From assembly GCF_014203355.1 (NCBI RefSeq), contig NZ_JACHIR010000001.1, positions 5,706,038 through 5,770,037 of the forward strand: DNA of 64,000 nt, read 5' to 3'. Positions 1 through 64,000 of the stretch are shown piece by piece. The stretch is from Kutzneria kofuensis (lineage in GTDB: Bacteria > Actinomycetota > Actinomycetes > Mycobacteriales > Pseudonocardiaceae). Within the stretch, counting starts at the first letter, position 1; every line of letters begins with the position of its first letter. The position numbers and the translations under genes were made by a program. A model generated the notes under the pieces. That model had not been told where the DNA came from. It searched no databases and saw only the letters and a program-made list of their open reading frames with translations.

Positions 1-252
1 GAGCCGGTGCAGCGCATCCTGGAGATCACCGGCGACTGGCAGAAGTTCAAGGGCCTGCCGGGCGCCGAGGGCACGCTCAAGCACGCCGAGCCGAAGCCGG
101 ACAAGCAGGCGCTGTTCAACGCCGCGCTGGCCGCCGCGGGCGAGGAGCCCACGACCGAGGCCACCACGCCGAAGAAGAAGGCGTCCGCCAAGAAGGCCGA
201 GTCCAAGGACGAGGCCGCCGCTGAGGAGAAGTCCGAGGGCGGCGAGGCGTGA
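1..252 (+). CDS. rpsP: 30S ribosomal protein S16, 3' part (partial at window edge)
   Basis: Structural protein of the small ribosomal subunit. The frame is open from base 1, so the 5' part lies outside the window. The visible part keeps the S16 core end ([21 protein letters not shown]) followed by a long acidic/lysine-rich tail with KKK and AKKAE stretches, typical of actinobacterial S16 proteins that are longer than the E. coli one. It heads the conserved rpsP-khpA-rimM-trmD-rplS cluster; its TGA overlaps the next start (GTGA), implying translational coupling. Confidence 0.93.
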
Positions 253-488
253 GTTTGCTCGCGGACGCGCTCGAGCACCTCGTCCGGGGCATCGTCGATC
301 ACCCTGACGACGTTCGGGTCAACCTGCTGACCACCCGCCGCGGTCGCACCCTCGAGGTGCACGTCCACCCGGACGACCTCGGCAAGGTGATCGGCCGGGG
401 CGGTCGGACCGCCACCGCCCTGCGCACCGTGATGGCCGGCATCGGCGGTCGCGGCGTGCGCGTGGACGTGGTGGACACCGACCGTTGA
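249..488 (+). CDS. khpA: KH-domain RNA-binding protein KhpA
   Basis: Small 79-residue protein that is almost entirely one type II KH fold, with the RNA-contacting GxxG loop visible as IGRGGRTA around residues 48-55. KhpA (YlqC) proteins are broad RNA chaperones that usually work with KhpB. The GTG start overlaps the rpsP stop by 4 bp, and its own stop is overlapped by the TTG of rimM, so it is translationally coupled within the ribosome-maturation operon. The length matches the family. Confidence 0.9.
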
Positions 489-1012
489 GCAGTCCCGACG
501 TTCGCGTCGTCGGACGGGTCGTCAAGCCGCACGGCATCCGCGGCGAACTCGTCGTGGACGTGCACACCGACTCCCCCGAGGAGCGGTTCGCGCCGGGGTC
601 CGTGCTGGTCACCCGCGCGCGTGACGGCGCATCCGGAACAGTCACCATCGCAGCCGTCCGGCCTCACACCGGGCGGCTGCTGGTGACGTTCGAGGGTGTC
701 GCCGGCCGGGACGCCGCCGAGGCGATGCGTGGCCTGCTGCTGCTGGTCGACGCGTCGGAGATCGCGCCGTCCGACGATCCCGAGGAGTTCTACGACCACG
801 AGCTGGAAGGGCTCGAGGTCGTGGACGTGCAGGGCAACCGCGTCGGCGTGGTCGCCGAGGTGCTGCACACCGCCGCCAGCGACCTGCTGGCCGTGCGCAG
901 GGACGGCGGCGGCGAGGCGCTGGTGCCGTTCGTCACGGAGATCGTGCCGACCGTGGACGTCGCGGCCGGCCGCGTGGTCGTGGACCCGCCCGAGGGACTA
1001 CTGGACGCGTGA
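485..1012 (+). CDS. rimM: 16S rRNA processing protein RimM
   Basis: Ribosome maturation factor that binds S19 and assists assembly of the 30S head. The 175-residue product has the N-terminal RimM beta-barrel ([17 protein letters not shown]) and the C-terminal PRC-barrel ([28 protein letters not shown]). TTG is the probable start, sharing bases with the khpA stop codon; the protein aligns from its first residues to the family. It sits between khpA and trmD, as in most actinobacteria, where rimM and trmD are co-expressed. Confidence 0.93.
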
Positions 1013-1776
1013 TGCGCATCGACGTGCTGACCATCTTCCCGGAGTACCTCGAACCGCTGCGGGCCGCGCTGCTCGGCAAGGCCATCGACAAGAAGCTGAT
1101 CAGCGTCGACGTGCACGACCTGCGGGACTACACGCACGACGTGCACAAGGCCGTTGACGACAGCCCCTACGGCGGCGGTCCCGGCATGGTGATGAAGCCC
1201 CAGGTCTGGGGCGAGGCCCTGGACGACGTGTGCAAGCCGGACGCCGACGGCACGCTGCCCCGGCTGATCGTGCCCACTCCCGCCGGCCAACCGTTCACCC
1301 AGGAAACGGCCCGCGAGTACGCCAGGCTGCCGTGGCTGGCCTTCGCCTGCGGCCGCTACGAGGGCATCGACCAGCGGGTCGTGGACGACGCCGCGGGCCG
1401 GATGCAGGTCGACGAGGTCTCCATCGGCGACTACGTGCTGGTCGGCGGCGAAGTCGCGGTGCTGGTCATGGTCGAGGCCGTGGCCCGGCTGCTGCCCGGC
1501 GTGCTGGGCAACCCGGCGTCCGCCGAGCAGGACTCGTTCTCCGACGGGCTGCTGGAGGGCCCCAGCTACACCCGTCCCGAGCTCTGGCGCGGCCTGGCCG
1601 TGCCGGACGTGCTGCGCTCGGGCAACCACAAGCTGATCGACCGCTGGCGGCGCGACCAGGCGCTGGAGCGCACCTTCGCGCGCCGGCCCGAGCTGCTCGA
1701 CCGACTGGCCGACGACCAGCTCGACAAGCACGACCGGGCGCTGCTGGACCGCCTGCGCGACCCGGACCACCCCTGA
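1012..1776 (+). CDS. trmD: tRNA (guanine-N1-)-methyltransferase TrmD
   Basis: Methylates G37 at N1 in tRNAs reading CNN, using S-adenosylmethionine, to prevent frameshifting. The SPOUT trefoil-knot motifs are clear: [26 protein letters not shown] and [12 protein letters not shown] prefer the ATG at 1012 because the family begins [13 protein letters not shown]; a GTG at 1009 is in frame directly before it. The start shares its A with the rimM stop (TGATG). The gene ends the first co-translated run; a 190-bp gap separates it from rplS. Confidence 0.94.
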
Positions 1777-1784
1777 CCCCCGAT

Positions 1785-1813
1785 TTGGGCCTGCCGACCT
1801 CGTCTGGCACACT
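1785..1813 (+). promoter_or_regulatory. possible rplS promoter
   Basis: In the trmD-rplS gap, TTGGGC (1785-1790) and CACACT (1808-1813) are separated by 17 bp, a weak match to a vegetative actinobacterial promoter. The leader to rplS would be about 150 nt. No convincing r-protein autoregulatory structure was recognised. Confidence 0.3.
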
Positions 1814-1967
1814 GGACAGGTTGCTGCACCCGGCCGTCTAGGTCGGCGTGCGCCAGTTGGGCCAGACCCCCAGGCAGGACCAGCACCCGGATTCCGGCAG
1901 TGGAGTTCGTCCGTGCGCTTCGCGGGGGTTGTACGACAGACACCCGAAGGACGAGGACGGACCACCG

Positions 1968-2330
1968 ATGAACACCCTGGACGCTCTGGACGCTCAGTCG
2001 CTGCGTTCCGACATCCCGGACTTCCGCCCGGGCGACACCCTGAAGGTCCACGTCCGCGTCATCGAGGGCTCCCGCGAGCGGGTCCAGGTGTTCCAGGGCG
2101 TCGTGATCCGTCGCCAGGGCGGCGGCGTGCGCGAGACCTTCACCGTGCGCAAGATCTCGTTCGGCGTCGGCGTCGAGCGCACCTTCCCGGTGCACTCCCC
2201 GAACATCGCCAAGATCGAGCGCGTCACCCGCGGTGACGTCCGCCGCGCCAAGCTGTACTACCTGCGTGACCTGCGCGGCAAGGCCGCCAAGATCAAGGAG
2301 AAGCGGGACGCGATCCCGGCCAACTCCTGA
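1968..2330 (+). CDS. rplS: 50S ribosomal protein L19
   Basis: L19 lies at the 30S-50S interface and forms bridge B8. The 120-residue protein has the family signature across its length: [20 protein letters not shown], the basic [14 protein letters not shown] loop, and the C-terminal [21 protein letters not shown]. The ATG at 1968 gives the usual length; the open frame further upstream has no family similarity. It follows trmD after a gap that can hold its own promoter and precedes lepB, the conserved order. Confidence 0.95.
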
Positions 2331-2351
2331 TCGAACCCTCGTATCGCCCCG

Positions 2352-3176
2352 GTGAGCGCCGACGAGTCCCGGGACGAGCACGACGACGCGGAACGGCCCT
2401 TGCCGCCATCGAAGGATGGCGGCAAGGGCCGTAAGCGCGCCGGCTCCTTTCTCAAGGAGACGGGCATCCTGATCGGGATCGCTCTCGTGCTGACCGTCCT
2501 CATCCAGACCTTCCTGGCCAAGGTCTACGTCATCCCGTCCGGCTCCATGGAGCAGACGCTGCACGGCTGCGCCGGCTGCACCGACGACCGCGTGCTGGTC
2601 GACAAGGTCATCTACCGCTTCCGCGACCCGTCGCCCGGCGACGTCGTGGTGTTCCGCGGCCCGGAAGCGTGGACGCACAACGACTTCACCACCGAGCACA
2701 GCGACAACCCGATCGTGCAAGGACTGCAGGCGCTCGGCTCGCTCGTCGGGCTGGCGCAGGTCGACGAGCGCGACTTCGTCAAGCGGGTCATCGCCGTCGG
2801 CGGGCAGACCGTGCAGTGCTGCGACGCGAAGAACCGGGTGGTGGTGGACGGCAAGCCGCTGGACGAGCCGTACATCTACTACCTGCCGGGGCGGCAGCCG
2901 AAGATGGAGGACTTCGCGCCGGTCAAGGTGCCGGCGGGTCGGCTGTTCGTGATGGGCGACAGCCGGGTCAACTCCAACGACTCCCGGTACCAGGGCGGCG
3001 GCGGGGTGAACGGCACCATCGGCGTCAGCGACGTGATCGGCAAGGCCCGCGTGATCGTGCTGCCGCCGGGCCGGTGGGGCTTCATCTCCGACCACGATCC
3101 GCAGGTCGCCGCGGGTGGTCTCGCCCTGCTGTGGTGGCGGCGTCGCAATTGGGCGGATTCGCTACTACCCGTGTAG
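2352..3176 (+). CDS. lepB: Signal peptidase I (first copy)
   Basis: Membrane-anchored serine protease that removes signal peptides from Sec/Tat-exported proteins. One N-terminal transmembrane segment (about residues 36-56) is followed by the catalytic Ser65 in IPSGSMEQT and the general-base Lys144 in [11 protein letters not shown]; the family box GDSRVNSNDSRY is present (GDNR is more usual, so Asn is replaced by Ser). The GTG start is 21 bp after rplS. Codons 15-27 contain a perfect 18-bp inverted repeat (see separate entry). A paralogue follows immediately downstream. Confidence 0.93.
   Translation: MSADESRDEHDDAERPLPPSKDGGKGRKRAGSFLKETGILIGIALVLTVLIQTFLAKVYVIPSGSMEQTLHGCAGCTDDRVLVDKVIYRFRDPSPGDVVVFRGPEAWTHNDFTTEHSDNPIVQGLQALGSLVGLAQVDERDFVKRVIAVGGQTVQCCDAKNRVVVDGKPLDEPYIYYLPGRQPKMEDFAPVKVPAGRLFVMGDSRVNSNDSRYQGGGGVNGTIGVSDVIGKARVIVLPPGRWGFISDHDPQVAAGGLALLWWRRRNWADSLLPV
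2393..2432. repeat. perfect 18-bp inverted repeat inside lepB
   Basis: Arms 2393-2410 and 2415-2432 are exact reverse complements with a 4-nt GAAG loop (core CCCTTGCCGCCATC). It lies within the coding sequence for the variable, cytoplasmic N-terminal tail of the first signal peptidase, about 40 bp after the start codon. It looks like a mobile or intergenic-type hairpin that became part of the reading frame, or a stem that attenuates lepB. Confidence 0.85.
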
Positions 3177-3232
3177 GGGACCGTACGGCCAGCTGTACCT
3201 CGACCCCACCAGCGCTAGCGTAACCTGGCCCG

Positions 3233-4198
3233 GTGACCGACGTCGTGCCCTCGCAGAACCAGCAGAGCAACCCGGACCCGGAGGAACCCAAGGCGACTTC
3301 TTCCGAGACCGAGCAGGCCGAGTCGGAGCCGGGCCTTCTCGAGGGCGCCAGCACGTCGCGCACGCGCCGGCGGCGTAAGCCCGAGAAGAAGCGGTCGTTC
3401 TGGAAGGAACTGCCGATCCTGATCGTCACCGCGCTGGTGCTGACGATCCTGATCCAGACGTTCCTCGCGCGCGTCTACGTCATCCCGTCCGAGTCGATGG
3501 AGATGACCCTCATCGGCTGCGACGGCTGCACCGACGACCGGGTCCTCGTCGACAAGCTGACCTACGACTTCGCGAACGTGTCGCCGGGCGACGTGATCGT
3601 GTTCAAGGCGCCGGACAACTGGGACAAGAGCGAGTTCCAGGCGCAGCAGTCGAGCAACCCGATCGTGCGGGGCTTCGAGAACTTCGCGTCGGCCATCTCG
3701 CTGTACCCGCCCAACGAGTACGACCTGATCAAGCGAGTGATCGCGGTCGGCGGGCAGACCGTGCAGTGCTGTGACAACAACCGGGTCGTGGTGGACGGCA
3801 AGCCGCTCAACGAGCCGTACATCTACTGGCGGCCCGACTATCCGCCGACACAGATGACGTTCGGGCCGGTGAAGGTGCCTGACGGCAAGCTCTGGGTGAT
3901 GGGCGACAACCGCAACAACTCCGACGACTCCCGGCTGCAGGGGCACGGCGACCTGCTGGCCGGCGCGGTGCCGGTGTCCAACGTGATCGGCAAGGCACGG
4001 CTGATCGTGTTGCCGCCGCAGCGGTGGGGCGGCGTGACCACCGTCGACCCGCAGGCCCAGGCGTCCGCGCTGCACGCACCCGCCTGGCAGGAGGGGCTGC
4101 CGGCCGGCGTCGGTCTCGCCGCCGCGTTCCCGACCCTGTGGGTCGGCCGGCGGATACGGCGCAAGCTGTTCGGACTGTTCGCCCGGGGCGACCGCTGA
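3233..4198 (+). CDS. lepB: Signal peptidase I (second copy)
   Basis: Second type I signal peptidase, 321 residues. A long acidic tail rich in Glu and Ser and an Arg/Lys cluster ([11 protein letters not shown]) precede the transmembrane segment (about 59-79). Ser88 in IPSESMEMT and Lys167 in [11 protein letters not shown] form the catalytic dyad, and the canonical [13 protein letters not shown] box is intact. The C-terminus adds a basic, mildly hydrophobic tail not seen in copy one. The GTG start is 56 bp after the first lepB. Tandem duplication with divergence suggests different substrate sets or timing. Confidence 0.93.
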
Positions 4199-4199
4199 G

Positions 4200-4973
4200 G
4201 TGGTAGTCGCGGGTGACGCGCTCCGGCCGCAGCGGGCGGTCATCCGGAGCAGTACGGGCAACTGGGCTTTGCAGTCGGCGCTGGACCGGCGGGGGTTAGG
4301 CCCGGTCGCCGGCGTGGACGAGGCCGGTCGCGGTGCGTGCGCCGGGCCGCTGGTGGTGGCGTCGTGCGTGCTGCGGGCCGGCGACGCCCGCAAGCTGGAG
4401 GGGCTCACCGACTCCAAGCTGCTCACCGAGGCCGCCCGGGAGCGGATGTACGACCTGGTGCTGGCCCGGGCGCTGGACTTCGCTGTGATCGTCATCCCGC
4501 CCGCCGAGGTCGATCGCATCGGTGTGCACGTGGCCAACATCGAGGGCATGCGGCGCGCGGTGGCCCAGCTCACCACCCATCCGGGTTATGTTCTGGTCGA
4601 CGGCTTCAAGGTGCCCGGGCTGACCGCGCCCAGCACCGCCGTGATCAAGGGGGACCAGGTGGTCGCGTGCGTGGCCGCCGCTTCCGTGCTCGCGAAGGTG
4701 ACCAGGGACCGGATCATGACGGAATTGCACGACAGGCTGCCGCGTTACGGCTTTGACGTGCACAAGGGCTACTGCACCGCCGAGCACACCGCCGCGCTGA
4801 ACGAGCACGGCCCGACCGGCGAGCACCGCTGGTCGTACGTGAACGTCGCCGCGGCCGGCCGGTTGCACAACATGTGCCCTCCGCACGAGGTGGCACGCCG
4901 GGTGGTTCAGAATGGAGCGTCCCCGGAGGTCGGGGTACCTGGCTCACGACGAGGAGGGACGCGGGTCCGATGA
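4200..4973 (+). CDS. rnhB: Ribonuclease HII
   Basis: Cleaves the RNA strand of RNA-DNA hybrids and initiates removal of misincorporated ribonucleotides. Motifs: [14 protein letters not shown] (catalytic DE), [12 protein letters not shown] (third acidic residue), [10 protein letters not shown] and the [11 protein letters not shown] block, followed by HKGYCTAEH. The GTG start one base after lepB keeps an N-terminal extension resembling mycobacterial RNase HII. The stop overlaps the next start (ATGA), coupling it to the DUF2469 gene, the usual actinobacterial pair. Confidence 0.93.
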
Positions 4974-5311
4974 GCGCGGAGGATCTCGAGAAGTACGAGA
5001 CCGAGATGGAGCTTCAGCTCTACAAGGAGTACCGCGACATCGTCGGTCAGTTCTCGTACGTGGTGGAGACCGAACGCCGGTTCTACCTGGCCAACGCCGT
5101 CGACGTGCAGGTTCGCAACGCCGAGGGCGAGGTGTACTTCGAGGTGCGGATGTCCGACGCCTGGGTGTGGGACATGTACCGCCCTGCCCGGTTCGTGAAG
5201 AACGTCCGGGTCATCACCTTCAAGGACGTCAACGTGGAGGAGCTCGACAAGCCCGACCTGCGTCTCCCCGAAGACGGCCCCTTCGGGGCCGGCGGCGGCC
5301 CGGCCACGTAA
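4970..5311 (+). CDS. DUF2469 family protein
   Basis: 113-residue actinobacterial protein of unknown function. Start ATG at 4970 is preceded by a strong GAGGAGGGA ribosome binding site and yields the family N-terminus [20 protein letters not shown]; further conserved blocks are [13 protein letters not shown] and [17 protein letters not shown]. The highly conserved position after rnhB in actinobacteria suggests a role in nucleic-acid or translation maintenance, but no enzymatic motif is visible. It closes the first transcription unit, with a strong terminator 28 bp later. Confidence 0.88.
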
Positions 5312-5338
5312 CCGGCCCCGCCACCCAGTTCTGCCGAC

Positions 5339-5380
5339 AAGGGGCTTTCCCGCATTCGCCGCGGGAAAGCCCCTTTGCTT
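5339..5380 (+). terminator. intrinsic terminator after DUF2469 gene
   Basis: Perfect 15-bp stem (5339-5353 with 5361-5375) and 7-nt loop, followed by TTTGCTTT. It ends the rplS/lepB/rnhB unit. Confidence 0.85.
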
Positions 5381-5436
5381 TGCCCGGCCAGAGCCCCTGC
5401 CCTCGATCCGCCCGGGCCCGGCCCGGTCTTAGTCGC

Positions 5437-5575
5437 GGCCGAGCTTCCGCCCCCGACCCGGGCCAGCTTCCGCCGCGGGCATGGCCGAGCCTTCGCTCCG
5501 GCCCGGGCCAGCTTCCGCCTGGGCGCTGTCCAGCCTTCGCCCCGGGCCCAGCCCAGCTTCCGTGTCGGGCGCTCC
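5437..5575 (+). repeat. degenerate 22-24 bp tandem repeats in a 570-bp intergenic region
   Basis: About six imperfect units around the core CCAGCTTCCGCC (variants CCGAGCTTCCG, CCAGCCTTCGC) separated by GGCCCGGG-type spacers. The whole stretch 5312-5883 holds no credible gene: the open frames are pyrimidine-rich shadows with unconserved translations. The right end carries two DnaA-box-like sequences and the yraN promoter region. Confidence 0.65.
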
Positions 5576-5806
5576 CTCGTCCTGGCCCGGCTGCTTTGTC
5601 CCGCCTCGGCCTCCGAATATGCGCGCCAAACGGGTGGTCCGCTGACCTGCTCCCGATCCGGTCCGCCCCTGCTTCAACCCGATCCTCGGTCCTGGGCGTG
5701 CCCCTCAGTCCGTCCTAACCAATTGATTCCCCGCTTCGCCGGCGCAAGAGGTCCCCGGCCAGCCAACCACATCTCACCGGGTGTGCGGAGCCGGTTGGGG
5801 ATCGCC

Positions 5807-5832
5807 TGTGGACAACTCCCGAGCTGTCCACA
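5807..5832. promoter_or_regulatory. inverted pair of DnaA-box-like 9-mers
   Basis: TGTGGACAA at 5807-5815 (reverse complement of TTGTCCACA, the preferred DnaA box in high-GC actinobacteria) and CTGTCCACA at 5824-5832 face each other, 50 bp upstream of the yraN start. Single boxes occur by chance; a close inverted pair is less likely. Confidence 0.4.
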
Positions 5833-5883
5833 GCTCGGCAAACGGCGTAGCGGGCGTAGGGCTGTTCGGCGCAGTGTCGACGC

Positions 5884-6264
5884 ATGACCCGCGATCGATG
5901 CAGCGCACCCAGTCCGGCCGAGCTGGGCAGGATGGGCGAGGATTTGGCGGCCCTCTTCCTGGAGGGCCAAGGGTTGGTCGTGCTGTCCAGGAACTGGCGA
6001 TGTCCCGAGGGCGAGCTGGACATCGTGGCCGCCGACCGCGGCGGTCGCCTCGTGGTGTGCGAGGTGAAGACCCGCTCGGGCCCCGACTTCGGCAAGCCGT
6101 CCGAGGCGGTCGACTACGTGAAGGCCACTCGGATCCGCCGGCTCACGCACCGATGGCGAGCCGCGCACAAGGTCGCGTACTGCGACACGCGCTTCGACAT
6201 CATCTCCATCCTGTGGCCGGGGTACGGACCGGCGAGGGTGGAGCATCTACGGGGAGCGTTCTGA
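5884..6264 (+). CDS. yraN: UPF0102 protein, YraN family
   Basis: 126-residue nuclease-fold (PD-(D/E)XK-like) protein of unresolved function, found beside comM and dprA in many bacteria. Family hallmarks: LGRMGEDLAALFLE, RNWRCPEGELDIVAAD with the acidic EGELD pair, and the EVKTRSG motif. The ATG is at the distance expected for the family. Its stop overlaps the ATG of the next gene by one base, so it is the first gene of a yraN-comM-dprA operon linked to DNA uptake and recombination. Confidence 0.9.
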   Translation: MTRDRCSAPSPAELGRMGEDLAALFLEGQGLVVLSRNWRCPEGELDIVAADRGGRLVVCEVKTRSGPDFGKPSEAVDYVKATRIRRLTHRWRAAHKVAYCDTRFDIISILWPGYGPARVEHLRGAF

Positions 6265-7775
6265 TGCCGCTCTCGCGCACGTGGTCGGTGGCGTTGCTCG
6301 GCGTGGACGGGCTGCCGGTGGAGATCGAGGCCGACGTCGGTCAGGGCAAGCCCAAGGTGCAGCTGCTGGGGCTGCCCGACCCGGCCCTGAACGAGTCCAA
6401 GGACAGGGTGCGGGCCGCCGTCCGGAACTCCGGGCTTGACTGGCCGGACCAGGTCACGCTGGCACTGTCGCCGGCGGACCTGCCCAAGGGCGGTTCCGGC
6501 TACGACCTGGGCCTTGCGTGCGCTGTGCTGGCGGGTGCCGGCAGCGTGCCGCAGACCAAGCTCGGCGGCACGGTGTTGATCGGCGAGCTGGCCCTGGACG
6601 GCCGAATCAGGCCGGTTCGAGGTGTGCTGCCGCGGCTGCTCGCCGCGAAGCGGGCCGGGCTGAAGTGCGCCGTCGTGCCGGTGGAGACGCTCGCCGAGGC
6701 CGCTCTCGTCGACGGCATCCAGGCGCGCGGAGCCAACCGCCTCGTTGATGTGTTGTCGTGGCTGAAGGACGAGGAGTCGGCGCTGGTCGAGCCCAGTCCG
6801 CCCAGCTCGGTCACCAGGGCAACGACATCGGACCTCGTCGACGTCGTCGGCCAGCCGGAGGCCCGGTGGGCGTTGGAGGTCGCCGCCGCCGGCGCGCACA
6901 ACCTGCTGCTCGTCGGTCCGCCGGGCACAGGCAAGACCATGTTGGCCGAACGCATCGTCGGACTGTTGCCGCAGCTCACGCCGGACGAGGCGCTGGAGGT
7001 GACGGCCATCCACTCCATCGCCGGCACGTTGTCCGCCGACGTGCCGCTGGTGACGCTGCCGCCGTTCATCGCCCCACATCACTCGGCGTCCATTCCAGCC
7101 CTCGTCGGTGGTGGGGTTGGCCTGGCCAGACCCGGCGCGGTCAGCATGGCTCATCGCGGCGTGCTCTTCCTCGACGAAGCCTGCGAGTTCGGCACGCCCC
7201 ACCTGGAAGCGCTGCGCACTGCCATCGAGGAGGGCGAGATCCGACTGGCGCGGCGGGACGGCGTCGCACGCTATCCCGCCCGGTTCCAGCTGGTACTGGC
7301 GACGAACCCGTGTCCCTGTGCGCCGATCAGGGATGTCGACTGCAGATGCACGCCGAACGAGCGGCGGCGGTACTTCTCGCGGCTGTCCGGCCCGCTGCTG
7401 GACCGGATCGACATCCGCACCCGGATGCGGCCCATCCACGCCATGCACAACAGCGATGTAGGGCCGCCGGAGAGTTCCGTGACCGTGCGAGAACGGGTCG
7501 CCAAGGCTCGCGTGCGGGCCGTCGAGCGGTGGGCCGCGCACGGCTGGCAGACGAATGCCGAGGTGCCGGGCCCCGCGCTGCGGCGGCACTTCCGGCCGCC
7601 GGCCAAGGCCATGCGGCTGCTCGACCGCGGCCTCGAAACCGGCTTCGTCAGTGCGCGAGGCGCCGACCGGTGCATTCGGATCGCTTGGACGCTGGCGGAC
7701 CTGGCGGAGAAGGACTGCCCCGACAGCGACGACGTGGCGGCCGCCCTGGAATTCCGGGATCGGAGGGCGGCATGA
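6264..7775 (+). CDS. YifB/ComM-type AAA+ ATPase (Mg-chelatase-like)
   Basis: 503-residue protein with an N-terminal ChlI-like fold (VALLGVDGLPVEIEADVGQG; LSPADLPKGGSGYDLGLA), an AAA+ core with Walker A GPPGTGKTM (about residues 218-226), Walker B VLFLDEACEF, and a C-terminal Mg-chelatase helical domain (ARGADRCIRIAWTLADL). ComM homologues are hexameric helicases promoting branch migration during natural transformation. The ATG overlaps the yraN stop and the gene's stop overlaps the dprA start, so it is translationally coupled on both sides. Confidence 0.93.
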   Translation: MPLSRTWSVALLGVDGLPVEIEADVGQGKPKVQLLGLPDPALNESKDRVRAAVRNSGLDWPDQVTLALSPADLPKGGSGYDLGLACAVLAGAGSVPQTKLGGTVLIGELALDGRIRPVRGVLPRLLAAKRAGLKCAVVPVETLAEAALVDGIQARGANRLVDVLSWLKDEESALVEPSPPSSVTRATTSDLVDVVGQPEARWALEVAAAGAHNLLLVGPPGTGKTMLAERIVGLLPQLTPDEALEVTAIHSIAGTLSADVPLVTLPPFIAPHHSASIPALVGGGVGLARPGAVSMAHRGVLFLDEACEFGTPHLEALRTAIEEGEIRLARRDGVARYPARFQLVLATNPCPCAPIRDVDCRCTPNERRRYFSRLSGPLLDRIDIRTRMRPIHAMHNSDVGPPESSVTVRERVAKARVRAVERWAAHGWQTNAEVPGPALRRHFRPPAKAMRLLDRGLETGFVSARGADRCIRIAWTLADLAEKDCPDSDDVAAALEFRDRRAA

Positions 7776-8896
7776 CGACCGACGAAACCCGGCTGGCCAG
7801 GGCCTATCTGTTGCGGGTCGCGGAGCCGCCAGCGCCTGAGGTGGTGTCGCTGGTGGCGGATTTCGGGCCGGTTCGGGCGGCTGAGCTGGTCCGAGCCGGC
7901 AAGGCGGCCAACGACGAGACGGCGGCGCGGCGGCACCTGGACGTCGCCGCGCGGGACCTTGAGGAGGCTTCGGGCCGGCAAGCCCGTTTGGTGATTCCGG
8001 AGGACGACGAATGGCCGGCATGGCAGCTGTTGGCGCTGGCCAACGCCGCGGCTCGGGGCGTGCCTGGCATGACGGAGCCGTTGGGGCTGTGGGTGCGGAG
8101 CCACGCCCGGCTCGACGAGCTCGTCCAGGAGGCGGTCGCGGTGATCGGCGCCCGCGCGGCCACCAGCTACGGCGAGCAAGTGGCCGGGGAAATCGCCTAC
8201 GACCTCGCCCAGCGATCCGTGACGGTCGTTTCCGGTGCAGCGTACGGAATCGATGGCTGCGCGCACCGCGGCGCCCTCGGGGCCAACGGCTCCACGGTCG
8301 CGGTGCTGGCCTGTGGTGTCGACGTGGCCTATCCGGCGGGCCACACCGACCTGCTCAGCAGGATCGCGGTCGACGGGGCGGTGGTCAGTGAGTATCCGCC
8401 GGGCACCCGACCGGCAAGACATCGCTTCCTCGTGCGGAACCGGCTGATCGCGGCGCTGGCGGCGGGCACGGTCGTGGTGGAGGCGGGCCGTCGAAGCGGT
8501 TCGAGAAACACCGCGGCGACAACAAGTGCGTTGGGGCGTCCGCTGATGGCTGTACCCGGGCCGGTCACGTCCGCGATGTCGGTCGGCTGCCACGACCTGT
8601 TGCGCACGGCAGGGGCGACGGCGGTGTGCACCGCGGAGGACGTGCTGGCCGATGCCGGACGGATCGGTGTCGACGCAACTACTCGATCGGATGAACCCAT
8701 GCGGTCAACTGATGGCCTCGATCGGGTGATGCTTCGCGTGCACGAGGAGTTGCCATCGCGGGGTGGTTTCAGCGCGGAGCGCATCGCTGTCGGCTCCGGC
8801 GTCCCATTGCCGCGGGTCAGAGCGTTGCTGCCGGAGCTGGAACTGTTGGGGCTAGTCCAAAAGTGTGAAGCGGGGTGGTGCCGTAGACAGGGATGA
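7772..8896 (+). CDS. dprA: DNA-processing protein DprA (Smf)
   Basis: Loads RecA on incoming single-stranded DNA during transformation and is kept widely in non-competent bacteria. The 374-residue protein has the Rossmann-like DprA core: AVIGARAATSYGE, VVSGAAYGIDGCAHRGAL, VLACGVDVAYPAGH, and FLVRNRLIAALAAGTVVVEAG, then ALGRPLMAVPGP. A C-terminal winged-helix-like region (SAERIAVGSGVPLPRVRALLPELELLGLV) matches the usual DprA_WH domain. ATG overlaps the comM-like stop by 4 bp. Confidence 0.93.
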   Translation: MTTDETRLARAYLLRVAEPPAPEVVSLVADFGPVRAAELVRAGKAANDETAARRHLDVAARDLEEASGRQARLVIPEDDEWPAWQLLALANAAARGVPGMTEPLGLWVRSHARLDELVQEAVAVIGARAATSYGEQVAGEIAYDLAQRSVTVVSGAAYGIDGCAHRGALGANGSTVAVLACGVDVAYPAGHTDLLSRIAVDGAVVSEYPPGTRPARHRFLVRNRLIAALAAGTVVVEAGRRSGSRNTAATTSALGRPLMAVPGPVTSAMSVGCHDLLRTAGATAVCTAEDVLADAGRIGVDATTRSDEPMRSTDGLDRVMLRVHEELPSRGGFSAERIAVGSGVPLPRVRALLPELELLGLVQKCEAGWCRRQG

Positions 8897-9080
8897 ACGG
8901 GCAGAGGCCACTCCAACGGGTGTGGCGATGCTTGACCACGAACGGGTTGCGGCGCACCGTGTTGGGCTATGCGCCGTCACACGAGGGTCATCCGCGCGGG
9001 TGGACATCACGGGATCGGGCGGGTCGTTTCGCTGAGGCCGCACGTCGCCTCGCCGCTCGCGGGGATGTGACACGCGTTCG

Positions 9081-10262
9081 ATGCCCTCTTCACGACGGCC
9101 GGCTGGGCAGGAGCTGATCCGGCTCCGCGAGCGGCTGCCCGCAGACGTCGAGGCGGTGCTCGCGGACTACGAGCGGCACCTCCGGCTGGAACGCAACCTC
9201 TCCGAGCACACCGTGCGCGCCTACCTCGGCGATGTGGTGTCCCTGCTGGGACATCTGGCTCCGCCCACACCATCGGACGATCGGATCGGTGAGGCCCGCG
9301 CCCGCCGCGGCCACACCGACGGTGATCACGGCGGCGGCGCTGACTCCACCCGCCCCGGTTCCGACGCGGTCACCCGAGCCACCGACACGATCCGCTCCGG
9401 TGCCGGCGTGGAAGGCCGGACTACCGAGGTGACCCGCCTCGGCGTGGACAGTCAGGCCGCCGACACCGTTGACGAGCCGCCGCTGCCGGTCGCGGTGGCG
9501 GACATCGACCTGGCCGCGCTGCGCGGCTGGCTCGGCGGGCTGCGGGCCGCCGGGGCGAGCCGGTCGACGCTGGCCAGGCGGTCGGCGGCGGCCCGGACGT
9601 TCACCGCATGGGCTCGTCGTCGCGGGCATCTGGCGACCGATCCGGGGCAGCTGCTGATGGCGCCGCGTCCGCACCGGACGCTGCCCGGAGTGCTGCGCAA
9701 GGAGCAGGCCGCGGCGATGCTGGACGCCGCCGAGAGCGGGGCCGCGGAGGGCGCGGCGGTTGCTCTGCGTGACCAAGCTCTGTTGGAGCTGCTCTACGCC
9801 ACTGGGGTCCGGGTGTCCGAACTCTGTGGCCTGAACCTGGGCGACGTGGACTACTCCAGCCGAGTGATTCGCGTGCTCGGCAAGGGTGGCCGCGAGCGTG
9901 TCGTGCCCTTCGGCGCACCGGCAGAGCGGGCGCTCCGCCGTTGGCTGGACGAGGGGCGATCCGCCCTGGTCAGGCCCGATTCGCCGGCCGCTTTGCTGCT
10001 CGGCGCGCGAGGCGGCCGGCTTGATCAGCGAACGGCCCGCAAGATCGTGCACGGCGCCGTCGGTGCGGTACCCGGAGCAGTCGACACGGGGCCGCACGGG
10101 CTAAGGCATTCCGCCGCCACGCATCTGCTGGAAGGGGGAGCGGACCTGCGGACCGTCCAAGAGCTTCTCGGTCACGCTACGCTAGCCACCACGCAGCTCT
10201 ATACCCACGTCACCGTCGAACGGCTTAAGGCGATCCATGAGCGAACCCACCCCCGTTCCTGA
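9081..10262 (+). CDS. xerC: XerC-type tyrosine recombinase with an insertion in the core-binding domain
   Basis: Tyrosine recombinase; XerC with XerD resolves chromosome dimers at dif. Catalytic residues are all present: Arg244 (ATGVRVSEL), His339-Arg342 (HGLRH), His365 (LGHAT) and nucleophile Tyr374 (TQLYTH). At 393 residues it is about 80 longer than usual; the excess is a hydrophilic, Asp/Gly/Thr-rich insertion at about residues 61-133 that splits the N-terminal SAM-like domain. The 184-bp gap after dprA has no convincing gene. The 3' end overlaps the WhiG-type gene by 26 bp. Confidence 0.88.
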
Positions 10263-11196
10263 GGACGCCGGGGGAGGTTCCCGCACGGCAACCGTGCCCT
10301 CCCTGGAGACACGCGCCCCGGAGACGACAGCGATGCGCAACGGCAGCCACGGCCCGGCCGCCGGTGGCTCGCGGGGCTCGTATGGTGCGGGCCAGCCCGA
10401 CGGGGTCCTTCCCGGTGATCAGCGCACCGCCGACGACGTCGAGGCGGGCATCGTCGCGTTGTGGCGCAGGTACGGCGCCAGCCGGGCGCAGGAGTTGCGG
10501 GACCGTCTCGTGCTGCACTACGCGCCGCTGGTCAAGTACGTCGCCGGACGGGTCGGCACCGGCCTGCCGGCGCACGTCGACGTCGGCGACCTGATCCAGT
10601 CCGGCATCTTCGGCCTTGTCGACGCCATCGAGAAGTTCGAGCCCGAGCGCGGTCTCAAGTTCGAGACCTACGCCATGCAGCGCATCCGCGGCGCCATCCT
10701 CGACGACCTGCGCTCCCAGGACTGGGTGCCCCGCTCCGTCCGCAGCCGCGCCCGCGACGTCGAACGCGCCCTGGAACGCCTCGGCGGACGTCTGCAGCGC
10801 ACCCCCACCGACTCCGAGCTGGCCAACGAGCTGTCGATCACCATCAGCGAACTGCGTGAGCTTTATGCCCAGCTCCAGCTGACCAGCGTCGTCGCCCTCG
10901 ACGAGCTGATCGCCGCCGGCCGTGGCACGGCCTCTTTGGCCGAGACCCTCCCCGACGACTACGCCGAGGACCCCGTCGCCAACCTCGTCGACCAGGACAG
11001 CCGCCGCCAACTCGCCGACGCCATCGCGCAGTTGGCCGAGCGGGATCGCATCGTCGTGACGCTGTACTACTTCGAGAACCTCACCCTCGCCGAGATCGGC
11101 CGGGTTCTCGGCGTCACCGAATCCCGCGTCTGCCAACTGCACACCCGCGCCGTCCTGCGCCTGCGCACCAAACTCGCCGAGCAGTCCGAGAGCTGA
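10237..11196 (+). CDS. whiG: WhiG/FliA-type RNA polymerase sigma factor
   Basis: Group 3 sigma-70 factor. Regions visible: sigma2 ([60 protein letters not shown]), sigma3 and sigma4 ([31 protein letters not shown]). In Streptomyces WhiG directs the switch from aerial hypha to spore. The 319-residue form has a long disordered N-terminus; ATG at 10333 is an alternative start giving a length closer to Streptomyces WhiG. It overlaps xerC by 26 bp. The dprA-xerC-whiG placement matches sporulating actinomycetes. Confidence 0.87.
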
Positions 11197-11213
11197 GTTG
11201 CCCGAGTCCTGAA

Positions 11214-11264
11214 CGGAACAGCTGGGATGGATGCGGCCGGCAACCGCACTGCCCAGCTGATTCC
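11214..11264 (+). terminator. hairpin after whiG
   Basis: CGGAACAGCTGGG (11214-11226) pairs with CCCAGCTGATTCCG (11252-11264) with one bulge; an inner GCGG/CCGC stem lies in the loop. No U-run. The rest of 11197-11580 (384 bp) contains no credible gene in any frame. Confidence 0.55.
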
Positions 11265-11580
11265 GCTCACGCGCGGCACTGGTGGCAGGCACTTGTCCCG
11301 CCGCTCCCGCGGGGCTTTCGCAACTGCCCTTGAACATCCCGGCCGCCTTTCAGTGCGTGTGCCAAACCCCCAGGCCAGCAACCGGATACCGCGTGCCGGG
11401 TTACCGACCGCGCGCGTGGCCACCGACCGAGCACGGCGTGCGGCGCGGATTCAGCTTGGCGTATGGCCGTCTCTGTTCCGGTCATGCGGCGCTGCTGATG
11501 CTGGCCCAAGTCCGCCCTGGTGACGGTGTTTCGGCGTGGAGGCGATCCGTGCGCTCGGGCCGGTCGCCCTCCGGGTTGCT

Positions 11581-12177
11581 TCACGTCATGGTGATCGAGG
11601 TGACGGAGGCGTTGTCGACGCCTACGCGAGGGACGGGGACGCCGGGGGTGGGCGGCTCGGGGGTCGACGCCATGCGCACTGGACCGCCGTGGGTTACCAG
11701 GACCAACTCGGTGCCCGGTCGGGTGGTGGCGTGGCGGCGGAGGGCGCGGTGCACGCGGGCGTACATATCAGCGATGCTCTCGCCGCCGGCGGGGCGGAGG
11801 AACGGTTCGCGCCAGAGACGGTCGACGGTGGCCAGGGCGGTGGGGTCGTCCGCGAACGGGGAGTCGAGGCGCTGACCCTCCAACACGCCCAGCCGCTGCT
11901 CGCGAAGCTCGGGGTCGAACTCGAGGGGCAGGGACAACCGGGAAGCGATGATCTCGGCGGTTTCGCGGGCCCGGATGAGGTCGCTGGCGACGATCGCGGT
12001 GGGCCGGGACGGGCGCTCGGCGAGCAGGTCGGCGGTGAGCTGGGCCTGGGCCCGGCCGGCGGCGGTCAGGCCGCCGGCCTCGGGCGACTGGCCCTGGATG
12101 CGGCCGGCGAGATTCCAGGTGCTCTCGCCGTGTCGGATCAGGTGCAGGACAGTGGGGCTTGTCGTCACGTCGGTCAT
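11581..12177 (-). CDS. Histidine phosphatase (phosphoglycerate mutase-like)
   Basis: 198-residue member of the branch-1 histidine phosphatase superfamily. Catalytic RHG motif in HLIRHGESTWN near the N-terminus, the DLIRARETAEII segment, the catalytic acid region REQRLGVLEG, and the second histidine in VLVTHGGPVRM. Substrate is not predictable from sequence; many such proteins are small-molecule phosphatases. The ATG shares a base with the stop of the upstream VOC gene, so the two are co-translated. It may act on a product of the phosphosulfolactate synthase encoded upstream on the same strand (inference). Confidence 0.87.
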   Translation of the reverse strand: MTDVTTSPTVLHLIRHGESTWNLAGRIQGQSPEAGGLTAAGRAQAQLTADLLAERPSRPTAIVASDLIRARETAEIIASRLSLPLEFDPELREQRLGVLEGQRLDSPFADDPTALATVDRLWREPFLRPAGGESIADMYARVHRALRRHATTRPGTELVLVTHGGPVRMASTPEPPTPGVPVPRVGVDNASVTSITMT

Positions 12178-12575
12178 CAGTACTGCATGCGGGGGTCGTC
12201 GTAGTTCTTGAACTCGATCACGTTGTTCGACGGATCGGCCAGGAACAGCGTGCGATGCTGCTCGGCGGTGCCCTCGAAGCGGATCGACGGCCCGGACAGC
12301 ACACGCAGCTTGCGGTGCTCGACCAGGCGCACCAGCCGGTCGAAGTCCTCGGCCTGGGCGAAGCTGACGCCGAAGTGCCGCGGATAGGCGACCGCCTCGT
12401 CCGGCACGTCCTCGCACAGGTGGCAGACCAGTTGGTCGCCGAAGAAATCCAGGGTGATCCGGTCGTCGTAGCGCCGGGCCAGCTTCGCACCCAGGCCGAA
12501 GACGTAGTACTCCAGCGCCTCGTCCAGGTCTCGGGCTGGAACGGCGATATGGCAGGCGTCGTACGGGTTGCGCAT
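12177..12575 (-). CDS. VOC (glyoxalase/dioxygenase) superfamily protein
   Basis: 132-residue single vicinal-oxygen-chelate module: CHIAVPARDLDEALEYYVFGLGAKLA at the N-terminus, HFGVSFAQAEDFDRLV in the middle and the closing TLFLADPSNNVIEFKNY strand with the metal-ligand Glu. Such proteins usually dimerise around a divalent metal; the close relatives I recall are annotated only as VOC family. It overlaps the downstream phosphatase gene by one base. Upstream lies the G-rich tract separating it from the comA-like gene on the same strand. Confidence 0.87.
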   Translation of the reverse strand: MRNPYDACHIAVPARDLDEALEYYVFGLGAKLARRYDDRITLDFFGDQLVCHLCEDVPDEAVAYPRHFGVSFAQAEDFDRLVRLVEHRKLRVLSGPSIRFEGTAEQHRTLFLADPSNNVIEFKNYDDPRMQY

Positions 12576-12589
12576 CCTCGTCTTTCCTT

Positions 12590-13228
12590 TGTCGCGTAAG
12601 GCTTTTCGTTGGGGTGGGACAGGGTTGGGGGCTTTCGGTTGGGGTGGGGCAGGGTCGGGCGCGGTTGAGATGGGCGCGGGGTCGGGGGCGGTTGGGACGG
12701 ATGCGGGCGTGGAGGTGGCTCTGGCTGGGATGGGTGCGGGGTGGGGCGATTGGGACGGGTGCGGGCGCGGGGGTGGTTTTGGTCGGCGGTGGTTGAGGAC
12801 GGGGTGGTTCCGGCTGTGCGGTGGTTGAGGATGGGGTCGTTTCAGTCGGGCGGTGGCTGAGGACGGGCGGTTCTCGGTGGAGCGCGGAAGGGGCGGGTTC
12901 GGCTGGAGGCCTGGACGTGAGGGAGGAAGGCGACTTCGGGTGGAGGGTGGGTGATCGGCGGCTTCATGCGGATGGGCGCGGGAGGGAGACGGTTGCGGTT
13001 GGGGGGAGGGGCTTCAGTGGGCTGACGAGCGGAGGAGGGAGCGGTGGTTTTGGTTGGGGCAGGTGGGAAAGCGGCGGCATTGGTTGGGGCGTGAGAGTGG
13101 CTCGGTTGGATGGGTGAGAGAGGCTGGCGGCTTCGGTTGGGGGCGTGAGAGCGGTGGTTTGGTTGGTTGGTTGGGTGGGTGGGGGTGGCACCAGTTGGGG
13201 GGCCTCGGGAGGAGAAAGACCGTCGGCT
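12590..13228 (-). repeat. G-rich minisatellite tract; likely Rho-utilisation region on the minus transcript
   Basis: About 640 bp strongly biased to G and T on the plus strand with few C, built of short degenerate duplications. Clearest are three 32-bp units at 12787-12818, 12819-12850 and 12851-12882 (core CGGTGGTTGAGGA) and two 30-bp units at 12601-12660 (core TTGGGGTGGG). RNA transcribed leftward from comA would be C-rich and G-poor, the composition of rut sites. The plus strand has many G-runs that could form quadruplexes. The proline-, serine- or glycine-rich open frames here are compositional artefacts. Confidence 0.75.
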
Positions 13229-13993
13229 TCACTTGGAGTGGGTTAGGGAGCGGGCGGCGGCTACGCCGGTGGTGAGGCTGAGGAGGGTGTCGCCGCGCAG
13301 TCCGCGGCGCAGCGTCTCGACGCCGACGACGTCGTGGGTGGCGATGTTGCCGAGGTTGACGTGGGGACCGACGGTGCGAATGAGCTCCACCTGCAGGTCC
13401 TTGGTCGGGGCCTCGAACATCACGATCGCGGGGTCGAGGGCGTCGAGCACGGCGCCGAGAACGTCGGCGCGCATCTGCCCGTCGGAGTTGGCGATGCCGC
13501 TGCGGCCGCTCTCCCGAGCCTCGGTGATCACCATGACGGCGCCGGCGTCGAGGTCCTCGCGCAGCGCCTCCACCCAGTCGGCGGGCGTGAGCAGCGCGGA
13601 TCGGTCGGCGTCCTTGTAGCCGACCTCGGACAGCACGGGCCGGTGCGAGGACATCCGACGCACGTAGTCGGCCTTGCTGCGCTGGTCGAGTGGAATGGTC
13701 CCGTTGGACACCTCGATGTGGGTGGCCCCGGTGCGTTCCACCAGCGCCAGGTAGTCGGCCAGTTGGTCGGTCCACACCGCGTGCTCGAACAGGGTGCCGC
13801 CGAAGTAGAAGTCGATGCCGGCCTCACGCAGCACGGCCGCCTTGCGGTCGATGTCCTTGGTGACGAGCGCCGTGCCCCAGCCGAACTTGACCAGGTCGAC
13901 GAGGCGCCCGTGGCTGTCGATGACGTCGGTGAAGGCACCGGTCGGCAGGCCGGGGTCGATCATCATGGTGGTGCCGTGCATGCCCCTGCTCAT
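13229..13993 (-). CDS. comA: Phosphosulfolactate synthase (ComA family)
   Basis: 254-residue TIM-barrel of the ComA family, which adds sulfite to phosphoenolpyruvate to give (R)-phosphosulfolactate, the first step of the archaeal coenzyme M route and of 3-sulfolactate synthesis in some bacteria. Conserved segments: DLVKFGWGTALV, FYFGGTLFEHAV, GATHIEVSNGTIPL and a variant VLSEVGYKD where many members have GKK. The start is fixed by AGGAGG seven bases upstream of ATG. It follows the ligase gene by 43 bp. No comB, comC, comD or comE homologue is visible nearby. Confidence 0.85.
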   Translation of the reverse strand: MSRGMHGTTMMIDPGLPTGAFTDVIDSHGRLVDLVKFGWGTALVTKDIDRKAAVLREAGIDFYFGGTLFEHAVWTDQLADYLALVERTGATHIEVSNGTIPLDQRSKADYVRRMSSHRPVLSEVGYKDADRSALLTPADWVEALREDLDAGAVMVITEARESGRSGIANSDGQMRADVLGAVLDALDPAIVMFEAPTKDLQVELIRTVGPHVNLGNIATHDVVGVETLRRGLRGDTLLSLTTGVAAARSLTHSK

Positions 13994-14036
13994 GCGGTGC
14001 CTCCTGGGCTCGGAATCGTGGTTCGGTGTGACGGCG

Positions 14037-15548
14037 TCATCGGACGCCTCCAGCGGTCGCCAGTTCGGCCCGCAGCGCGCGACGCAGCACCTTGCCGGTG
14101 GGCCCGGTGGGCAGCTGCGCGGTCACCTCGATCGTGGTCGGGCGCTTGTACCGGGTGAGCTCCCGCTCGCAGCGTTCGTGCAGGTCGCGGGCGAGGTCCG
14201 TGGCCCGCGCACCGGGGTGGGCGGTGACGAAAGCGACCGCCACCTGCCCGAGCCGCTCATGCGGGGCGCCGACGACCGCGGCCGACCGCACCGCCGGGTG
14301 CCCGAGCAGCACGTTCTCGATCTCCAGCGGATGGATCTTCTCGCCGCCCCGGTTGATCACGTCGTCGGCGCGGCCGGACAGCCGCACGAAGCCGGCCTCG
14401 TCACGGACACCGAGGTCGCCGGTGAGCAGCCAGCCGCTGCCGTCGCGGGCGGGTCGGGCCCGCTCCGGCACGTCCGCGGACAGATCGAGGTAGTGGCTGA
14501 CCACCTGCCGGCCGCGCAGCGCGACCATGCCTTCCTGACCGGGCGCGGCCGGGCGCCCGTCCGGGCCCAGCACAGACAGGCCGATGCCTACGGGCAGGCC
14601 GACCGAGCCGATGCGGCGCTCGGCCGCCTCGATCGGGTTGGCGGTGATCTGACCCGCCGCCTCGGTCATGCCGTACGTCTCCAGCACGCCGATGCCGGTG
14701 TGTTCGACAAATGCGCGCAGCGTGTGCTCCGGGAGCGGCGCTGACGCTGACCGTGCGAACCGGATGCCGCGCACGACGTCCTCGCTCGGCGCGGGTGCTG
14801 CGGCCAGCGAGGCCAGGATCGCGGGCACTGCGTTCAGCCAGGTCGGCCGCCACTGCTCGACGCGCTCCCAATACGCCTTCACGTCGAACCGGCGCTCCAC
14901 CACCAGCGACGCTCCGCTGACGACGTTCGCCAGCAAGCCCATCACCTGCGCGTTCACGTGGAACAGCGGCAGCGGCGTGTAGCCGCGCTGGTCGGGGCCG
15001 AATCCGTGGTGCCGGGCGACCCGTCGCGCCGCGTGCATCAGCTGCCATTCGGACAGCGGAATGCCCTTTGGCGCTCCGGTGGTGCCGGAACTGGCCAGCA
15101 ATACCGCCGGCCGCCGCGCCGCGCCATCGCTCGGGCGAGCGGACAAGGACGCCGGTCGGACCGGAACCGGGCCCAATTGAGTGAGCGACCACAATTCGGT
15201 CTCGGTGTCGAATACGTCCGGAGTGTCCGTCGCGACCACGTCCACGCGAAGCCGCGAGAGGGAATTGGCCAGCTCCGACGCGGTGAGCCGGGGATCGAGC
15301 GGCACGGCGGTCAAGCCGGTCGCCAGCACGCCCAGATAAGCGGCGGTGAACGCCAGCGGATCGGTCGCCACGAGCCCGATCCGGGCCCGCTGCGGCAATG
15401 CCGCCGCGCGACTGGCCGCACGCCAGATCTCGGCATGGGACGCCAGCTCCGCCCAGGTGAGCGAGCTGCCGTCCGCGCCGGCGATGAACGCGGCGGACGC
15501 GGGCCGCTCCAGCGCCCGTGCGGTCAGCAGTCGGGACACCACTGCCAT
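14037..15548 (-). CDS. Acyl-CoA synthetase / AMP-dependent ligase (ANL superfamily)
   Basis: 503-residue adenylating enzyme that activates a carboxylate as acyl-AMP, then normally forms a CoA thioester. P-loop motif LLASSGTTGAPKGIPL, A5 motif LETYGMTEAAGQ, A7/A8 motif WLLTGDLGVRDEAGFVRLSGRADDVINRGGEKIHP and the catalytic lysine region LPTGPTGKVLRR are all present, so the enzyme should be active. AGGAGG precedes the ATG. It is first in a leftward unit with comA, which suggests its substrate is related to sulfolactate or another small acid; the substrate cannot be read from sequence. Confidence 0.88.
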   Translation of the reverse strand: MAVVSRLLTARALERPASAAFIAGADGSSLTWAELASHAEIWRAASRAAALPQRARIGLVATDPLAFTAAYLGVLATGLTAVPLDPRLTASELANSLSRLRVDVVATDTPDVFDTETELWSLTQLGPVPVRPASLSARPSDGAARRPAVLLASSGTTGAPKGIPLSEWQLMHAARRVARHHGFGPDQRGYTPLPLFHVNAQVMGLLANVVSGASLVVERRFDVKAYWERVEQWRPTWLNAVPAILASLAAAPAPSEDVVRGIRFARSASAPLPEHTLRAFVEHTGIGVLETYGMTEAAGQITANPIEAAERRIGSVGLPVGIGLSVLGPDGRPAAPGQEGMVALRGRQVVSHYLDLSADVPERARPARDGSGWLLTGDLGVRDEAGFVRLSGRADDVINRGGEKIHPLEIENVLLGHPAVRSAAVVGAPHERLGQVAVAFVTAHPGARATDLARDLHERCERELTRYKRPTTIEVTAQLPTGPTGKVLRRALRAELATAGGVR

Positions 15549-15688
15549 GCGGCCTCCTCACGATGCGGGATGACCGGACCGATTCTTGACTTGATCGATG
15601 TGAGTCGGTTAGGAGCAACTTAAGAACCCGCTGTGTGCGACCGATTTGGGGGAATTGGGGGCCAACCGACAGCGATTCGACAGCGAAT

Positions 15689-16306
15689 TCAGGCGACCTC
15701 CCCCGGTGGCGGTTCACGCCACGGCAACAGCCGTACGCGCTGCGTCGACAACAGGCGTAACGGATCCAGGTATTCGTCGGCCCGCCGCGCGCCCCAGTGC
15801 AGACATGCCGCCACGCAGCCCGCATGACCGGGCATCAGCCGCCCCACCTCCTCGCCACGACGGACCCGCTGGCCGGGCGCCACCTCGGGCCGGACCGGCT
15901 CGTACGTGGTGCGCATACCGCCCGTATGGGCCACCGCCACCACGCCCCGGGTTGCCACCCAGCCGGCGAAGGAAACCACCCCGTCCGCCGCGGCCAGCAC
16001 CGGTTCGCCGGCGGCGGCGCCGAGGTCGACGCCGCGGTGGCCGGGACCGTACGGACTGCTCGGCGGCAGGAACGGGCGCAGCACCGGATGCGGCGGGGCC
16101 AGCGGCCAGCCGTAGCGAGAAGGGGACGGGGTAAGCGCCGGCGCCCTGGCCGAAGGGATGGCCAGGGCGGCTCTGGTGCGTGGAAGAGGTGGCGGCCAGG
16201 CGCGGCTGGAGACGGGAAAAGCGGTTGTGGTGTGCGGAAAGGCGTAAGGAGCGGTGATGACGGCCGCCGTGAGGACGATCGCGGTGAGGGCGAGTGCGGT
16301 GGGCAT
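15689..16306 (-). CDS. Secreted M23 (LytM-type) metallopeptidase
   Basis: 205-residue exported protein with an N-terminal hydrophobic signal segment (LALTAIVLTAAVITAPYA), a proline-rich spacer and a C-terminal LytM domain. Zinc ligands are visible: GHRGVDLGAAAG (His and Asp) and CLHWGAR (His of the HxH motif shifted to LHW; the first histidine of HxH is not evident, so activity may be altered). LytM enzymes cut peptidoglycan cross-bridges or activate amidases. A gene of this type lies divergent to rpsB in many actinobacteria. Confidence 0.82.
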   Translation of the reverse strand: MPTALALTAIVLTAAVITAPYAFPHTTTAFPVSSRAWPPPLPRTRAALAIPSARAPALTPSPSRYGWPLAPPHPVLRPFLPPSSPYGPGHRGVDLGAAAGEPVLAAADGVVSFAGWVATRGVVAVAHTGGMRTTYEPVRPEVAPGQRVRRGEEVGRLMPGHAGCVAACLHWGARRADEYLDPLRLLSTQRVRLLPWREPPPGEVA

Positions 16307-16358
16307 GCGTCCACCCTCGACCTCGCGGGGCTGCCTCCACCACGGGCGATGATCGACA

Positions 16359-16397
16359 TGTGGACAACCCGGTCGGCGGGCCGGGGGCTGTGGACAA
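16359..16397. promoter_or_regulatory. two direct DnaA-box-like sequences upstream of rpsB
   Basis: TGTGGACAA at 16359-16367 and again at 16389-16397, 30 bp apart in the same orientation. Each is the exact complement of TTGTCCACA. They lie about 40-75 bp upstream of the candidate rpsB -10 element. Confidence 0.4.
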
Positions 16398-16434
16398 CCG
16401 GGAGCCCGATTCGGGCGTTCGGGGGGTTCGGGCG

Positions 16435-16440
16435 TACACT
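16435..16440 (+). promoter_or_regulatory. candidate -10 element for rpsB
   Basis: TACACT fits the actinobacterial TAnnnT consensus; no good -35 hexamer is seen 17-18 bp upstream. This would give an S2 leader of about 220 nt. The 360-bp gap 16307-16666 contains no other recognisable gene. Confidence 0.35.
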
Positions 16441-16666
16441 TCCCCCGCGACCTGTGTATCGCGGGTCGACTTCGCGTGCCAGCGCTTACCCCTGATCAGA
16501 GGGGTACGCCGTCCGGCGGTCCCGAAGGCAGTGCCCCATCTCCACGGTGGCGCGGCCGGCGGGTTCGGGCGGTGGCCAGGCACCAGGGCACTGGGTCACC
16601 CGACCCCTTGCGTCAACCGAACCGCGCGCCACCCGGCGCGCACGACACCAAGAGGTGCAACCGGCC

Positions 16667-17497
16667 ATGGCCGTCGTCACCATGAGGCAGCTGCTCGACA
16701 GCGGCGTCCACTTCGGGCACCAGACCCGTCGCTGGAACCCGAAGATGAAGCGCTTCATCTTCACCGAGCGCAACGGCATCTACATCATCGACCTGCAGCA
16801 GACGCTGTCGTACATCGACCGCGCCTACGAGTTCGTCAAGGAGACCGTCGCGCACGGCGGCTCCATCCTGTTCGTCGGCACCAAGAAGCAGGCGCAGGAG
16901 GCGATCGCGCAGGAGGCGCTGCGGGTCGGCATGCCGTACGTGAACCAGCGCTGGCTGGGCGGCATGCTCACCAACTTCACCACCGTGCACAAGCGCCTCC
17001 AGCGGCTCAAGGAGCTGGAGTCGATGGAGCAGACGGGCGGCTTCCAGGGTCTCACCAAGAAGGAGATCCTGATGCTCACCCGTGAGAAGGACAAGCTGGA
17101 GAAGACCCTCGGCGGTATCCGCGACATGTCCAAGGTGCCCAGCGCCGTGTGGATCGTGGACACCAAGAAGGAGCACATCGCCGTCGGCGAGGCGCGCAAG
17201 CTGAACATCCCGGTGGTGGCCATCCTGGACACCAACTGCGACCCGGACGAGGTCGACTACCCGATCCCGGGCAACGACGACGCGATCCGCTCCGCCACGC
17301 TGCTCACCAAGGTGGTCGCCGAGGCCGCCGCCGCCGGCCTGATCGCCCGCTCGGGCGCCCGCACCCAGGCCGCGGACAAGCCGGGTTCGGCCGAGGAGCC
17401 GCTGGCCGAGTGGGAGCAGGAGCTCCTGGTCGGCGCGAACGCCGAGACCGCGCCGGCCGCCGACGCCGCCGCGACCGAAGTCACCGCCCAGTCCTGA
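16667..17497 (+). CDS. rpsB: 30S ribosomal protein S2
   Basis: Small-subunit protein needed for S1 docking in many bacteria. The 276-residue product begins [20 protein letters not shown] and contains [25 protein letters not shown] and the [26 protein letters not shown] block, with an Ala/Thr-rich acidic tail. ATG at 16667 sets the family start; in-frame upstream codons are not conserved. It heads the rpsB-tsf operon, separated by an internal hairpin. Confidence 0.95.
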
Positions 17498-17506
17498 CCG
17501 GCCCCC

Positions 17507-17536
17507 CGCCCGCCCGCGCTCTCGCGCGGGCGGGCG
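17507..17536 (+). terminator. GC hairpin between rpsB and tsf
   Basis: Perfect 13-bp stem (17507-17519 with 17524-17536) and 4-nt loop, no U-run. Position 9 bp after the rpsB stop suggests a partial terminator or RNA-stability element setting the S2:EF-Ts ratio. Confidence 0.6.
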
Positions 17537-17589
17537 CGTGCCCAACGCACTACCCGCGCGTACCCGCAGAAGGAAACGGACACCGCACG

Positions 17590-18405
17590 ATGGCGAACTA
17601 CACCGCGGCCGACGTGAAGCGACTCCGCGAGCTCACCGGCTCCGGCATGATGGACTGCAAGAAGGCCCTCGAGGAGGCCGACGGCGACTTCGACAAGGCC
17701 GTCGAGATCCTGCGCATCAAGGGCGCCAAGGACGTCGGCAAGCGCGCCGGGCGGGCCACCGCCAACGGCCTGGTCGCCGCCGACGGCGGCGTGATGATCG
17801 AGCTCCAGTGCGAGACCGACTTCGTCGCCAAGAACGAGGAGTTCCAGGAGCTGGCCGCCAAGATCGTGGCCGCCGCCAAGGACTCCGGCGCGACCGACGT
17901 GGCCTCGCTGACCGCCGCCAAGCTGGGCGACGGCACCGTCGCGGACGCCGTGCAGGCGCTGTCCGCGAAGATCGGCGAGAAGCTGGAGCTGGCCAAGGTC
18001 GTCGTGTTCGACGGCCAGGTGAGCACCTACCTGCACCGCCGCTCCGCCGACCTGCCGCCGGCCGTCGGCGTGCTGGTCGAGTACACCGGCCAGGACGGTG
18101 ACGCGGTCAAGGGTGTCGGCATGCAGATCGCCGCGATGAAGGCCAAGTACGTCACCCGCGACGAGGTGCCGGCGGACATCGTCGAGCACGAGCGCGGCAT
18201 CGCCGAGGCGACCGCCCGCGAGGAGGGCAAGCCGGAGGCGGCCCTGCCCAAGATCGTCGAGGGCCGGGTGAACGGCTTCTACAAGGACGTCGTGCTCCTG
18301 GAGCAGCCGTCCGTGCAGGAGTCGAAGAAGACCGTGAAGGCCCTGCTGGACGAGGCCGGGGTCACCGTGACTCGCTTCGCTCGCTTCGAGGTGGGCCAGG
18401 GCTGA
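17590..18405 (+). CDS. tsf: Elongation factor Ts
   Basis: Guanine-nucleotide exchange factor for EF-Tu. The 271-residue protein has the N-terminal UBA-like domain ([25 protein letters not shown]), the [10 protein letters not shown] exchange core motif with the Asp-Phe pair that inserts into EF-Tu, and the dimerisation subdomains ending FARFEVGQG. The ATG is preceded by AGAAGGAAAC. It forms the conserved rpsB-tsf pair and is followed by a hairpin before pyrH. Confidence 0.96.
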
Positions 18406-18417
18406 GGCCCGGCGCAG

Positions 18418-18453
18418 GCGGGGTCTGCCACAGTACGTGGCGGCCCCGCTTTC
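18418..18453 (+). terminator. imperfect hairpin after tsf
   Basis: GCGGGGTCTGCCAC pairs with GTGGCGGCCCCGC (18437-18449) with internal mismatches and is followed by TTT. Likely a terminator of the rpsB-tsf unit. Confidence 0.5.
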
Positions 18454-18497
18454 GCACGCCAGGACCACAGCGGACGACGAGAGGAAACCGAGCTTCG

Positions 18498-19274
18498 ATG
18501 TCGCTGACCCAGGACCGATCGACCAAGGACGCTCCGACCGGTGACGGCAACGGCTACCGCCGGGTGCTGCTGAAGCTGGGCGGCGAGATGTTCGGCGGCG
18601 GCGCCGTCGGCGTCGACCCCGACGTGGTGCACACCGTGGCCAGCCAGATCTCCGACGTGGTCCGCGGCGGCACCCAGGTGGCCGTGGTCATCGGCGGCGG
18701 CAACTTCTTCCGCGGCGCCGAGCTCAGCCAGCGTGGCATGGACCGGGACCGGGCCGACTACATGGCGATGCTCGGCACCGTGATGAACTGCCTCGCGCTG
18801 CAGGACTTCCTGGAGAAGCAGGGCATCGACACCCGGGTGCAGACCGCCATCACCATGGGCCAGGTCGCCGAGCCCTACATCCCGCGCCGCGCCGAGCGGC
18901 ACCTGGAGAAGGGCCGCGTGGTGATCTTCGCCGCCGGCGTCGGCATGCCGTACTTCTCGACCGACACCGCGGCGGCCCAGCGCGCGCTGGAGATCGGCTG
19001 CGACGTGGTGCTGATGGCCAAGGCGGTCGACGGCGTCTACGACTCCGACCCCCGGCGCAACCCCGACGCCAGCAAGTTCGACAGCATCACCCACCAGGAG
19101 GTGCTCGAACGCGGCCTCGAGGTGGCCGACGCGACGGCGTTCGCGCTGTGCAAGGACAACAACATGCCGATCATCGTGTTCAACCTGCTCACCGAGGGGA
19201 ACATCGCCCGCGCCGTGCGCGGTGAGAGGATCGGCACCGTGGTGAGCACCCCTGACGACAGGCCCTCGGCCTGA
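18498..19274 (+). CDS. pyrH: UMP kinase
   Basis: Phosphorylates UMP to UDP in pyrimidine nucleotide synthesis; a hexameric amino-acid-kinase-fold enzyme activated by GTP. Motifs: [57 protein letters not shown] and [16 protein letters not shown]. Length 258 is slightly above the E. coli enzyme because of an 18-residue hydrophilic N-terminal extension. Spaced 92 bp from tsf and 61 bp from frr, the usual order. Confidence 0.95.
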
Positions 19275-19335
19275 CGCTGGGATCGTGAGCACCGGCAAAG
19301 TCACAACCGGCCAGCAGCATCGTTAAGGAGCAGCC

Positions 19336-19893
19336 GTGATCGACGAGACCCTTCTCGACGCCGAGGAGAAGATGGAAACCGCGGTGTCCGTGGCCAAGGA
19401 CCATCTCGCCGCGGTGCGCACGGGGCGTGCCAACGCCACCATGTTCCAGGGCATCAACGTCGAGTACTACGGCTCACCCACACCGCTCAACCAGCTCGCC
19501 GGCATCACCGTGCCCGAGGCCCGGATGGTCGTCGTCAAGCCGTACGACGCCAGCCAGCTCCGGGAGATCGAGAAGGCGATCCGCGACTCCGACCTGGGCG
19601 TGAACCCGACCAACGACGGCACGATCATCCGCGTCGTGGTGCCGCAGCTGTCCGAGGAGCGCCGCCGGGACATGGTGAAGGTGGCCAAGAGCAAGGGCGA
19701 GGACTCCAAGGTCGCGGTGCGCAACATCCGCCGCAAGGCCAAGGAGGAGCTGGACCGCATCGCCAAGGACGGCGAGGCCGGCGAGGACGACGTCGCCCGC
19801 GCCGAGAAGGAGCTGCAGCAGCTCACCGACAAGTACGTCGCCCAGATCGACCAGCTCGTCAAGCACAAGGAAGCCGAGCTGCTGGAGGTCTGA
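19336..19893 (+). CDS. frr: Ribosome recycling factor
   Basis: Splits post-termination ribosomes together with EF-G. The 185-residue protein shows the whole family pattern: [48 protein letters not shown], the [21 protein letters not shown] hinge and the long helical tail. GTG start is preceded by AAGGAG. It lies directly between pyrH and cdsA, as in most bacteria. Confidence 0.96.
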
Positions 19894-19924
19894 GGACCTG
19901 TCGGCAGGGGAGAGTTCGACGGAC

Positions 19925-20812
19925 GTGACTTCCACACGTGGCCGGCGCGACGACCAGGACGCGTCCGCGGGCGACCCGGGCGACAAGCCGCCGGCAAAGT
20001 CCTCGCGGGCGGGCCGCAACCTGTGGGCCGCGGTCGCGGTCGGGTGCGGGTTGGGCGCTGTCGTCCTGACGTGCCTGTTCACCGTGCCCCAGGCGTTCGT
20101 GGGGATCGTGGCCATCGCGGTCGCGATCTCCACGTTCGAGCTGGCCGGCGCGCTGCGTCGGGCCGGCGGCATCAACGTCGCGCTGGTGCCGGTGCTCGTC
20201 GGCGGGCAGGCCATGGTGTGGCTGTCCTGGCCGTTCGAACGGGTTGGTCTGCTCGCGGCGTTCGTGGTGACGATCCTGGGCTGCCTGATCTGGCGGTTCC
20301 GGGACGGCGTGTCCGGCTACGTGCGGGACGTGACCAGTTCGATCTTCGTCGCCGCCTATGTGCCGCTGTTCGCGTCGTTCGCCGCCATGCTCGTGGTGCC
20401 GGCTGACGGCGTGTACCGGATCCTGTGCTTCCTGATCGGCGTCGTCTGCTCCGACACCGGCGGCTACGCGGCCGGTGTGCTGTTCGGCAAGCACCCGATG
20501 GCCCCGCTGATCAGCCCGAAGAAGTCCTGGGAGGGCTTCGCCGGCTCCATGATCACCGGCACCGTCGGCGGCGCGCTTTCCGTCACACTGCTGCTGCACG
20601 GCCAGTGGTGGCAGGGCGTGCTGCTCGGCGCGGCTCTGGTGATCACGTCCACGGTCGGTGACCTGGTCGAGTCGCTGATCAAGCGGGACCTGGGCATCAA
20701 GGACATGGGCAACCTGCTGCCCGGGCACGGCGGGCTGATGGACCGAATGGATTCGCTGCTGCCGTCGGCCGTCGTCGCCTGGCTGCTGCTCCGGCTGTTC
20801 ATCCCCGCCTAA
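19925..20812 (+). CDS. cdsA: Phosphatidate cytidylyltransferase
   Basis: Membrane enzyme making CDP-diacylglycerol from phosphatidic acid and CTP, the branch point to phosphatidylinositol, cardiolipin and phosphatidylethanolamine. The C-terminal CDP-diglyceride synthetase signature is intact (SLIKRDLGIKDMGNLLPGHG followed by GLMDRMD), and about seven hydrophobic segments span residues 32-293. The GTG start follows frr by 31 bp with a GGGGAGAG ribosome binding site. It is the last gene of the frr-cdsA pair before an accessory region begins. Confidence 0.94.
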   Translation: MTSTRGRRDDQDASAGDPGDKPPAKSSRAGRNLWAAVAVGCGLGAVVLTCLFTVPQAFVGIVAIAVAISTFELAGALRRAGGINVALVPVLVGGQAMVWLSWPFERVGLLAAFVVTILGCLIWRFRDGVSGYVRDVTSSIFVAAYVPLFASFAAMLVVPADGVYRILCFLIGVVCSDTGGYAAGVLFGKHPMAPLISPKKSWEGFAGSMITGTVGGALSVTLLLHGQWWQGVLLGAALVITSTVGDLVESLIKRDLGIKDMGNLLPGHGGLMDRMDSLLPSAVVAWLLLRLFIPA

Positions 20813-21087
20813 AGGCCGAGTTGGGCGCGGCCGGTCGAAGTGAGGTCGGCGAGGGTGGCGCGGTCCGGCCAGTGAGCCTCGTAGTTCTCCGCGGCGAAGT
20901 CGCCGGGGCTGGTGCCGGCCAGGAAATGACGGCCGCAGTCGGCGGCGAAGCGGGCGTTCTTGGCGCACAGCGGGGCAGCGGGGATGTACATGACGTTGCC
21001 CCAGCGCTCCTGGTCGCTGACGTCGGCGACGGAGTGGATGACGTCGCAGTGCCACCAGACCGTGTCGCCGGGCTGACGGATGCCTTG
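20809..21087 (-). pseudogene. C-terminal remnant of a DUF1479 (YbiU-like) protein
   Basis: About 92 codons on the minus strand resemble the C-terminal end of DUF1479 proteins, a 2-oxoglutarate-oxygenase-like family: GIRQPGDTVWWHCDVIHSV, WGNVMYIPAAPLCAKNA and the final DFAAENYEAHWPDR. The frame is closed upstream by a TAG at 21088-21090, exactly where similarity stops, and everything N-terminal (over 300 residues in the family) is missing. The stop overlaps the cdsA end by 4 bp. The truncation point coincides with that of the ROK fragment on the other strand. Confidence 0.75.
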
Positions 21088-21399
21088 CTACGCCAGGGTT
21101 TCGGCACGCCGCCGGCGATCGACGTGCCGACCGTGCTCGCCGGTGATCGCAAGTCGGAGTTCGGCGCCGCGATCGGCCGGGCGGTCGCCTCGGCGTGCAC
21201 GGTGTTCGACCCCGAACTGGTGCTGTTCGGCGGCCCGCTGGGCGGCCATCCCGACATCCTGCCGCACATCCGGGCCGCGCAGGACGGCGCGACGCCGGCC
21301 GCGGTCCGCGTGGCGGCCGGCGAATTCGGCGACGCCGCGCCGATGCGGGGCGCCTTGGCCTGGGCCGTCGATCACGGTCGGGGCCAGTTGCTGGCCTAG
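21088..21399 (+). pseudogene. C-terminal remnant of a ROK-family sugar kinase/repressor
   Basis: About 103 codons match the end of ROK proteins: AAIGRAVASACTVFDPELVLFG followed by GPLGGHP and a final FGDAAPMRGALAWAVDH. The ATP-binding and zinc-binding parts that should precede it are absent. The frame runs open to the left but only through sequence antisense to the DUF1479 remnant, so no functional start exists. Together with that fragment it marks a deletion that removed the 5' halves of two originally divergent genes. Confidence 0.72.
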
Positions 21400-22166
21400 T
21401 CGTCGTACGGGTCGACCGGCTCCTCTTCCTCCTCGTGCGGCTCGATCACCGAGAAGGTCGCGCCCTGCGGATCGGTCAGCACGGCCACGCGCCCGTAGGC
21501 GGAGTCGAACGGTTCCACCACAACCGTTCCCGCCAGCCGGCGCACGCAGTTCGCCGCCTCGTCCGTGTCGGTGACACGAAAGAACACCATCCAGTGCGGC
21601 GGCGTGTCCGCCGGGAACTCGGCGTCCATCCGATAGCGGCCGAGCACCGCCGCGCCGTTCAGCCACCACACGGTGTAGTCCAGATCGACGCCGTCACCGA
21701 CCTGGCCCTGGCTGTAGCCGAACAGGCCGCGGAAGAACTTGTCCGCCAGGTGGCCGTCGCGGGTGTTCAGGTCCGCCCACTCGAAGCAGCCCGGAAGTCC
21801 GTACGCCAGCGTGACATCCGGCATCGGCGCGCTCAACGCGATCACGCCGCCGCTGGGATCCTCGGCGATCACGGTGCGCCCCTCCAGGGGGCCACGCACG
21901 ACGCGGCCCCCGTGCTGGCGCACCCGTTCCGAGGCGATCCACGGATTGCGGATGGCCAGGTGCAGCCGCCATTCGTGGCGTCGCCCGGGATCGATGCCCG
22001 CGGCCACCTCGTCCCGGCCGACGTGCGCGAGCGCGCCGCCGCGTCGGTCCACTGTGTACCGCCAGCCGAGCAGCGCGGCGTAGAAGTCGCGGCTGGCCGG
22101 CGGATCGGTGCTGTCGAGGCTTACCCAGCAGGGCCGTCCGGGGAGGATGCCGTTGGTGTGCGTCAT
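21396..22166 (-). CDS. Two-domain VOC (glyoxalase/bleomycin-resistance-like) protein
   Basis: 256-residue protein with two VOC modules: residues about 8-118 (PCWVSLDSTDPPASRDFYAALLGW; VIAEDPSGGVIAL) and about 130-245 (CFEWADLNTRDGHLADKFFRGLFGY; VAVLTDPQGATFSVIEPHE). Such tandem proteins are often annotated as hydroxylases or glyoxalases on thin evidence; the ligand is unknown. ATG at 22166 is chosen because AGGAGGT precedes it by six bases; a more upstream in-frame start lacks this. The tail is a run of Glu residues. It ends 4 bp into the ROK remnant. Confidence 0.86.
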   Translation of the reverse strand: MTHTNGILPGRPCWVSLDSTDPPASRDFYAALLGWRYTVDRRGGALAHVGRDEVAAGIDPGRRHEWRLHLAIRNPWIASERVRQHGGRVVRGPLEGRTVIAEDPSGGVIALSAPMPDVTLAYGLPGCFEWADLNTRDGHLADKFFRGLFGYSQGQVGDGVDLDYTVWWLNGAAVLGRYRMDAEFPADTPPHWMVFFRVTDTDEAANCVRRLAGTVVVEPFDSAYGRVAVLTDPQGATFSVIEPHEEEEEPVDPYDD

Positions 22167-22257
22167 GAGGGCACCTCCTCGCGTGTTCACGGCGTGTAGT
22201 CAATGGTCAACGCAGCATCATCCCCGTGGCAAGCCGCCACATGATTGGCTTGTCACC

Positions 22258-23022
22258 ATGGGAATGGCATGGGTGCCGCAGCTAGCGGCGCGGATGAGGG
22301 CCAGACTGACGGCCGTGCACGTGCTTCCCAGCCCCAACATCTGGCAGTGGCCCGAGCTGTACGCGGTGGAGAACCGCGCCCAGGACAGCACCGGCGAGAT
22401 CTGGCGGGCGCTGCGGGCCGAGTGCGACTGGGTCGGACAGGACGTCGTCGACGTCGGCTGCGGCGACGGATTCCACCTGTCGGTGTTCGCGACGGATGCG
22501 GCAAGCGTCACGGGCGTGGAGCCGCATCCGCCGCTGGTGGAGCGGGCCAAGGCGCGCACGCACGACGCCGACAACATCCGCGTGCTGGAGGGCGGTGCGC
22601 AGCGGCTGCCGCTCCCGGACGGCTGCGCGGATCTGGTGCACGCGCGGACCGCGTACTTCTTCGGGCCCGGCTGTGAACCCGGGCTGATGGAGACGGATCG
22701 GGTGCTACGGCCCGGTGGCGCGCTGGCGATCGTCGATCTCGACGGCGCCGCGCCGCCGTACGGACGATGGCTGTGCGACGACGTCCGTGGCTACGATCCC
22801 GTTGCAGTGCAACGGTTCTTCGACGAGCAGGGCTTCAGCACCCGGCATGTCCGCACGACGTGGCGGTTCGAGCGCCGCGCCGACCTGGAAGCCGTGCTGC
22901 GCATCGAGTTCTCGGCGAAGGTGGCCGAACGGGCCATCGCCGAGACGGCCGGCACGGAGATCCCGGTCGGCTACCGGCTGCATGTGCGCCGGAAGCCGAC
23001 CGGGATCATCCTGCCCTCGTGA
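22258..23022 (+). CDS. SAM-dependent methyltransferase (class I)
   Basis: About 254 residues with a Methyltransf_11-type core: motif I DVVDVGCGDGFHLSVFA, acidic loop GVEPHPPLVERAKART, motif II LEGGAQRLPLPDGCADLVHARTAYFFGPG, motif III VLRPGGALAIVDLDG. Substrate unknown. ATG at 22258 is a reasonable start, though no strong ribosome binding site is seen and ATG at 22264 is possible. It is divergent from the VOC gene and convergent with the PadR gene, ending one base before it. Confidence 0.85.
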   Translation: MGMAWVPQLAARMRARLTAVHVLPSPNIWQWPELYAVENRAQDSTGEIWRALRAECDWVGQDVVDVGCGDGFHLSVFATDAASVTGVEPHPPLVERAKARTHDADNIRVLEGGAQRLPLPDGCADLVHARTAYFFGPGCEPGLMETDRVLRPGGALAIVDLDGAAPPYGRWLCDDVRGYDPVAVQRFFDEQGFSTRHVRTTWRFERRADLEAVLRIEFSAKVAERAIAETAGTEIPVGYRLHVRRKPTGIILPS

Positions 23023-23682
23023 TCACTCGCCGTCGTCATCGGCGTCGACGTCCTCGGCCAGCAGGCCGTAGATCCGCCGCTTGGCCTCGTTGATCGCGTC
23101 GACGGCGCGGGACTTCTGGTCCTCGGTGCCGGCCTGGGTGATCTGCTCCACGGCCATGAACAGCTGGCGCAGGGCCGTGTGCAGCTCGCGGACCTCGTCG
23201 GCCTCGCCGACCGCGTCGGCCCAGGGCTTGGCCTCGCCCAGCTTGGCCGCCTCGGCCCGGCCGGACTCAGTGAGGGTGAACAGCTTCTTGCCGCTGGCGG
23301 CGTCGCCGACGATCAGGCCCTCGTCGTCGAGCATCTGCAGCGTCGGGTAGACCGAGCCGGGGCTGGGCCGCCAGACGCCGTTGGTGCGCTCGCCGAGCTC
23401 CTGGATCATCTCGTAGCCGTGCATCGGACGCTCCGCGAGCAGGGCGAGCACCGCCGCGCGGACGTTGCCGCGACGTTGTCGCCGGCCGCCACGGCGACCG
23501 CCGCGGAAGCCGGCCATCGCGCTGAGCGCCCCCGGCCAGGGGCCGCCGGCCGCGAAGGGCATCGGGCCCATCGGCGGTTCCGGCGGGCGGGGCGGGGTGT
23601 GGTGCGGGAAGCCCGGCAGCGTGCCGAAGTCGTGGCCGTGCTGGAAACGGGACTGGAAGTGGGGGTGGTTGTGGCTGCGCAT
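23023..23682 (-). CDS. PadR-family transcriptional regulator
   Basis: 219-residue repressor-type protein. A His/Pro-rich N-terminal region (HNHPHFQSRFQHGHDFG, PHHTPPRPPEPP) and a basic GGRRGGRRQRR patch precede the PadR winged helix: VLALLAERPMHGYEMIQELGERT, SPGSVYPTLQMLDDEGLIVG. A C-terminal helix pair ends with acidic DVDADDDGE. The His-rich head may bind metal. ATG at 23682 follows GAAGGGA. Two palindromes in the region shared with rlmN are likely its operators. Confidence 0.88.
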   Translation of the reverse strand: MRSHNHPHFQSRFQHGHDFGTLPGFPHHTPPRPPEPPMGPMPFAAGGPWPGALSAMAGFRGGRRGGRRQRRGNVRAAVLALLAERPMHGYEMIQELGERTNGVWRPSPGSVYPTLQMLDDEGLIVGDAASGKKLFTLTESGRAEAAKLGEAKPWADAVGEADEVRELHTALRQLFMAVEQITQAGTEDQKSRAVDAINEAKRRIYGLLAEDVDADDDGE

Positions 23683-23722
23683 GATGCGCTCCCTTCGGGT
23701 CGTGTGTCGTTCTGACGTTGCT

Positions 23723-23766
23723 AACGATATATCGTTGACATATCGCGATACAACGGCCGATAGTGT
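23723..23766 (+). promoter_or_regulatory. PadR operators overlapping the rlmN promoter
   Basis: Perfect 14-bp palindrome AACGATATATCGTT (23723-23736) and perfect 10-bp palindrome TATCGCGATA (23741-23750), AT-rich against a GC-rich background. A consensus -35 TTGACA (23735-23740) bridges them, with GATAGT (23759-23764) as a -10 at 18-bp spacing for rlmN. Binding at both would block rlmN and the divergent padR promoter. Confidence 0.65.
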
Positions 23767-23807
23767 GACCCGTGTCACGTCCGCTGGCGTGGGAGAATGG
23801 ATGGGTT

Positions 23808-24914
23808 ATGACTGCGCTCCCCCTTGTCTTCGATGCCCCTCGCCGTGCCATGCCGCCCCGGCACCTGGCCGACATGTCCGCGGCCGAACGCGCCCAGGCC
23901 GTCGCCGACCTGGGGGAGAAGCCGTTCCGCGCGAAGCAGCTGTCCAACCACTACTTCTCCCGGCTGACCGTCGACCCGGACGCGATGACCGACATCCCGG
24001 CCGCGACCCGGGAGCGGCTGGTCGGCCAGCTGATGCCGAGCCTGCTCACCGAGGTGCGCAAGCTCAGCTGCGACGACGGCACCACCCGCAAGACGCTGTG
24101 GCGGGCGCACGACGGCACGCTGCTGGAGAGCGTGCTCATGCGCTATCCCGACCGGGCAACCCTCTGTATCTCCAGCCAGGCCGGCTGCGGCATGGCCTGC
24201 CCGTTCTGTGCCACCGGGCAGGGCGGGCTGACCCGCAACCTGTCCACCGCCGAGATCGTCGACCAGGTTCGGGCCGCCGCCGCGGCGATGCGCGACGGCG
24301 AGCTGCCCGGTGGTCCCGGCCGCCTGTCGAACATCGTCTTCATGGGCATGGGTGAGCCGCTCGCCAACTACAAGCGGGTCATCGACGCCGTGCACCGGAT
24401 CTGCGACCCCGCGCCGGACGGCCTGGGTATCTCGCAGCGGTCGGTGACTGTGTCGACGGTCGGTCTGGTCCCGGCGATCCGGAAGTTGACCGAGGAGGGG
24501 CTGCACGTCCGGCTGGCCGTGTCACTGCACACCCCCGATGACGAGCTCCGCGACACTCTCGTGCCCGTGAACACGCGGTGGAAAGTATCCGAGGTCCTGC
24601 AGGCCGCTCGCGGCTACGCCGACAAGACCGGTCGGCGGGTGTCGATCGAGTACGCGCTGATCAGGGACGTCAATGACCAGCCGTGGCGGGCCGACATGCT
24701 GGGCAAGAAGCTGCACAAGCATCTCGGCCAGTACGCGCACGTCAACCTGATCCCGCTGAACCCGACGCCAGGCTCGAAGTGGGATGCCTCGCCGAAACCC
24801 GTGCAGGACGAGTTCGTGCAGCGGGTCAAGGCTCAGGGCGTGGAGTGCACCGTCCGCGACACACGTGGCCAGGAGATCGCCGCTGCCTGCGGCCAGCTCG
24901 CCGCCGAAGGGTGA
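23808..24914 (+). CDS. rlmN: Dual-specificity rRNA/tRNA adenine-C2 methyltransferase RlmN
   Basis: Radical-SAM enzyme that methylates A2503 in 23S rRNA and A37 in some tRNAs. The iron-sulfur motif CGMACPFC gives Cys127, Cys131 and Cys134; the SAM-binding GEPL stretch is in [12 protein letters not shown]; the resolving cysteine is in [11 protein letters not shown] near the C-terminus. ATG at 23808 is about 40 bp from the candidate promoter and starts [15 protein letters not shown]. The stop overlaps the GTG of a small antitoxin-like frame. rlmN after frr-cdsA is the conserved order. Confidence 0.94.
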
Positions 24915-25093
24915 ACCGGCTAGGTGTCACACGCTCGGAGTTCTATGCACGCGCGGCACGCTTCCATCTGGAGCACCTGGAACAAGAACCGCTGACCAAC
25001 GAGATCAACGCGGCGCTCGACCTCATCGGTGACGATGACGACTCGGCGGCGGCCGCGGTCAGCGTGGGCCGGCGCGTGGGCGGATCTGAGTGA
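24911..25093 (+). pseudogene. Truncated MazE-like antitoxin remnant
   Basis: Sixty codons beginning at a GTG that overlaps the rlmN stop. The translation SRSEFYARAARF-like part (GVTRSEFYARAARFHLEHLE) and LTNEINAALDLIGDDDDSA match the second helix onward of ribbon-helix-helix MazE antitoxins, but the N-terminal DNA-binding beta strand and first helix (about 25 residues) are missing and the C-terminus stops early after GRRVGGSE. It could still be translated by coupling to rlmN but should not bind DNA as a normal antitoxin. Confidence 0.65.
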
Positions 25094-25094
25094 G

Positions 25095-25306
25095 GCTGAA
25101 GGGTCGCGGCCAGCCCAGTGTCGCCCGGTGATCGTCGTCGAGGCTGATCCCTACAACGCCCGTCGCCTGGTGACCGAGACTCGGTGGTCGACGTGACGGC
25201 GTTGGTGACCCTGAACAAGGACGACCTGTCGGGTCGGGTCGGCGACGTGCAGCTGGTCCTGATGCGGGATGTGGACGCAGGGCTGCGTCGAGTACTCGGA
25301 CTCTGA
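25095..25306 (+). pseudogene. Decayed MazF/PemK-type toxin
   Basis: Two MazF pieces lie in different frames. The first, RPVIVVEADPYNARRLVTE, matches the N-terminal beta strands; the second, DSVVDVTALVTLNKDDLSGR then VGDVQLVLMRDVDAGLRRVL, matches the C-terminal half including the conserved D-L helix. About 35 residues between them are missing, and the first frame ends at a TGA. It directly follows the MazE remnant, so a whole mazEF pair is dying behind rlmN. No intact toxin can be made. Confidence 0.7.
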
Positions 25307-25352
25307 GGGAGCAACACCTGAGTCGACCCCAACGCGGGTTCGGGTGGACACA

Positions 25353-25385
25353 CGAGAGCCGCGCCCACGTGGGACGCGGCTCTCG
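25353..25385. terminator. hairpin between mazF remnant and DUF2631 gene
   Basis: CGAGAGCCGCG (25353-25363) and CGCGGCTCTCG (25375-25385) form a perfect 11-bp stem with an 11-nt loop; probably the terminator of the leftward DUF2631 gene. Confidence 0.6.
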
Positions 25386-25399
25386 GGTCGAGGCTGTGG

Positions 25400-25660
25400 T
25401 CAGCGGCGCCAAGCGGTGCGGCTGCGGATGCGGTCCCAGATCAGGGCGAGCACGATGGCCGCGGCGGTGCCGATGAGGTAGATGTCCTCGATGTGGCCGC
25501 GGTGGTTGCCGATCAGCATCAGCAGCAGGGCGATGGCGGTGAGCCAGCCGGCGATGCGGGTGGCCTTGGGGAAGGTGCCGTGCCAGCCCCACTCAACCGA
25601 CGGCTCGTCGTGCGGGTCGACGACGCTGGCCGGACGCTTCTCCAACTCCGAGGACGCCAC
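25400..25660 (-). CDS. DUF2631 membrane protein
   Basis: Small 86-residue actinobacterial protein with two hydrophobic helices (TRIAGWLTAIALLLMLIGN and IYLIGTAAAIVLALIWD) and the family N-terminus VDPHDEPSVEWGWHG. Function unknown. GTG at 25660 is preceded by AGGAG at good spacing; an upstream in-frame ATG would add an unconserved 20 residues. A DUF2631 gene near rlmN and dxr is conserved in mycobacteria and relatives, which supports the call. Confidence 0.83.
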   Translation of the reverse strand: MASSELEKRPASVVDPHDEPSVEWGWHGTFPKATRIAGWLTAIALLLMLIGNHRGHIEDIYLIGTAAAIVLALIWDRIRSRTAWRR

Positions 25661-25765
25661 GATCGCTCCTGGTCTGACTAGGGATCCCAACGGCCTCATG
25701 GTCGCATACGGGGGTGACATGGCGCCCGGGTGGGTGGCCGCCCGGGCGCCACGTCCGGGAACGGC

Positions 25766-26032
25766 CTACGTGCGTGCCTTGCGGCCCGTCACCAGCCGGA
25801 AGATGGCCAGCACGATGACGGCGCCGAGGATCGCGAGCAGCCATGTGCGCAGGTCGAAGAAGCCGCCGAGGTCGACTCCGAAGATCGCCTTGCCGATGAT
25901 GCCGCCGAGGAAGCCGCCGACGATTCCGAGCACCGCGGTCAGGATGATGCCGCCGCCGTCGCGGCCGGGCATGATCGCCTTGGCGATGATGCCGACAATC
26001 AATCCGAGCACGATCCACGCGATGATGCCCAC
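25766..26032 (-). CDS. GlsB/YeaQ/YmgE-family stress membrane protein
   Basis: 88 residues, three hydrophobic segments rich in Gly: GIIAWIVLGLIVGIIAKAIM, ILTAVLGIVGGFLGGIIGKA and LLAILGAVIVLAIFRLV. This is the transglycosylase-associated family seen in stress responses; no catalytic activity has been shown for it. GTG at 26032 gives the family start MGIIAW and leaves nine bases after AAAGGAGC; a GTG nine bases further upstream is too close to that site. Confidence 0.85.
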   Translation of the reverse strand: MGIIAWIVLGLIVGIIAKAIMPGRDGGGIILTAVLGIVGGFLGGIIGKAIFGVDLGGFFDLRTWLLAILGAVIVLAIFRLVTGRKART

Positions 26033-26130
26033 AGGGGTCACGCTCCTTTCGACGGGCCGGCGTGTCCGGCCCGCGCTCGGACACTGATGTACCCCACCGG
26101 TCGATCATCACGCACCTTTTACCAACTCGT

Positions 26131-26136
26131 TATCAT
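26131..26136 (+). promoter_or_regulatory. candidate -10 element for dxr
   Basis: TATCAT in the gap between the GlsB-like gene and dxr, about 40 bp before the dxr start; no clear -35 hexamer. Confidence 0.3.
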
Positions 26137-26174
26137 TCGACGGTGCTGTCCGAGACCCCTGCGGATCGGCGAGA

Positions 26175-27407
26175 ATGACGGCGATGGACACCGCGAACCC
26201 GCGGGTGCTCGTGCTCGGCTCGACCGGGTCGATCGGCACCCAGGCCCTTGACGTCATCGCCGCCAACCGAGACCGCTTCCGCCTCGCCGGCATCTCCGCC
26301 GGCGGCTCCGACCCGGCCCTGCTCGCCCGCCAGGCCCTCGACCACGAGGTCGAGGCGGTGGCGCTGACCCGGGCGACGGCGGTGGAGGACCTCCAGCTCG
26401 CCCTCTACGCCGAGGCCCAGCGCCGCGGCTACAGCCAGGGCGACTTCCGGCTGCCCCGCATCCTGGCCGGCCCGGAGGCGAACGAGGAGCTGATCGACTC
26501 CACCCCGGCGGACGTGGTGCTCAACGGCCTGCCGGGCTCGCAGGGCCTGCGGCCGTCCCTCAAGGCACTGGCGACGGACGCCCGCCTGGCGCTGGCCAAC
26601 AAGGAGTCGCTGATCGCGGGCGGCCCGCTGGTGCTCAAGGCGGCCAAGCCGGGCCAGCTGGTGTCGGTGGACTCCGAGCACTCGGCGCTGGCCCAGTGCC
26701 TGCGCGGCGGCACCGAGGAGGAAGTGGCCCGCCTCGTCCTGACGGCGTCGGGCGGCCCGTTCCGCGGCAGGAAGCGAAGCGACCTGGCCGATGTGACGGT
26801 CGAGAACGCGATGGCCCACCCGACCTGGTCGATGGGCCCGCTGATCACCATCAACTCGGCCACCCTGGTCAACAAGGGCCTGGAGCTGATCGAGGCCCAC
26901 CTGCTGTTCGACGTGCCCTACGACCGCATCGACGTGGTGGTGCACCCGCAGTCCATCATTCACTCGATGGTGACGTTCGTGGACGGCTCGACGCTGGCCC
27001 AGGCCAGCCCGCCGGACATGCGGCTGCCGATCTCGCTGGCCCTGGGCTGGCCGTCCCGGATCCCGGGCGCGGCGAAGGCCTGCGACTGGTCGAAGGCGGC
27101 CAGCTGGACGTTCGAGCCGCTGGACAACGAGACGTTCCCGTCGGTGGAACTGGCCCGCTCGGCCGGTTCGGCCGGCGGCTGCCTGCCGGCGGTCTACAAC
27201 GCTTCCAACGAGGAGGCGGTCGCCGCCTTCCTGTCGGGCAACGCTGCCTTCACCTCCATCGTGGACACTGTTGACCGGGTGCTCACCGAAGCCGACCAGT
27301 GGCGCGGGGAACCCGCCGATGTGGCCGAGGTGCTGGCCGCCGAGGACTGGGCCCGCGCGCGAGCGCGCGAACTGGTCGCACGGCCGGTCGGTTCGGGAAG
27401 GGACTAA
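26175..27407 (+). CDS. dxr: 1-deoxy-D-xylulose 5-phosphate reductoisomerase
   Basis: Second step of the MEP isoprenoid pathway: DXP to 2-C-methyl-D-erythritol 4-phosphate with NADPH; target of fosmidomycin. Motifs: NADPH loop [26 protein letters not shown], metal-binding [13 protein letters not shown], and the [10 protein letters not shown] loop, [11 protein letters not shown]. Length 410 is normal. ATG at 26184 is an alternative start. It is followed by the rip protease and ispG, so two MEP enzymes flank an intramembrane protease, the actinobacterial arrangement. Confidence 0.95.
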
Positions 27408-27412
27408 CAACG

Positions 27413-28633
27413 GTGGTCAACGTCCTGGGTGTGGTGCTGTTCGCGTTGGGCATCGGGATCTCCGTCGCCCTGCACGAGTTCGGCCACCTGCTGACGGCCA
27501 AGGCCTTCGGCATGAAGGTGACCAGGTACTTCATCGGCTTCGGGCCGAAGATCTGGTCGTTCCGCCGTGGCGAGACGGAGTACGGGCTCAAGGTCATTCC
27601 GGCCGGCGGGTTCTGCGAGATCGTGGGCATGACCGCGCTGGACGAGGTCGCGCCGGAGGACGCGCCCCGCGCCTTCTACCGGCAGAAGACCTGGAAGCGG
27701 GTCATCGTGCTGTCCGCGGGCTCGATCACGCACTTCATCCTCGGCCTGCTCATCATCTACGTCGCCGCCATCTCGCTGGGCCTGCCCAACACGCAGAACC
27801 TGCCGATCGCCGGCGAGATCAGCCAGTGCGCGCAGGCCACGCAGGACCCGGTCACCGGCAAGTACAGCCCCTGCACGGCGTCCGACCCGGCTCCGGCCAA
27901 GGCGGCCGGCCTGCAGCCCGGCGACCGGATCCTGTCGGTCGCCGGCAAGCCCACGCCGACCTACAACGACATGGTGACCATCACCCGCGACGCCAAGGGC
28001 CCCACGCCCTTCGTGGTCGAGCGGGACGGCAGGCAGCTGACGCTGAGCGTGGACGTGGCCACGGTGCAGCGCATCCTGGACCCGACCAAGCCGCTGGGCC
28101 CCAACGACAAGACCGGGCCGGTGGGCGCGATCGGCATGTCGCCGTCGGCCACCATCAGCTACGGCCCGATCGCCGCGTTCGGCGCGACCGGTGTGTTCAC
28201 CGGCCAGATGTTCGGGGCCGTGTGGGACGGCCTGAAGGCGCTGCCGACGAAGATCCCGGCGCTGCTCACCGCCATCGCCGGCGGCCAGCGCGACGCGGAC
28301 GCCCCGGTCAGCGTGGTCGGCGCGAGCCTGATCGGCGGCCAGGCGGCCGACCGCGGGCTGTGGTGGTTCTTCGTGATCCTGCTCGCGAACCTGAACTTCT
28401 TCGTCGGCGTGTTCAACCTGCTGCCGCTGCTGCCGCTGGACGGCGGGCACATCGCGGTCAACCTGTACGAGCGGGTGCGTGACGCCGTGCGCAAGTGGCG
28501 GGGCAAGCCGGCGGGCGCGCCGGTCGACTACGTGAAGTTGTTGCCGCTGACGTACCTGTTGGTGTTGTTGGGTGGCGCGTACACCCTGTTGGCCATCACG
28601 GCCGACATCGTGAACCCCATCAAGCTGGGGTGA
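27413..28633 (+). CDS. Site-2 intramembrane zinc metalloprotease (RseP/Rip1 family)
   Basis: M50 protease of 406 residues that cleaves anti-sigma factors within the membrane. Catalytic HEFGH at residues 21-25 in the first transmembrane helix, a PDZ domain in the middle (AAGLQPGDRILSVAGKPTP), and the third-ligand motif NLLPLLPLDGGHI near the C-terminus, with a last membrane helix LLPLTYLLVLLGGAYTLLAI. GTG at 27413 follows GGGAAGGG and gives the family N-terminus. It lies 5 bp after dxr and is likely co-transcribed. Confidence 0.92.
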   Translation: MVNVLGVVLFALGIGISVALHEFGHLLTAKAFGMKVTRYFIGFGPKIWSFRRGETEYGLKVIPAGGFCEIVGMTALDEVAPEDAPRAFYRQKTWKRVIVLSAGSITHFILGLLIIYVAAISLGLPNTQNLPIAGEISQCAQATQDPVTGKYSPCTASDPAPAKAAGLQPGDRILSVAGKPTPTYNDMVTITRDAKGPTPFVVERDGRQLTLSVDVATVQRILDPTKPLGPNDKTGPVGAIGMSPSATISYGPIAAFGATGVFTGQMFGAVWDGLKALPTKIPALLTAIAGGQRDADAPVSVVGASLIGGQAADRGLWWFFVILLANLNFFVGVFNLLPLLPLDGGHIAVNLYERVRDAVRKWRGKPAGAPVDYVKLLPLTYLLVLLGGAYTLLAITADIVNPIKLG

Positions 28634-28761
28634 ACGCTGGGTCGAACAGGGGATGACGCAGCGTGATGGTTCGTTGCGTCACGTAGCGGCGGTGCGCGTC
28701 CTGGACCGTTCAGACGGTAAGTTGGAGAGGTAGAAGGCCCCGTCGATCTGAATGGATCAGC

Positions 28762-29910
28762 ATGGTTGTCAGCCTTGGTATGCCTGCGACGCCTCCTCCC
28801 GTACTGAGCGAGCGGCGGCGGACCCGGCAGCTGCACGTCGGCTCGGTCGGCGTCGGCAGTGACTACCCCGTCTCGGTCCAGTCCATGACCACCACGCTCA
28901 CCGCCGACGTCAACGCCACCCTGCAGCAGATCGCGGAGCTGACCGCGGCCGGCTGCGACATCGTGCGCGTGGCCTGCCCGTCGCAGGACGACGCGGACGC
29001 GCTGCCGGCGATCGCGCGCAAGTCGCAGATCCCGGTGATCGCCGACATCCACTTCCAGCCCAAGTACGTGTTCGCCGCGATCGAGGCCGGCTGCGCCGCG
29101 GTGCGGGTGAATCCGGGCAACATCAAGAAGTTCGACGACAAGGTCCGGGAGATCGCGCAGGCGGCCAAGGACCATGGCACGCCGATCCGGATCGGTGTCA
29201 ACGCCGGTTCGCTGGACCCGCGGCTGTTGCAGAAGCACGGCAAGGCCACGCCGGAGGCGCTGGTGGAGTCGGCGCTGTGGGAGGCATCGCTGTTCGCCGA
29301 GCATGACTTCCACGACATCAAGATCTCGGTCAAGCACAACGACCCGGTGGTCATGGTCCGGGCCTACGAGCTGTTGGCGGAGTCGTGTGACTATCCGCTG
29401 CACCTGGGTGTGACCGAGGCCGGTCCGGCGTTTCAGGGCACGATCAAGTCGGCGGTGGCGTTCGGGGCGCTGCTGCGGCAGGGCATCGGGGACACGATCC
29501 GGGTGTCGCTGTCGGCGCCGCCGGTGGAGGAGATCAAGGTCGGCACGCAGATCCTGCAGTCGCTGAACCTGCGTCCGCGCAAGCTGGAGATCGTGTCGTG
29601 CCCGTCGTGTGGTCGGGCGCAGGTGGATGTGTACAAGTTGGCCGAGGAGGTCACCGCCGGCCTGGAGGGCATGGAGGTGCCGCTGCGGGTGGCGGTGATG
29701 GGGTGCGTGGTCAACGGGCCCGGTGAGGCCCGGGAGGCCGATCTGGGGGTGGCCTCGGGCAACGGCAAGGGGCAGATCTTCGTCAAGGGGCAGGTCGTCA
29801 AGACGGTGCCGGAGCACCAGATCGTCGAGACCCTGATCGAAGAGGCCATGCGCATCGCCGAGGACATGGAGCCCGTCGACGGCGCCTCGCCGGTCGTCAC
29901 GGCCTCCTGA
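28762..29910 (+). CDS. ispG: 4-hydroxy-3-methylbut-2-en-1-yl diphosphate synthase
   Basis: Penultimate MEP-pathway enzyme with a [4Fe-4S] cluster. Cluster cysteines appear in [20 protein letters not shown] and [18 protein letters not shown]; the N-terminal TIM barrel starts [20 protein letters not shown]. Length 382 is typical. ATG at 28780 is a second possible start. It is separated by 128 bp from the protease gene, enough for its own promoter, and is closed by a strong hairpin. Confidence 0.95.
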
Positions 29911-29930
29911 CCCACGGATTCGCGAACCAT

Positions 29931-29958
29931 TCGGGCGGCGCCGCACGGCGCCGCCCGA
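29931..29958 (+). terminator. hairpin after ispG
   Basis: TCGGGCGGCGCC (29931-29942) and GGCGCCGCCCGA (29947-29958) form a perfect 12-bp stem with a GCAC loop. Confidence 0.75.
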
Positions 29959-29976
29959 GTCGTCCCTCCCGGTGCC

Positions 29977-29982
29977 TAAGAT
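29977..29982 (+). promoter_or_regulatory. -10 element TAAGAT of a likely leaderless GNAT mRNA
   Basis: TAAGAT ends exactly 7 nt before the GTG at 29990, with no Shine-Dalgarno sequence between. Transcription would start at or next to the GTG. Confidence 0.6.
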
Positions 29983-29989
29983 CCGCTAA

Positions 29990-30895
29990 GTGGGTGCTCA
30001 TGCGCGCAGGTTGCCTGCGTTATCTGGCAGGCTGGGAAGCGTGTTGAGGCTTGCCGGGGCACGGGTGCTCGACGATCGCGACGTGTCGGCGGTGCGCGCC
30101 GTGCTCGACGAGGACCCGGTCGCGTCCTGCATGGTCGCCGCGCGCGTGGAGGTCGCCGGGGCGGACCCGTGGCGGCTGGGCGGCGAGCTGTGGGGCATGG
30201 AGGGCCGTCCCGCCCGCAACGGCCGGCTCACCGGCCTGTGCTTCTCCGGCCCGAATCTCATCCCGTTGTCCGGCAACCGCGCCGCGCTGCGGCACTTCGC
30301 CGACCGTGCGCTGCGCCGGCACCGGATGTGCTCCTCCCTGGTCGGCCCGGCCGACCTGGTGATGGGGCTGTGGCAGGAGTTGGAGCCGGTGTGGGGGCCG
30401 GCCCGCGAGGTGCGCCCGCACCAGCCGCTGCTGGCGATGGGCGGTTCCCCCACGGTCAAGCCAGATCCGCTGGTCCGCCCGGTGCGGCCGGACGAGCTGG
30501 ACGTCTACCTGCCGGCGGCGGTGGCCATGTTCACCGAGGAGGTCGGCGTCGACCCGCGGCTGGACGACGGCGGCGCCGGCTACCGGGCCCGGGTCGCGGA
30601 GCTGATCGCCAGCGGCCGCGCGTTCGCCCGGTTCGAGAGCGGCCAGGTCGTGTACAAGGCCGAGATCGGCGCCCTGTCGGAGAAGGTCGGGCAGATCCAG
30701 GGCGTGTGGGTACGCCCGGACCGGCGTGGCCAGGGCCTGGGCGCGAGCGGCACCGCCGCGGTCGCCGACCGGCTCGTGCGGGGGCTGGGCCGGACGGCCA
30801 GCCTCTACGTCAACGGGTTCAACGCGCCCGCGCGGGCGGCCTACCGCCGGATCGGCTTCTCGGAGGTCGGCCGGTACGCCACCGTGTTGTTCTGA
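29990..30895 (+). CDS. GNAT-family N-acetyltransferase with DUF4081 N-terminal domain
   Basis: 301 residues. The N-terminal half (LDEDPVASCMVAARVEVAGADP, GLCFSGPNLIPLSGN) matches the DUF4081 region that precedes GNAT in actinobacteria; the C-terminal half holds the acetyl-CoA loop VWVRPDRRGQGLGASGTAAV and the closing NGFNAPARAAYRRIGFSEVG. Substrate unknown; the gene is conserved downstream of ispG. The leaderless signal supports the GTG at 29990; GTG at 30041 is the alternative and gives a tighter family fit. Confidence 0.87.
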   Translation: MGAHARRLPALSGRLGSVLRLAGARVLDDRDVSAVRAVLDEDPVASCMVAARVEVAGADPWRLGGELWGMEGRPARNGRLTGLCFSGPNLIPLSGNRAALRHFADRALRRHRMCSSLVGPADLVMGLWQELEPVWGPAREVRPHQPLLAMGGSPTVKPDPLVRPVRPDELDVYLPAAVAMFTEEVGVDPRLDDGGAGYRARVAELIASGRAFARFESGQVVYKAEIGALSEKVGQIQGVWVRPDRRGQGLGASGTAAVADRLVRGLGRTASLYVNGFNAPARAAYRRIGFSEVGRYATVLF

Positions 30896-30949
30896 GTTGT
30901 TCTGAGCAGCCGTACGGCCATATCACGCGAATTTGTCGGGCCCGGTTGG

Positions 30950-30955
30950 CATACT
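30950..30955 (+). promoter_or_regulatory. -10 element CATACT of a likely leaderless PBP mRNA
   Basis: CATACT is followed by 7 nt and then the GTG at 30963; no Shine-Dalgarno sequence is present. Confidence 0.5.
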
Positions 30956-30962
30956 GCGGGCC

Positions 30963-32765
30963 GTGCCGAGAAAGCTGCCGCTGGTCGTCGCGTTCGCCCT
31001 GGTCCTGCCGCTGAGCGCGTGCGGCCTGTTCGAGTCGAAGCCGAGCCAGGACGACATCGCCAAGAACTTCCTCGCCGACTTCGCCAAGGGCGACACCGCC
31101 GCGGCGGCGCAGCTCACCGACGATGCGAACGCGTCGAAGGCGCTGATGGACAAGGTCAGGACGGCGCTCAAGCCGACCGGGGTGACGCTGACCGCGGGCG
31201 CGTCCCAGCCGCCCAGCGGCGACACGGCCACCGTGCCGTTCAACGCCAGCTGGAACCTCGGCAAGGACCGCACCTGGACCTACCAGGGCTCGCTGGCCAT
31301 GACGCAGGCCAGCGGCGACTGGCGGGTGCACTGGCAGCCCGAGGACGTGCACCCGAAGCTGTCGGCGCAGCAGTCGATCGCGCTGACCGTGCTGCAGCCG
31401 GACCCGGCCCCGGTGCTGGACCGGGACGGCGCGCCGCTGCTCGCCCCCACGCCGGTGATCAGCATCTCGCTGGACCGCAAGCAGGCCGGCGACCTGAACT
31501 CGGTGGCCACCGCGCTGGCCGCGGCGTTGAACAGGTTCGACAACACGATCACCGCACAGTCGATCATCGACGGCGCCAGCAAGACGCCGGACGGCCAGGC
31601 GTATTCGATCGTGAACCTGCGTGACGCGGACTACCAGACGGTCAAGCCGCAGATCCACGAGCTGCCCGGGGTGAGCTTCGCCACCCAGACCCAGTTGCTG
31701 GCCCAGAACAAGTCGCTCGGCCCGCAGTTCCTGTCCACGATCAAGACCGCGGTCAACACGCAGGTCGCCGGCGCGGCCGGCTGGCGGGTCGTGACCAAGG
31801 ACGCGGCCGGCAACGACGTGGCCGACCTGGCCGGCAAGGACCCGCAGCCGGCGAAGTCGCTGACCACCACGATCGGCACCGGCATCCAGGCCGCCGCGCA
31901 GGCCGCGATCGCAGGGGTGCAGCAGCCGGCGGCGATCGTCGCGATGCAGCCGTCGACCGGGGAGGTCCTGGCGGTGGCGCAGAACGCGCCGGCCGACGCG
32001 CAGGGCCTGATCGCGCTGACCGGGCAGTTCCCGCCCGGCTCCACGTTCAAGATCGTCACGGGCGTGTCGGCGCTGGAGGCCGGCAAGGTGACGCTGGACG
32101 GCCCGCTGCCGTGCCCGGGCAAGACCACCATCGACGGCCGGGTGATCCCGAACGAGAACGAGTTCGACCTCGGCACGGTGCCGCTGCGCACCGCCTTCGC
32201 GCAGTCCTGCAACACGACGTTCTCCCAGATCGCCGCCACCCAGCTGACCAGCCAGCAGCTCGCCGACACGGCCAAGCAGATGGGCATCGGGGCCGACTTC
32301 AACGTGCCGGGTGTGGTCACGGTGACCGGGTCCGTGCCGGTGCCGACGTCCACGGTCGAGCGGGCCGAGGACGGCTTCGGACAGGGCAAGGACCAGGTCA
32401 GCCCGTTCGGCATGGCGCTGGTGGCCTCGACCGTGGTCAAGGGCTCGATCCCGACGCCGACGCTGATCCGCGGCACCGAGACCAAGGTCAACACGCCGGC
32501 GCAGCAGCCGGTGCCGGGGCCGGTGCTGGACTCGATGCGGCAGATGATGCGCGCGGTGGTGACGGACGGAACCGCCAAGGCCATCAGGGACATTCCCGAT
32601 GTGGCCGGCAAGACCGGCACCGCCCAGTTCGGCGACGGCACCAACTCGCACGGTTGGTTCGTCGGCTACCGCGGCGACCTCGCGTTCGCGGTGCTGCTGG
32701 TCGGCGCGGGCAGCTCGTCCCCGGCCGTGGTGGTGGCGGGCAACTTCCTACGGGCAGTCAAGTGA
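30963..32765 (+). CDS. Penicillin-binding lipoprotein (class B-like transpeptidase)
   Basis: 600 residues. Lipoprotein signal peptide with lipobox LSAC (Cys20) after MPRKLPLVVAFALVLP; an N-terminal MecA_N-type NTF2-like domain (KNFLADFAKGDTAAAAQLTD), a dimerisation domain, and a transpeptidase domain with Ser360-xx-Lys363 (PPGSTFKIV), Ser415-Cys-Asn and KTG from Lys550. This is the architecture of the actinobacterial lipoprotein PBP located near ispG. GTG at 30963 fits both the signal peptide and the leaderless promoter. It is tail-to-tail with the STAND gene, one base apart. Confidence 0.9.
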   Translation: MPRKLPLVVAFALVLPLSACGLFESKPSQDDIAKNFLADFAKGDTAAAAQLTDDANASKALMDKVRTALKPTGVTLTAGASQPPSGDTATVPFNASWNLGKDRTWTYQGSLAMTQASGDWRVHWQPEDVHPKLSAQQSIALTVLQPDPAPVLDRDGAPLLAPTPVISISLDRKQAGDLNSVATALAAALNRFDNTITAQSIIDGASKTPDGQAYSIVNLRDADYQTVKPQIHELPGVSFATQTQLLAQNKSLGPQFLSTIKTAVNTQVAGAAGWRVVTKDAAGNDVADLAGKDPQPAKSLTTTIGTGIQAAAQAAIAGVQQPAAIVAMQPSTGEVLAVAQNAPADAQGLIALTGQFPPGSTFKIVTGVSALEAGKVTLDGPLPCPGKTTIDGRVIPNENEFDLGTVPLRTAFAQSCNTTFSQIAATQLTSQQLADTAKQMGIGADFNVPGVVTVTGSVPVPTSTVERAEDGFGQGKDQVSPFGMALVASTVVKGSIPTPTLIRGTETKVNTPAQQPVPGPVLDSMRQMMRAVVTDGTAKAIRDIPDVAGKTGTAQFGDGTNSHGWFVGYRGDLAFAVLLVGAGSSSPAVVVAGNFLRAVK

Positions 32766-32766
32766 G

Positions 32767-35613
32767 TCAGTAGATCCGCGTGGACGTGTAGAGCAGGTCG
32801 AGGTTGGTGTCGGTGAGCGTGCCGTTCGCCGCATAGCAGGCGAGGTAGACGTACGAGTCGTTCCGCGTCGTCTCGTTCATGCCCGTGAGCGCGCAGTAGT
32901 TGCCGACCCCCTCGGCGGTGACGTGCATTGTGCTGGGGGAGTAACCGTTTCCGAGCCGGGCGGTGTACTTCCCGGTTGCCGTGCGGGAGAAAGTCACCAA
33001 TCCCCACTGCCCGCCGCCGGTCACGACGTAGTCTCCGACCAGCTTTCGGTTGTCGTCCAACAGGTTCTGGCCGGAGGCGGCGCTCGCGGCGAATGCCGTG
33101 TCGGCGGCCGCGCCGGAGGTGTCGACGCAGGCGACGTCCACGGAGTCGCCGTGCCGGCCGGCGATCGAGCAGTGCCTCGGCGCAGAGCCGATGGCGGCTA
33201 GTTCGACCACACCCGTTGCGGCGCCGGCAAGCTCTGCCGTGTAGCGGCCGACGCCGGTGCGCACCACCTGGCCGGCATTGCGGCCGTGCTGCCAGTCCGG
33301 GGCGAAGGCGGTGGCGCCGGGCTGGTCGTCGACGACGTAAGAGCGCGTGCCGGGAGCGGCGATCGGGTTGGCGCCGCTGCCGGCGGCGAAGAACACCAGG
33401 AACGGCACGTCGCTCACCGCGCCGGTCCTGGTGAAGCAGCGGACGTCGACGATCTCGGCGGCACCGTCCTGACGCCACTGTTCAGGCTGGCAGTAGCTGC
33501 CGGTCGCGCCGGTGTCAAGGGCGGTGACGGTCACGGTGCCGCCCGGTGTTCCGGCCAGTGGCATGCGGATCCGCTGCCGCCCGGTGCCGAGGCGGGTGCC
33601 CGTCGGGTGTTCCGCCGACGGCGGTGACTGCATCATCCAGATACCCCAGGTCCAGTTGGCCTGGTAGTTGGGGGTGGCGGGGTCGTAGGCGGTGAGGTCG
33701 TCCGGCTGCCCGTCCGTGCGGCGGTGGTCGTCCCGGGCGAAGCCCCAGCTGAGCGTGGTCGGGGGAGGGGACTGTGGGCCCGGGCCGCCGCCGTTGCCGT
33801 TGCCGGTGGTCGGCCCGGGCCGACCACCGCTCGTGATCGGGTCGCCGATCGGCGTGGCACCGGCTGTTGTCGAAGCGCCGGTGGTCGTCGGCCCGCCGGG
33901 GAATCCCGTTGTCGGCGACGATCCGGGTGTTGTCGTGTCGACGACGACCGGCTGCCCCGGATTCGGCTCGGCCGCCGTGGTCGGCGGATGCGACGACGAC
34001 GTCAGCAAGGCCGCGACGAGCGCCGACACCAGGCTGATCGCGCCCGCCACCCGTAACACCTGCGGATGGCTGACCACGAACTGCTGCACCGGGGCCGGCA
34101 CCTTCATCGCGGCCACTTGCGCCTGCCGGAGCAGCCCCAGCAGGCCGGTCACCTGCTCGGTCGGCGCGTCGCCACGGTAGCCGACCTGGTCGGCCAGCCG
34201 GCGGATCCGGTCCGCCGCGACGTCGTCGACGGTGTCCAGCCCGTCGCTCATCAGCGCCACGACCAGCTCGAACGCCTCTTCCACCTTCCCGTCGGCGTAC
34301 TTGCGGGCGGCGATCGAGTACCGGAAGTACACCTGGTCGCGCACCGAGTCCGCGCCGAGCGCGGCCTGCAGCCCTAGCGCCAGCACCCGACCCCAGGCGC
34401 CCCAGTGCCGGGCCGACACCAGCTTCGTCGCCGCGGCCCGGGCCAGCGCCAGCGCGACATCGTGGCGGTCGGCGTCCAGATTCGCTTGCAGCGCCTGCTC
34501 GATCACCATGATCTCGGCGGCGACCTGTTGCGCGTCAACGGTTTCCGTCACCCAGGACGTGATCCGCCCGGTGACGGCCTCGACGTCGAGCCGGAGCTCC
34601 GCGGGGATCAGCCCGGCAATGCCGGCGGCCAACCGGAAACGCTCGCCCTCGGCCAGCAACGTCGTGCCCCGCAAGGTTTCCACGGTTGCTTGCGTCGGAA
34701 TCTCGGCGACCGTCGCGAGGAGCGGCCAGCCCCATTCCGTGTTCTCCAGTGCGGCAAGCGTGAGCACGGCGGCGCGGGGGTGCTCGGCCAGCCAGCCGAT
34801 CAAGCGCGGCACGATCACCTTGGTCTCATCGGGACCGAGGCCCTCCGGCAGTGTGTTCTGCTGCCTGGCCTGGGCCAGGTAGTCGCCGAGCAACGCGACC
34901 TTGCCCGGGTGCTGGCCGTAGCCGGCGCACAGCTCGGTGACCTGCTGGCGCACCGCGGCCGGCAGGCGCTGGTCGAATCGCGACCGCAGCAGCTCCCGGC
35001 TCGCCTTCACCGGAAGCCCCGCCAGCAGCACCCGGACGTCGCGGCCGCCACGAAGGTCGGACCGGTCCGTCGCGACGACGAACACGCTGCGCGGCATGGC
35101 CCCCAGCACCGCGGCCAGCTCGGCGGCCGGGCAGCGCGGATTCTCGATGATCACGAGCGCCCGGAGACCGGTCATGGCCTGCCGCAGCACGGTCGACGGG
35201 ATCGGGCGGTCCGCCGGGAAGTCGCAGCAGGCGTCCAGCACCGCGCGCAGGATCTCGTCGGCGTCGGGCAGCAGCGACGCCGTCCACACGATCGCCTGCA
35301 TGTCCGGCACCGTGAGCAGATTCCTGTGCGCGGCGTGGCGGAGCAGCGTGGTCTTGCCGATGCCGGCCGGGCCGAACAGCTGGACGTTCCGGCCTTCGGC
35401 AAGCGCCTCGGCCAGCCGGTCCAGCTCCTTCTCGCGGCCGAGACACAGCGGATTCCCCAGGTCGAGCGTGCGCGGCAGCTCGTCCTTCACCCGGATGTCG
35501 CCGACGTCGAGCGGGCGGGCGCAGGCCCGCTCCACGTGCAGGTACTCGATGCTGCCGGCCTGGATGAGCATGCCGGTGTTGTCGCCGGTGTACTCGTTCC
35601 GTGTGCCGCCCAC
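32767..35613 (-). CDS. STAND-type NTPase fused through a membrane helix to an extracellular repeat region
   Basis: About 948 residues, function unknown. Order: short N-terminal motif [20 protein letters not shown] also seen ahead of other actinobacterial STAND proteins; NTPase with Walker [11 protein letters not shown] (residues about 81-88), Walker B-like [10 protein letters not shown] and a sensor-like [10 protein letters not shown]; helical region to about 515; one transmembrane segment (about 519-538, [19 protein letters not shown]); an 80-residue Thr/Pro/Gly linker; then three related modules (about 620-948) each with a TG-Y---L strand, a YC or HC site, a V-V-CF/CV/CY strand and a closing acidic-F segment. 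GTG at 35613 follows GAGGGGG; longer starts exist to 35709. Confidence 0.78.
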
Positions 35614-35713
35614 GGCCGGCACCCCCTCACGGTCGAGTGATGCATCGCACACCGGCGTCGGCCCGTTACGTCCCGTCAACGCCGGGCCGACACCCGGCCG
35701 CGCGGGCAAGTCG

Positions 35714-35719
35714 TAGGGT
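35714..35719 (+). promoter_or_regulatory. -10 element TAGGGT of a likely leaderless map mRNA
   Basis: TAGGGT, 7 nt, then ATG at 35727. An earlier ATG at 35721 would lie too close to the element. Confidence 0.5.
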
Positions 35720-35726
35720 GATGGGC

Positions 35727-36584
35727 ATGCCCGTGCGTGCCGCTCTCAAGCCCGGTGAGTTGTCTCCCCGGCGACCCGTCCCCAACCACATCCCGCGTCC
35801 CGAGTACGTGGACAAGCCGGCGCCCGCGCGCAACACCGACCCCTGGGTGCAGCCGCCGGAGATCATCGAGGCGATGCGGGTCGCCGGCCGGATCGCCGCG
35901 CAGGCGCTCCAGGAGGGCGGCAAGGCGGTGCGGCCCGGCGTCACCACCGACCACATCGACGCCGTGGTGCACGAGTTCCTCTGCGACCACGACGCCTACC
36001 CGTCGACGCTGGGCTACCGGAACTTCCCCAAGTCCTGCTGCACCTCGCTGAACGAGGTGATCTGCCACGGCATCCCGGACTCGACGGTGATCGAGGACGG
36101 CGACATCGTCAACATCGACGTGACGGCCTTCATCGGCGGCGTGCACGGCGACTGCAACGCCACCTTCCTCGCCGGCGAGGTCAGCGAAGAGGCGCGGCTG
36201 CTGGTGGAGCGCACCCACGAGGCGACCATGCGCGCGATCAAGGCGGTGCGGCCGGGGCGGCAGCTCAACGTGGTCGGCCGGGTGATCGAGTCGTACGCCA
36301 ACCGCTTCGGCTACGGCGTCGTCCGCGACTTCACCGGGCACGGCATCGGCCGCTCCTTCCACAGCGGCCTGGTGGTGCTGCACTACGACGAGCCCAGCGT
36401 CACCACCGTGCTGGAGCCCGGCATGACCTTCACCATCGAGCCGATGATCAACCTCGGCACCATCGAGTACGACATCTGGCCCGACAACTGGACGGTCACC
36501 ACCAAGGACCGCAAGTGGACCGCCCAGTTCGAGCACACCATCGTCGTCACCGACACCGGCGCGGAGATCCTCACCCTGCCGTGA
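35727..36584 (+). CDS. map: Methionine aminopeptidase, type I
   Basis: Removes N-terminal methionine from nascent proteins. Metal ligands visible: [22 protein letters not shown] (two Asp), [13 protein letters not shown] (His), [10 protein letters not shown] (Glu) and [10 protein letters not shown] (Glu). The 285-residue form has the N-terminal linker ([18 protein letters not shown]) with an SH3-binding-like proline motif typical of mycobacterial MapB. ATG at 35727 gives exactly that length. Divergent from the STAND gene, convergent with the hydrolase gene through a hairpin. Confidence 0.94.
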
Positions 36585-36592
36585 CCGCTCGG

Positions 36593-36633
36593 AAGGGACC
36601 ATTCCTCTCGTTGGATGAGAGGAATGGTCCTTT
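36593..36633. terminator. bidirectional hairpin between map and hydrolase gene, GGACCATTCCTC family
   Basis: GGACCATTCCTCTC (36596-36609) pairs with GAGAGGAATGGTCC (36617-36630); flanking AA/TT extend the stem. The right flank supplies TTT. Shares a 12-bp core with the element at 41437-41483. Confidence 0.8.
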
Positions 36634-37310
36634 CACAACATCTCCAGCAGCTCGGTGAGTGCGGCCGCCACCGGGGCCGGGTCGGTCGCGGGGGCCAGGT
36701 GGTTGGACGCCAGCTCCCGCACCGGCCAGCCCGATTCCCGTGCGGCGGCGGCATGTTCGGCGTACGTCTCGGTCAGCAGCAGGTAGCCGCTGGGGCCGTC
36801 CCACTCGGCGGAGGGCCGCTGCTCCTTGAGGAACTCGACGGCCACCTCCGGCTCCTCCTCGGTCATCTCCGCCCGCAGGGCCTCGTCCAGCTCCGCGAAC
36901 GGGTTCGGGGTGAACCAGTCCGACCAGCGCGGCAACTGCCCCTCACGGGCCGACGCCCGCAGCGCGGCGAACCGGGCCGGCTGCAGCTGCCGGAAGCTCT
37001 GGCCCGGCGTGGGCAGCTCGGCGTCCACGTACACCAGGCCGGCGACCATCTCGTCCAGTTCGGCGGCGAACGCGGGCAGCAGCGGCCCGGCGCCGCTGTG
37101 CCCGACCAGCACGGCCGGCTCGGTCAGCTCCACCTCGTCCATGGCGTCGGCGAACGCGCCGATCAGCCGCTGGTGCACCGGCGCCGCGCTCACCGTGACC
37201 CGAAGGTCGACGAGACAGGACTCGACGCCACCCGCCGCCAGCGTGTCGGCCAGCGGCCGCAGGCTCGCCGGACCGAGATAGGGACTGTGCACGAGAACGA
37301 CGGTGGGCAT
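36633..37310 (-). CDS. Alpha/beta hydrolase
   Basis: 225-residue serine-hydrolase fold: strand-turn VVLVHSPYLGP with the oxyanion region, nucleophile elbow VLVGHSGAGPLLP (Ser), acid in a later loop, and a C-terminal histidine in ASNHLAPATDP. Substrate unknown; resembles small esterase-like proteins. ATG at 37310 is chosen since upstream residues are not conserved and would run into the divergent cobQ start. CATCAT lies 7 nt upstream of the ATG, a weak leaderless signal. Confidence 0.83.
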   Translation of the reverse strand: MPTVVLVHSPYLGPASLRPLADTLAAGGVESCLVDLRVTVSAAPVHQRLIGAFADAMDEVELTEPAVLVGHSGAGPLLPAFAAELDEMVAGLVYVDAELPTPGQSFRQLQPARFAALRASAREGQLPRWSDWFTPNPFAELDEALRAEMTEEEPEVAVEFLKEQRPSAEWDGPSGYLLLTETYAEHAAAARESGWPVRELASNHLAPATDPAPVAAALTELLEML

Positions 37311-37351
37311 GACGAGGATGATGGCAGTCCGAGGAAGCGGGGAGGGACACT

Positions 37352-38884
37352 GTGGGCGCATTGCTGGTCGCCGGCACGACATCCGATGCCGGCAAGAGCG
37401 TGCTGGCCGCCGGCATCTGCCGCTGGCTGGCGCGGCGAGGCGTGCGTGTCGCCCCGTTCAAGGCGCAGAACATGTCCAACAACTCGGCCGTGACGGTCGA
37501 GGGCGGCGAGATCGGGCGGGCGCAGGCGCTGCAGGCGGCGGCCTGCGGGCTGGAGCCGAGCGTCCGGTTCAACCCGGTGCTGCTCAAGCCCGGCGGCGAC
37601 CGCAGCTCACAGGTGGTGGTGCTCGGAAAGGCCGTCGGCGAGGTCAGCGCGATGTCCTATCGGGACCGCAAGCGTGAGCTCTCCGTGATCGCCCAAACGG
37701 CCCTTGCGGAGCTCCGATCGGAATTCGACATCGTCATCTGTGAAGGCGCAGGTTCACCCACTGAGGTCAATCTGCGGGCCACTGATATCGCGAACATGGG
37801 CCTCGCGCGGGCCGCGAACCTGCCGGTTGTCGTCGTCGGCGACATCGACCGCGGCGGCGTGTTCGCTCATCTCTTCGGCACGCTGGCGCTGCTCGAACCG
37901 GCAGACCAGGCGCTGATCGCCGGTTTTGTCGTCAACAAGTTCCGCGGCGACCCGGCGCTGCTCGAGCCGGGACTGCGCCAACTGCGCGGTGTCACCGGCC
38001 GTCCGGTGTACGGCGTGCTGCCGTGGCGTGAGGATCTGTGGCTGGACGCCGAGGACTCGCTGTCCTATGTGGCCGATGGCGTGATCGGCCGTCCGGCCCC
38101 GCCGGTGGGCGAGCAGTGGCTGCGGGTGGCGGTTGTGCGGCTGCCTCGCATCTCCAACGCCACCGATGTGGAGGCACTGGCCGGCGAACCCGGCGTCGCC
38201 GTGCGCTTCGTCACGGAGCCGTCGCGGCTGACCGACGCGGATCTGGTCGTGCTGCCCGGTTCCAAGGCCACGGTGTCCGATCTGGACTGGCTGCGCCGCA
38301 CCGGCCTGGCCGACGCGGTGCGGGCGCACGTGCGGCGCGGGCTGCCGCTGCTGGGCGTCTGCGGCGGCTTCCAGATGCTCGCCCGGACCATTTCCGACGA
38401 CGTCGAGTCGGGCGCGGGCGAGGTGCCCGGCCTGGGCCTGCTCGACACGGCCATCGGCTTCGCCGCGGACAAGACGCTGACCCGGCCGGCCGGCAAGGCG
38501 TTCGGCCACGCGGTCACCGGCTATGAGATCCACCACGGTCGCGTGCTGCGCCGCGGGCCCCGGCTGGACGGGCTGATCGAACTGTCCGATGGCGACACCG
38601 AGGGCGTGGTGGCCGGGCCGGTCATCGGCACCCACTGGCACGGCCTGCTGGAGAACGACGGCTTCCGCCGGGAGTTCCTGCGCTGGGCGGCGGCCACGGC
38701 CGGCCGTGACGGCTTCACGGCCGCCGAGGGCACGTCCTTCGCGGCCGCCCGGGCGGCCCAGCTGGACCTGCTCGGCGACCTGGTCGAGCAGCACATGGAC
38801 ACCGACGCGCTGCTCGCCCTGATCGAGCGCGGAGCCCCCGGTGGGCTTCCTGTGCTGCCGCCGGGGGCTCCGCCGCTCGACTGA
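37352..38884 (+). CDS. cobQ: Cobyric acid synthase (adenosylcobyrinate a,c-diamide amidase)
   Basis: Glutamine-dependent amidase adding four amide groups to cobyrinate diamide in cobalamin synthesis. N-terminal dethiobiotin-synthetase-like ATPase ([42 protein letters not shown]) and a C-terminal triad-type glutaminase with Cys337 ([10 protein letters not shown]) and a His near 428 (GTHWHGLLE). GTG start follows GGGAGGG. No cobalamin riboswitch is seen in its 41-bp divergent gap, in contrast to cobN. Length 510 is normal. Confidence 0.93.
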
Positions 38885-38887
38885 GCG

Positions 38888-39331
38888 TCAGTGCGAGGTC
38901 GAGGTGGCCGTCGTGCTGGTCGGCGCGGCCGAGGAGCTCGGCTGCGCGCCGCGGTCCACGTTCAGGATCGCCTTGGCCACGTCGCCGCCGCCGGCGCCGA
39001 GGCCGGTCGCGTAGTTGGAGATGATCTCCTGCTCACGCGCCGGGTCGGTCTGCTGGCCGCCCGCCGAGGTGCGGATCTTCTGCACCGTCGCGGAGGCCTC
39101 GCCGCGCTGCTTGAGCAGTTCGATGATCTGCTTGTCGAGGCTGTCGATGATCTTGCGCTGCTCCGCGATCGAGGCGGACGGGTCGCCCGTCGGCACCGGC
39201 GGCGCCTGGCCGGCCGGCAGCGAGGACGGCGCCTCCTTGCTCGGGGAGCAGGCCGCCGCGGCAAGCAGGGCCACCCCACCCAGACCGGTCAGCGCGGCCC
39301 GGCGGGACAGGCTGGTACTGCGGACGTCCAT
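38888..39331 (-). CDS. Exported lipoprotein with an AroQ (chorismate mutase-like) domain
   Basis: 147 residues. Twin-arginine-type leader (SRRAALTGLGGVALLAAAAC) ending in a lipobox Cys, a Pro/Ser spacer, then an AroQ-like helical domain: IDSLDKQIIELLKQRGEASATV, QTDPAREQEIISNYATGLG, AKAILNV. The pattern follows the first helix and the conserved Arg/Lys/Glu positions of type II chorismate mutases. A Ser/Thr-rich tail ends the protein. ATG at 39331 follows GTGAGG. Secreted chorismate mutases exist in mycobacteria; a lipid-anchored form is unusual. Convergent with cobQ. Confidence 0.77.
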   Translation of the reverse strand: MDVRSTSLSRRAALTGLGGVALLAAAACSPSKEAPSSLPAGQAPPVPTGDPSASIAEQRKIIDSLDKQIIELLKQRGEASATVQKIRTSAGGQQTDPAREQEIISNYATGLGAGGGDVAKAILNVDRGAQPSSSAAPTSTTATSTSH

Positions 39332-39402
39332 CGAGAACCTCACATAAGCAGGTCTTCGGCACGATCATTGCCCTTGCGCGCCCGATCGTAGGACCTCGCT
39401 CG

Positions 39403-40110
39403 TCAGGCCCGTTCGGCGGTGTGCCGCTCGAGGAGCTCGTCGAGGAACGTGCCGGCCTCGCAGGCGGCCCGTTCCGGGTCGCCTGCGCGCACCGCGTCCA
39501 GGATCCCGTCGTGCGAGATCTGCCCCGACTCGCGCGGCGAGATGTTCACCGTGGCGGCCACGCTGGCCCGCACGACCTCGGTCAGGCCGCGGTGCAGCTC
39601 GGTCAGCAGCGCGTTGTGCGAGGACTGGACGATCAGCAGGTGGAAGGCGGTGTCCCGCTCGATCATCGCCTCCCAGGCCTGCTCGGCGGCGGCCTGGTTG
39701 CGCTCGGCCAGCACGGCCTCCAGCTGGGCGATGTCCTCGGCTGTTCGGTGCCGGGCGGCCAGCCGCGCGCCCTCCACCTCCAGTGTGCGGCGCACCTCCA
39801 GCACCTCGCGTAGCTCGTCGCCGACGAGCCGTCGGACCGCGCCGGACAGCTCGCTGGTGGCGCGCACGAACGTGCCGTCGCCCTGGCGGACCTCGAGCAG
39901 GCCGGCGTGGGCGAGGGCGCGGACCGCCTCACGGACCGTGTTGCGGCCGACACCGAGCGCGCTGACCAGTTCGGGTTCGGCGGGTATGCGCTGGCCGACG
40001 GGCCACTCCCCGGACGAGATCGCCTTTCGCATCTGCTCGATCACCTGGTCCACGAGGCCGGTGCGGCGAGTAGTGGCCAACGGCACGGGGTCATCCTCTC
40101 GTCCGGACAT
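39403..40110 (-). CDS. GntR/FadR-type transcriptional regulator
   Basis: Winged helix at the N-terminus (GLVDQVIEQMRKAISSGEWPVGQRIPAEPELVSALGV split over two lines of the family logo, then GRNTVREAVRALAHAGLLEVRQGDGTFV) and an FCD ligand domain (RTLEVEGARLAARH; ERDTAFHLLIVQSSHN). FCD proteins sense small acids through a metal site. ATG at 40110 or GTG at 40086 may be used. Divergent from the MFS transporter, whose promoter holds a CTATG/CATAG palindrome, so it probably controls that transporter. Confidence 0.86.
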   Translation of the reverse strand: MSGREDDPVPLATTRRTGLVDQVIEQMRKAISSGEWPVGQRIPAEPELVSALGVGRNTVREAVRALAHAGLLEVRQGDGTFVRATSELSGAVRRLVGDELREVLEVRRTLEVEGARLAARHRTAEDIAQLEAVLAERNQAAAEQAWEAMIERDTAFHLLIVQSSHNALLTELHRGLTEVVRASVAATVNISPRESGQISHDGILDAVRAGDPERAACEAGTFLDELLERHTAERA

Positions 40111-40111
40111 C

Positions 40112-40127
40112 CTATGTTTGCCATAGT
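40112..40127 (+). promoter_or_regulatory. GntR operator overlapping the MFS gene -10
   Basis: CTATGTTTGCCATAG (40112-40126), an inverted repeat with 5-bp arms, overlaps CATAGT (40122-40127), which lies 6 nt before the GTG at 40134. Repressor binding would cover the -10 element. Confidence 0.5.
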
Positions 40128-40133
40128 GTGACA

Positions 40134-41408
40134 GTGGCGACCCAGCACCGTGTGCCGGACCGAACTCCGTCGACCGAACAGAGTGCCATCCGACGCAACC
40201 AGACAGCGCATTTGCTTGAGCCGGCAACGAAACCGCGCTCGCGACACGCCGTGCTGGCCGGAACCACCCTGCTGGCGGTTGCGGTCACGCTGGCGGCGGC
40301 CAACCTCCGCATCTCCGTGACCAGTCTGTCCTCGGTGCTCGGCGACGTCCAGCGTGGACTCACCGCCGGCTCCGCATGGGCGAGCGCGGTGACCGCCGCT
40401 CCGTCGATCTGCTTCGGCCTGGCGGCCCTGTTGTCGCCGTGGCTGGCCCGCCGGATCGGCGGCGGCCCCGCCATCGCCGTGGCGCTGGCCGTGCTGACCG
40501 CGGGCCTCGCCGTCCGGGTGCTGGCCGGAGCGGGGCTGCTGCTGGCCGGCACGTTCATCGCCTGTGCCGGCATCGCCGTGTGCAACGTGCTGGTGCCCGT
40601 CGTGGTGAAGGAGTCGTTCCCGAACCGGATCGGCCTCGTCACCGGCTTCTACAGCTCGTCCATGGCCGCCGGCAGTGCCGTCGCCGCCGCCGTCACCCCG
40701 CCGCTGGAGACCGCCGCCGGCGGCTGGCGACCCGCGCTCGCGGCGTGGGCCATCCCGGCCGCGCTGGCGCTGGCGGTGTGGCTGTTCGGCGCCCGCAAGG
40801 ACACCGATTTCGTCACCGATGCCCAGCCCCAGCACGCCGCCCGGAACCTGCTGCGGGTGTCGATGGCGTGGGTGTTCACCCTGCTGTTCTCGGTCCAGTC
40901 GATCTACGCGTACGTGATCATGGGCTGGCTGCCGGAGATCCTGCGCGACGCCGGCATCGGCCGCGACACCGCCGGCGTGCTGCTCGGCGTCACCATGGTC
41001 ATCGCGGTGCCGCTCAACCTGTTCGTGCCGGCCGTCGCGGCCAAGCTGCGGGCCCAGTCCGGCGTGATGATCGGGTTGACGGTGGCGCCGGTGCTCGGCG
41101 TGCTCGGCCTGATGTTCGCGCCGGCCTTCGTGCCGCTGCTGTGGGCGATCCTGCTCGGCGCCGGCATGGCGATCTTCCCCGTGGTGCTGACCATGATGGC
41201 GCTGCGCACCCGCACGTCCGCGGAGACCACGCAGCTGTCCGGCATGTCCCAGGGCTTCGGCTACCTGATCGCCGCCGGCGGCCCGTTCGCCGCCGGCCTG
41301 GTGTACGGCTGGCTCGGCTCCTGGACCGTCCCCCTGATCCTGGTGCTCGGCATCCTCGCCGCCCAGGCCACCCTCGGCGCCATCATCGGTCGTCCCCACT
41401 ACATCTAA
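40134..41408 (+). CDS. MFS transporter, CynX/NimT family
   Basis: 424-residue permease with twelve predicted hydrophobic segments after a 38-residue cytoplasmic tail. Family features: AAANLRISVTSLSSVLGDVQ, SPWLARRIGGG between helices 2 and 3, FIACAGIAVCNVLVPVVVKE, VIMGWLPEILRDAGIG and MSQGFGYLIAAGGPF. CynX/NimT proteins are associated with cyanate or nitroimidazole transport, but substrate is not predictable. GTG at 40134 fits a leaderless start. It ends 28 bp before a large hairpin. Confidence 0.88.
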   Translation: MATQHRVPDRTPSTEQSAIRRNQTAHLLEPATKPRSRHAVLAGTTLLAVAVTLAAANLRISVTSLSSVLGDVQRGLTAGSAWASAVTAAPSICFGLAALLSPWLARRIGGGPAIAVALAVLTAGLAVRVLAGAGLLLAGTFIACAGIAVCNVLVPVVVKESFPNRIGLVTGFYSSSMAAGSAVAAAVTPPLETAAGGWRPALAAWAIPAALALAVWLFGARKDTDFVTDAQPQHAARNLLRVSMAWVFTLLFSVQSIYAYVIMGWLPEILRDAGIGRDTAGVLLGVTMVIAVPLNLFVPAVAAKLRAQSGVMIGLTVAPVLGVLGLMFAPAFVPLLWAILLGAGMAIFPVVLTMMALRTRTSAETTQLSGMSQGFGYLIAAGGPFAAGLVYGWLGSWTVPLILVLGILAAQATLGAIIGRPHYI

Positions 41409-41436
41409 CCCGCGCCCCTGTCAACCCCTCCGCGCT

Positions 41437-41483
41437 CGGAACGGACCATTCCTCAACTCCGAGTTGAGGAATGGTCCGTTCCG
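41437..41483. terminator. 23-bp-arm palindrome between MFS and mycothione reductase genes
   Basis: Arms 41437-41459 and 41461-41483 are perfect reverse complements with a single unpaired base between them. Core GGACCATTCCTC is identical to the map/hydrolase hairpin. Located between convergent genes, so it can end both transcripts. Confidence 0.85.
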
Positions 41484-41504
41484 AACCTGGCAGGCGGGGT
41501 GTGG

Positions 41505-42884
41505 TCAGGCATCGAGGGGGAGCTTCAGGAGGGCGTTCTCGATCAGCTCGGGCATGGCCGGGTGGATCCAGTACTGGCCGCGGGCCATCTCCCGGGCGCT
41601 CAGGCCGAAGCTCATGGCCTGGATCAGCGTCTGGATCAGGGTGGGCGCCTGCGGGCCGATGATGTGCGCGCCGAGCAGCTGCCCGGTGGCGGGGTCGGCG
41701 ATCAGCTTGGCGAAGCCGGTGGTGTCCTCCATCGCCCAGCCGTAGGCGATGTCGGCGTAGTCCTGGCTGGCCGTCACGTAGCGGATGCCGCGCTCGCGGG
41801 CCTGCTGCTCGGTGAGGCCGACGGAGCCGATCTGCGGCGAGGAGAACACACCGTGCGGCACGAACCGGTGGTCGGCGTCGATCGGCGCGTCGGGGTGCAG
41901 CAGGTTGTGCTGCACGATCCGGGCCTCGTGGTTGGCGACGTGCTTGAGCTGGTAGTCGGAGCTGACGTCGCCGAGCGCCCAGATGCCGTCGACGACGGTC
42001 CGCTGCTTCTCGTCCACGACGACCCGGCCGTCCCGGTGCAGAGTGACGCCGGTGGCCTCGACGTCGAGCAGGTCGGTGTTGGGAATCCGGCCGACCGCGG
42101 CCAGCAGGACATCGCCCTCGACGACCTCGGCGCCGCGCGGCGTCTCCAGGTGCAGGCGGATCGAGCCGTCCTCGACGCGTTCGACGCGGACGGCCTTGGC
42201 GTTCAGCCGAACGTCCCACTTCTTCGCGGCGATGTCGGTGAAGCGGGCGGCGATCTCCTCGTCCTCGGCGCGCAGCAGCACGCCGGAGCGGGCCACGACC
42301 GTGACCTCCACGCCGAACGAGGCGAACACGTGCGCGAACTCGGTGGCGACGAAGCCGCTGCCCAGCACGATCATCCGGCGCGGCAGCTCGTCGAGGCGCA
42401 TCACGTCCTCGTTGGTGAGGAAGCCGACCTCCTCGATGCCGGCCACGTCCGGCACGACCGGCCGCGAGCCGGCGGCGATCACGAACCGGTCGGCGGTGAT
42501 GACCTCGCCGGTGCCGGTGTCGAGCGTCTTGGGGCCGACGAAGTGGGCCTGGCCCTCGTACACGGTGACGTTGGCGTTGCCCTCCATCCGCCACCGCCGG
42601 CCGCCGGCCGCGATCGGGTCGATCCGGCCGAACACCCGGTCCCGGATCTCGGGCCAGCGCACGCCGTGCAGCTCCTCGTCCACGCCCAGCCGCGCCGCGC
42701 CGGCCGGGGTGGCCGCGACGTCCGCGGTGTGCACGAACATCTTGGTGGGGATGCACCCCACGTTCAGGCACGTGCCACCGAACACGCCCTTCTCGACGAT
42801 CGCCACGTCCCAGTCGGCGAAGCGCTCGTCGACGATCGAGTTGCCGGATCCGGTGCCGATTACCACCAAGTCGAAGTGCCGCAC
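41505..42884 (-). CDS. mtr: Mycothione reductase
   Basis: NADPH-dependent flavoenzyme that reduces oxidised mycothiol, the main actinobacterial low-molecular-weight thiol. FAD loop [14 protein letters not shown], redox-active Cys39 and Cys44 in [18 protein letters not shown] loop [13 protein letters not shown], second FAD motif [22 protein letters not shown] and the C-terminal [14 protein letters not shown] with the catalytic His. GTG at 42884 gives the family start [10 protein letters not shown]; the open frame before it runs into the PEBP terminator. Length 459 is typical. Confidence 0.93.
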
Positions 42885-42901
42885 ATACCCATCAAACAGG
42901 A

Positions 42902-42932
42902 AGGGTGGCCGGAGGATTCCCCCGGCCACCCT
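42902..42932 (-). terminator. hairpin after PEBP gene
   Basis: AGGGTGGCCGG (42902-42912) pairs with CCGGCCACCCT (42922-42932), 11 bp with a 9-nt loop, in the gap between the PEBP and mtr genes. Confidence 0.7.
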
Positions 42933-42948
42933 CGGTGTAATGGATTCG

Positions 42949-43491
42949 TCAGTGTGAGTAGACCGGCGTGATGATCGCCCGGGCCAGCGTGTGGAAGGCG
43001 AGGTTGAAGCTGACCACGGCGGCGGAGGTGTCCGGCGTGACCTCCAGCTGCTCCACGTCCACCGCGTGCACGACGAAGTAGTACCGGTGCACCTGGTCGC
43101 CCTGCGGCGGGGCCGCGCCGCCGTAGTTGGCGGTGCCGAAGTCGGTGCGGGTGTGGAACGCGCCTGCGGGCAGCGAGTCGTCGCCCGCGCCCGCGCCGGT
43201 GGGGAGCTCGGTGACCGAGGCCGGGATGTTGACCACGAGCCAGTGCCAGAAGCCGGACGGGGTGGGGGCGTCCGGGTCGAAGCAGGTCACCACGAAGCTC
43301 TTGGTCTCCGCGGGGAAGCCCGCCCAGCTCAGCTGGGGCGAGGTGTTGTCGCCGCTGACGCCCATGCCGTTGAAGACCTGGGCGTTGGGCAACTGTTGGC
43401 CGTCCGTGACGTCCTTCGAAGTGACCTCGAACGAGCCGACCGCGGGAAGCAGCTCGTAGGGGTCCGGTGCGACGGGACGATCGAGACTCAT
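42949..43491 (-). CDS. YbhB/YbcL family phosphatidylethanolamine-binding-like protein (PEBP)
   Basis: 180-residue all-beta PEBP fold. Conserved segments: [65 protein letters not shown] split in the family as GGxxPPxGxxHRY, and FVVHAVD. The anion-binding pocket residues (DPDAP, HW, GG-PP-G-HRY) are present. Function in bacteria is unclear. ATG at 43491 follows GGAGGCC; the longer frame starting at 43527 overlaps more of the divergent region without conservation. Confidence 0.9.
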
Positions 43492-43572
43492 GGTGTGGCC
43501 TCCGTGACGCGGGGTTGTCGGAGCCAACCCTAGTCCGGATCGGCGATACGGACTCGTCGACGCTGTGCAACC

Positions 43573-43600
43573 TAGACCCCCGATCGGGCGTCACTAAGAT
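43573..43600 (+). promoter_or_regulatory. promoter of the polysaccharide deacetylase gene
   Basis: TAGACC (43573-43578; four of six to TTGACA) and TAAGAT (43595-43600) with 16-bp spacing; the start codon at 43638 then has a 30-nt leader with GGAAGG. Confidence 0.45.
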
Positions 43601-43637
43601 GAGTGATGCTCAATTACGGGGTGGAAGGTTCGGTCGC

Positions 43638-44435
43638 GTGCGTGCTCCCTTGGTCGCTGTCGCCGTCATTGTGACGGTTGCCCTGCTAGCTGGGTGTCAA
43701 GCCGGCACCGAACGTTCCGTCGCGGGCATGGCCCCCGACACCACCAGTAGCTCCCCGACTCCGACGAGTAGCACGACGACCACCATCGCCGCGCCGCCGA
43801 GTGTCCAGCAGCCGTACCCGTTCGGCCAGACCCAGGCCAACGCTCCCGCCATTGTCGGCGGGAAAGCGCCGGTGGTGCGCCGGATCGACACCACCAAGCC
43901 GTACGTGTTCATCACCATCGACGACGGCGCCGTGCGTGATCCCCACGCGCTCGAACTGATCAAGCAGTCCGGCGCGCGGCCGACCCTGTTCCTGAACGAG
44001 CGGTACGTGCACGGGCACGAGGACTACTTCAAGCAGTTGCAGGACCAGGACGATCTGGTCATCGGCAACCACACGGTCAGCCATCCGGATCTGTCCAAGA
44101 TGTCCTATGCCGCGCAGAAGAAGGAGATCTGCGACGACTCCGACGCCTTCGCCCGGGCGTTCGGCCACCGCCCCACCCTGTTCCGGCCGCCCTTCGGCAA
44201 CTACAACGCCGACACGCAGCGGGCCGCCGCCGACTGCGGGCTGAAGGCGGTCATCCTGTGGACCGCGGCCGTGAACGACGGCGTCGTGCAGTTTCAGGCC
44301 GGCAACAAGCTCAAGCCCGGCGACATCGTGCTGATGCACTTCCGCAAGACCTTCGTGCAGGACTACACGGCGTTCATCAACCGCGCCAGGCAGGACGGCC
44401 TGACGCCGGTCCCGCTGCCGGACTTCCTGGCCTGA
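43638..44435 (+). CDS. Lipoprotein polysaccharide deacetylase (CE4/NodB)
   Basis: 265 residues. Lipoprotein leader MRAPLVAVAVIVTVALLAGC, Ser/Thr-rich linker, then a NodB domain: motif 1 VFITIDDGA (the TFDDG equivalent, Asp-Asp), motif 2 IGNHTVSHPDLSKM (the zinc HxxxH), motif 3 RPPFGNYN, motif 4 with W (ILWTAAVND), motif 5 IVLMHF. Likely trims N-acetyl groups from peptidoglycan or another surface glycan. GTG at 43638 is chosen for the ribosome binding site and the signal peptide; an ATG at 43599 overlaps the -10 box. Confidence 0.88.
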   Translation: MRAPLVAVAVIVTVALLAGCQAGTERSVAGMAPDTTSSSPTPTSSTTTTIAAPPSVQQPYPFGQTQANAPAIVGGKAPVVRRIDTTKPYVFITIDDGAVRDPHALELIKQSGARPTLFLNERYVHGHEDYFKQLQDQDDLVIGNHTVSHPDLSKMSYAAQKKEICDDSDAFARAFGHRPTLFRPPFGNYNADTQRAAADCGLKAVILWTAAVNDGVVQFQAGNKLKPGDIVLMHFRKTFVQDYTAFINRARQDGLTPVPLPDFLA

Positions 44436-44448
44436 TCAAGCCCGGAAG

Positions 44449-45030
44449 TCAAGCACTGTCCCGCGTCGGCGCCAGCACCGCGAACGCCTCGTCCATGAGC
44501 TTGTTCGGCTCCACGGTCGGGCCGGCGGCCAGCCAGTGCCGGCAGACGACGTCGAAGACGGCGAGGGCGGTGCTGGCCAGCACGTCGGCTTTGAGCGCGG
44601 AGACGGATCGGGCCTGCAAGGCGTCGGTCAGGAGCTTGCGCCAGCGGTCCTGCTTGTCCTGGTGACGGGCCCGCAGCGACGGCGTCTCGTTGATCAGGCG
44701 GAGCAACGCCATGGCCTCGTCGGTGCGGTGCAGCATGGGCGCGAGCAGCACGGCGCAGGCCGTGCGCAGTGCGGTCCAGGGCGGTTCCGACGCCGGGCGG
44801 GCGGCGACGGCGGCGGCGAGTTCCTCGCCGAGGTCGTAGAGCAGGCCGAAGACGGTGTCTTCCTTGGTGGGGAAGTAGCGGAAGAAGCTGCGCCGGGACA
44901 GGCCGGCGGCCTCGGCGATCTCGTCGACGGTGGTCTGCTCGAAGCCGCGCTCGACAAAAAGGGCGAAGGCGGTCTCGGCGATCTCGGTCCGCATCGCCAG
45001 CCGGGCCCGCGCCCGCAACCCCTCCGTCAT
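44449..45030 (-). CDS. TetR-family transcriptional regulator
   Basis: 193 residues with a typical TetR helix-turn-helix: EIAETAFALFVERGFEQTTVDEIAEAAGLSRRSFFRYFPTKED shown as ERGFEQTTVDEIAEAAGLS then RRSFFRYFPTKEDTV, and a helical ligand domain. ATG at 45030 lies 7 nt after TACACT (45038-45043), a leaderless arrangement; a start at 45054 would include the -10 box. Divergent from the SDR gene; a 7-bp-arm palindrome lies between. Confidence 0.88.
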   Translation of the reverse strand: MTEGLRARARLAMRTEIAETAFALFVERGFEQTTVDEIAEAAGLSRRSFFRYFPTKEDTVFGLLYDLGEELAAAVAARPASEPPWTALRTACAVLLAPMLHRTDEAMALLRLINETPSLRARHQDKQDRWRKLLTDALQARSVSALKADVLASTALAVFDVVCRHWLAAGPTVEPNKLMDEAFAVLAPTRDSA

Positions 45031-45037
45031 GTCTCTG

Positions 45038-45043
45038 AGTGTA
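45038..45043 (-). promoter_or_regulatory. -10 element TACACT of a likely leaderless TetR mRNA
   Basis: Read on the minus strand, TACACT is followed by CAGAGAC and the ATG at 45030. Confidence 0.55.
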
Positions 45044-45057
45044 GCCGAGGGCATCGA

Positions 45058-45083
45058 ATGACACAGGTGGCACTCAGTGTCAT
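45058..45083. promoter_or_regulatory. probable TetR operator in front of the SDR gene
   Basis: ATGACAC (45058-45064) and GTGTCAT (45077-45083) are reverse complements 12 bp apart; CATACT (45081-45086) overlapping the right arm is a possible -10 for the SDR gene. Confidence 0.55.
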
Positions 45084-45121
45084 ACTGGGCTCAAACGGCC
45101 CCCGATACCCGGAGACACGCC

Positions 45122-46060
45122 ATGGCACAGCACTGGACCGAAGCCGACATCCCCGACCAGACCGGCCGGACCGCGCTGGTCACCGGCGCCAACGCGGGCC
45201 TCGGGTTCCACGAGGCCCTGCAACTGGCCAAGCACGGCGCGCACGTCTACGTGGCGGCGCGCAACCCGCAGCGCGGCGAGGCGGCGATGACCAAGCTGCG
45301 CCGGCTGGCCCCGGCCGAAAATTTGGAGCTGGTGTCGCTGGACCTGGCCGACCTGGACTCCGTCCGCAAGCTGGCGGCCGACCTGCCGCCGCTGGACCTG
45401 CTCCTGAACAACGCCGGCGTGATGGCGGTGCCCCGCCGGCACACCACCAAGCAGGGCTTCGAGCTCCAGTTCGGCACCAACCACCTCGGCCACTTCGCGC
45501 TCACCGGCCTGCTGTTGCCGGGCCTGCTGGCCAAGCCGGGCAGCCGGGTCGTCACCCTGAGCAGCGGCATGCACCGCATGGGTCGGATCAACCTGGACGA
45601 CCTGCAGGCGGAGCGCCGCTACAGCCCGAACACCGCGTACGCCCAGTCGAAGCTGGCGAACGCGATCTTCACGGTCGAGCTGGACCGCCGCCTGAAGGCG
45701 GCGGGCGCCGACGTGATCAGCGTCGGCGCCCACCCCGGCTACGCGGCCACGGACCTCCAGTACAGCGGCCCGCAGCACGGCGGCGGTGGCGCGGTGTACG
45801 CGTGGCTGATGAAGGTCTTCACGCCGCTCGTCGCCCAGTCCGCGGCGATGGGCGCGCTGCCGGCGCTGCGCGCGGCGGTCGACCCGCAGGTGCGCGGCGG
45901 CCAGTACTACGGCCCGGGCGCGCTGTTCGAGCAGCGCGGCTACCCCGTCGAGGTGCACTACATCAAGCCCGCCTACGACGCGGAGCTGGGCCGCAAGCTG
46001 TGGGACGCCTCGGTGAAGCTGACGGGCGTCGACTACGCGGACCTGCCCGTCAAGAACTAG
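45122..46060 (+). CDS. Short-chain dehydrogenase/reductase (retinol dehydrogenase-like)
   Basis: 312-residue classical SDR: cofactor loop TGANAGLGFHEALQLA, NNAGVMAVP, catalytic Ser in VVTLSSGMH and YAQSK (Tyr-xxx-Lys). Long C-terminal part (VHYIKPAYDAELGRKLWDAS) matches the oxidoreductases annotated as retinol dehydrogenase-like in actinobacteria. ATG at 45122 follows GGAGAC. Its end overlaps the stop of the convergent monooxygenase gene by 4 bp. Probably controlled by the divergent TetR. Confidence 0.9.
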   Translation: MAQHWTEADIPDQTGRTALVTGANAGLGFHEALQLAKHGAHVYVAARNPQRGEAAMTKLRRLAPAENLELVSLDLADLDSVRKLAADLPPLDLLLNNAGVMAVPRRHTTKQGFELQFGTNHLGHFALTGLLLPGLLAKPGSRVVTLSSGMHRMGRINLDDLQAERRYSPNTAYAQSKLANAIFTVELDRRLKAAGADVISVGAHPGYAATDLQYSGPQHGGGGAVYAWLMKVFTPLVAQSAAMGALPALRAAVDPQVRGGQYYGPGALFEQRGYPVEVHYIKPAYDAELGRKLWDASVKLTGVDYADLPVKN

Positions 46061-47490
46061 CGGCACAGAATCCGGTTGTGGGCCTCGCGGAGGTCGGCGG
46101 CGGTGCCGTCGCCGACGCTCCGCCAGCCGACAAAACCGTCCGGCCGCACCAGGATCGCCCCGTTCTCGTCGATGCCGGTGACGTCGGCCCAGCCGGGAAC
46201 CGCGTGGACCGGGATGCCGACCTCGGCCGCCGCCGCGAGCCAGCCGTCGGCCTTGGTCCCGGTCACCAAGGTGAAGCCGTCGATCAGGTCCAATGTGGAC
46301 GTTTCCGGTGACACCCACAGATGGGGGATGCGGCTGCCGGGCGTGCCGTCGAGGGTGAGGTCCTCCAGTGACGGCAGCGGTTCCGCGCCGATCACGGCCG
46401 GTGAGTCGTACCGGTAGCCGGCGATCACCACCAGCACGTTGGCCATGCCGACGGCGGCCCGGTCGGCGGCCCGCTTGGCGCTGAAGTCCCAGTGCAGTTC
46501 CCGGTGCTCGCCGCGGATCAGGCTCTGCTCCATGGTGAACTGGGCCACGGGCTTGCGTTCCAGCTCGTACGTGTCGAGCAGCGCGTCCCCGCCGGCAGCC
46601 AGTTTCCAGGCCAGGTTGTGCCCGTCGGCGACGCCGGTGTTCAGGCCGAAGCCGCCGGTCGGCGGCACCACGTGGGCGGCGTCGCCGATGAGGAACACGT
46701 TGCCCTGACGGAACTTCGTCGCCACCCGGGCGGTGGACGCCCACGGCAGCATGCTGATCACGTCCACCTCGACGTCGCCAACCCCGGTGGCGGCGCGGAG
46801 CAGCCGCTGGAACTCCGAGACCGGCATGCCGGGGTCGCCGCCGGGCACGTGGAAGATCCACCGGTCGCCGTGGTCGACCTTCATCAGGATCCCGGTCGAC
46901 TCCTCGTTGCGCAGCACGGACATCGAGTACTCGGGCACCGGCAGGCCGGGGGCCCGGAACAGCACGTTGAGCATGTGGCCGCCGAGCACGCCGGGGCCGG
47001 TGGTGCCGATGCCGAGCAGCTCCCGGACCCGGCTCCGCGCGCCGTCGGCGGCGATCACGTAGTCCGCCTCGACGGTCTCGCCGGACACCGTCGTCACCAC
47101 GCCGTCGTCGGTCGCAGCGACCACTTCGGCGCCGAAGTCGATCCGGACCCCGAGGTCGCGGGCCAAGTCCAGAGCCGCGCGGTCGATGCGGTGCTGCGGG
47201 CAGGAGCCCAGCGAGGCCGGCCCGATCTCGGGAAACGCGATCGGCCCGGTCGTCGCGGTCAACTCGGCCAGGCTGGGCCCGCTGGCCACGCCGCGCTGTT
47301 GGTCGTCGGTCTCGAACTCGATGCCGGCCCAGCGCACGATCTCGGCCGACCGCGGGTTCAGGCCGAACGCCCGCGGGTGGTCCGACACCGTCGCCCGGCG
47401 TTCCAGCACCCGCACCGAAACGCCCTGCCTGGCCAGGAAAACCGCGGTGCACAGGCCGACCGTGCCGCCGCCGACGATCACTACATCCAT
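46057..47490 (-). CDS. FAD-dependent aromatic monooxygenase (PheA/TfdB family)
   Basis: 477-residue class A flavin monooxygenase. FAD-binding GxGxxG in VVIVGGGTVGLCTAVFLARQ, the DG motif ADYVIAADGARSRVRELLG and the second FAD motif VFLIGDAAHVVPPTGGFGLN, then a thioredoxin-like C-terminal domain. Enzymes of this kind hydroxylate phenols, polyketides or antibiotics such as rifampicin or tetracyclines. ATG at 47490 follows GGAGGGGG. Divergent from a TetR regulator with two operator copies in the gap, so expression is presumably inducible by its substrate. Confidence 0.9.
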   Translation of the reverse strand: MDVVIVGGGTVGLCTAVFLARQGVSVRVLERRATVSDHPRAFGLNPRSAEIVRWAGIEFETDDQQRGVASGPSLAELTATTGPIAFPEIGPASLGSCPQHRIDRAALDLARDLGVRIDFGAEVVAATDDGVVTTVSGETVEADYVIAADGARSRVRELLGIGTTGPGVLGGHMLNVLFRAPGLPVPEYSMSVLRNEESTGILMKVDHGDRWIFHVPGGDPGMPVSEFQRLLRAATGVGDVEVDVISMLPWASTARVATKFRQGNVFLIGDAAHVVPPTGGFGLNTGVADGHNLAWKLAAGGDALLDTYELERKPVAQFTMEQSLIRGEHRELHWDFSAKRAADRAAVGMANVLVVIAGYRYDSPAVIGAEPLPSLEDLTLDGTPGSRIPHLWVSPETSTLDLIDGFTLVTGTKADGWLAAAAEVGIPVHAVPGWADVTGIDENGAILVRPDGFVGWRSVGDGTAADLREAHNRILCR

Positions 47491-47508
47491 GGGGTCCCCC
47501 TCCAAAGT

Positions 47509-47543
47509 GGGAACGTTGTTCCCGACTTGGGAACACTGTACCC
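47509..47543. promoter_or_regulatory. two TetR operators, GGGAACnnnGTTCCC
   Basis: Perfect palindrome GGGAACGTTGTTCCC at 47509-47523 and near-copy GGGAACACTGTACCC at 47529-47543, spaced 20 bp (two helical turns), between the monooxygenase and tetR starts. Confidence 0.72.
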
Positions 47544-47549
47544 GCTTAG

Positions 47550-47555
47550 TAGGGT
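47550..47555 (+). promoter_or_regulatory. -10 element TAGGGT of tetR
   Basis: TAGGGT lies 7 nt before ATG 47563; consistent with a leaderless mRNA, though AGGGTGGG could also serve as a ribosome binding site. Confidence 0.4.
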
Positions 47556-47562
47556 GGGCGCC

Positions 47563-48270
47563 ATGCCCCAAAGGTTCACGCTGGTCTGGACCCGGCTGGC
47601 GGAGCAGCGCCGGCGCCAGTCGCTGAGCGTCGAGCAGATCGTCGCCGCCGCGATCCGGCTGGCCGACGCCGAGGGCACGCAGGCGCTGACCATGCGCCGG
47701 GTGGCCACCGAGGCCGGCACCGGCACCACCTCGCTCTACCGCTACGTCACCAACAAGGACGAGCTGCTGGAGCTGATGGTCGACGCCGTGCAGGGCGAGG
47801 ACGAGTGGCCGGCGGCCCCGTCCGGCGACTGGCGGGCCGACCTGACGGTGGTCGCCAACGGCATGCGGGTCACGATGCTGCGGCACCCGTGGCTGGCCAC
47901 CGAGCTGCGCAGCCGGCCGACGCTGGGCCCGAACGCCTTGCGGCAGGCCGATTTTGCCCTCGCGGCGGCCGGCGGGGCGACCTCCGACATCACGCTGGCC
48001 TCGGCGCTGCTCGGGGCCGTGGCGAACTACGTGCACGGGGCGGTGCTGGCCGAGCTGTCGGAGCGGGAAGACGTGCGCAGCACCGGAATGAGCCAGGACG
48101 AGTGGCGCTCGGCGGTGTCGCCGTACGTGCGGGAGGTCATCATCGACAGCGGGAACTACCCGCAGGTGGCGCGCCGCATCTTCGAGGCCGAGGACCTCAG
48201 CCACGACCAGCAGTTCGCCTTCGGGCTGGAATGCGTGCTGGCGGGCATAGAAAAAAGCGTGGCCCGCTGA
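47563..48270 (+). CDS. TetR-family regulator of the flavin monooxygenase
   Basis: 235 residues. N-terminal helix-turn-helix SVEQIVAAAIRLADAEGTQ, LTMRRVATEAGTGTTSLYRYV; C-terminal TetR_C_1-type ligand domain with WLATELRSRPTLGPN. Members of this subgroup control tetracycline- or drug-modifying genes. Divergent from the monooxygenase through paired operators. The final codons overlap the terminator of lon on the other strand, an A-run (48251-48256) that encodes part of the C-terminal EKS. Confidence 0.88.
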   Translation: MPQRFTLVWTRLAEQRRRQSLSVEQIVAAAIRLADAEGTQALTMRRVATEAGTGTTSLYRYVTNKDELLELMVDAVQGEDEWPAAPSGDWRADLTVVANGMRVTMLRHPWLATELRSRPTLGPNALRQADFALAAAGGATSDITLASALLGAVANYVHGAVLAELSEREDVRSTGMSQDEWRSAVSPYVREVIIDSGNYPQVARRIFEAEDLSHDQQFAFGLECVLAGIEKSVAR

Positions 48271-48285
48271 CCGCGAGCCACGCTT
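48251..48285 (-). terminator. intrinsic terminator of lon, embedded in the end of tetR
   Basis: On the minus strand AAGCGTGGC (48285-48277) pairs with GCCACGCTT (48263-48255), followed by a run of six T. A canonical stem plus U-run is rare in this GC-rich sequence. Confidence 0.8.
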
Positions 48286-48297
48286 CTCCTCACTGCG

Positions 48298-50637
48298 TCA
48301 GGCGCTCAGCACCGGCGCGGTGACCGGCTGCAGCGCGATGTCCAGCACCTCGCGGACGTCGCCGACCAGGTGCACCTCCAGCTGCTCACGAACCGAGGCC
48401 GGGACGTCGTCCAGGTCGGGCTCGTTCCGCTTGGGCAGCAACACCGTGGTGATGCCCGCCCGGTGTGCGGCCAGCAGCTTCTGCTTGACGCCGCCGATGG
48501 GCAGCACCCGCCCGGTCAGCGACACCTCGCCGGTCATGGCCACGTCCGAGCGGACGGGCCGGCCCGACAGCAGCGACGCCAGCGCGGTGGTCATGGTGAC
48601 CCCGGCGCTCGGGCCGTCCTTCGGCACCGCGCCGGCGGGCACGTGGACGTGCACGCCGCGGTCCTTCAGATCGCCGACCGGCAGTTCCAGCTCGGCGCCG
48701 TGCGAACGGAGGTAGCTCAGCGCGATGTGCGCCGACTCCTTCATCACGTCGCCCAGCTGCCCGGTCAGCGCCACCCCGGTCGAACCCGTCTCCGGGTCGG
48801 CCAGCGAGGCCTCGACGAACAGCACGTCACCACCGACGCCGGTGACCGCGAGACCGGTCGCCACGCCCGGCACCGCCGTGCGCTCGGCCGACTCCGGCGT
48901 GTGCCGCGGCCGTCCGAGGAAGTCGGGCAGGTTGGCGTCGGTCACGGCCAGCGGCAGCTTCGCCTCGTCCACGGCCGCCTTGCGCAGCACGCGGGCGAGC
49001 GACCGCTCCAGGTCGCGGACCCCGGCCTCCCGGGTGTACTCCGCGGCCAGCCGGCGCAGCGCGTCGTCGGTGACGGTCACGTCGTCGGCGGTCAGCCCGG
49101 CCCGCTCCAGCTGGCGGGCCAGCAGGTGGTCGCGGGCGATGGTGACCTTCTCCTCCTCGGTGTAGCCGTCCAGCCGGACCAGCTCCATCCGGTCCAGCAG
49201 CGGGCCGGGGATGGCCTCCAGCACGTTGGCCGTGGCCAGGAACAGCACGTCCGACAGGTCCAGCTCGACCTCCAGGTAGTGGTCCCGGAACGTGTGGTTC
49301 TGCGCCGGGTCCAACACCTCCAGCAGGGCCGCGGTCGGGTCGCCGCGGTAGTCGGAGCCGACCTTGTCGACCTCGTCCAGCAGCACGACCGGGTTCATCG
49401 AGCCGGCTTCCTTGATCGCCCGCACGATGCGACCGGGCAGCGCGCCGACGTAGGTGCGCCGGTGGCCCCGGATCTCCGCCTCGTCCCGGACGCCGCCGAG
49501 CGCGACGCGGACGAACTTGCGGCCCATGGCCCGCGCGACCGACTCACCCAGCGAGGTCTTGCCCACGCCGGGCGGGCCGACCAGGGCGAGCACGGCGCCG
49601 CTGCGCCGGCCGCCGACGACGCCCAGGCCCTTGTCGGCCCGGCGCCGCCGCACCGCCAGGTGCTCGATGATCCGGTCCTTCACGTCGTCCAGGCCGGCGT
49701 GGTCGGCGTCCAGCACCGCCCGCGCGCCCGTGATGTCGTACGCGTCCTCGGTCCGCTCGTTCCACGGCATGTCCAGCACCGTGTCCAGCCACGTGCGGAT
49801 CCAGCTGACCTCGGGCGACTGCTCGGAGGTCCGCTCCAGCTTGTCCACCTCGGTCAGCGCCGCCTCGCGCACCTTCTCCGGCAGGTCGGCGGCCTCCACG
49901 CGGGCCCGGTAGTCCTGCTCCTCGGACGCCGGCTTGCCGTCCAGCTCGGCGAGCTCCTTGCGGATCGCCGCCAGCTGCTGGCGCAGCAGGAACTCGCGCT
50001 GCTGCTTCTCCATGCCCTCCTTGACGTCCTTGCGGATCGTCTCGGCCACGTCCAGCTCGGCCATGTGCTCACGGCCCCAGGCCAGCAGCTTCTCCAGCCG
50101 CTCACGGACGTCGACGGTCTCCAGCAGCCAGATCTTCTGCTCGTCGGTGATGTAGGAGGCGTAGCCGGCCAGGTCGGCCAGCGCCGACGGGTCGTCGACG
50201 CCCTGCACCGAGTCGACCACCTGCCACGCGCCCCGCTGCTGCAGGATCGAGGTGACCAGGGTGCGGTACTCCTTGGCCAGCTCGCGGGTGGCCTCGTCGA
50301 CCGGCGGCTCGTCCTGGATCTCGGCCTCCACCCACAGCGCCGCGCCGGGGCCGGTCGTGCCGGTGCCGATCTTCACGCGGTCGGTGCCGCGGACGACCGC
50401 CGCGCGCTCGCCGCCGGGCAGCCGGCCGATCTGGGTGATCACCCCCAGCGTGCCCACCTTCGCGTACTTGCCCTCCAGGCGGGGCACCAGCAGCACCTTC
50501 GACCCGGTGTCGCCGGCCTGCGCGGCCTCGACGGCGGCGCGGATCTCCGCGTCGGCGAGCTTGACCGGCACCACCATGCCGGGCAGCACGACCACGTCGT
50601 CCAGCGGGAGCACCGGGAGTGCCAGTGTTTCGCTCAC
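48298..50637 (-). CDS. lon: ATP-dependent Lon protease
   Basis: 779-residue LonA protease degrading misfolded and regulatory proteins. N-terminal LON substrate domain ([20 protein letters not shown]), coiled linker, AAA+ with Walker [12 protein letters not shown] and Walker [12 protein letters not shown], and the protease domain with catalytic Ser in [10 protein letters not shown] and Lys in [15 protein letters not shown] at 50637 starts the family [11 protein letters not shown]; two earlier in-frame starts would include the operator. An HspR-type HAIR palindrome upstream suggests heat-shock control. Confidence 0.94.
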
Positions 50638-50655
50638 GTCTTCCACCTTCCACAA

Positions 50656-50678
50656 GGTTGAGTCGTACTGGCTCAACC
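50656..50678 (-). promoter_or_regulatory. HAIR-like (HspR) operator upstream of lon
   Basis: GGTTGAG(T)...CTCAACC inverted repeat; the inner part TTGAGT-N7-GCTCAA differs from the HspR HAIR consensus CTTGAGT-N7-ACTCAAG at the right-half A and the outermost bases. It ends 18 bp before the lon start. Confidence 0.6.
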
Positions 50679-50898
50679 AACTGGAGTCGGGAAGTGTTCC
50701 CGAACGGATGTTCGCCGACAGCGATCCGCGCCACGGTCACTGAGCGTGACCTTGTTGACGGTGCGGCACACCTGGCCAAACGCGCCGTGACGCGACAAAA
50801 TCCCTGCGTGTTCGTGACCCGACCGAGGTGGACACCGGGCAAGCCGCGCCCCCACCATTAACACGATCGGGTGAAATTTTGCGGAAGGGGTCGCGCGG

Positions 50899-51711
50899 AT
50901 GCACCGTCCTCGGTGGATACCTGCCGACGTCGACCTGGACCGCCCCAACCCGGCCCGGATCCTCGACTACTTCCTCGGCGGCGCGCACAACTTCGCGGTC
51001 GACCGGGCCGCCGCCAAGAAGGCCGTGCAGGCCATGCCCGAGGTGGCCAACGGCATGCGGGCCAGCCGGTCCTTTCTGAGACGCGCGGTGACGTGCCTGG
51101 TGGCGGCCGGTGTCGACCAGTTCCTCGACCTCGGCTCCGGCATCCCGACCGTGGGCAACGTGCACGAGATCGCGCACCGGATCAATCCCGGCGCCCGCGT
51201 GGTGTACGTCGACAACGAGCCCATCGCGGTGGCGCACAGCCGGACCATCCTCGGCCACAACCCGCTGGTCGCACCGGTGCGGGCCGATCTGCGCCACCCC
51301 GACTCCGTGCTGAACCTGCCGCAGGTCCGCGAAATGATCGACTTCTCCCGGCCGGTCGGGCTGATCGCCATCGCCGTGCTGCACTATCTGCCGGACGCCG
51401 ATGATCCGCACGGCCTCGTCGAGGCCTACCGCAATGCCCTGGCGCCCGGCAGTTACATGGCGATATCGCACGCGACCGTCGACTTCGTGCCGGACGACCA
51501 GCTGGGGGCGGTGAGCCAGGTGGAGGGGATCTACCGGCAGATCAGCGCCCAGCTGCACCCTCGCCCGTACGGAGAGGTGGCCAAGTTCTTCACCGGCCTG
51601 GAGCTGATCGACCCCGGTGTGGTTCCCGTCCGGCAGTGGCGGTCGGAGTGGAACGACCAGAACGAGGGCAAGGTCCACCTATCCTACGGCGGCGTCGCGC
51701 GCAAGCCCTGA
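50899..51711 (+). CDS. SAM-dependent methyltransferase, DUF574 family
   Basis: 270-residue actinobacterial-type methyltransferase. Signature N-terminus RPNPARILDYFLGGAHNFAVDR, SAM site FLDLGSGIPTVGNVHEIAH with acidic VVYVDNEPIAVAH, then FSRPVGLIAIAVLHYLPD and the C-terminal FFTGLELIDPGVV / W---W segment. These genes are present in many copies in actinomycetes with unknown targets. ATG at 50899 follows GGAAGGGG. Divergent from lon; followed by a repeat-based terminator. Confidence 0.9.
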   Translation: MHRPRWIPADVDLDRPNPARILDYFLGGAHNFAVDRAAAKKAVQAMPEVANGMRASRSFLRRAVTCLVAAGVDQFLDLGSGIPTVGNVHEIAHRINPGARVVYVDNEPIAVAHSRTILGHNPLVAPVRADLRHPDSVLNLPQVREMIDFSRPVGLIAIAVLHYLPDADDPHGLVEAYRNALAPGSYMAISHATVDFVPDDQLGAVSQVEGIYRQISAQLHPRPYGEVAKFFTGLELIDPGVVPVRQWRSEWNDQNEGKVHLSYGGVARKP

Positions 51712-51722
51712 TTTTTTGGGGT

Positions 51723-51800
51723 ACGTGAGTGGCTCATTTCGCATATAGGCGCACCTGAGCCACTCAGGTCGGGGTAAAAGCGCAAATGAGCCACTCACGT
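51723..51800. repeat. three copies of a TGAGCCACTCA-type element forming nested hairpins
   Basis: ACGTGAGTGGCTCATTT (51723-51739) is the perfect complement of AAATGAGCCACTCACGT (51784-51800); between them ACCTGAGCCACTCAGGT (51753-51769) is itself a 7-bp-arm palindrome. All share TGAGCCACTC. Probably terminates the DUF574 gene ahead of the cobN riboswitch. Confidence 0.8.
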
Positions 51801-51861
51801 GCGGGTAAGGGATGGGCCGCGTGGGGTGGGTCTCGTGCGGCCCGGGTGGGGCGGGTTCGGT

Positions 51862-51990
51862 GGCTAGGCTGAGCCGGACCAGACGGCGGTGTTGCGAGGA
51901 ACCCGGTGCAAGTCCGGGGCGGTCGCGCCACTGTGAAAGCCAGACACTCCACCACCGGCCGTGATGTCTCTACCCGGGGCGCGGGACCCC
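51862..51990 (+). promoter_or_regulatory. cobalamin riboswitch upstream of cobN
   Basis: Contains the B12-box core AGCCAGACACT (about 51938-51948), the preceding GAGGAACCCGGTGCAAGTCC element and the GGTCGCGCCACTGTGAA segment, in the order and spacing of adenosylcobalamin-type riboswitches. The cobN start follows at 52007 with GAGGAGGGT, so ligand binding could hide the ribosome binding site or stop transcription. Confidence 0.88.
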
Positions 51991-52006
51991 GAGGAGGGTA
52001 CGGCTG

Positions 52007-55000
52007 ATGACTTCGCGCGTCCTGCTGCTCTCGACGGCAGACACCGACCTGCTCGCCGCCAAGGCGAGCGGCGCCGAGTACACCGTGGGCAATCCGGCCC
52101 GGCTGGAGGTCGAGGACCTGCCGGGGCTGCTTCGGGACGCCGACCTGGTGGTGGTGCGGCTGCTGGGCGGCCGCCGGGCCTGGGAGGAGGGCCTCGACGC
52201 GGTGCTGGCCGCGGGCCTGCCGACCGTGTGCCTCGGCGGCGAGGCGACTCCCGACGCGGAGCTGATGGCGGCGTCGACGGTGCCGGCGGGCGTGGCCACG
52301 CAAGCGCTTGCCTACCTGGTGGAGGGCGGCCCGGCCAATCTCGGCCAGTTGGCGAACTTCCTGTCCGACACGGTATTGCTGACGGGCGAGGGCTTCGAGC
52401 CGCCGGTGAGCACGCCGGTATACGGCGTGCACGGCGAGCGTCAGCACGAGGACGGCCGGCCGACGGTCGGCATCGTCTTCTACCGGGCGCACGCGCTGGC
52501 GGGGAACACGGCGTTCGTGGACACGCTGGCGGACGCGGTGGAGGCGGCCGGGGCGAACGTGCTGCCGGTGTTCTGCGGCTCGCTGCGCGGCCTGGCCGGC
52601 GACGAATCGGCGGGCCTGCTGGAGGTTCTGAGCCACTGCGACGCCGTGGTGGCGACGGTGCTCGCGGCCGGCGGGGCGGTGGCGGCGGACGCCAGCGCGG
52701 GCGGCGACGAGGATGCCTGGGACGCGGGCGCCTTGGCGGCGCTGGACATCCCGGTGCTGCAGGGGCTCTGCCTCACGTCGTCCCGGGCGACGTGGCAGGC
52801 GTCGGACGCGGCGCTGTCACCGATGGACGCGGCGATGCAGGTGGCGATCCCGGAGTTCGACGGCCGGCTGATCGGCGTTCCCTTCTCCTTCAAGGAGAAC
52901 GGCCCGGACGGCATCCCGGTGTACGTGGCCGACCCGGAGCGGTCGGCGCGCGTGGCCGGCACGGCGGTGGGGCTGGCCCGGCTGCGGCACGTGCCGAACC
53001 AGGACAAGAAGGTCGCCATCGTGCTGTCGTCGTACCCGACCAAGCACGCCCGCGTGGGCAACGCGGTCGGACTGGACACCCCGGCCTCGGCGGTGATCCT
53101 GTTGCGCCGCATGCTCGAGCAGGGCTACGACCTCGGCGGCCTCGACGTGTCCACACTGGACGGCGACACGCTGATCCACCGGCTGATCGCGGCCGGCGGG
53201 CACGACGTGGACTGGCTGACCGAGGAGCAGATGTCCGGCGCGGCCATCAAGATCCCGTCCGCCACCTACCGGACCTGGTTCGACGCGCTGCCGCCGTCCT
53301 TCCGTGACGGTGTTGTCGAGCACTGGGGCGAAGCGCCGGGCCAGCTCTACGTCACCGACGACGAGATCTACGTGGCCTCGCTGCGGTTCGGCAACGTGAT
53401 GCTGCTGATCCAGCCGCCGCGCGGTTTCGGCGAGAACCCGGTCGCCATCTACCACGACCCGAACCTGCCGCCGTCGCACCAGTACCTGGCCGCCTACCGC
53501 TGGCTGGAGGAGGAGTTCGGCGCGCACGCGGTGCTGCACCTCGGCAAGCACGGCACGCTGGAGTGGTTGCCGGGCAAGGGATTGGGCCTGGCCAGCGACT
53601 GCGCGCCGGACGCGGTGCTCGGCGGCCTGCCGATGATCTACCCGTTCATCGTGAACGACCCGGGCGAGGGCACGCAGGCCAAGCGCCGCGCCCACGCCAC
53701 CGTGGTGGACCACATGATCCCGCCGATGGCCCGCGCCGACACCTACGGCGACATGGCCAAGCTGGAGCAGCTGCTCGACGAGTACGCCACCGTGCAGGCG
53801 CTGGACCCGTCCAAGCTGGCGACCGTGCGCGGCCAGATCTGGGAGCTGGTGACCAGCGCCAAGCTGCACCACGACCTGCACCAGGCCGAGGTCCCCGGCG
53901 AGGAGGACTTCGACGACTTCGTCATGCACATCGACGGCTACCTGTGCGAGATCAAGGACGTGCAGATCCGGGACGGCCTGCACATCCTCGGCCGCGCGCC
54001 GGAGGGTGAGGAGCTGATCAACGACGTGCTCGCGGTGCTGCGGGCGCGGCAGGTCTTCGGCGGCAAGGTCGGTGCCATCACGGGTCTGCGCGCCGCGCTG
54101 GCAGTCCACTTCGGACTGGACGAGGAGACACTGCTGGCCGACCCGGGCCTCAGGGTGCCTGATACCGGTGGACTGTCCGAACTGGTCGAGGGTCCGGCCC
54201 AGACCGGAGCCGATGTCGTCGACCTGCTTGAGGAACTGGCCCGCCGGCTGGTGACCGCCGTGCACGACAACGGCTGGGCGACCGACGGGATCACCGAAAC
54301 CGTGCTGGGGCAACGGGTCGAGAGCGTGGAGACGGTGCTCGGCTTCACCCGCGACGAGGTGGTGCCACGCTTGGCGCGGACCACCGACGAGATCCGGAAC
54401 GTGTTGCGCGCTTTGGACGGCCGGTTCATCGAACCGGGCCCGTCCGGATCGCCGACCCGCGGCCTGGTGTCGGTGCTGCCGACCGGCCGCAACTTCTATT
54501 CCGTCGACCCCAAGGCGATTCCCTCCCGCAATGCCTTCGACGTCGGCTCGGCGCTGGCGGATTCCCTGCTGGCCCGGTATCACGAGGACACCGGGGAATG
54601 GCCGCGCAGCGTCGGCCTGACGGTGTGGGGCACCTCCGCGATGCGCACGCAGGGCGACGACATCGCGGAACTGTTGTGGCTGCTGGGAACCCGGCCGGTG
54701 TGGGACGACGCGTCCCGCCGGGTCACCGGCTTCGAGATCGTTCCCGTGTCGGAGTTGGGACGCCCCCGGATCGACGTGGTGGTCCGCATCTCCGGCTTCT
54801 TCCGCGACGCCTTCCCGCACGTGGTCGCCGTGCTGGACGACGCGATCGCTGCGGTCGCCCGGCTCGACGAGTCCGACGAGGACAACTACGTCGCCGCCCA
54901 CTTCCGCCGCGACTTGGAAGAACACGGCGACGAGCGCCGCGCCACCACCAGGATCTTCGGCTCCAAGCCCGGCGCGTACGGCGCCGGCCTGTTGCCGCTG

Positions 55001-55663
55001 ATCGACTCCCGGAACTGGCGTGACGACGCCGATCTGGCCGAGGTCTATGCCACTTGGGGTGGCTACGCCTACGGCCGCGGCCTCGACGGCGCGCAGGCGC
55101 GGCAGGACATGGAGACCGCGTACCGCCGGATCCAGGTGGCGGCCAAGAATGTCGACACGCGCGAGCACGACATCGCGGATTCGGACGACTATTTCCAGTA
55201 CCACGGCGGCATGGTCGCCATGGTGCGGTCGCTGACCGGCGACAACCCGGCCGCCTACGTCGGCGACTCGGCGGTGCCGCACGCGGTTCGCACGCGCACG
55301 CTCGGCGAGGAGACCAAGCGCGTGTTTCGGGCCCGCGTTGTCAACCCCCGCTGGATCTCGGCCATGCGTCGACATGGTTACAAAGGAGCGTTCGAACTGG
55401 CGGCCACAGTGGACTACCTGTTCGGGTTCGACGCCACGGCCGGCGTCGTCGACGACTGGATGTACGCGCAGCTGGCCGAATCCTACGTTTTCGACAAGGA
55501 AGTCCAGGATTTCATGCGCAAGTCGAACCCGTGGGCACTGCGCGGCGTGACGGAGCGCCTGCTGGAAGCAGCCGATCGGGGACTGTGGTCGCAGCCGGAC
55601 GAGACCGTTCTCGACCAACTGCGCACGGTCTATCTGGAACTGGAAGGCCAGTTGGAGGAATAA
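52007..55663 (+). CDS. cobN: Aerobic cobaltochelatase large subunit CobN
   Basis: 1218-residue subunit that binds hydrogenobyrinic acid diamide and inserts cobalt together with CobS/CobT or ChlID-type ATPases. Landmarks: VGIVFYRAHALAGNTAFVD, IGVPFSFKENG, VAIVLSSYPTKHARVGNAVG, AVLHLGKHGTLEWLPGKGLG, RYHEDTGEWPRSVGLTVWGT, VRISGFFRDAFPHV and the final NPWALRGVTERLLEA. ATG start follows the riboswitch by 16 bp. No ATPase subunit lies nearby; cobQ is 14 kb away. Confidence 0.95.
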   Translation: MTSRVLLLSTADTDLLAAKASGAEYTVGNPARLEVEDLPGLLRDADLVVVRLLGGRRAWEEGLDAVLAAGLPTVCLGGEATPDAELMAASTVPAGVATQALAYLVEGGPANLGQLANFLSDTVLLTGEGFEPPVSTPVYGVHGERQHEDGRPTVGIVFYRAHALAGNTAFVDTLADAVEAAGANVLPVFCGSLRGLAGDESAGLLEVLSHCDAVVATVLAAGGAVAADASAGGDEDAWDAGALAALDIPVLQGLCLTSSRATWQASDAALSPMDAAMQVAIPEFDGRLIGVPFSFKENGPDGIPVYVADPERSARVAGTAVGLARLRHVPNQDKKVAIVLSSYPTKHARVGNAVGLDTPASAVILLRRMLEQGYDLGGLDVSTLDGDTLIHRLIAAGGHDVDWLTEEQMSGAAIKIPSATYRTWFDALPPSFRDGVVEHWGEAPGQLYVTDDEIYVASLRFGNVMLLIQPPRGFGENPVAIYHDPNLPPSHQYLAAYRWLEEEFGAHAVLHLGKHGTLEWLPGKGLGLASDCAPDAVLGGLPMIYPFIVNDPGEGTQAKRRAHATVVDHMIPPMARADTYGDMAKLEQLLDEYATVQALDPSKLATVRGQIWELVTSAKLHHDLHQAEVPGEEDFDDFVMHIDGYLCEIKDVQIRDGLHILGRAPEGEELINDVLAVLRARQVFGGKVGAITGLRAALAVHFGLDEETLLADPGLRVPDTGGLSELVEGPAQTGADVVDLLEELARRLVTAVHDNGWATDGITETVLGQRVESVETVLGFTRDEVVPRLARTTDEIRNVLRALDGRFIEPGPSGSPTRGLVSVLPTGRNFYSVDPKAIPSRNAFDVGSALADSLLARYHEDTGEWPRSVGLTVWGTSAMRTQGDDIAELLWLLGTRPVWDDASRRVTGFEIVPVSELGRPRIDVVVRISGFFRDAFPHVVAVLDDAIAAVARLDESDEDNYVAAHFRRDLEEHGDERRATTRIFGSKPGAYGAGLLPLIDSRNWRDDADLAEVYATWGGYAYGRGLDGAQARQDMETAYRRIQVAAKNVDTREHDIADSDDYFQYHGGMVAMVRSLTGDNPAAYVGDSAVPHAVRTRTLGEETKRVFRARVVNPRWISAMRRHGYKGAFELAATVDYLFGFDATAGVVDDWMYAQLAESYVFDKEVQDFMRKSNPWALRGVTERLLEAADRGLWSQPDETVLDQLRTVYLELEGQLEE

Positions 55664-55746
55664 CCCGCGCCGTTTGACCCCAGACCGGTGACTTCACGCG
55701 CATTTCCGGGCCGAAGGTCCTTTAATGACAGGTAGCGCGACGCGGG

Positions 55747-55779
55747 TTCGCCGCCGCGGTCACGAGCCGCGGCGGTGAA
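55747..55779 (+). terminator. hairpin after cobN
   Basis: TTCGCCGCCGCGG and CCGCGGCGGTGAA form a 13-bp stem with one G-T pair and a 7-nt loop; no U-run. Confidence 0.55.
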
Positions 55780-55847
55780 CCCCGGGGCGCCGGACGCCGT
55801 ACCAGCTAGCGCTCCGACGGGTCCGTCACTGGGGAAGGGGGTGCGCC

Positions 55848-56132
55848 GTGCGGGTCGAGCTGATGGTGTTGTCCGCGATCGCCGCGGGCGGCCTCCTGCT
55901 GGGCTGGTGGCTCACCTCGCCCCGGTTCATCGGCTTCCTGGCCGCGCGCCGGCTGCGCCGGCTGAAGGCGGTGGCCCGTTCGCTGTCGCCGATGCTGACC
56001 GACGACCCGGACCCGATGGCCAACGTCGTCGTGATCAACCGGGCCGAGTCGACACCGGTCCCGGCGCAGCGCAGCGCCGAGCTGCCGCCGCCGGACAACA
56101 TCGACACGCTGACGCAGCCGATCGTCAACTAG
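55848..56132 (+). CDS. Small membrane-anchored protein of unknown function
   Basis: 94 residues. One N-terminal transmembrane helix (LMVLSAIAAGGLLLGWWL), then a basic AARRLRRLKAVARS stretch and a hydrophilic tail ending LTQPIVN. I recognise no family. GTG at 55848 is preceded by GGAAGGGGG, which supports translation. It lies alone between the cobN terminator and the convergent GH76 gene. Confidence 0.65.
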   Translation: MRVELMVLSAIAAGGLLLGWWLTSPRFIGFLAARRLRRLKAVARSLSPMLTDDPDPMANVVVINRAESTPVPAQRSAELPPPDNIDTLTQPIVN

Positions 56133-56143
56133 CCCAGAGACCG

Positions 56144-57202
56144 TCAGCTCAGCTGCATCGCGGCGTTCAGGCAGTCCAGCGCCGAGCTCTGCCGGCTGGC
56201 GTCGGCGACGTCGAAGGGGCCACTCCAGAACAGGCCGAGCTGGTTGGCGTGGTTGCGTGACTTCCACACGGCCAGCGCGTTGCGCACCGCGAACGCCGTG
56301 TAGGCGGTTGACGGCGCAACTTCGTTGAGCGCCACCAGGTTGCGCACGAAGATCCCCTTGAACTGCGTCTGGTCGACGTCGCAGCGCTGCTTCTCACACG
56401 GCTCGTGCAGCACCCCGTTGGCATCCGTCAGCCTGGTCATCGCCGCGTTGGCGATCGAGGTCGCCGAGGCCAGCAGGTCCCTTCGCCCGGTCAGCCGGTA
56501 CAGGTCGGCCAGACCACCCAGGACCACACCCTGGTTGTAGGTCCACGTGGTACGGCCGTTGTTCTTGCAGTCGTCGGTCAGCCCGTCGTTGACCAGGCCC
56601 TGAGCATTGATCATTCCCGTGTGCTCGAACCAGTCCCACTCCAGCAGCGCCCACTGCTCGTAGTTGGCCGCGGCCGGCCCGGTGGTGCGCAGCGACAGGG
56701 CGGCCGCGAGTGACAGGAACAGCTCGTTGGGAATCGCATTCTTGTAATTACGGTCCCGAGACCACCAGATGCCGCCGCCGCAGTGCAGGTCCCAGCCGTG
56801 CGCCATGTCGGTGAACAGCGACTCGGCCAGCACCAGGTACTTCCGCTCGCCGGTCTGGTCGTAGGCCTGCACCCAGGCCAGGCCCCACCAACCCTCGTCG
56901 TCGTAGTAGTCGTTGCGGAACCAGGTGCCGATGTTCTGGTTGTACGTGTTGGACGCGCGCCGCTCGCCGAGGTCGTTGCCGAGCAGCCTGGACGCGATCA
57001 GCTGGGCCTGCAGCGCGTTGGCCGAGTTCCACCAGTTCGTCGTGTTGTAGCGGCCGTCGTCCGGGTTGTACCAGTGGTCGAGTGTCGCGGACGCCTCAGT
57101 GATCCACTTGATCGCGGGGGAGGGCGCCACCGGCGCCGCCTGCGCGGTGACAGGCAGTGCCAGCAGCGCCACGCACAACAGCGCACCGAGACGAGAAAGC
57201 AT
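56144..57202 (-). CDS. Secreted glycoside hydrolase family 76 (alpha-1,6-mannanase-like)
   Basis: 352 residues with a signal peptide (LGALLCVALLALPVTAQAA) and an (alpha/alpha)6 barrel. The catalytic Asp-Asp pair is in NDYYDDEGWWGLAWVQAYD; other GH76 marks are GGGIWWSRDRNYKNAIPNELF and TTWTYNQGVVLGGLADLY. In actinobacteria such enzymes act on endogenous mannan-like lipoglycans or fungal mannan; which applies is unknown. Followed after 18 bp by the aminotransferase stop on the same strand. Confidence 0.9.
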   Translation of the reverse strand: MLSRLGALLCVALLALPVTAQAAPVAPSPAIKWITEASATLDHWYNPDDGRYNTTNWWNSANALQAQLIASRLLGNDLGERRASNTYNQNIGTWFRNDYYDDEGWWGLAWVQAYDQTGERKYLVLAESLFTDMAHGWDLHCGGGIWWSRDRNYKNAIPNELFLSLAAALSLRTTGPAAANYEQWALLEWDWFEHTGMINAQGLVNDGLTDDCKNNGRTTWTYNQGVVLGGLADLYRLTGRRDLLASATSIANAAMTRLTDANGVLHEPCEKQRCDVDQTQFKGIFVRNLVALNEVAPSTAYTAFAVRNALAVWKSRNHANQLGLFWSGPFDVADASRQSSALDCLNAAMQLS

Positions 57203-57220
57203 GCCGGAAATCGTGACAGA

Positions 57221-58294
57221 TCAAGATCGGAAGGCTTCGGCGACTCCGAGGAACAGGTCGTTGCCGTCGACCTCGCCGATCGACACCCGCACGCCCTCGC
57301 CCGGGAACGGCCGCACCATCACGCCCTGGGCCTGCGCCAGCTCGGCGAACTCGGAAGTCCGCTCGCCCAGCCGCAGCCACACGAAGTTGCCCTCGGAGCT
57401 CGGCACCGTCCAGCCCTGGTCGCGCAGCGCGTCCAGCACCCGGCCGCGCTCCTTGGTGATGTGCTCCACCCGTTCGAACAGCTCCGACTCCGCCGCCAGC
57501 GACGCGATCGCCGCGTCCTGCGCGAGTTGGCTGACCCCGAACGGCACGGCCATCTTGCGCAGCGCCGTGGCGACCGGCTCGTGCGCGACCGCGTAGCCGA
57601 CGCGCAACCCGGCCAGCCCGTACGCCTTGGAGAACGTGCGCAGCAGCGCCACGTTCGGCCGCTCGCGGTAGATCTCCAGCCCGTCCGGCACCTCCGGGTC
57701 GCGCACGAACTCCCGGTACGCCTCGTCGATCAGCACCAGGACGTCGCTCGGCACCCGGTCCAGGAACGCTTCCAGTTCCGGGCGCCGGATCGCGGTGCCG
57801 GTGGGGTTGTTGGGGTTGCACAGGATCACCAGCCGGGTCCGGTCGGTGACCGCCGCCGCGATCGCGTCCAGGTCCTGGTGCTCGTCCGGGGTCAGCGGCA
57901 CCTGCACGGCGTGCGCGCCGACCATCTTCGTGATGATCGGGTACGCCTCGAACGACCGCCACGGGTAGACCACCTGGTCGCGGTCGTCGCAGACGGCCTG
58001 CAGCACCTGCTGGATCACGCCGACGCCGCCGGTGCCGGTGGCGATGTGCGTCTCCGGCACGCCCAGCCGCTCGGCCACCGCCGGGATGAGCTTGGAGCAC
58101 CCCATGTCCGGGTACCGGTTGTGCTCGCGCAGCGCCCGCTCCATCGCCGCCAGCACGCTGGGTAGCGGCTGGTGCGGGTTCTCGTTCGACGACAGCTTGA
58201 ACGCCGGCGCACCGTCCGCGCCGATCGCCGGCTTGCCCGGCTTGTAGGTCGGAATGTCGTCCAGCGCGCCGCGCAGCTTGGGTCCGGTCGTCAT
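57221..58294 (-). CDS. hisC: Histidinol-phosphate / aromatic amino acid aminotransferase
   Basis: 357-residue fold-type I PLP enzyme. Substrate-binding [33 protein letters not shown], the PLP lysine in [19 protein letters not shown], and the Arg near the C-terminus (GVRVSIGE). The lone position, away from a his operon, and overall pattern fit the actinobacterial aromatic aminotransferase branch (Pat), so hisC is only a family-level symbol. The ATG is preceded by GAGGGCC and lies 5 bp after the hydrolase stop; TAGAGT 7 nt upstream could also serve as a promoter. Confidence 0.9.
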
Positions 58295-58299
58295 GGCCC

Positions 58300-59280
58300 T
58301 CACTCTACGAGCCGGTCGCGCGAGTGGAGACCCTCCAACCAGTCGGTCGTCTCCGCGAAGGCCCGCTCCCGGACGGCCGCGGCCGACAGGAACAGGTCGT
58401 GCATGCCGCCCTCGATCGCCACCACCTTCACGTGCGGCCCGATCTTCGGCGCCCACTTCACCATCTGCGTCACGTCCAGCACGGTGTCGGCGAGCATCGC
58501 CTCCGGCGCCCACACCCGCGACTTGAGCAGGCTGCGCGAGGCGTGCAGCAGCAGCACCGGCACCCGCACGTCCAGCCCGCGGTGCAGCTTGGCGTGGTAG
58601 CGCCGGATCGTGCGCAGCCAGCCGGCCCGCACCGGGAAGCCGTGCTTGGGCTTCCAGGCGGTGTCGAACTCCCACTCGCCGTTGTCGTCCCGGTGCAGGC
58701 TCAGCCCGTAGACGCTCTCCATCTCCTTCTGCACCACGGCCGTCGGGTTGACCCGGCCCAGCACGTCCACCACCCGCGTGCCGATGGTGCGCAGGAGCCA
58801 GTTCTCGGCCAGGTCCAGCCACGGGCTGTTGAGCACCAGCGCGTCCAGCACGTTGTCGCCGCGTCGCTCGTGCGCCCACATCACCGTGATCAGGCCGCCG
58901 GTGGAATGGCCCATCACGGTCAGCCGCGAGTGGCCGTCCTCGTCGTGGATGATGCGCGCCGCCGCGTCCAGCTCCTCGAAGTGGTAGCCGAGGTCGGTGA
59001 CGAAGTTGGGCAGCTGGCCCGGCTGCAGCGACCGGCCGTAGGCCCGCAGGTCGACGGCGTAGAAGTCGTAGCCGCGGGCCGCGAAGTGCTCGGCCACGTG
59101 CCGCTGGAAGAAGTAGTCGGTGAAGCCGTGCACGTACAGCAGGGCCCCGTTGACCGGCTTCTCCGCGCGGTGCCGGACCAGGTGGGCGACATTGTCCCCG
59201 CCCGGCCCGGCGCCCGCCGGCAGCGCGCCGAGCGGCAGTGTCAGGACCTCGTAGCCATCACCGAGCACATCGCGTTCCAC
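58300..59280 (-). CDS. Serine-hydrolase-fold lysophospholipase-like protein
   Basis: 326-residue alpha/beta hydrolase of the Hydrolase_4 (monoacylglycerol lipase) group: [29 protein letters not shown], nucleophile elbow [27 protein letters not shown] and catalytic His in [13 protein letters not shown] at 59280 lies 7 nt after GATACT (59288-59293) with no ribosome binding site, a leaderless pattern. It leads directly into the aminotransferase gene. Confidence 0.87.
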
Positions 59281-59287
59281 GCCCGAC

Positions 59288-59293
59288 AGTATC
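59288..59293 (-). promoter_or_regulatory. -10 element GATACT of a likely leaderless hydrolase mRNA
   Basis: Minus strand GATACT, then GTCGGGC, then GTG at 59280. Confidence 0.5.
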
Positions 59294-59306
59294 GGCCATG
59301 AGCTGG

Positions 59307-60497
59307 CTAAACCGGCCGGACCACGAGCGGCAGCTTGGTCACAGCCACCATGTTGAACGGGTTGCGCTCCTCGACCTTGTCCTCGACCACCTGGATGTCG
59401 GAGTAGCGCTCGAACATGATCCGCAGCGCCACCCGGGCCTCCAGCCGGGCCAGCGGCGCGCCCAGGCAGACGTGGATGCCCTTGCCGAACGTGACGTGGT
59501 GGTTCGGTTCCCGGTGCAGGTCGAACCGGTTCGGGTTGGCGAACACCCGCTCGTCCCGGTTGGCCGCGGTGAGGAACGGGGCGATCAGCTGGCCGGCCGG
59601 GATCTCCTTGCCGCCGAGCACGGTGTCCTGCCGGGTCACGCGGGCCACCCGCGGGAACGGCGTGCGCAGCCGCAACACCTCCTCGATCGCCGCCGGCAGC
59701 AGCGACAGGTCGGCGCGGACCTCGGCGATGGCGTCCTGGTTCTCGTGGAAGGTGAGCAGGCTGTTGCCGAGCGTGGCGGTGGTGGTGATGTGGCCGGCCA
59801 GCAGCAGCAGGCCGACGAAGCCGATGATCTCCTCGTCGTCCAGCTTCTTGCCGTCCTCCTCGACCTGGGTCAGCTTGCTGGTCAGGTCGTCGCCGGGGTT
59901 GCGCCGCCGGTCCCTGATGAACGCGAGGAAGTAGTCGTTCATCTCCCGCATCACCGGCGCCATCTTGGCGAACAGCTCGGCGCGGACGTCGGCGACCGGC
60001 TTGTCCTGCGGGACGTCCTGGTCGAGCAGGGCGTCCGCCCACTGCCGGAACAATGCCTGGTCGGAGATCGGGATGCCGAGCATGTTCGCGATGACGATCA
60101 CCGGCAGCGGGTACGCCAGCGCGTCGACCAGGTCGAACTCGGTGCCGGCGGCGTCGAGCAGGTCGTTGGTCAGCTGTTCGATCCGCGGCTCGAGGTTGGC
60201 CACCATCTTCGGCGTGAAGGCCCGGCTCACCGTGCCGCGCAGGTACCGGTGCCGCGGGTCGTCCATCTGGACGAAGTTGCCCTTCGAGAACAGCGACAAC
60301 TCGTCGTCCACCTGCGGCATCGCCGACGTGATGTCCGAGCCGAACACGGTCGGCTCGGACAGCATCTCGTTGACCTCCGGATGACCGAGCACCGTCCAGG
60401 CCTGCGCCTGCTCGCCGTAGACGACCTGCCCCTCCTTGCGGCGCGTCTCGATCCAGTCGAGGAAGTCCTGGAAGGTGGGTTTCGCGGTCGTGGTCAT
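59307..60497 (-). CDS. Cytochrome P450
   Basis: 396-residue soluble bacterial P450. I-helix LLLLAGHITTTATLGN, K-helix EEVLRLR (ExxR), and the heme loop FGKGIHVCLGAPLARLEA with ligand Cys344. The pattern resembles secondary-metabolite hydroxylases of the CYP107/CYP105 type, but substrate is not predictable. No ferredoxin or reductase gene is adjacent. ATG at 60497 follows GGGGGAG. The TetR gene upstream on the same strand, 25 bp away, and its operator likely control it. Confidence 0.92.
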   Translation of the reverse strand: MTTTAKPTFQDFLDWIETRRKEGQVVYGEQAQAWTVLGHPEVNEMLSEPTVFGSDITSAMPQVDDELSLFSKGNFVQMDDPRHRYLRGTVSRAFTPKMVANLEPRIEQLTNDLLDAAGTEFDLVDALAYPLPVIVIANMLGIPISDQALFRQWADALLDQDVPQDKPVADVRAELFAKMAPVMREMNDYFLAFIRDRRRNPGDDLTSKLTQVEEDGKKLDDEEIIGFVGLLLLAGHITTTATLGNSLLTFHENQDAIAEVRADLSLLPAAIEEVLRLRTPFPRVARVTRQDTVLGGKEIPAGQLIAPFLTAANRDERVFANPNRFDLHREPNHHVTFGKGIHVCLGAPLARLEARVALRIMFERYSDIQVVEDKVEERNPFNMVAVTKLPLVVRPV

Positions 60498-60522
60498 GTC
60501 TCCCCCTAGCTGTGAATTGTGG

Positions 60523-61227
60523 TCAGTCCTCCGGCGAGCTGCCGTGGACCGTGGCCGCCAGTGCCGCGTGGAAGTGCTCGAACATCGCGGTCACCTTGGG
60601 CGCGAGCGCCTCGAGCACGTCCCGGTCGGGCGGCCCGGGCGCGTGCAACGCCTCCCGCAGGGTGTGGGTCAGCAGCTCCGCCGCCGCGTCGTCGTCGTGC
60701 GTGTCGGCGAACGCCCCCAGCATCGGCCGGGCCAGGTAGAACCCGGTCTGCACGGCGGTCATCAGGTAGCGCTGGTCGGCGAAGTCCTGGTCGGTGCGCA
60801 CCAGCCCGTGCTCGCGCAGGACCTGGAACAGGTCCCCGAACAGGTCGATCTTCACCCGGCGCAGCGGCTCCATCGTCGGGTCCAGCGCCAGGTCGCCGAG
60901 GATCTCGACGTCCCGGCTGAACATGGCCCGCAGCAGCGGCCGCTTCATCACTTCCCGGTAGACCATGCCGGCCTGCTCGGCCGGCAACATCATCATCGGG
61001 TCCCGCTTCACGGCGTCCATGAGCTGGGCGGTCATCTCCACCGACTCCCGCACCAGCACGCTCAGGAACAGCTCCGTGCGGTTGTGGAAGTGCAGGTAGA
61101 CGGTGCCCTTGCCGATGCCGGCGTGCTTGGCGACGTCCTCGATGGTCACCCGCTTGTAGCCCCAGCGCAGCACCAGCTCGGCGGCCGCGTCCAGGATGCG
61201 CTCGCCGCGTTCGTGCTGCCCCGGCAT
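60523..61227 (-). CDS. TetR-family regulator upstream of the P450 gene
   Basis: 234 residues: RILDAAAELVLRWGYKRVTI, EDVAKHAGIGKGTVYLHFHN form the helix-turn-helix; the C-terminal region is a large helical ligand domain. ATG at 61227 follows AAAGGAGC. Same-strand order tetR-P450 with only 25 bp between suggests one operon, autoregulated through the long palindrome immediately upstream. Confidence 0.88.
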   Translation of the reverse strand: MPGQHERGERILDAAAELVLRWGYKRVTIEDVAKHAGIGKGTVYLHFHNRTELFLSVLVRESVEMTAQLMDAVKRDPMMMLPAEQAGMVYREVMKRPLLRAMFSRDVEILGDLALDPTMEPLRRVKIDLFGDLFQVLREHGLVRTDQDFADQRYLMTAVQTGFYLARPMLGAFADTHDDDAAAELLTHTLREALHAPGPPDRDVLEALAPKVTAMFEHFHAALAATVHGSSPED

Positions 61228-61238
61228 CGTCGCTCCTT

Positions 61239-61275
61239 TGACTCGTGACCAGATTTCTTATCTGGTCACGAGTCA
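61239..61275. promoter_or_regulatory. 16-bp-arm palindromic operator upstream of tetR-P450
   Basis: TGACTCGTGACCAGAT (61239-61254) and ATCTGGTCACGAGTCA (61260-61275) are perfect reverse complements around a 5-bp AT-rich spacer. The AT-rich centre may include the -10 box. Confidence 0.8.
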
Positions 61276-61374
61276 CGCTAGACCGGTGCGGCCGGGCCGT
61301 CAACGCCTTTCGTGTGACACCCCGGCGAGCGGTTTTGCTTGTCCACGCACGGATCTGGCGGTTCCGTAGCGGGT

Positions 61375-62142
61375 ATGCGAATCATCAGGTCGAGCCGCCT
61401 CGCCATGGTGGTGGCCGCCGTCTTAGTCGCTCTCGCCGCCGCCGTTCCGGCGGCCGCTACCCCCCGCGTCGTCGGCGGCGAACGGGCGAGCATCGTGGAA
61501 TACCCGTGGGTCGTCTACCTGACCGACGCCACCGGGTTCCAGTTCTGCGGCGGCACCGTGGTCGCGGCCACCAAGGTGCTCACCGCGGCGCACTGCATGG
61601 CCGACCAGCGCGCGGACAACCTGCGTGTGGTCGTCGGCCGTGAGGACAAGCAGAGCACCGACGGCCGGATCGTCACGGCCACGTCCATCTGGGTCTCCCC
61701 GAACTACCGGGGCGACCCGACCGGCGGCTCGGACTTCGCGGTGATCACGTTGAGCCGCCGGGTCAACGTGCCGCCGCTGCCGCTGGCCAAGGACAACAGC
61801 GCCTACCAGCCGAACATGATGGGCACGGTGCTCGGCTGGGGTCGCACGGTCGAGTCCGGCGAGGCGTCGCGGTACCTGATGGCGGCGTCGGTCCCGGTGG
61901 TCGCGGACGCCGTGTGTGGGAAGTCGTACCAGGAGTACCGCGCCGCGGCGATGGTGTGCGCGGGGTATCCGCAGGGCGGCGTCGACACGTGTCAGGGCGA
62001 CTCCGGCGGGCCGTTCGAGGTGAGCGGCGTGCTGATCGGCATCACGTCGTTCGGCGACGGCTGTGCCCGTGCCGGCAAGTACGGCGTCTACACCCGCGTG
62101 GCGGCGTACGAGCCGGCCATCGAGGCCGAGCTGACCGACTGA
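61375..62142 (+). CDS. Secreted trypsin-like serine protease (S1), first copy
   Basis: 255 residues. Signal peptide (LAMVVAAVLVALAAAVPAAA), short propeptide, mature start VVGGERAS; His in TAAHCMAD, Asp in GSDFAVITLS, Ser in CQGDSGGPF, and an Asp six residues before the nucleophile in VDTCQGDSGG implying trypsin-like Arg/Lys specificity. Four Cys in expected disulfide pairs. ATG at 61375 gives the best signal peptide; an upstream start at 61339 is possible. A close paralogue lies 0.9 kb downstream. Confidence 0.9.
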   Translation: MRIIRSSRLAMVVAAVLVALAAAVPAAATPRVVGGERASIVEYPWVVYLTDATGFQFCGGTVVAATKVLTAAHCMADQRADNLRVVVGREDKQSTDGRIVTATSIWVSPNYRGDPTGGSDFAVITLSRRVNVPPLPLAKDNSAYQPNMMGTVLGWGRTVESGEASRYLMAASVPVVADAVCGKSYQEYRAAAMVCAGYPQGGVDTCQGDSGGPFEVSGVLIGITSFGDGCARAGKYGVYTRVAAYEPAIEAELTD

Positions 62143-62158
62143 CCGGCGATCGCCATGG

Positions 62159-62185
62159 CGCCCGTCCCGCCGAGCGGGGCGGGCG
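62159..62185. terminator. bidirectional hairpin between protease and LysE genes
   Basis: CGCCCGTCCCG and CGGGGCGGGCG arms (11 bp, one G-T pair) with a 5-nt loop, between convergent genes. Confidence 0.65.
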
Positions 62186-62195
62186 TCGTGGTGTT

Positions 62196-62810
62196 TCAGG
62201 CCACGACCAGTCCCACCGAGATGGTCAGGAACGCGGCCGCCGACACGGCGTCCAGCGCGGTCGTCACGCCCGGGCGCTGCAGCCGGCGGGACATCCGGCC
62301 GGCGGCGAGCACGATCGTCGCCTCCCAGCACGCGGCCAGCGCCAGGAACAGCGCGCCGAGCACCCCGAGCTGCAGCACGGCGTCACCCGATCCGATGAAT
62401 TGCGGCAGGAACGCCAGGGAGAACAGCAGCATCTTCGGGTTCATCAGGTTGGACAGGAAGCCCTGCCGGAACGGATGGGCCACGACGACCGGTTCGTCCG
62501 ACTCGGCCGGGCGCGGCCGGAGCAGCCCACGGACGATCTGCACGGCGAGGAACGCCAGGTAGGCGGCCCCGAGCCAGCGCAGAACCTGCAGCAACGCCGG
62601 GTAACCGGCGAGTAGCGCGCCCAGGCCGGAGACGACGAGCCCGATCTGCACCGCGCTGGCCGTGTGCACGCCCGCCAGCGCCCGCAGCCCGGCCCTGGTC
62701 CCCGCCCTCAGCGACGTCCTGAGCAGCAGGAACGCGTCCATGCCCGGCGTGATGACCACGACCAGACAGGCGAGCAGGAAGGCGGGCAGGGTGGTGACGT
62801 CGAACTTCAA
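62196..62810 (-). CDS. LysE/RhtB-family amino-acid exporter
   Basis: 204 residues with six hydrophobic segments. Family marks: LACLVVVITPGMDAFLLLRTSL, GLRALAGVHTASAVQIGLVV, FRQGFLSNLMNPKMLLFSLAFLPQF. Exports small amino acids or analogues. The start is a TTG at 62810, supported by GGAG seven bases upstream; no ATG or GTG fits better. It lies between the two protease genes. Confidence 0.88.
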   Translation of the reverse strand: MKFDVTTLPAFLLACLVVVITPGMDAFLLLRTSLRAGTRAGLRALAGVHTASAVQIGLVVSGLGALLAGYPALLQVLRWLGAAYLAFLAVQIVRGLLRPRPAESDEPVVVAHPFRQGFLSNLMNPKMLLFSLAFLPQFIGSGDAVLQLGVLGALFLALAACWEATIVLAAGRMSRRLQRPGVTTALDAVSAAAFLTISVGLVVA

Positions 62811-63014
62811 GGCAAAACTCCGGTCCAGCCGGGGCGTTACAGAACAAACGCCCGTCGCCAGGCTTGCTGGCAGTTGATTCTTCGTACTTACGAGATCCTA
62901 ACGGGAGATTTTCCTGTCCTGACACGTTCGGGTGAGTGATTTCGGTCGCGGCCCACGTGGGGTTGAGGATCGGCTACGGTACGTGGCCTCCCCCTCCCTG
63001 TAGGAGTGCTCGCC

Positions 63015-63818
63015 GTGCCTTTCCACGTCCGGCGGTCGGCCGCCGTCCTCGCCTCGCTGCTGCTGTGCGCTGGTGTCGTCCCCGCCCACGCGTCGCCCGG
63101 TGGCTCGCCCCGGATCGTCGGCGGCGACGAGGCCAGCACCACGACCACGCCGTGGGTCGTCGCGCTCACCACCAGCGCCGGCGCGTTCTTCTGCGGCGGC
63201 ACCCTCGTCGCGCCGACCAAGGTCGTCACCGCCGCGCACTGCGTCACCCAGGCGCTGGCCACCGGCGGCATGACCACGAAGGCGCCGTCCTCGCTGCGGA
63301 TCGTCGCCGGCCGCACCGACCTGCGTACCAAGGACGGCCTGCAGGTGCGGATCTCCTCCGTGTGGGCCGACCCCGACTTCCGCGACGTCGGCACCGGCCA
63401 CGACGTCGCCGTGCTGACGCTGGCGCGCACCGTGCCGTACCGGACACTGCCGCTCGTCGCCGCCGGCGACACCTCCGCTTACGCCGCCGGCGTGATGGCG
63501 ACCGTGCTCGGCTGGGGCCGTGTCGGTGAGAACGCCGCGCCGTCGCCGACGCTGCAGTCCGTGCAGGTGCCCGTGGTCGCCGACAAGACGTGCGCCGCCG
63601 AGGAGGGGGACTTCGACGCCACCGGCATGGTGTGCGCCGGCTACCCGCAGGGCGGCAAGGACGCCTGCGCCGGGGACTCCGGCGGTCCGATGGTCGTCGA
63701 CGGGCGGCTCGTCGGCGTCGTGTCGTGGGGCGACGGCTGCGCCCGAGCGGGCAAACCCGGCGTGTACACCCGGCTGGCCAGCTACCGGGACGAGGTGTCC
63801 GCCCAGTTGGGCGCGTGA
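63015..63818 (+). CDS. Secreted trypsin-like serine protease (S1), second copy
   Basis: 267 residues. Signal peptide ([17 protein letters not shown]), mature start IVGGDEAS; catalytic His in TAAHCVTQ, Asp in [10 protein letters not shown], Ser in CAGDSGGPM with the Asp specificity residue in [10 protein letters not shown]. Similar along its length to the first copy, so a likely duplication that flanks the LysE gene. GTG at 63015 has AGGAG eight bases upstream; GTG at 63006 overlaps that site. TACGGT (62975-62980) is a possible -10. Confidence 0.9.
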
Positions 63819-63829
63819 TACCAAGTGGC

Positions 63830-64000
63830 ATGACGCTTCACGCCACCCTGCGCCGCGAGTGGGCGGCCGACCTCACGCCGCAGCAGCTGTACGACCTGCT
63901 GCGGCTTCGGGTCGACATCTTCGTCGTCGAGCAGAAGTGCCCCTACCCCGAGCTCGACGGCCGCGACCTGGAGCCGTCCACCCGGCACTTCTGGCTCGCC
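63830..64000 (+). CDS. ElaA-type GNAT N-acetyltransferase (5' part, cut by window edge)
   Basis: The first 57 codons match the ElaA family of GNAT proteins: LTPQQLYDLLRLRVDIFVVE, QKCPYPELDGRDLEPSTRHFW. The acetyl-CoA site lies beyond the window. ATG at 63830 is 12 bp after the protease stop, so it may be read through from that gene. Confidence 0.8.
   Translation, partial: MTLHATLRREWAADLTPQQLYDLLRLRVDIFVVEQKCPYPELDGRDLEPSTRHFWLA

Follow-up and report, generated by a model that had tools for sequence, protein, structure and literature searches.

A putative outward-facing STAND receptor of Kutzneria kofuensis with a candidate amyloid-type signalling motif

Introduction

NLR-like proteins are regarded as internal sensors, and the sensors of STAND proteins are usually WD40 or TPR domains. 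A gene of Kutzneria kofuensis for a 948-aa STAND protein with a predicted membrane segment raises the question of whether such a switch can be operated from outside the cell, and by what route its signal would then reach an effector. The gene lies in a stretch of 64,000 nucleotides (contig NZ_JACHIR010000001.1, positions 5,706,038 to 5,770,037), hereafter the window. An earlier reading of these letters (the original prediction) described a membrane-spanning STAND NTPase with three related modules outside the cell, no adjacent partner gene and an effector that is cytoplasmic or absent.

One known route is the amyloid NLR signalosome, in which BASS motifs are combined with Bell-domain effectors (Dyrka et al. 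2020, via PMC7889193 and PMC8086366). In the excerpts of these two papers, the N-terminal motif of an NLR is paired with a C-terminal motif in a small, helical Bell protein, the two being encoded by adjacent or overlapping genes (PMC7889193, PMC8086366).

Domain organization of the 948-aa STAND protein

The frame starts with the GTG at 35613 and its stop reaches 32767 on the minus strand; GAGGGGG lies 8 bases 5' of the GTG. From the N- to the C-terminus, the protein consists of a short motif, the NTPase, a helical region, a hydrophobic segment, a linker and three modules (Table 1). Its stop codon and that of the penicillin-binding-protein-like (pbp) neighbour are one base apart, tail to tail (window 32740-32790).

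Table 1 Features of the locus, with positions in the window.
Feature	Position	Strand	Basis or remark
948-aa membrane-spanning STAND NTPase gene (predicted)	32767..35613	-	ORF, GTG start; full-length orthologs L010, L011, L012
Conserved 5' region (promoter or leader), palindrome GATGCATC inside	35614..35690	-	aligned in 4 carriers
Short motif at the N-terminus, residues 5-27, similar to amyloid signalling motifs associated with NLRs	35533..35601	-	own-genome profile search; profile-profile match
STAND NTPase and helical region, residues 45-515	34069..35481	-	AAA_16 / nSTAND6; plant NLR NB-ARC chains; nine-member alignment
Walker A GPAGIGKT, residues 81-88	35350-35373	-	sequence
Predicted transmembrane helix, residues 519-537	34003..34059	-	hydropathy 2.25; helix in low-confidence model
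Ser/Thr/Pro/Gly linker, residues 538-619	33757..34002	-	composition
Ectodomain module 1, residues 667-748 (matched part)	33370..33615	-	70.9 bits, iE 2.8e-24
Ectodomain module 2, residues 782-851 (matched part)	33061..33270	-	42.7 bits, iE 1.7e-15
Ectodomain module 3, residues 872-945 (matched part)	32779..33000	-	38.3 bits, iE 4e-14
pbp-like gene (penicillin-binding protein; name by eye), convergent left neighbour	30933..32765	+	context, outside system
map-like gene (methionine aminopeptidase; name by eye), divergent right neighbour	35727..36584	+	start by eye; context, outside system

The stretch directly 5' of the GTG aligns across the four carriers of the gene, while two empty sites align poorly there. 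Since it is strongly conserved as DNA in carriers and poorly matched by empty sites, it is probably a 5' part of the gene. A protein-coding reading of this leader was rejected on the same DNA-level conservation. A start codon upstream of the GTG may exist. Rfam gave no match in 30000-37500 of the window.

The P-loop conforms to the Walker A pattern GxxGxGK[ST], and Gly81, Pro82, Gly84, Gly86 and Lys87 are invariant in all nine aligned proteins. The Walker B position reads LVIIE; Glu157 pairs with Asp or Glu in relatives and is followed by Asn here and by Asp in one ortholog. At the G-x-P position, the protein has GQHP, an ortholog SHHP and relatives GNP or GSP, so that the Pro is invariant (9/9) and the exact spacing differs in the 948-aa STAND. 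With the whole protein, the Pfam families AAA_16 and nSTAND6 both stayed below cut-off (nSTAND6, 26.4 bits against 27.7), and nSTAND6 rose above it, to 28.2 bits, when the NTPase segment was searched alone. A profile of nine relatives matched plant NLR NB-ARC chains in the PDB over profile positions 13-249 (E 2.6e-8); these matches run well past the P-loop and stand among many that cover the P-loop only. The STAND assignment made originally is supported. Among PADLOC models, only mad8 was matched (E 0.0016, 44 residues around the P-loop), with no defence-system match, and no DNA-binding, sigma or outside enzymatic domain was matched in the protein. The protein shares with STAND/AP-ATPases (NB-ARC) and nSTAND proteins the Walker A motif, an acidic Walker B position and a helical region past the NTPase, along with a later G/H-x-P whose exact spacing is not kept. 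It differs from them by its predicted transmembrane helix and probably extracellular variable domain, and its whole-protein Pfam matches are below cut-off.

Residues 519-537 form the sole strong hydrophobic window (Kyte-Doolittle 2.25, next best 1.53), in agreement with the single membrane pass predicted before. The first 80 residues past it are 74% Ser/Thr/Pro/Gly. AlphaFold2 placed a helix at 517-538 with low confidence; the models of the ectodomain (mean pLDDT 41.7) and of the cytoplasmic part (mean pLDDT 45.3) were built from only three sequences each and are too weak to use. In a set of 13 proteins, the positive-inside rule favoured the C-outside topology in seven, was neutral in four and opposed it in two, so that charge speaks only weakly for this orientation. 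The number of Cys residues after the membrane segment is even in all 13, which also favours the C-outside topology; six of the 13 share this ectodomain and are not independent.

Triplicated modules of the predicted ectodomain

A module profile was built solely from non-Kutzneria sequences, namely 24 segments of 10 proteins from other actinobacteria. It matched the 948-aa STAND at three separate places (Table 1), against a best score of 7.9 bits among 500 shuffled ectodomains. The modules are therefore related to one another, as had been proposed. Pairwise alignment of the modules against shuffles gave z values of 4.3-7.4 within the 948-aa STAND and down to 1.3 in an ortholog. Each module contains two Cys residues, all invariant in the four orthologs (own copy counted); the original prediction had named a conserved Cys and a V-V-C strand in each module, and disulfides may form within the modules. 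Pfam found no match on the ectodomain in the five proteins scanned. A match to a surface-layer protein in the PDB was set aside as chance level (E 0.11).

N-terminal motif and candidate effectors

Residues 5-27 resemble the N-termini of other STANDs in the genus, a feature absent from the original prediction. The motif profile was made from ten sequences, four being the own motif and its orthologs, which inflates the significance of the matches to the proteins L068 and L059 described below. On the own genome, it matched 18 places at E up to 10, and several of the weaker ones look like chance frames. Apart from the 948-aa STAND itself, the motif precedes a P-loop NTPase in seven (L058, L060, L062, L063, L064, L069 and L071), following another domain in L060 and standing in a frame that soon ends in L062. 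The small membrane protein L067 has it close to the C-terminus. L061 (G000:C1:913694-913738) carries the motif at its N-terminus; its 227 residues also hold one membrane segment and a C-terminal domain that matches DUF3558 below cut-off, and it lacks an NTPase.

In L068 (G000:C1:5872689-5873081), a helical protein of 131 residues encoded about 131 kb from the 948-aa STAND gene, the motif lies at the extreme C-terminus. We call this protein Bell-like by analogy; Pfam, NCBIfam and PADLOC gave no convincing match on it. Since its match in the motif search reached only E 0.377 on its own, the case for L068 rests on position and orthologs. The protein is present in six of the seven genus genomes, own counted. 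With the receptor profile, the C-termini of three of these six scored 10.6-16.2 bits, where 1800 shuffles reached at most 5.5; the other three, at 1.4-5.2 bits, fell inside the shuffle range. In hhalign, the motif profile and the Bell-like C-termini, as hand-cut segments, matched with a probability of 96.9. In comparisons that likewise used hand-chosen segments, 1 of 1000 shuffles was as good as the own N-terminus against L068, and 2 of 1000 against L059. Judged by eye, the receptor and Bell-like motifs show no co-variation among the four carriers. Both empty-site genomes have the Bell-like gene too, which is thus not tied to the 948-aa STAND. L059 (G000:C3:150305-150370), with 66 residues from its first Met and seemingly two signalling-type motifs, is a possible adaptor candidate.

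Four neighbours of the gene (pbp, map, GNAT and hydrolase) showed only background similarity to its N-terminal motif. The idea of an adjacent partner was rejected on this measure, in line with the earlier statement that none is adjacent. The other half of that statement, an effector cytoplasmic or absent, needs revision: the effector is better sought in trans, reached through the N-terminal motif.

We favour, with moderate confidence, the reading that the 948-aa STAND is a single-pass N-in/C-out receptor that senses the outside and would signal through its N-terminal motif to effectors encoded elsewhere. The architecture and the homologies are seen in the sequence; we infer ligand binding, the direction of the signal, amyloid formation and the identity of the effector. 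In the resulting scheme, the ectodomain would bind a ligand at the wall or outside it. For envelope damage and phage adsorption, the triggers suggested originally, no evidence in either direction was found. Binding of the ligand would relieve the autoinhibition of the STAND, and the NTPase would form ATP-bound oligomers under the membrane. With the N-terminal motifs thereby clustered, a cross-beta seed could arise, which would recruit and activate an effector carrying the same kind of motif. L068 is the best candidate for this effector and would presumably act by damaging the membrane, and L059 may serve as an adaptor.

Membrane-STAND relatives and exchange of their ectodomains

The cytoplasmic part was searched as a profile over 100 family genomes, with the own gene and the G002 ortholog set aside. 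All seven matches at E <= 1.0e-18 have a membrane segment with a further C-terminal stretch behind it; only one of them (L090, from another genus) carries the same ectodomain, and the others carry different ones. Four weaker matches are NB-ARC-type proteins, none with a membrane segment. Folded-looking, Cys-containing ectodomains are thus swapped between relatives while the cytoplasmic part stays constant. By eye, the swapped ectodomains are CBM-like, Ig/ASH-like or DUF3558-like, with no Pfam match above cut-off. In L109 (G336:C1:1773000-1779000), which has the same ectodomain in another genus, the frame is broken around the P-loop, by either a sequencing error or a pseudogene.

A broader profile found matches in 49 of 296 class genomes. 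Loci were listed for the best matches only; of the 29 non-own ones among them, each of the top 28 (E 4.3e-29 or better) has a hydrophobic window that lies 300 or more residues past the P-loop, and the weakest lacks one. In the own genome, the broader profile had a second match, at G000:C1:5680787. The C-terminus is visible in 10 of these 28: eight end in a Ser/Pro/Gly/acidic-rich tail only, and two have a Cys-containing domain. The putative membrane-STAND core is therefore widespread, and a folded domain outside is one option among several. The loci L120-L145, mostly from genus g23, which we take to be Streptomyces-like, encode a conserved membrane STAND whose N-terminal segment resembles LLTVNPVDGSEIE and whose tail, where seen, looks disordered.

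The tail-only relatives make the folded ectodomain look dispensable in the wider class and so lend weight to an alternative that we consider unlikely, a membrane-anchored STAND whose helical region senses a cytoplasmic trigger and whose modules do no more than anchor it in the wall or act as spacers there. The exchange of folded-looking, Cys-containing ectodomains on an unchanged cytoplasmic part speaks against it, as does the identity of the ectodomain in orthologs (62-64%), about as high as that of the NTPase region (59-69%).

Module relatives in other proteins

The ectodomain profile was searched over 246 class genomes and matched in 14, own included, giving 14 distinct non-own module proteins. 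Seven of these (L041 and L043-L048) have a signal-like segment followed by modules only, three (L050, L051 and L053) an N-terminal anchor, and two (L042 and L054) are metalloprotease-like by eye, their N-terminal side being cut in the stretch examined. L052 has a single module, and the architecture of L049 was left out of these classes. Signal and membrane segments were judged by hydropathy and by eye, with no dedicated predictor. The suggestion that the modules might occur in secreted actinobacterial proteins was thus borne out for secreted-looking ones.

In a plasmid collection, two records matched the ectodomain, from Embleya sp. NBC_00888 and Nonomuraea. The Embleya protein (L038:4015-6948) joins the same three-module ectodomain (39% identity) to sigma-70 region 2, with a hydrophobic segment between the two. 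In Nonomuraea, the ectodomain belongs to a protein that looks metalloprotease-like, with Pfam matches that stay under the cut-off. One ectodomain, without a Pfam match in the five proteins scanned, is thus common to secreted-looking proteins, a sigma factor and a STAND. Elsewhere, the modules thus stand after signal-like segments, on metalloprotease-like proteins or, behind a membrane segment, on a sigma factor, so that the triplicated modules of the 948-aa STAND are very probably extracytoplasmic, where the original prediction had put them; a cytoplasmic C-terminal region is not indicated by the sequence.

In excerpts of PMC5826349 and PMC8999054, ECF52 sigma factors combine a proline-rich region with an outside domain for carbohydrate binding, set behind a membrane region, and the Embleya fusion may be seen as an ECF52-like layout with another outside domain. 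The 948-aa STAND resembles ECF52 (SCO4117), as described in the same excerpts (PMC5826349, PMC8999054), in its cytoplasmic output, membrane region, proline-rich linker and putative outside binding domain. It differs in that its output is a STAND NTPase with a motif instead of a sigma factor, and in that no zinc finger was matched.

The Embleya fusion brings in a rather improbable alternative, regulated proteolysis, in which outside binding would lead to cleavage in or near the membrane helix by a site-2 protease and the freed NTPase would act, for example, on transcription. Such a model is proposed for ECF52 in the excerpts (PMC5826349, PMC8999054), and an RseP-like gene (name by eye) lies in the window at 27299-28633. 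It adjoins an ispG-like gene, however, so its proximity means little. An RseP-like gene beside an ispG-like gene is an ordinary actinobacterial arrangement. The 948-aa STAND, in addition, has no match to a DNA-binding or sigma domain. That the extracellular modules are themselves the working part, an adhesin or binding domain assembled or positioned by the NTPase, would fit their presence on secreted-looking and metalloprotease-like proteins; with no outside enzymatic domain matched and the motif and STAND core left unexplained, we regard this as highly improbable.

History of the gene

Orthologs occur in four of the seven genomes filed in the genus (own, G001, G002 and G003), each between pbp and map; the three full-length ones besides the own copy are 65, 63 and 57% identical to it, and two belong to Kutzneria buriramensis DSM 45791 and Kutzneria sp. 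744. About 60-70 bases separate the pbp match from the map match in G004 and G006, with no match to the 948-aa STAND gene. The membership of G005 in the genus is doubtful because this genome is small and its best map match is only 33% identical. By this distribution, the 948-aa STAND gene is accessory. Since G004 and G006 lack it at the pbp-map junction, the pbp-like neighbour is unlikely to be its functional partner. A tree of pbp from six genomes has a low-support branch, and no order of gain and loss was drawn from it.

Compared with the own copy, dN/dS of the 948-aa STAND gene is 0.54 (G003), 0.60 (G002) and 0.73 (G001), against 0.17 (G003) and 0.29 (G001) for pbp, calculated without G002, and 0.26, 0.10 and 0.10 for map. 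By these estimates, the gene evolves faster than its neighbours. Since dS is also higher in it (0.46-0.48, against 0.15-0.25 in the neighbours), allele exchange or a different codon constraint could add to the difference in rate. In the 25-27 codons of the motif, dN exceeded dS in all three comparisons, which hold too few codons to test. These dN/dS values and the weak positive-inside signal could also be taken to mean that the gene is decaying or that the hydrophobic segment does not cross the membrane, the receptor being an illusion of annotation, which is scarcely credible given the open frame in all four orthologs (own counted), the overall dN/dS below 1 and the extracytoplasmic look of the module relatives.

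Comparison with known signalling systems

The outward-facing receptor that we favour agrees with the amyloid NLR signalosomes in having a short motif at the N-terminus of a STAND/NLR in a filamentous actinobacterium, whose genome also encodes a small helical protein with a C-terminal motif of similar kind. It differs in that the candidate effector is not adjacent and in that the 948-aa STAND is predicted to span the membrane and to have an outside domain.

System 4 and EACC2, as described in excerpts of PMC7159879 and PMC8195603, also combine a constant signalling module with variable C-terminal domains, some of them extracellular behind transmembrane helices, and both occur in multicellular bacteria. 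Their constant component contains a caspase (PMC7159879, PMC8195603), whereas the motif and the STAND are constant here. In the literature searched, with most subscription papers and the original BASS paper outside its scope, no membrane-spanning NLR with an exchangeable outside sensor was found.

More tentatively, we propose that actinomycetes may have a whole class of such proteins, with a constant motif-STAND core under the membrane, one helix, exchangeable outside sensors and homotypic, amyloid-type templating that passes outside signals inward to separate effectors. Such a class would be the bacterial counterpart of a surface pattern receptor and an inflammasome in one. If true, with a clade that has an interchangeable extracytoplasmic sensor and a constant intracellular switch, the principle by which innate immune receptors work would reach the surface of bacteria. 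Among the bacterial relatives of animal and plant immune receptors, some may thus watch the cell exterior.

Neighbours of related membrane STANDs

The flanks of related membrane STANDs were examined at seven loci. No motif-sharing neighbour was seen in G261 and G309, G336 was covered by its gene list only, and the match of the G279 neighbour is weak (129 of 1000 shuffles). The upstream neighbour has the motif of the receptor in G002 and G006 (0 of 1000 shuffles each) and in G301 (3 of 1000). Two membrane-STAND neighbours (L112:5737-6570 and L111:5549-6379) combine an N-terminal motif with a conserved DRGDG-containing domain; these proteins, from G301 and G279, are cyclase-like by eye, with no Pfam match above cut-off. 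In G002 (L113:1505-6264), a caspase-WD40 gene, a small motif protein and a membrane STAND stand in a row, which makes a complete-looking candidate signalling locus.
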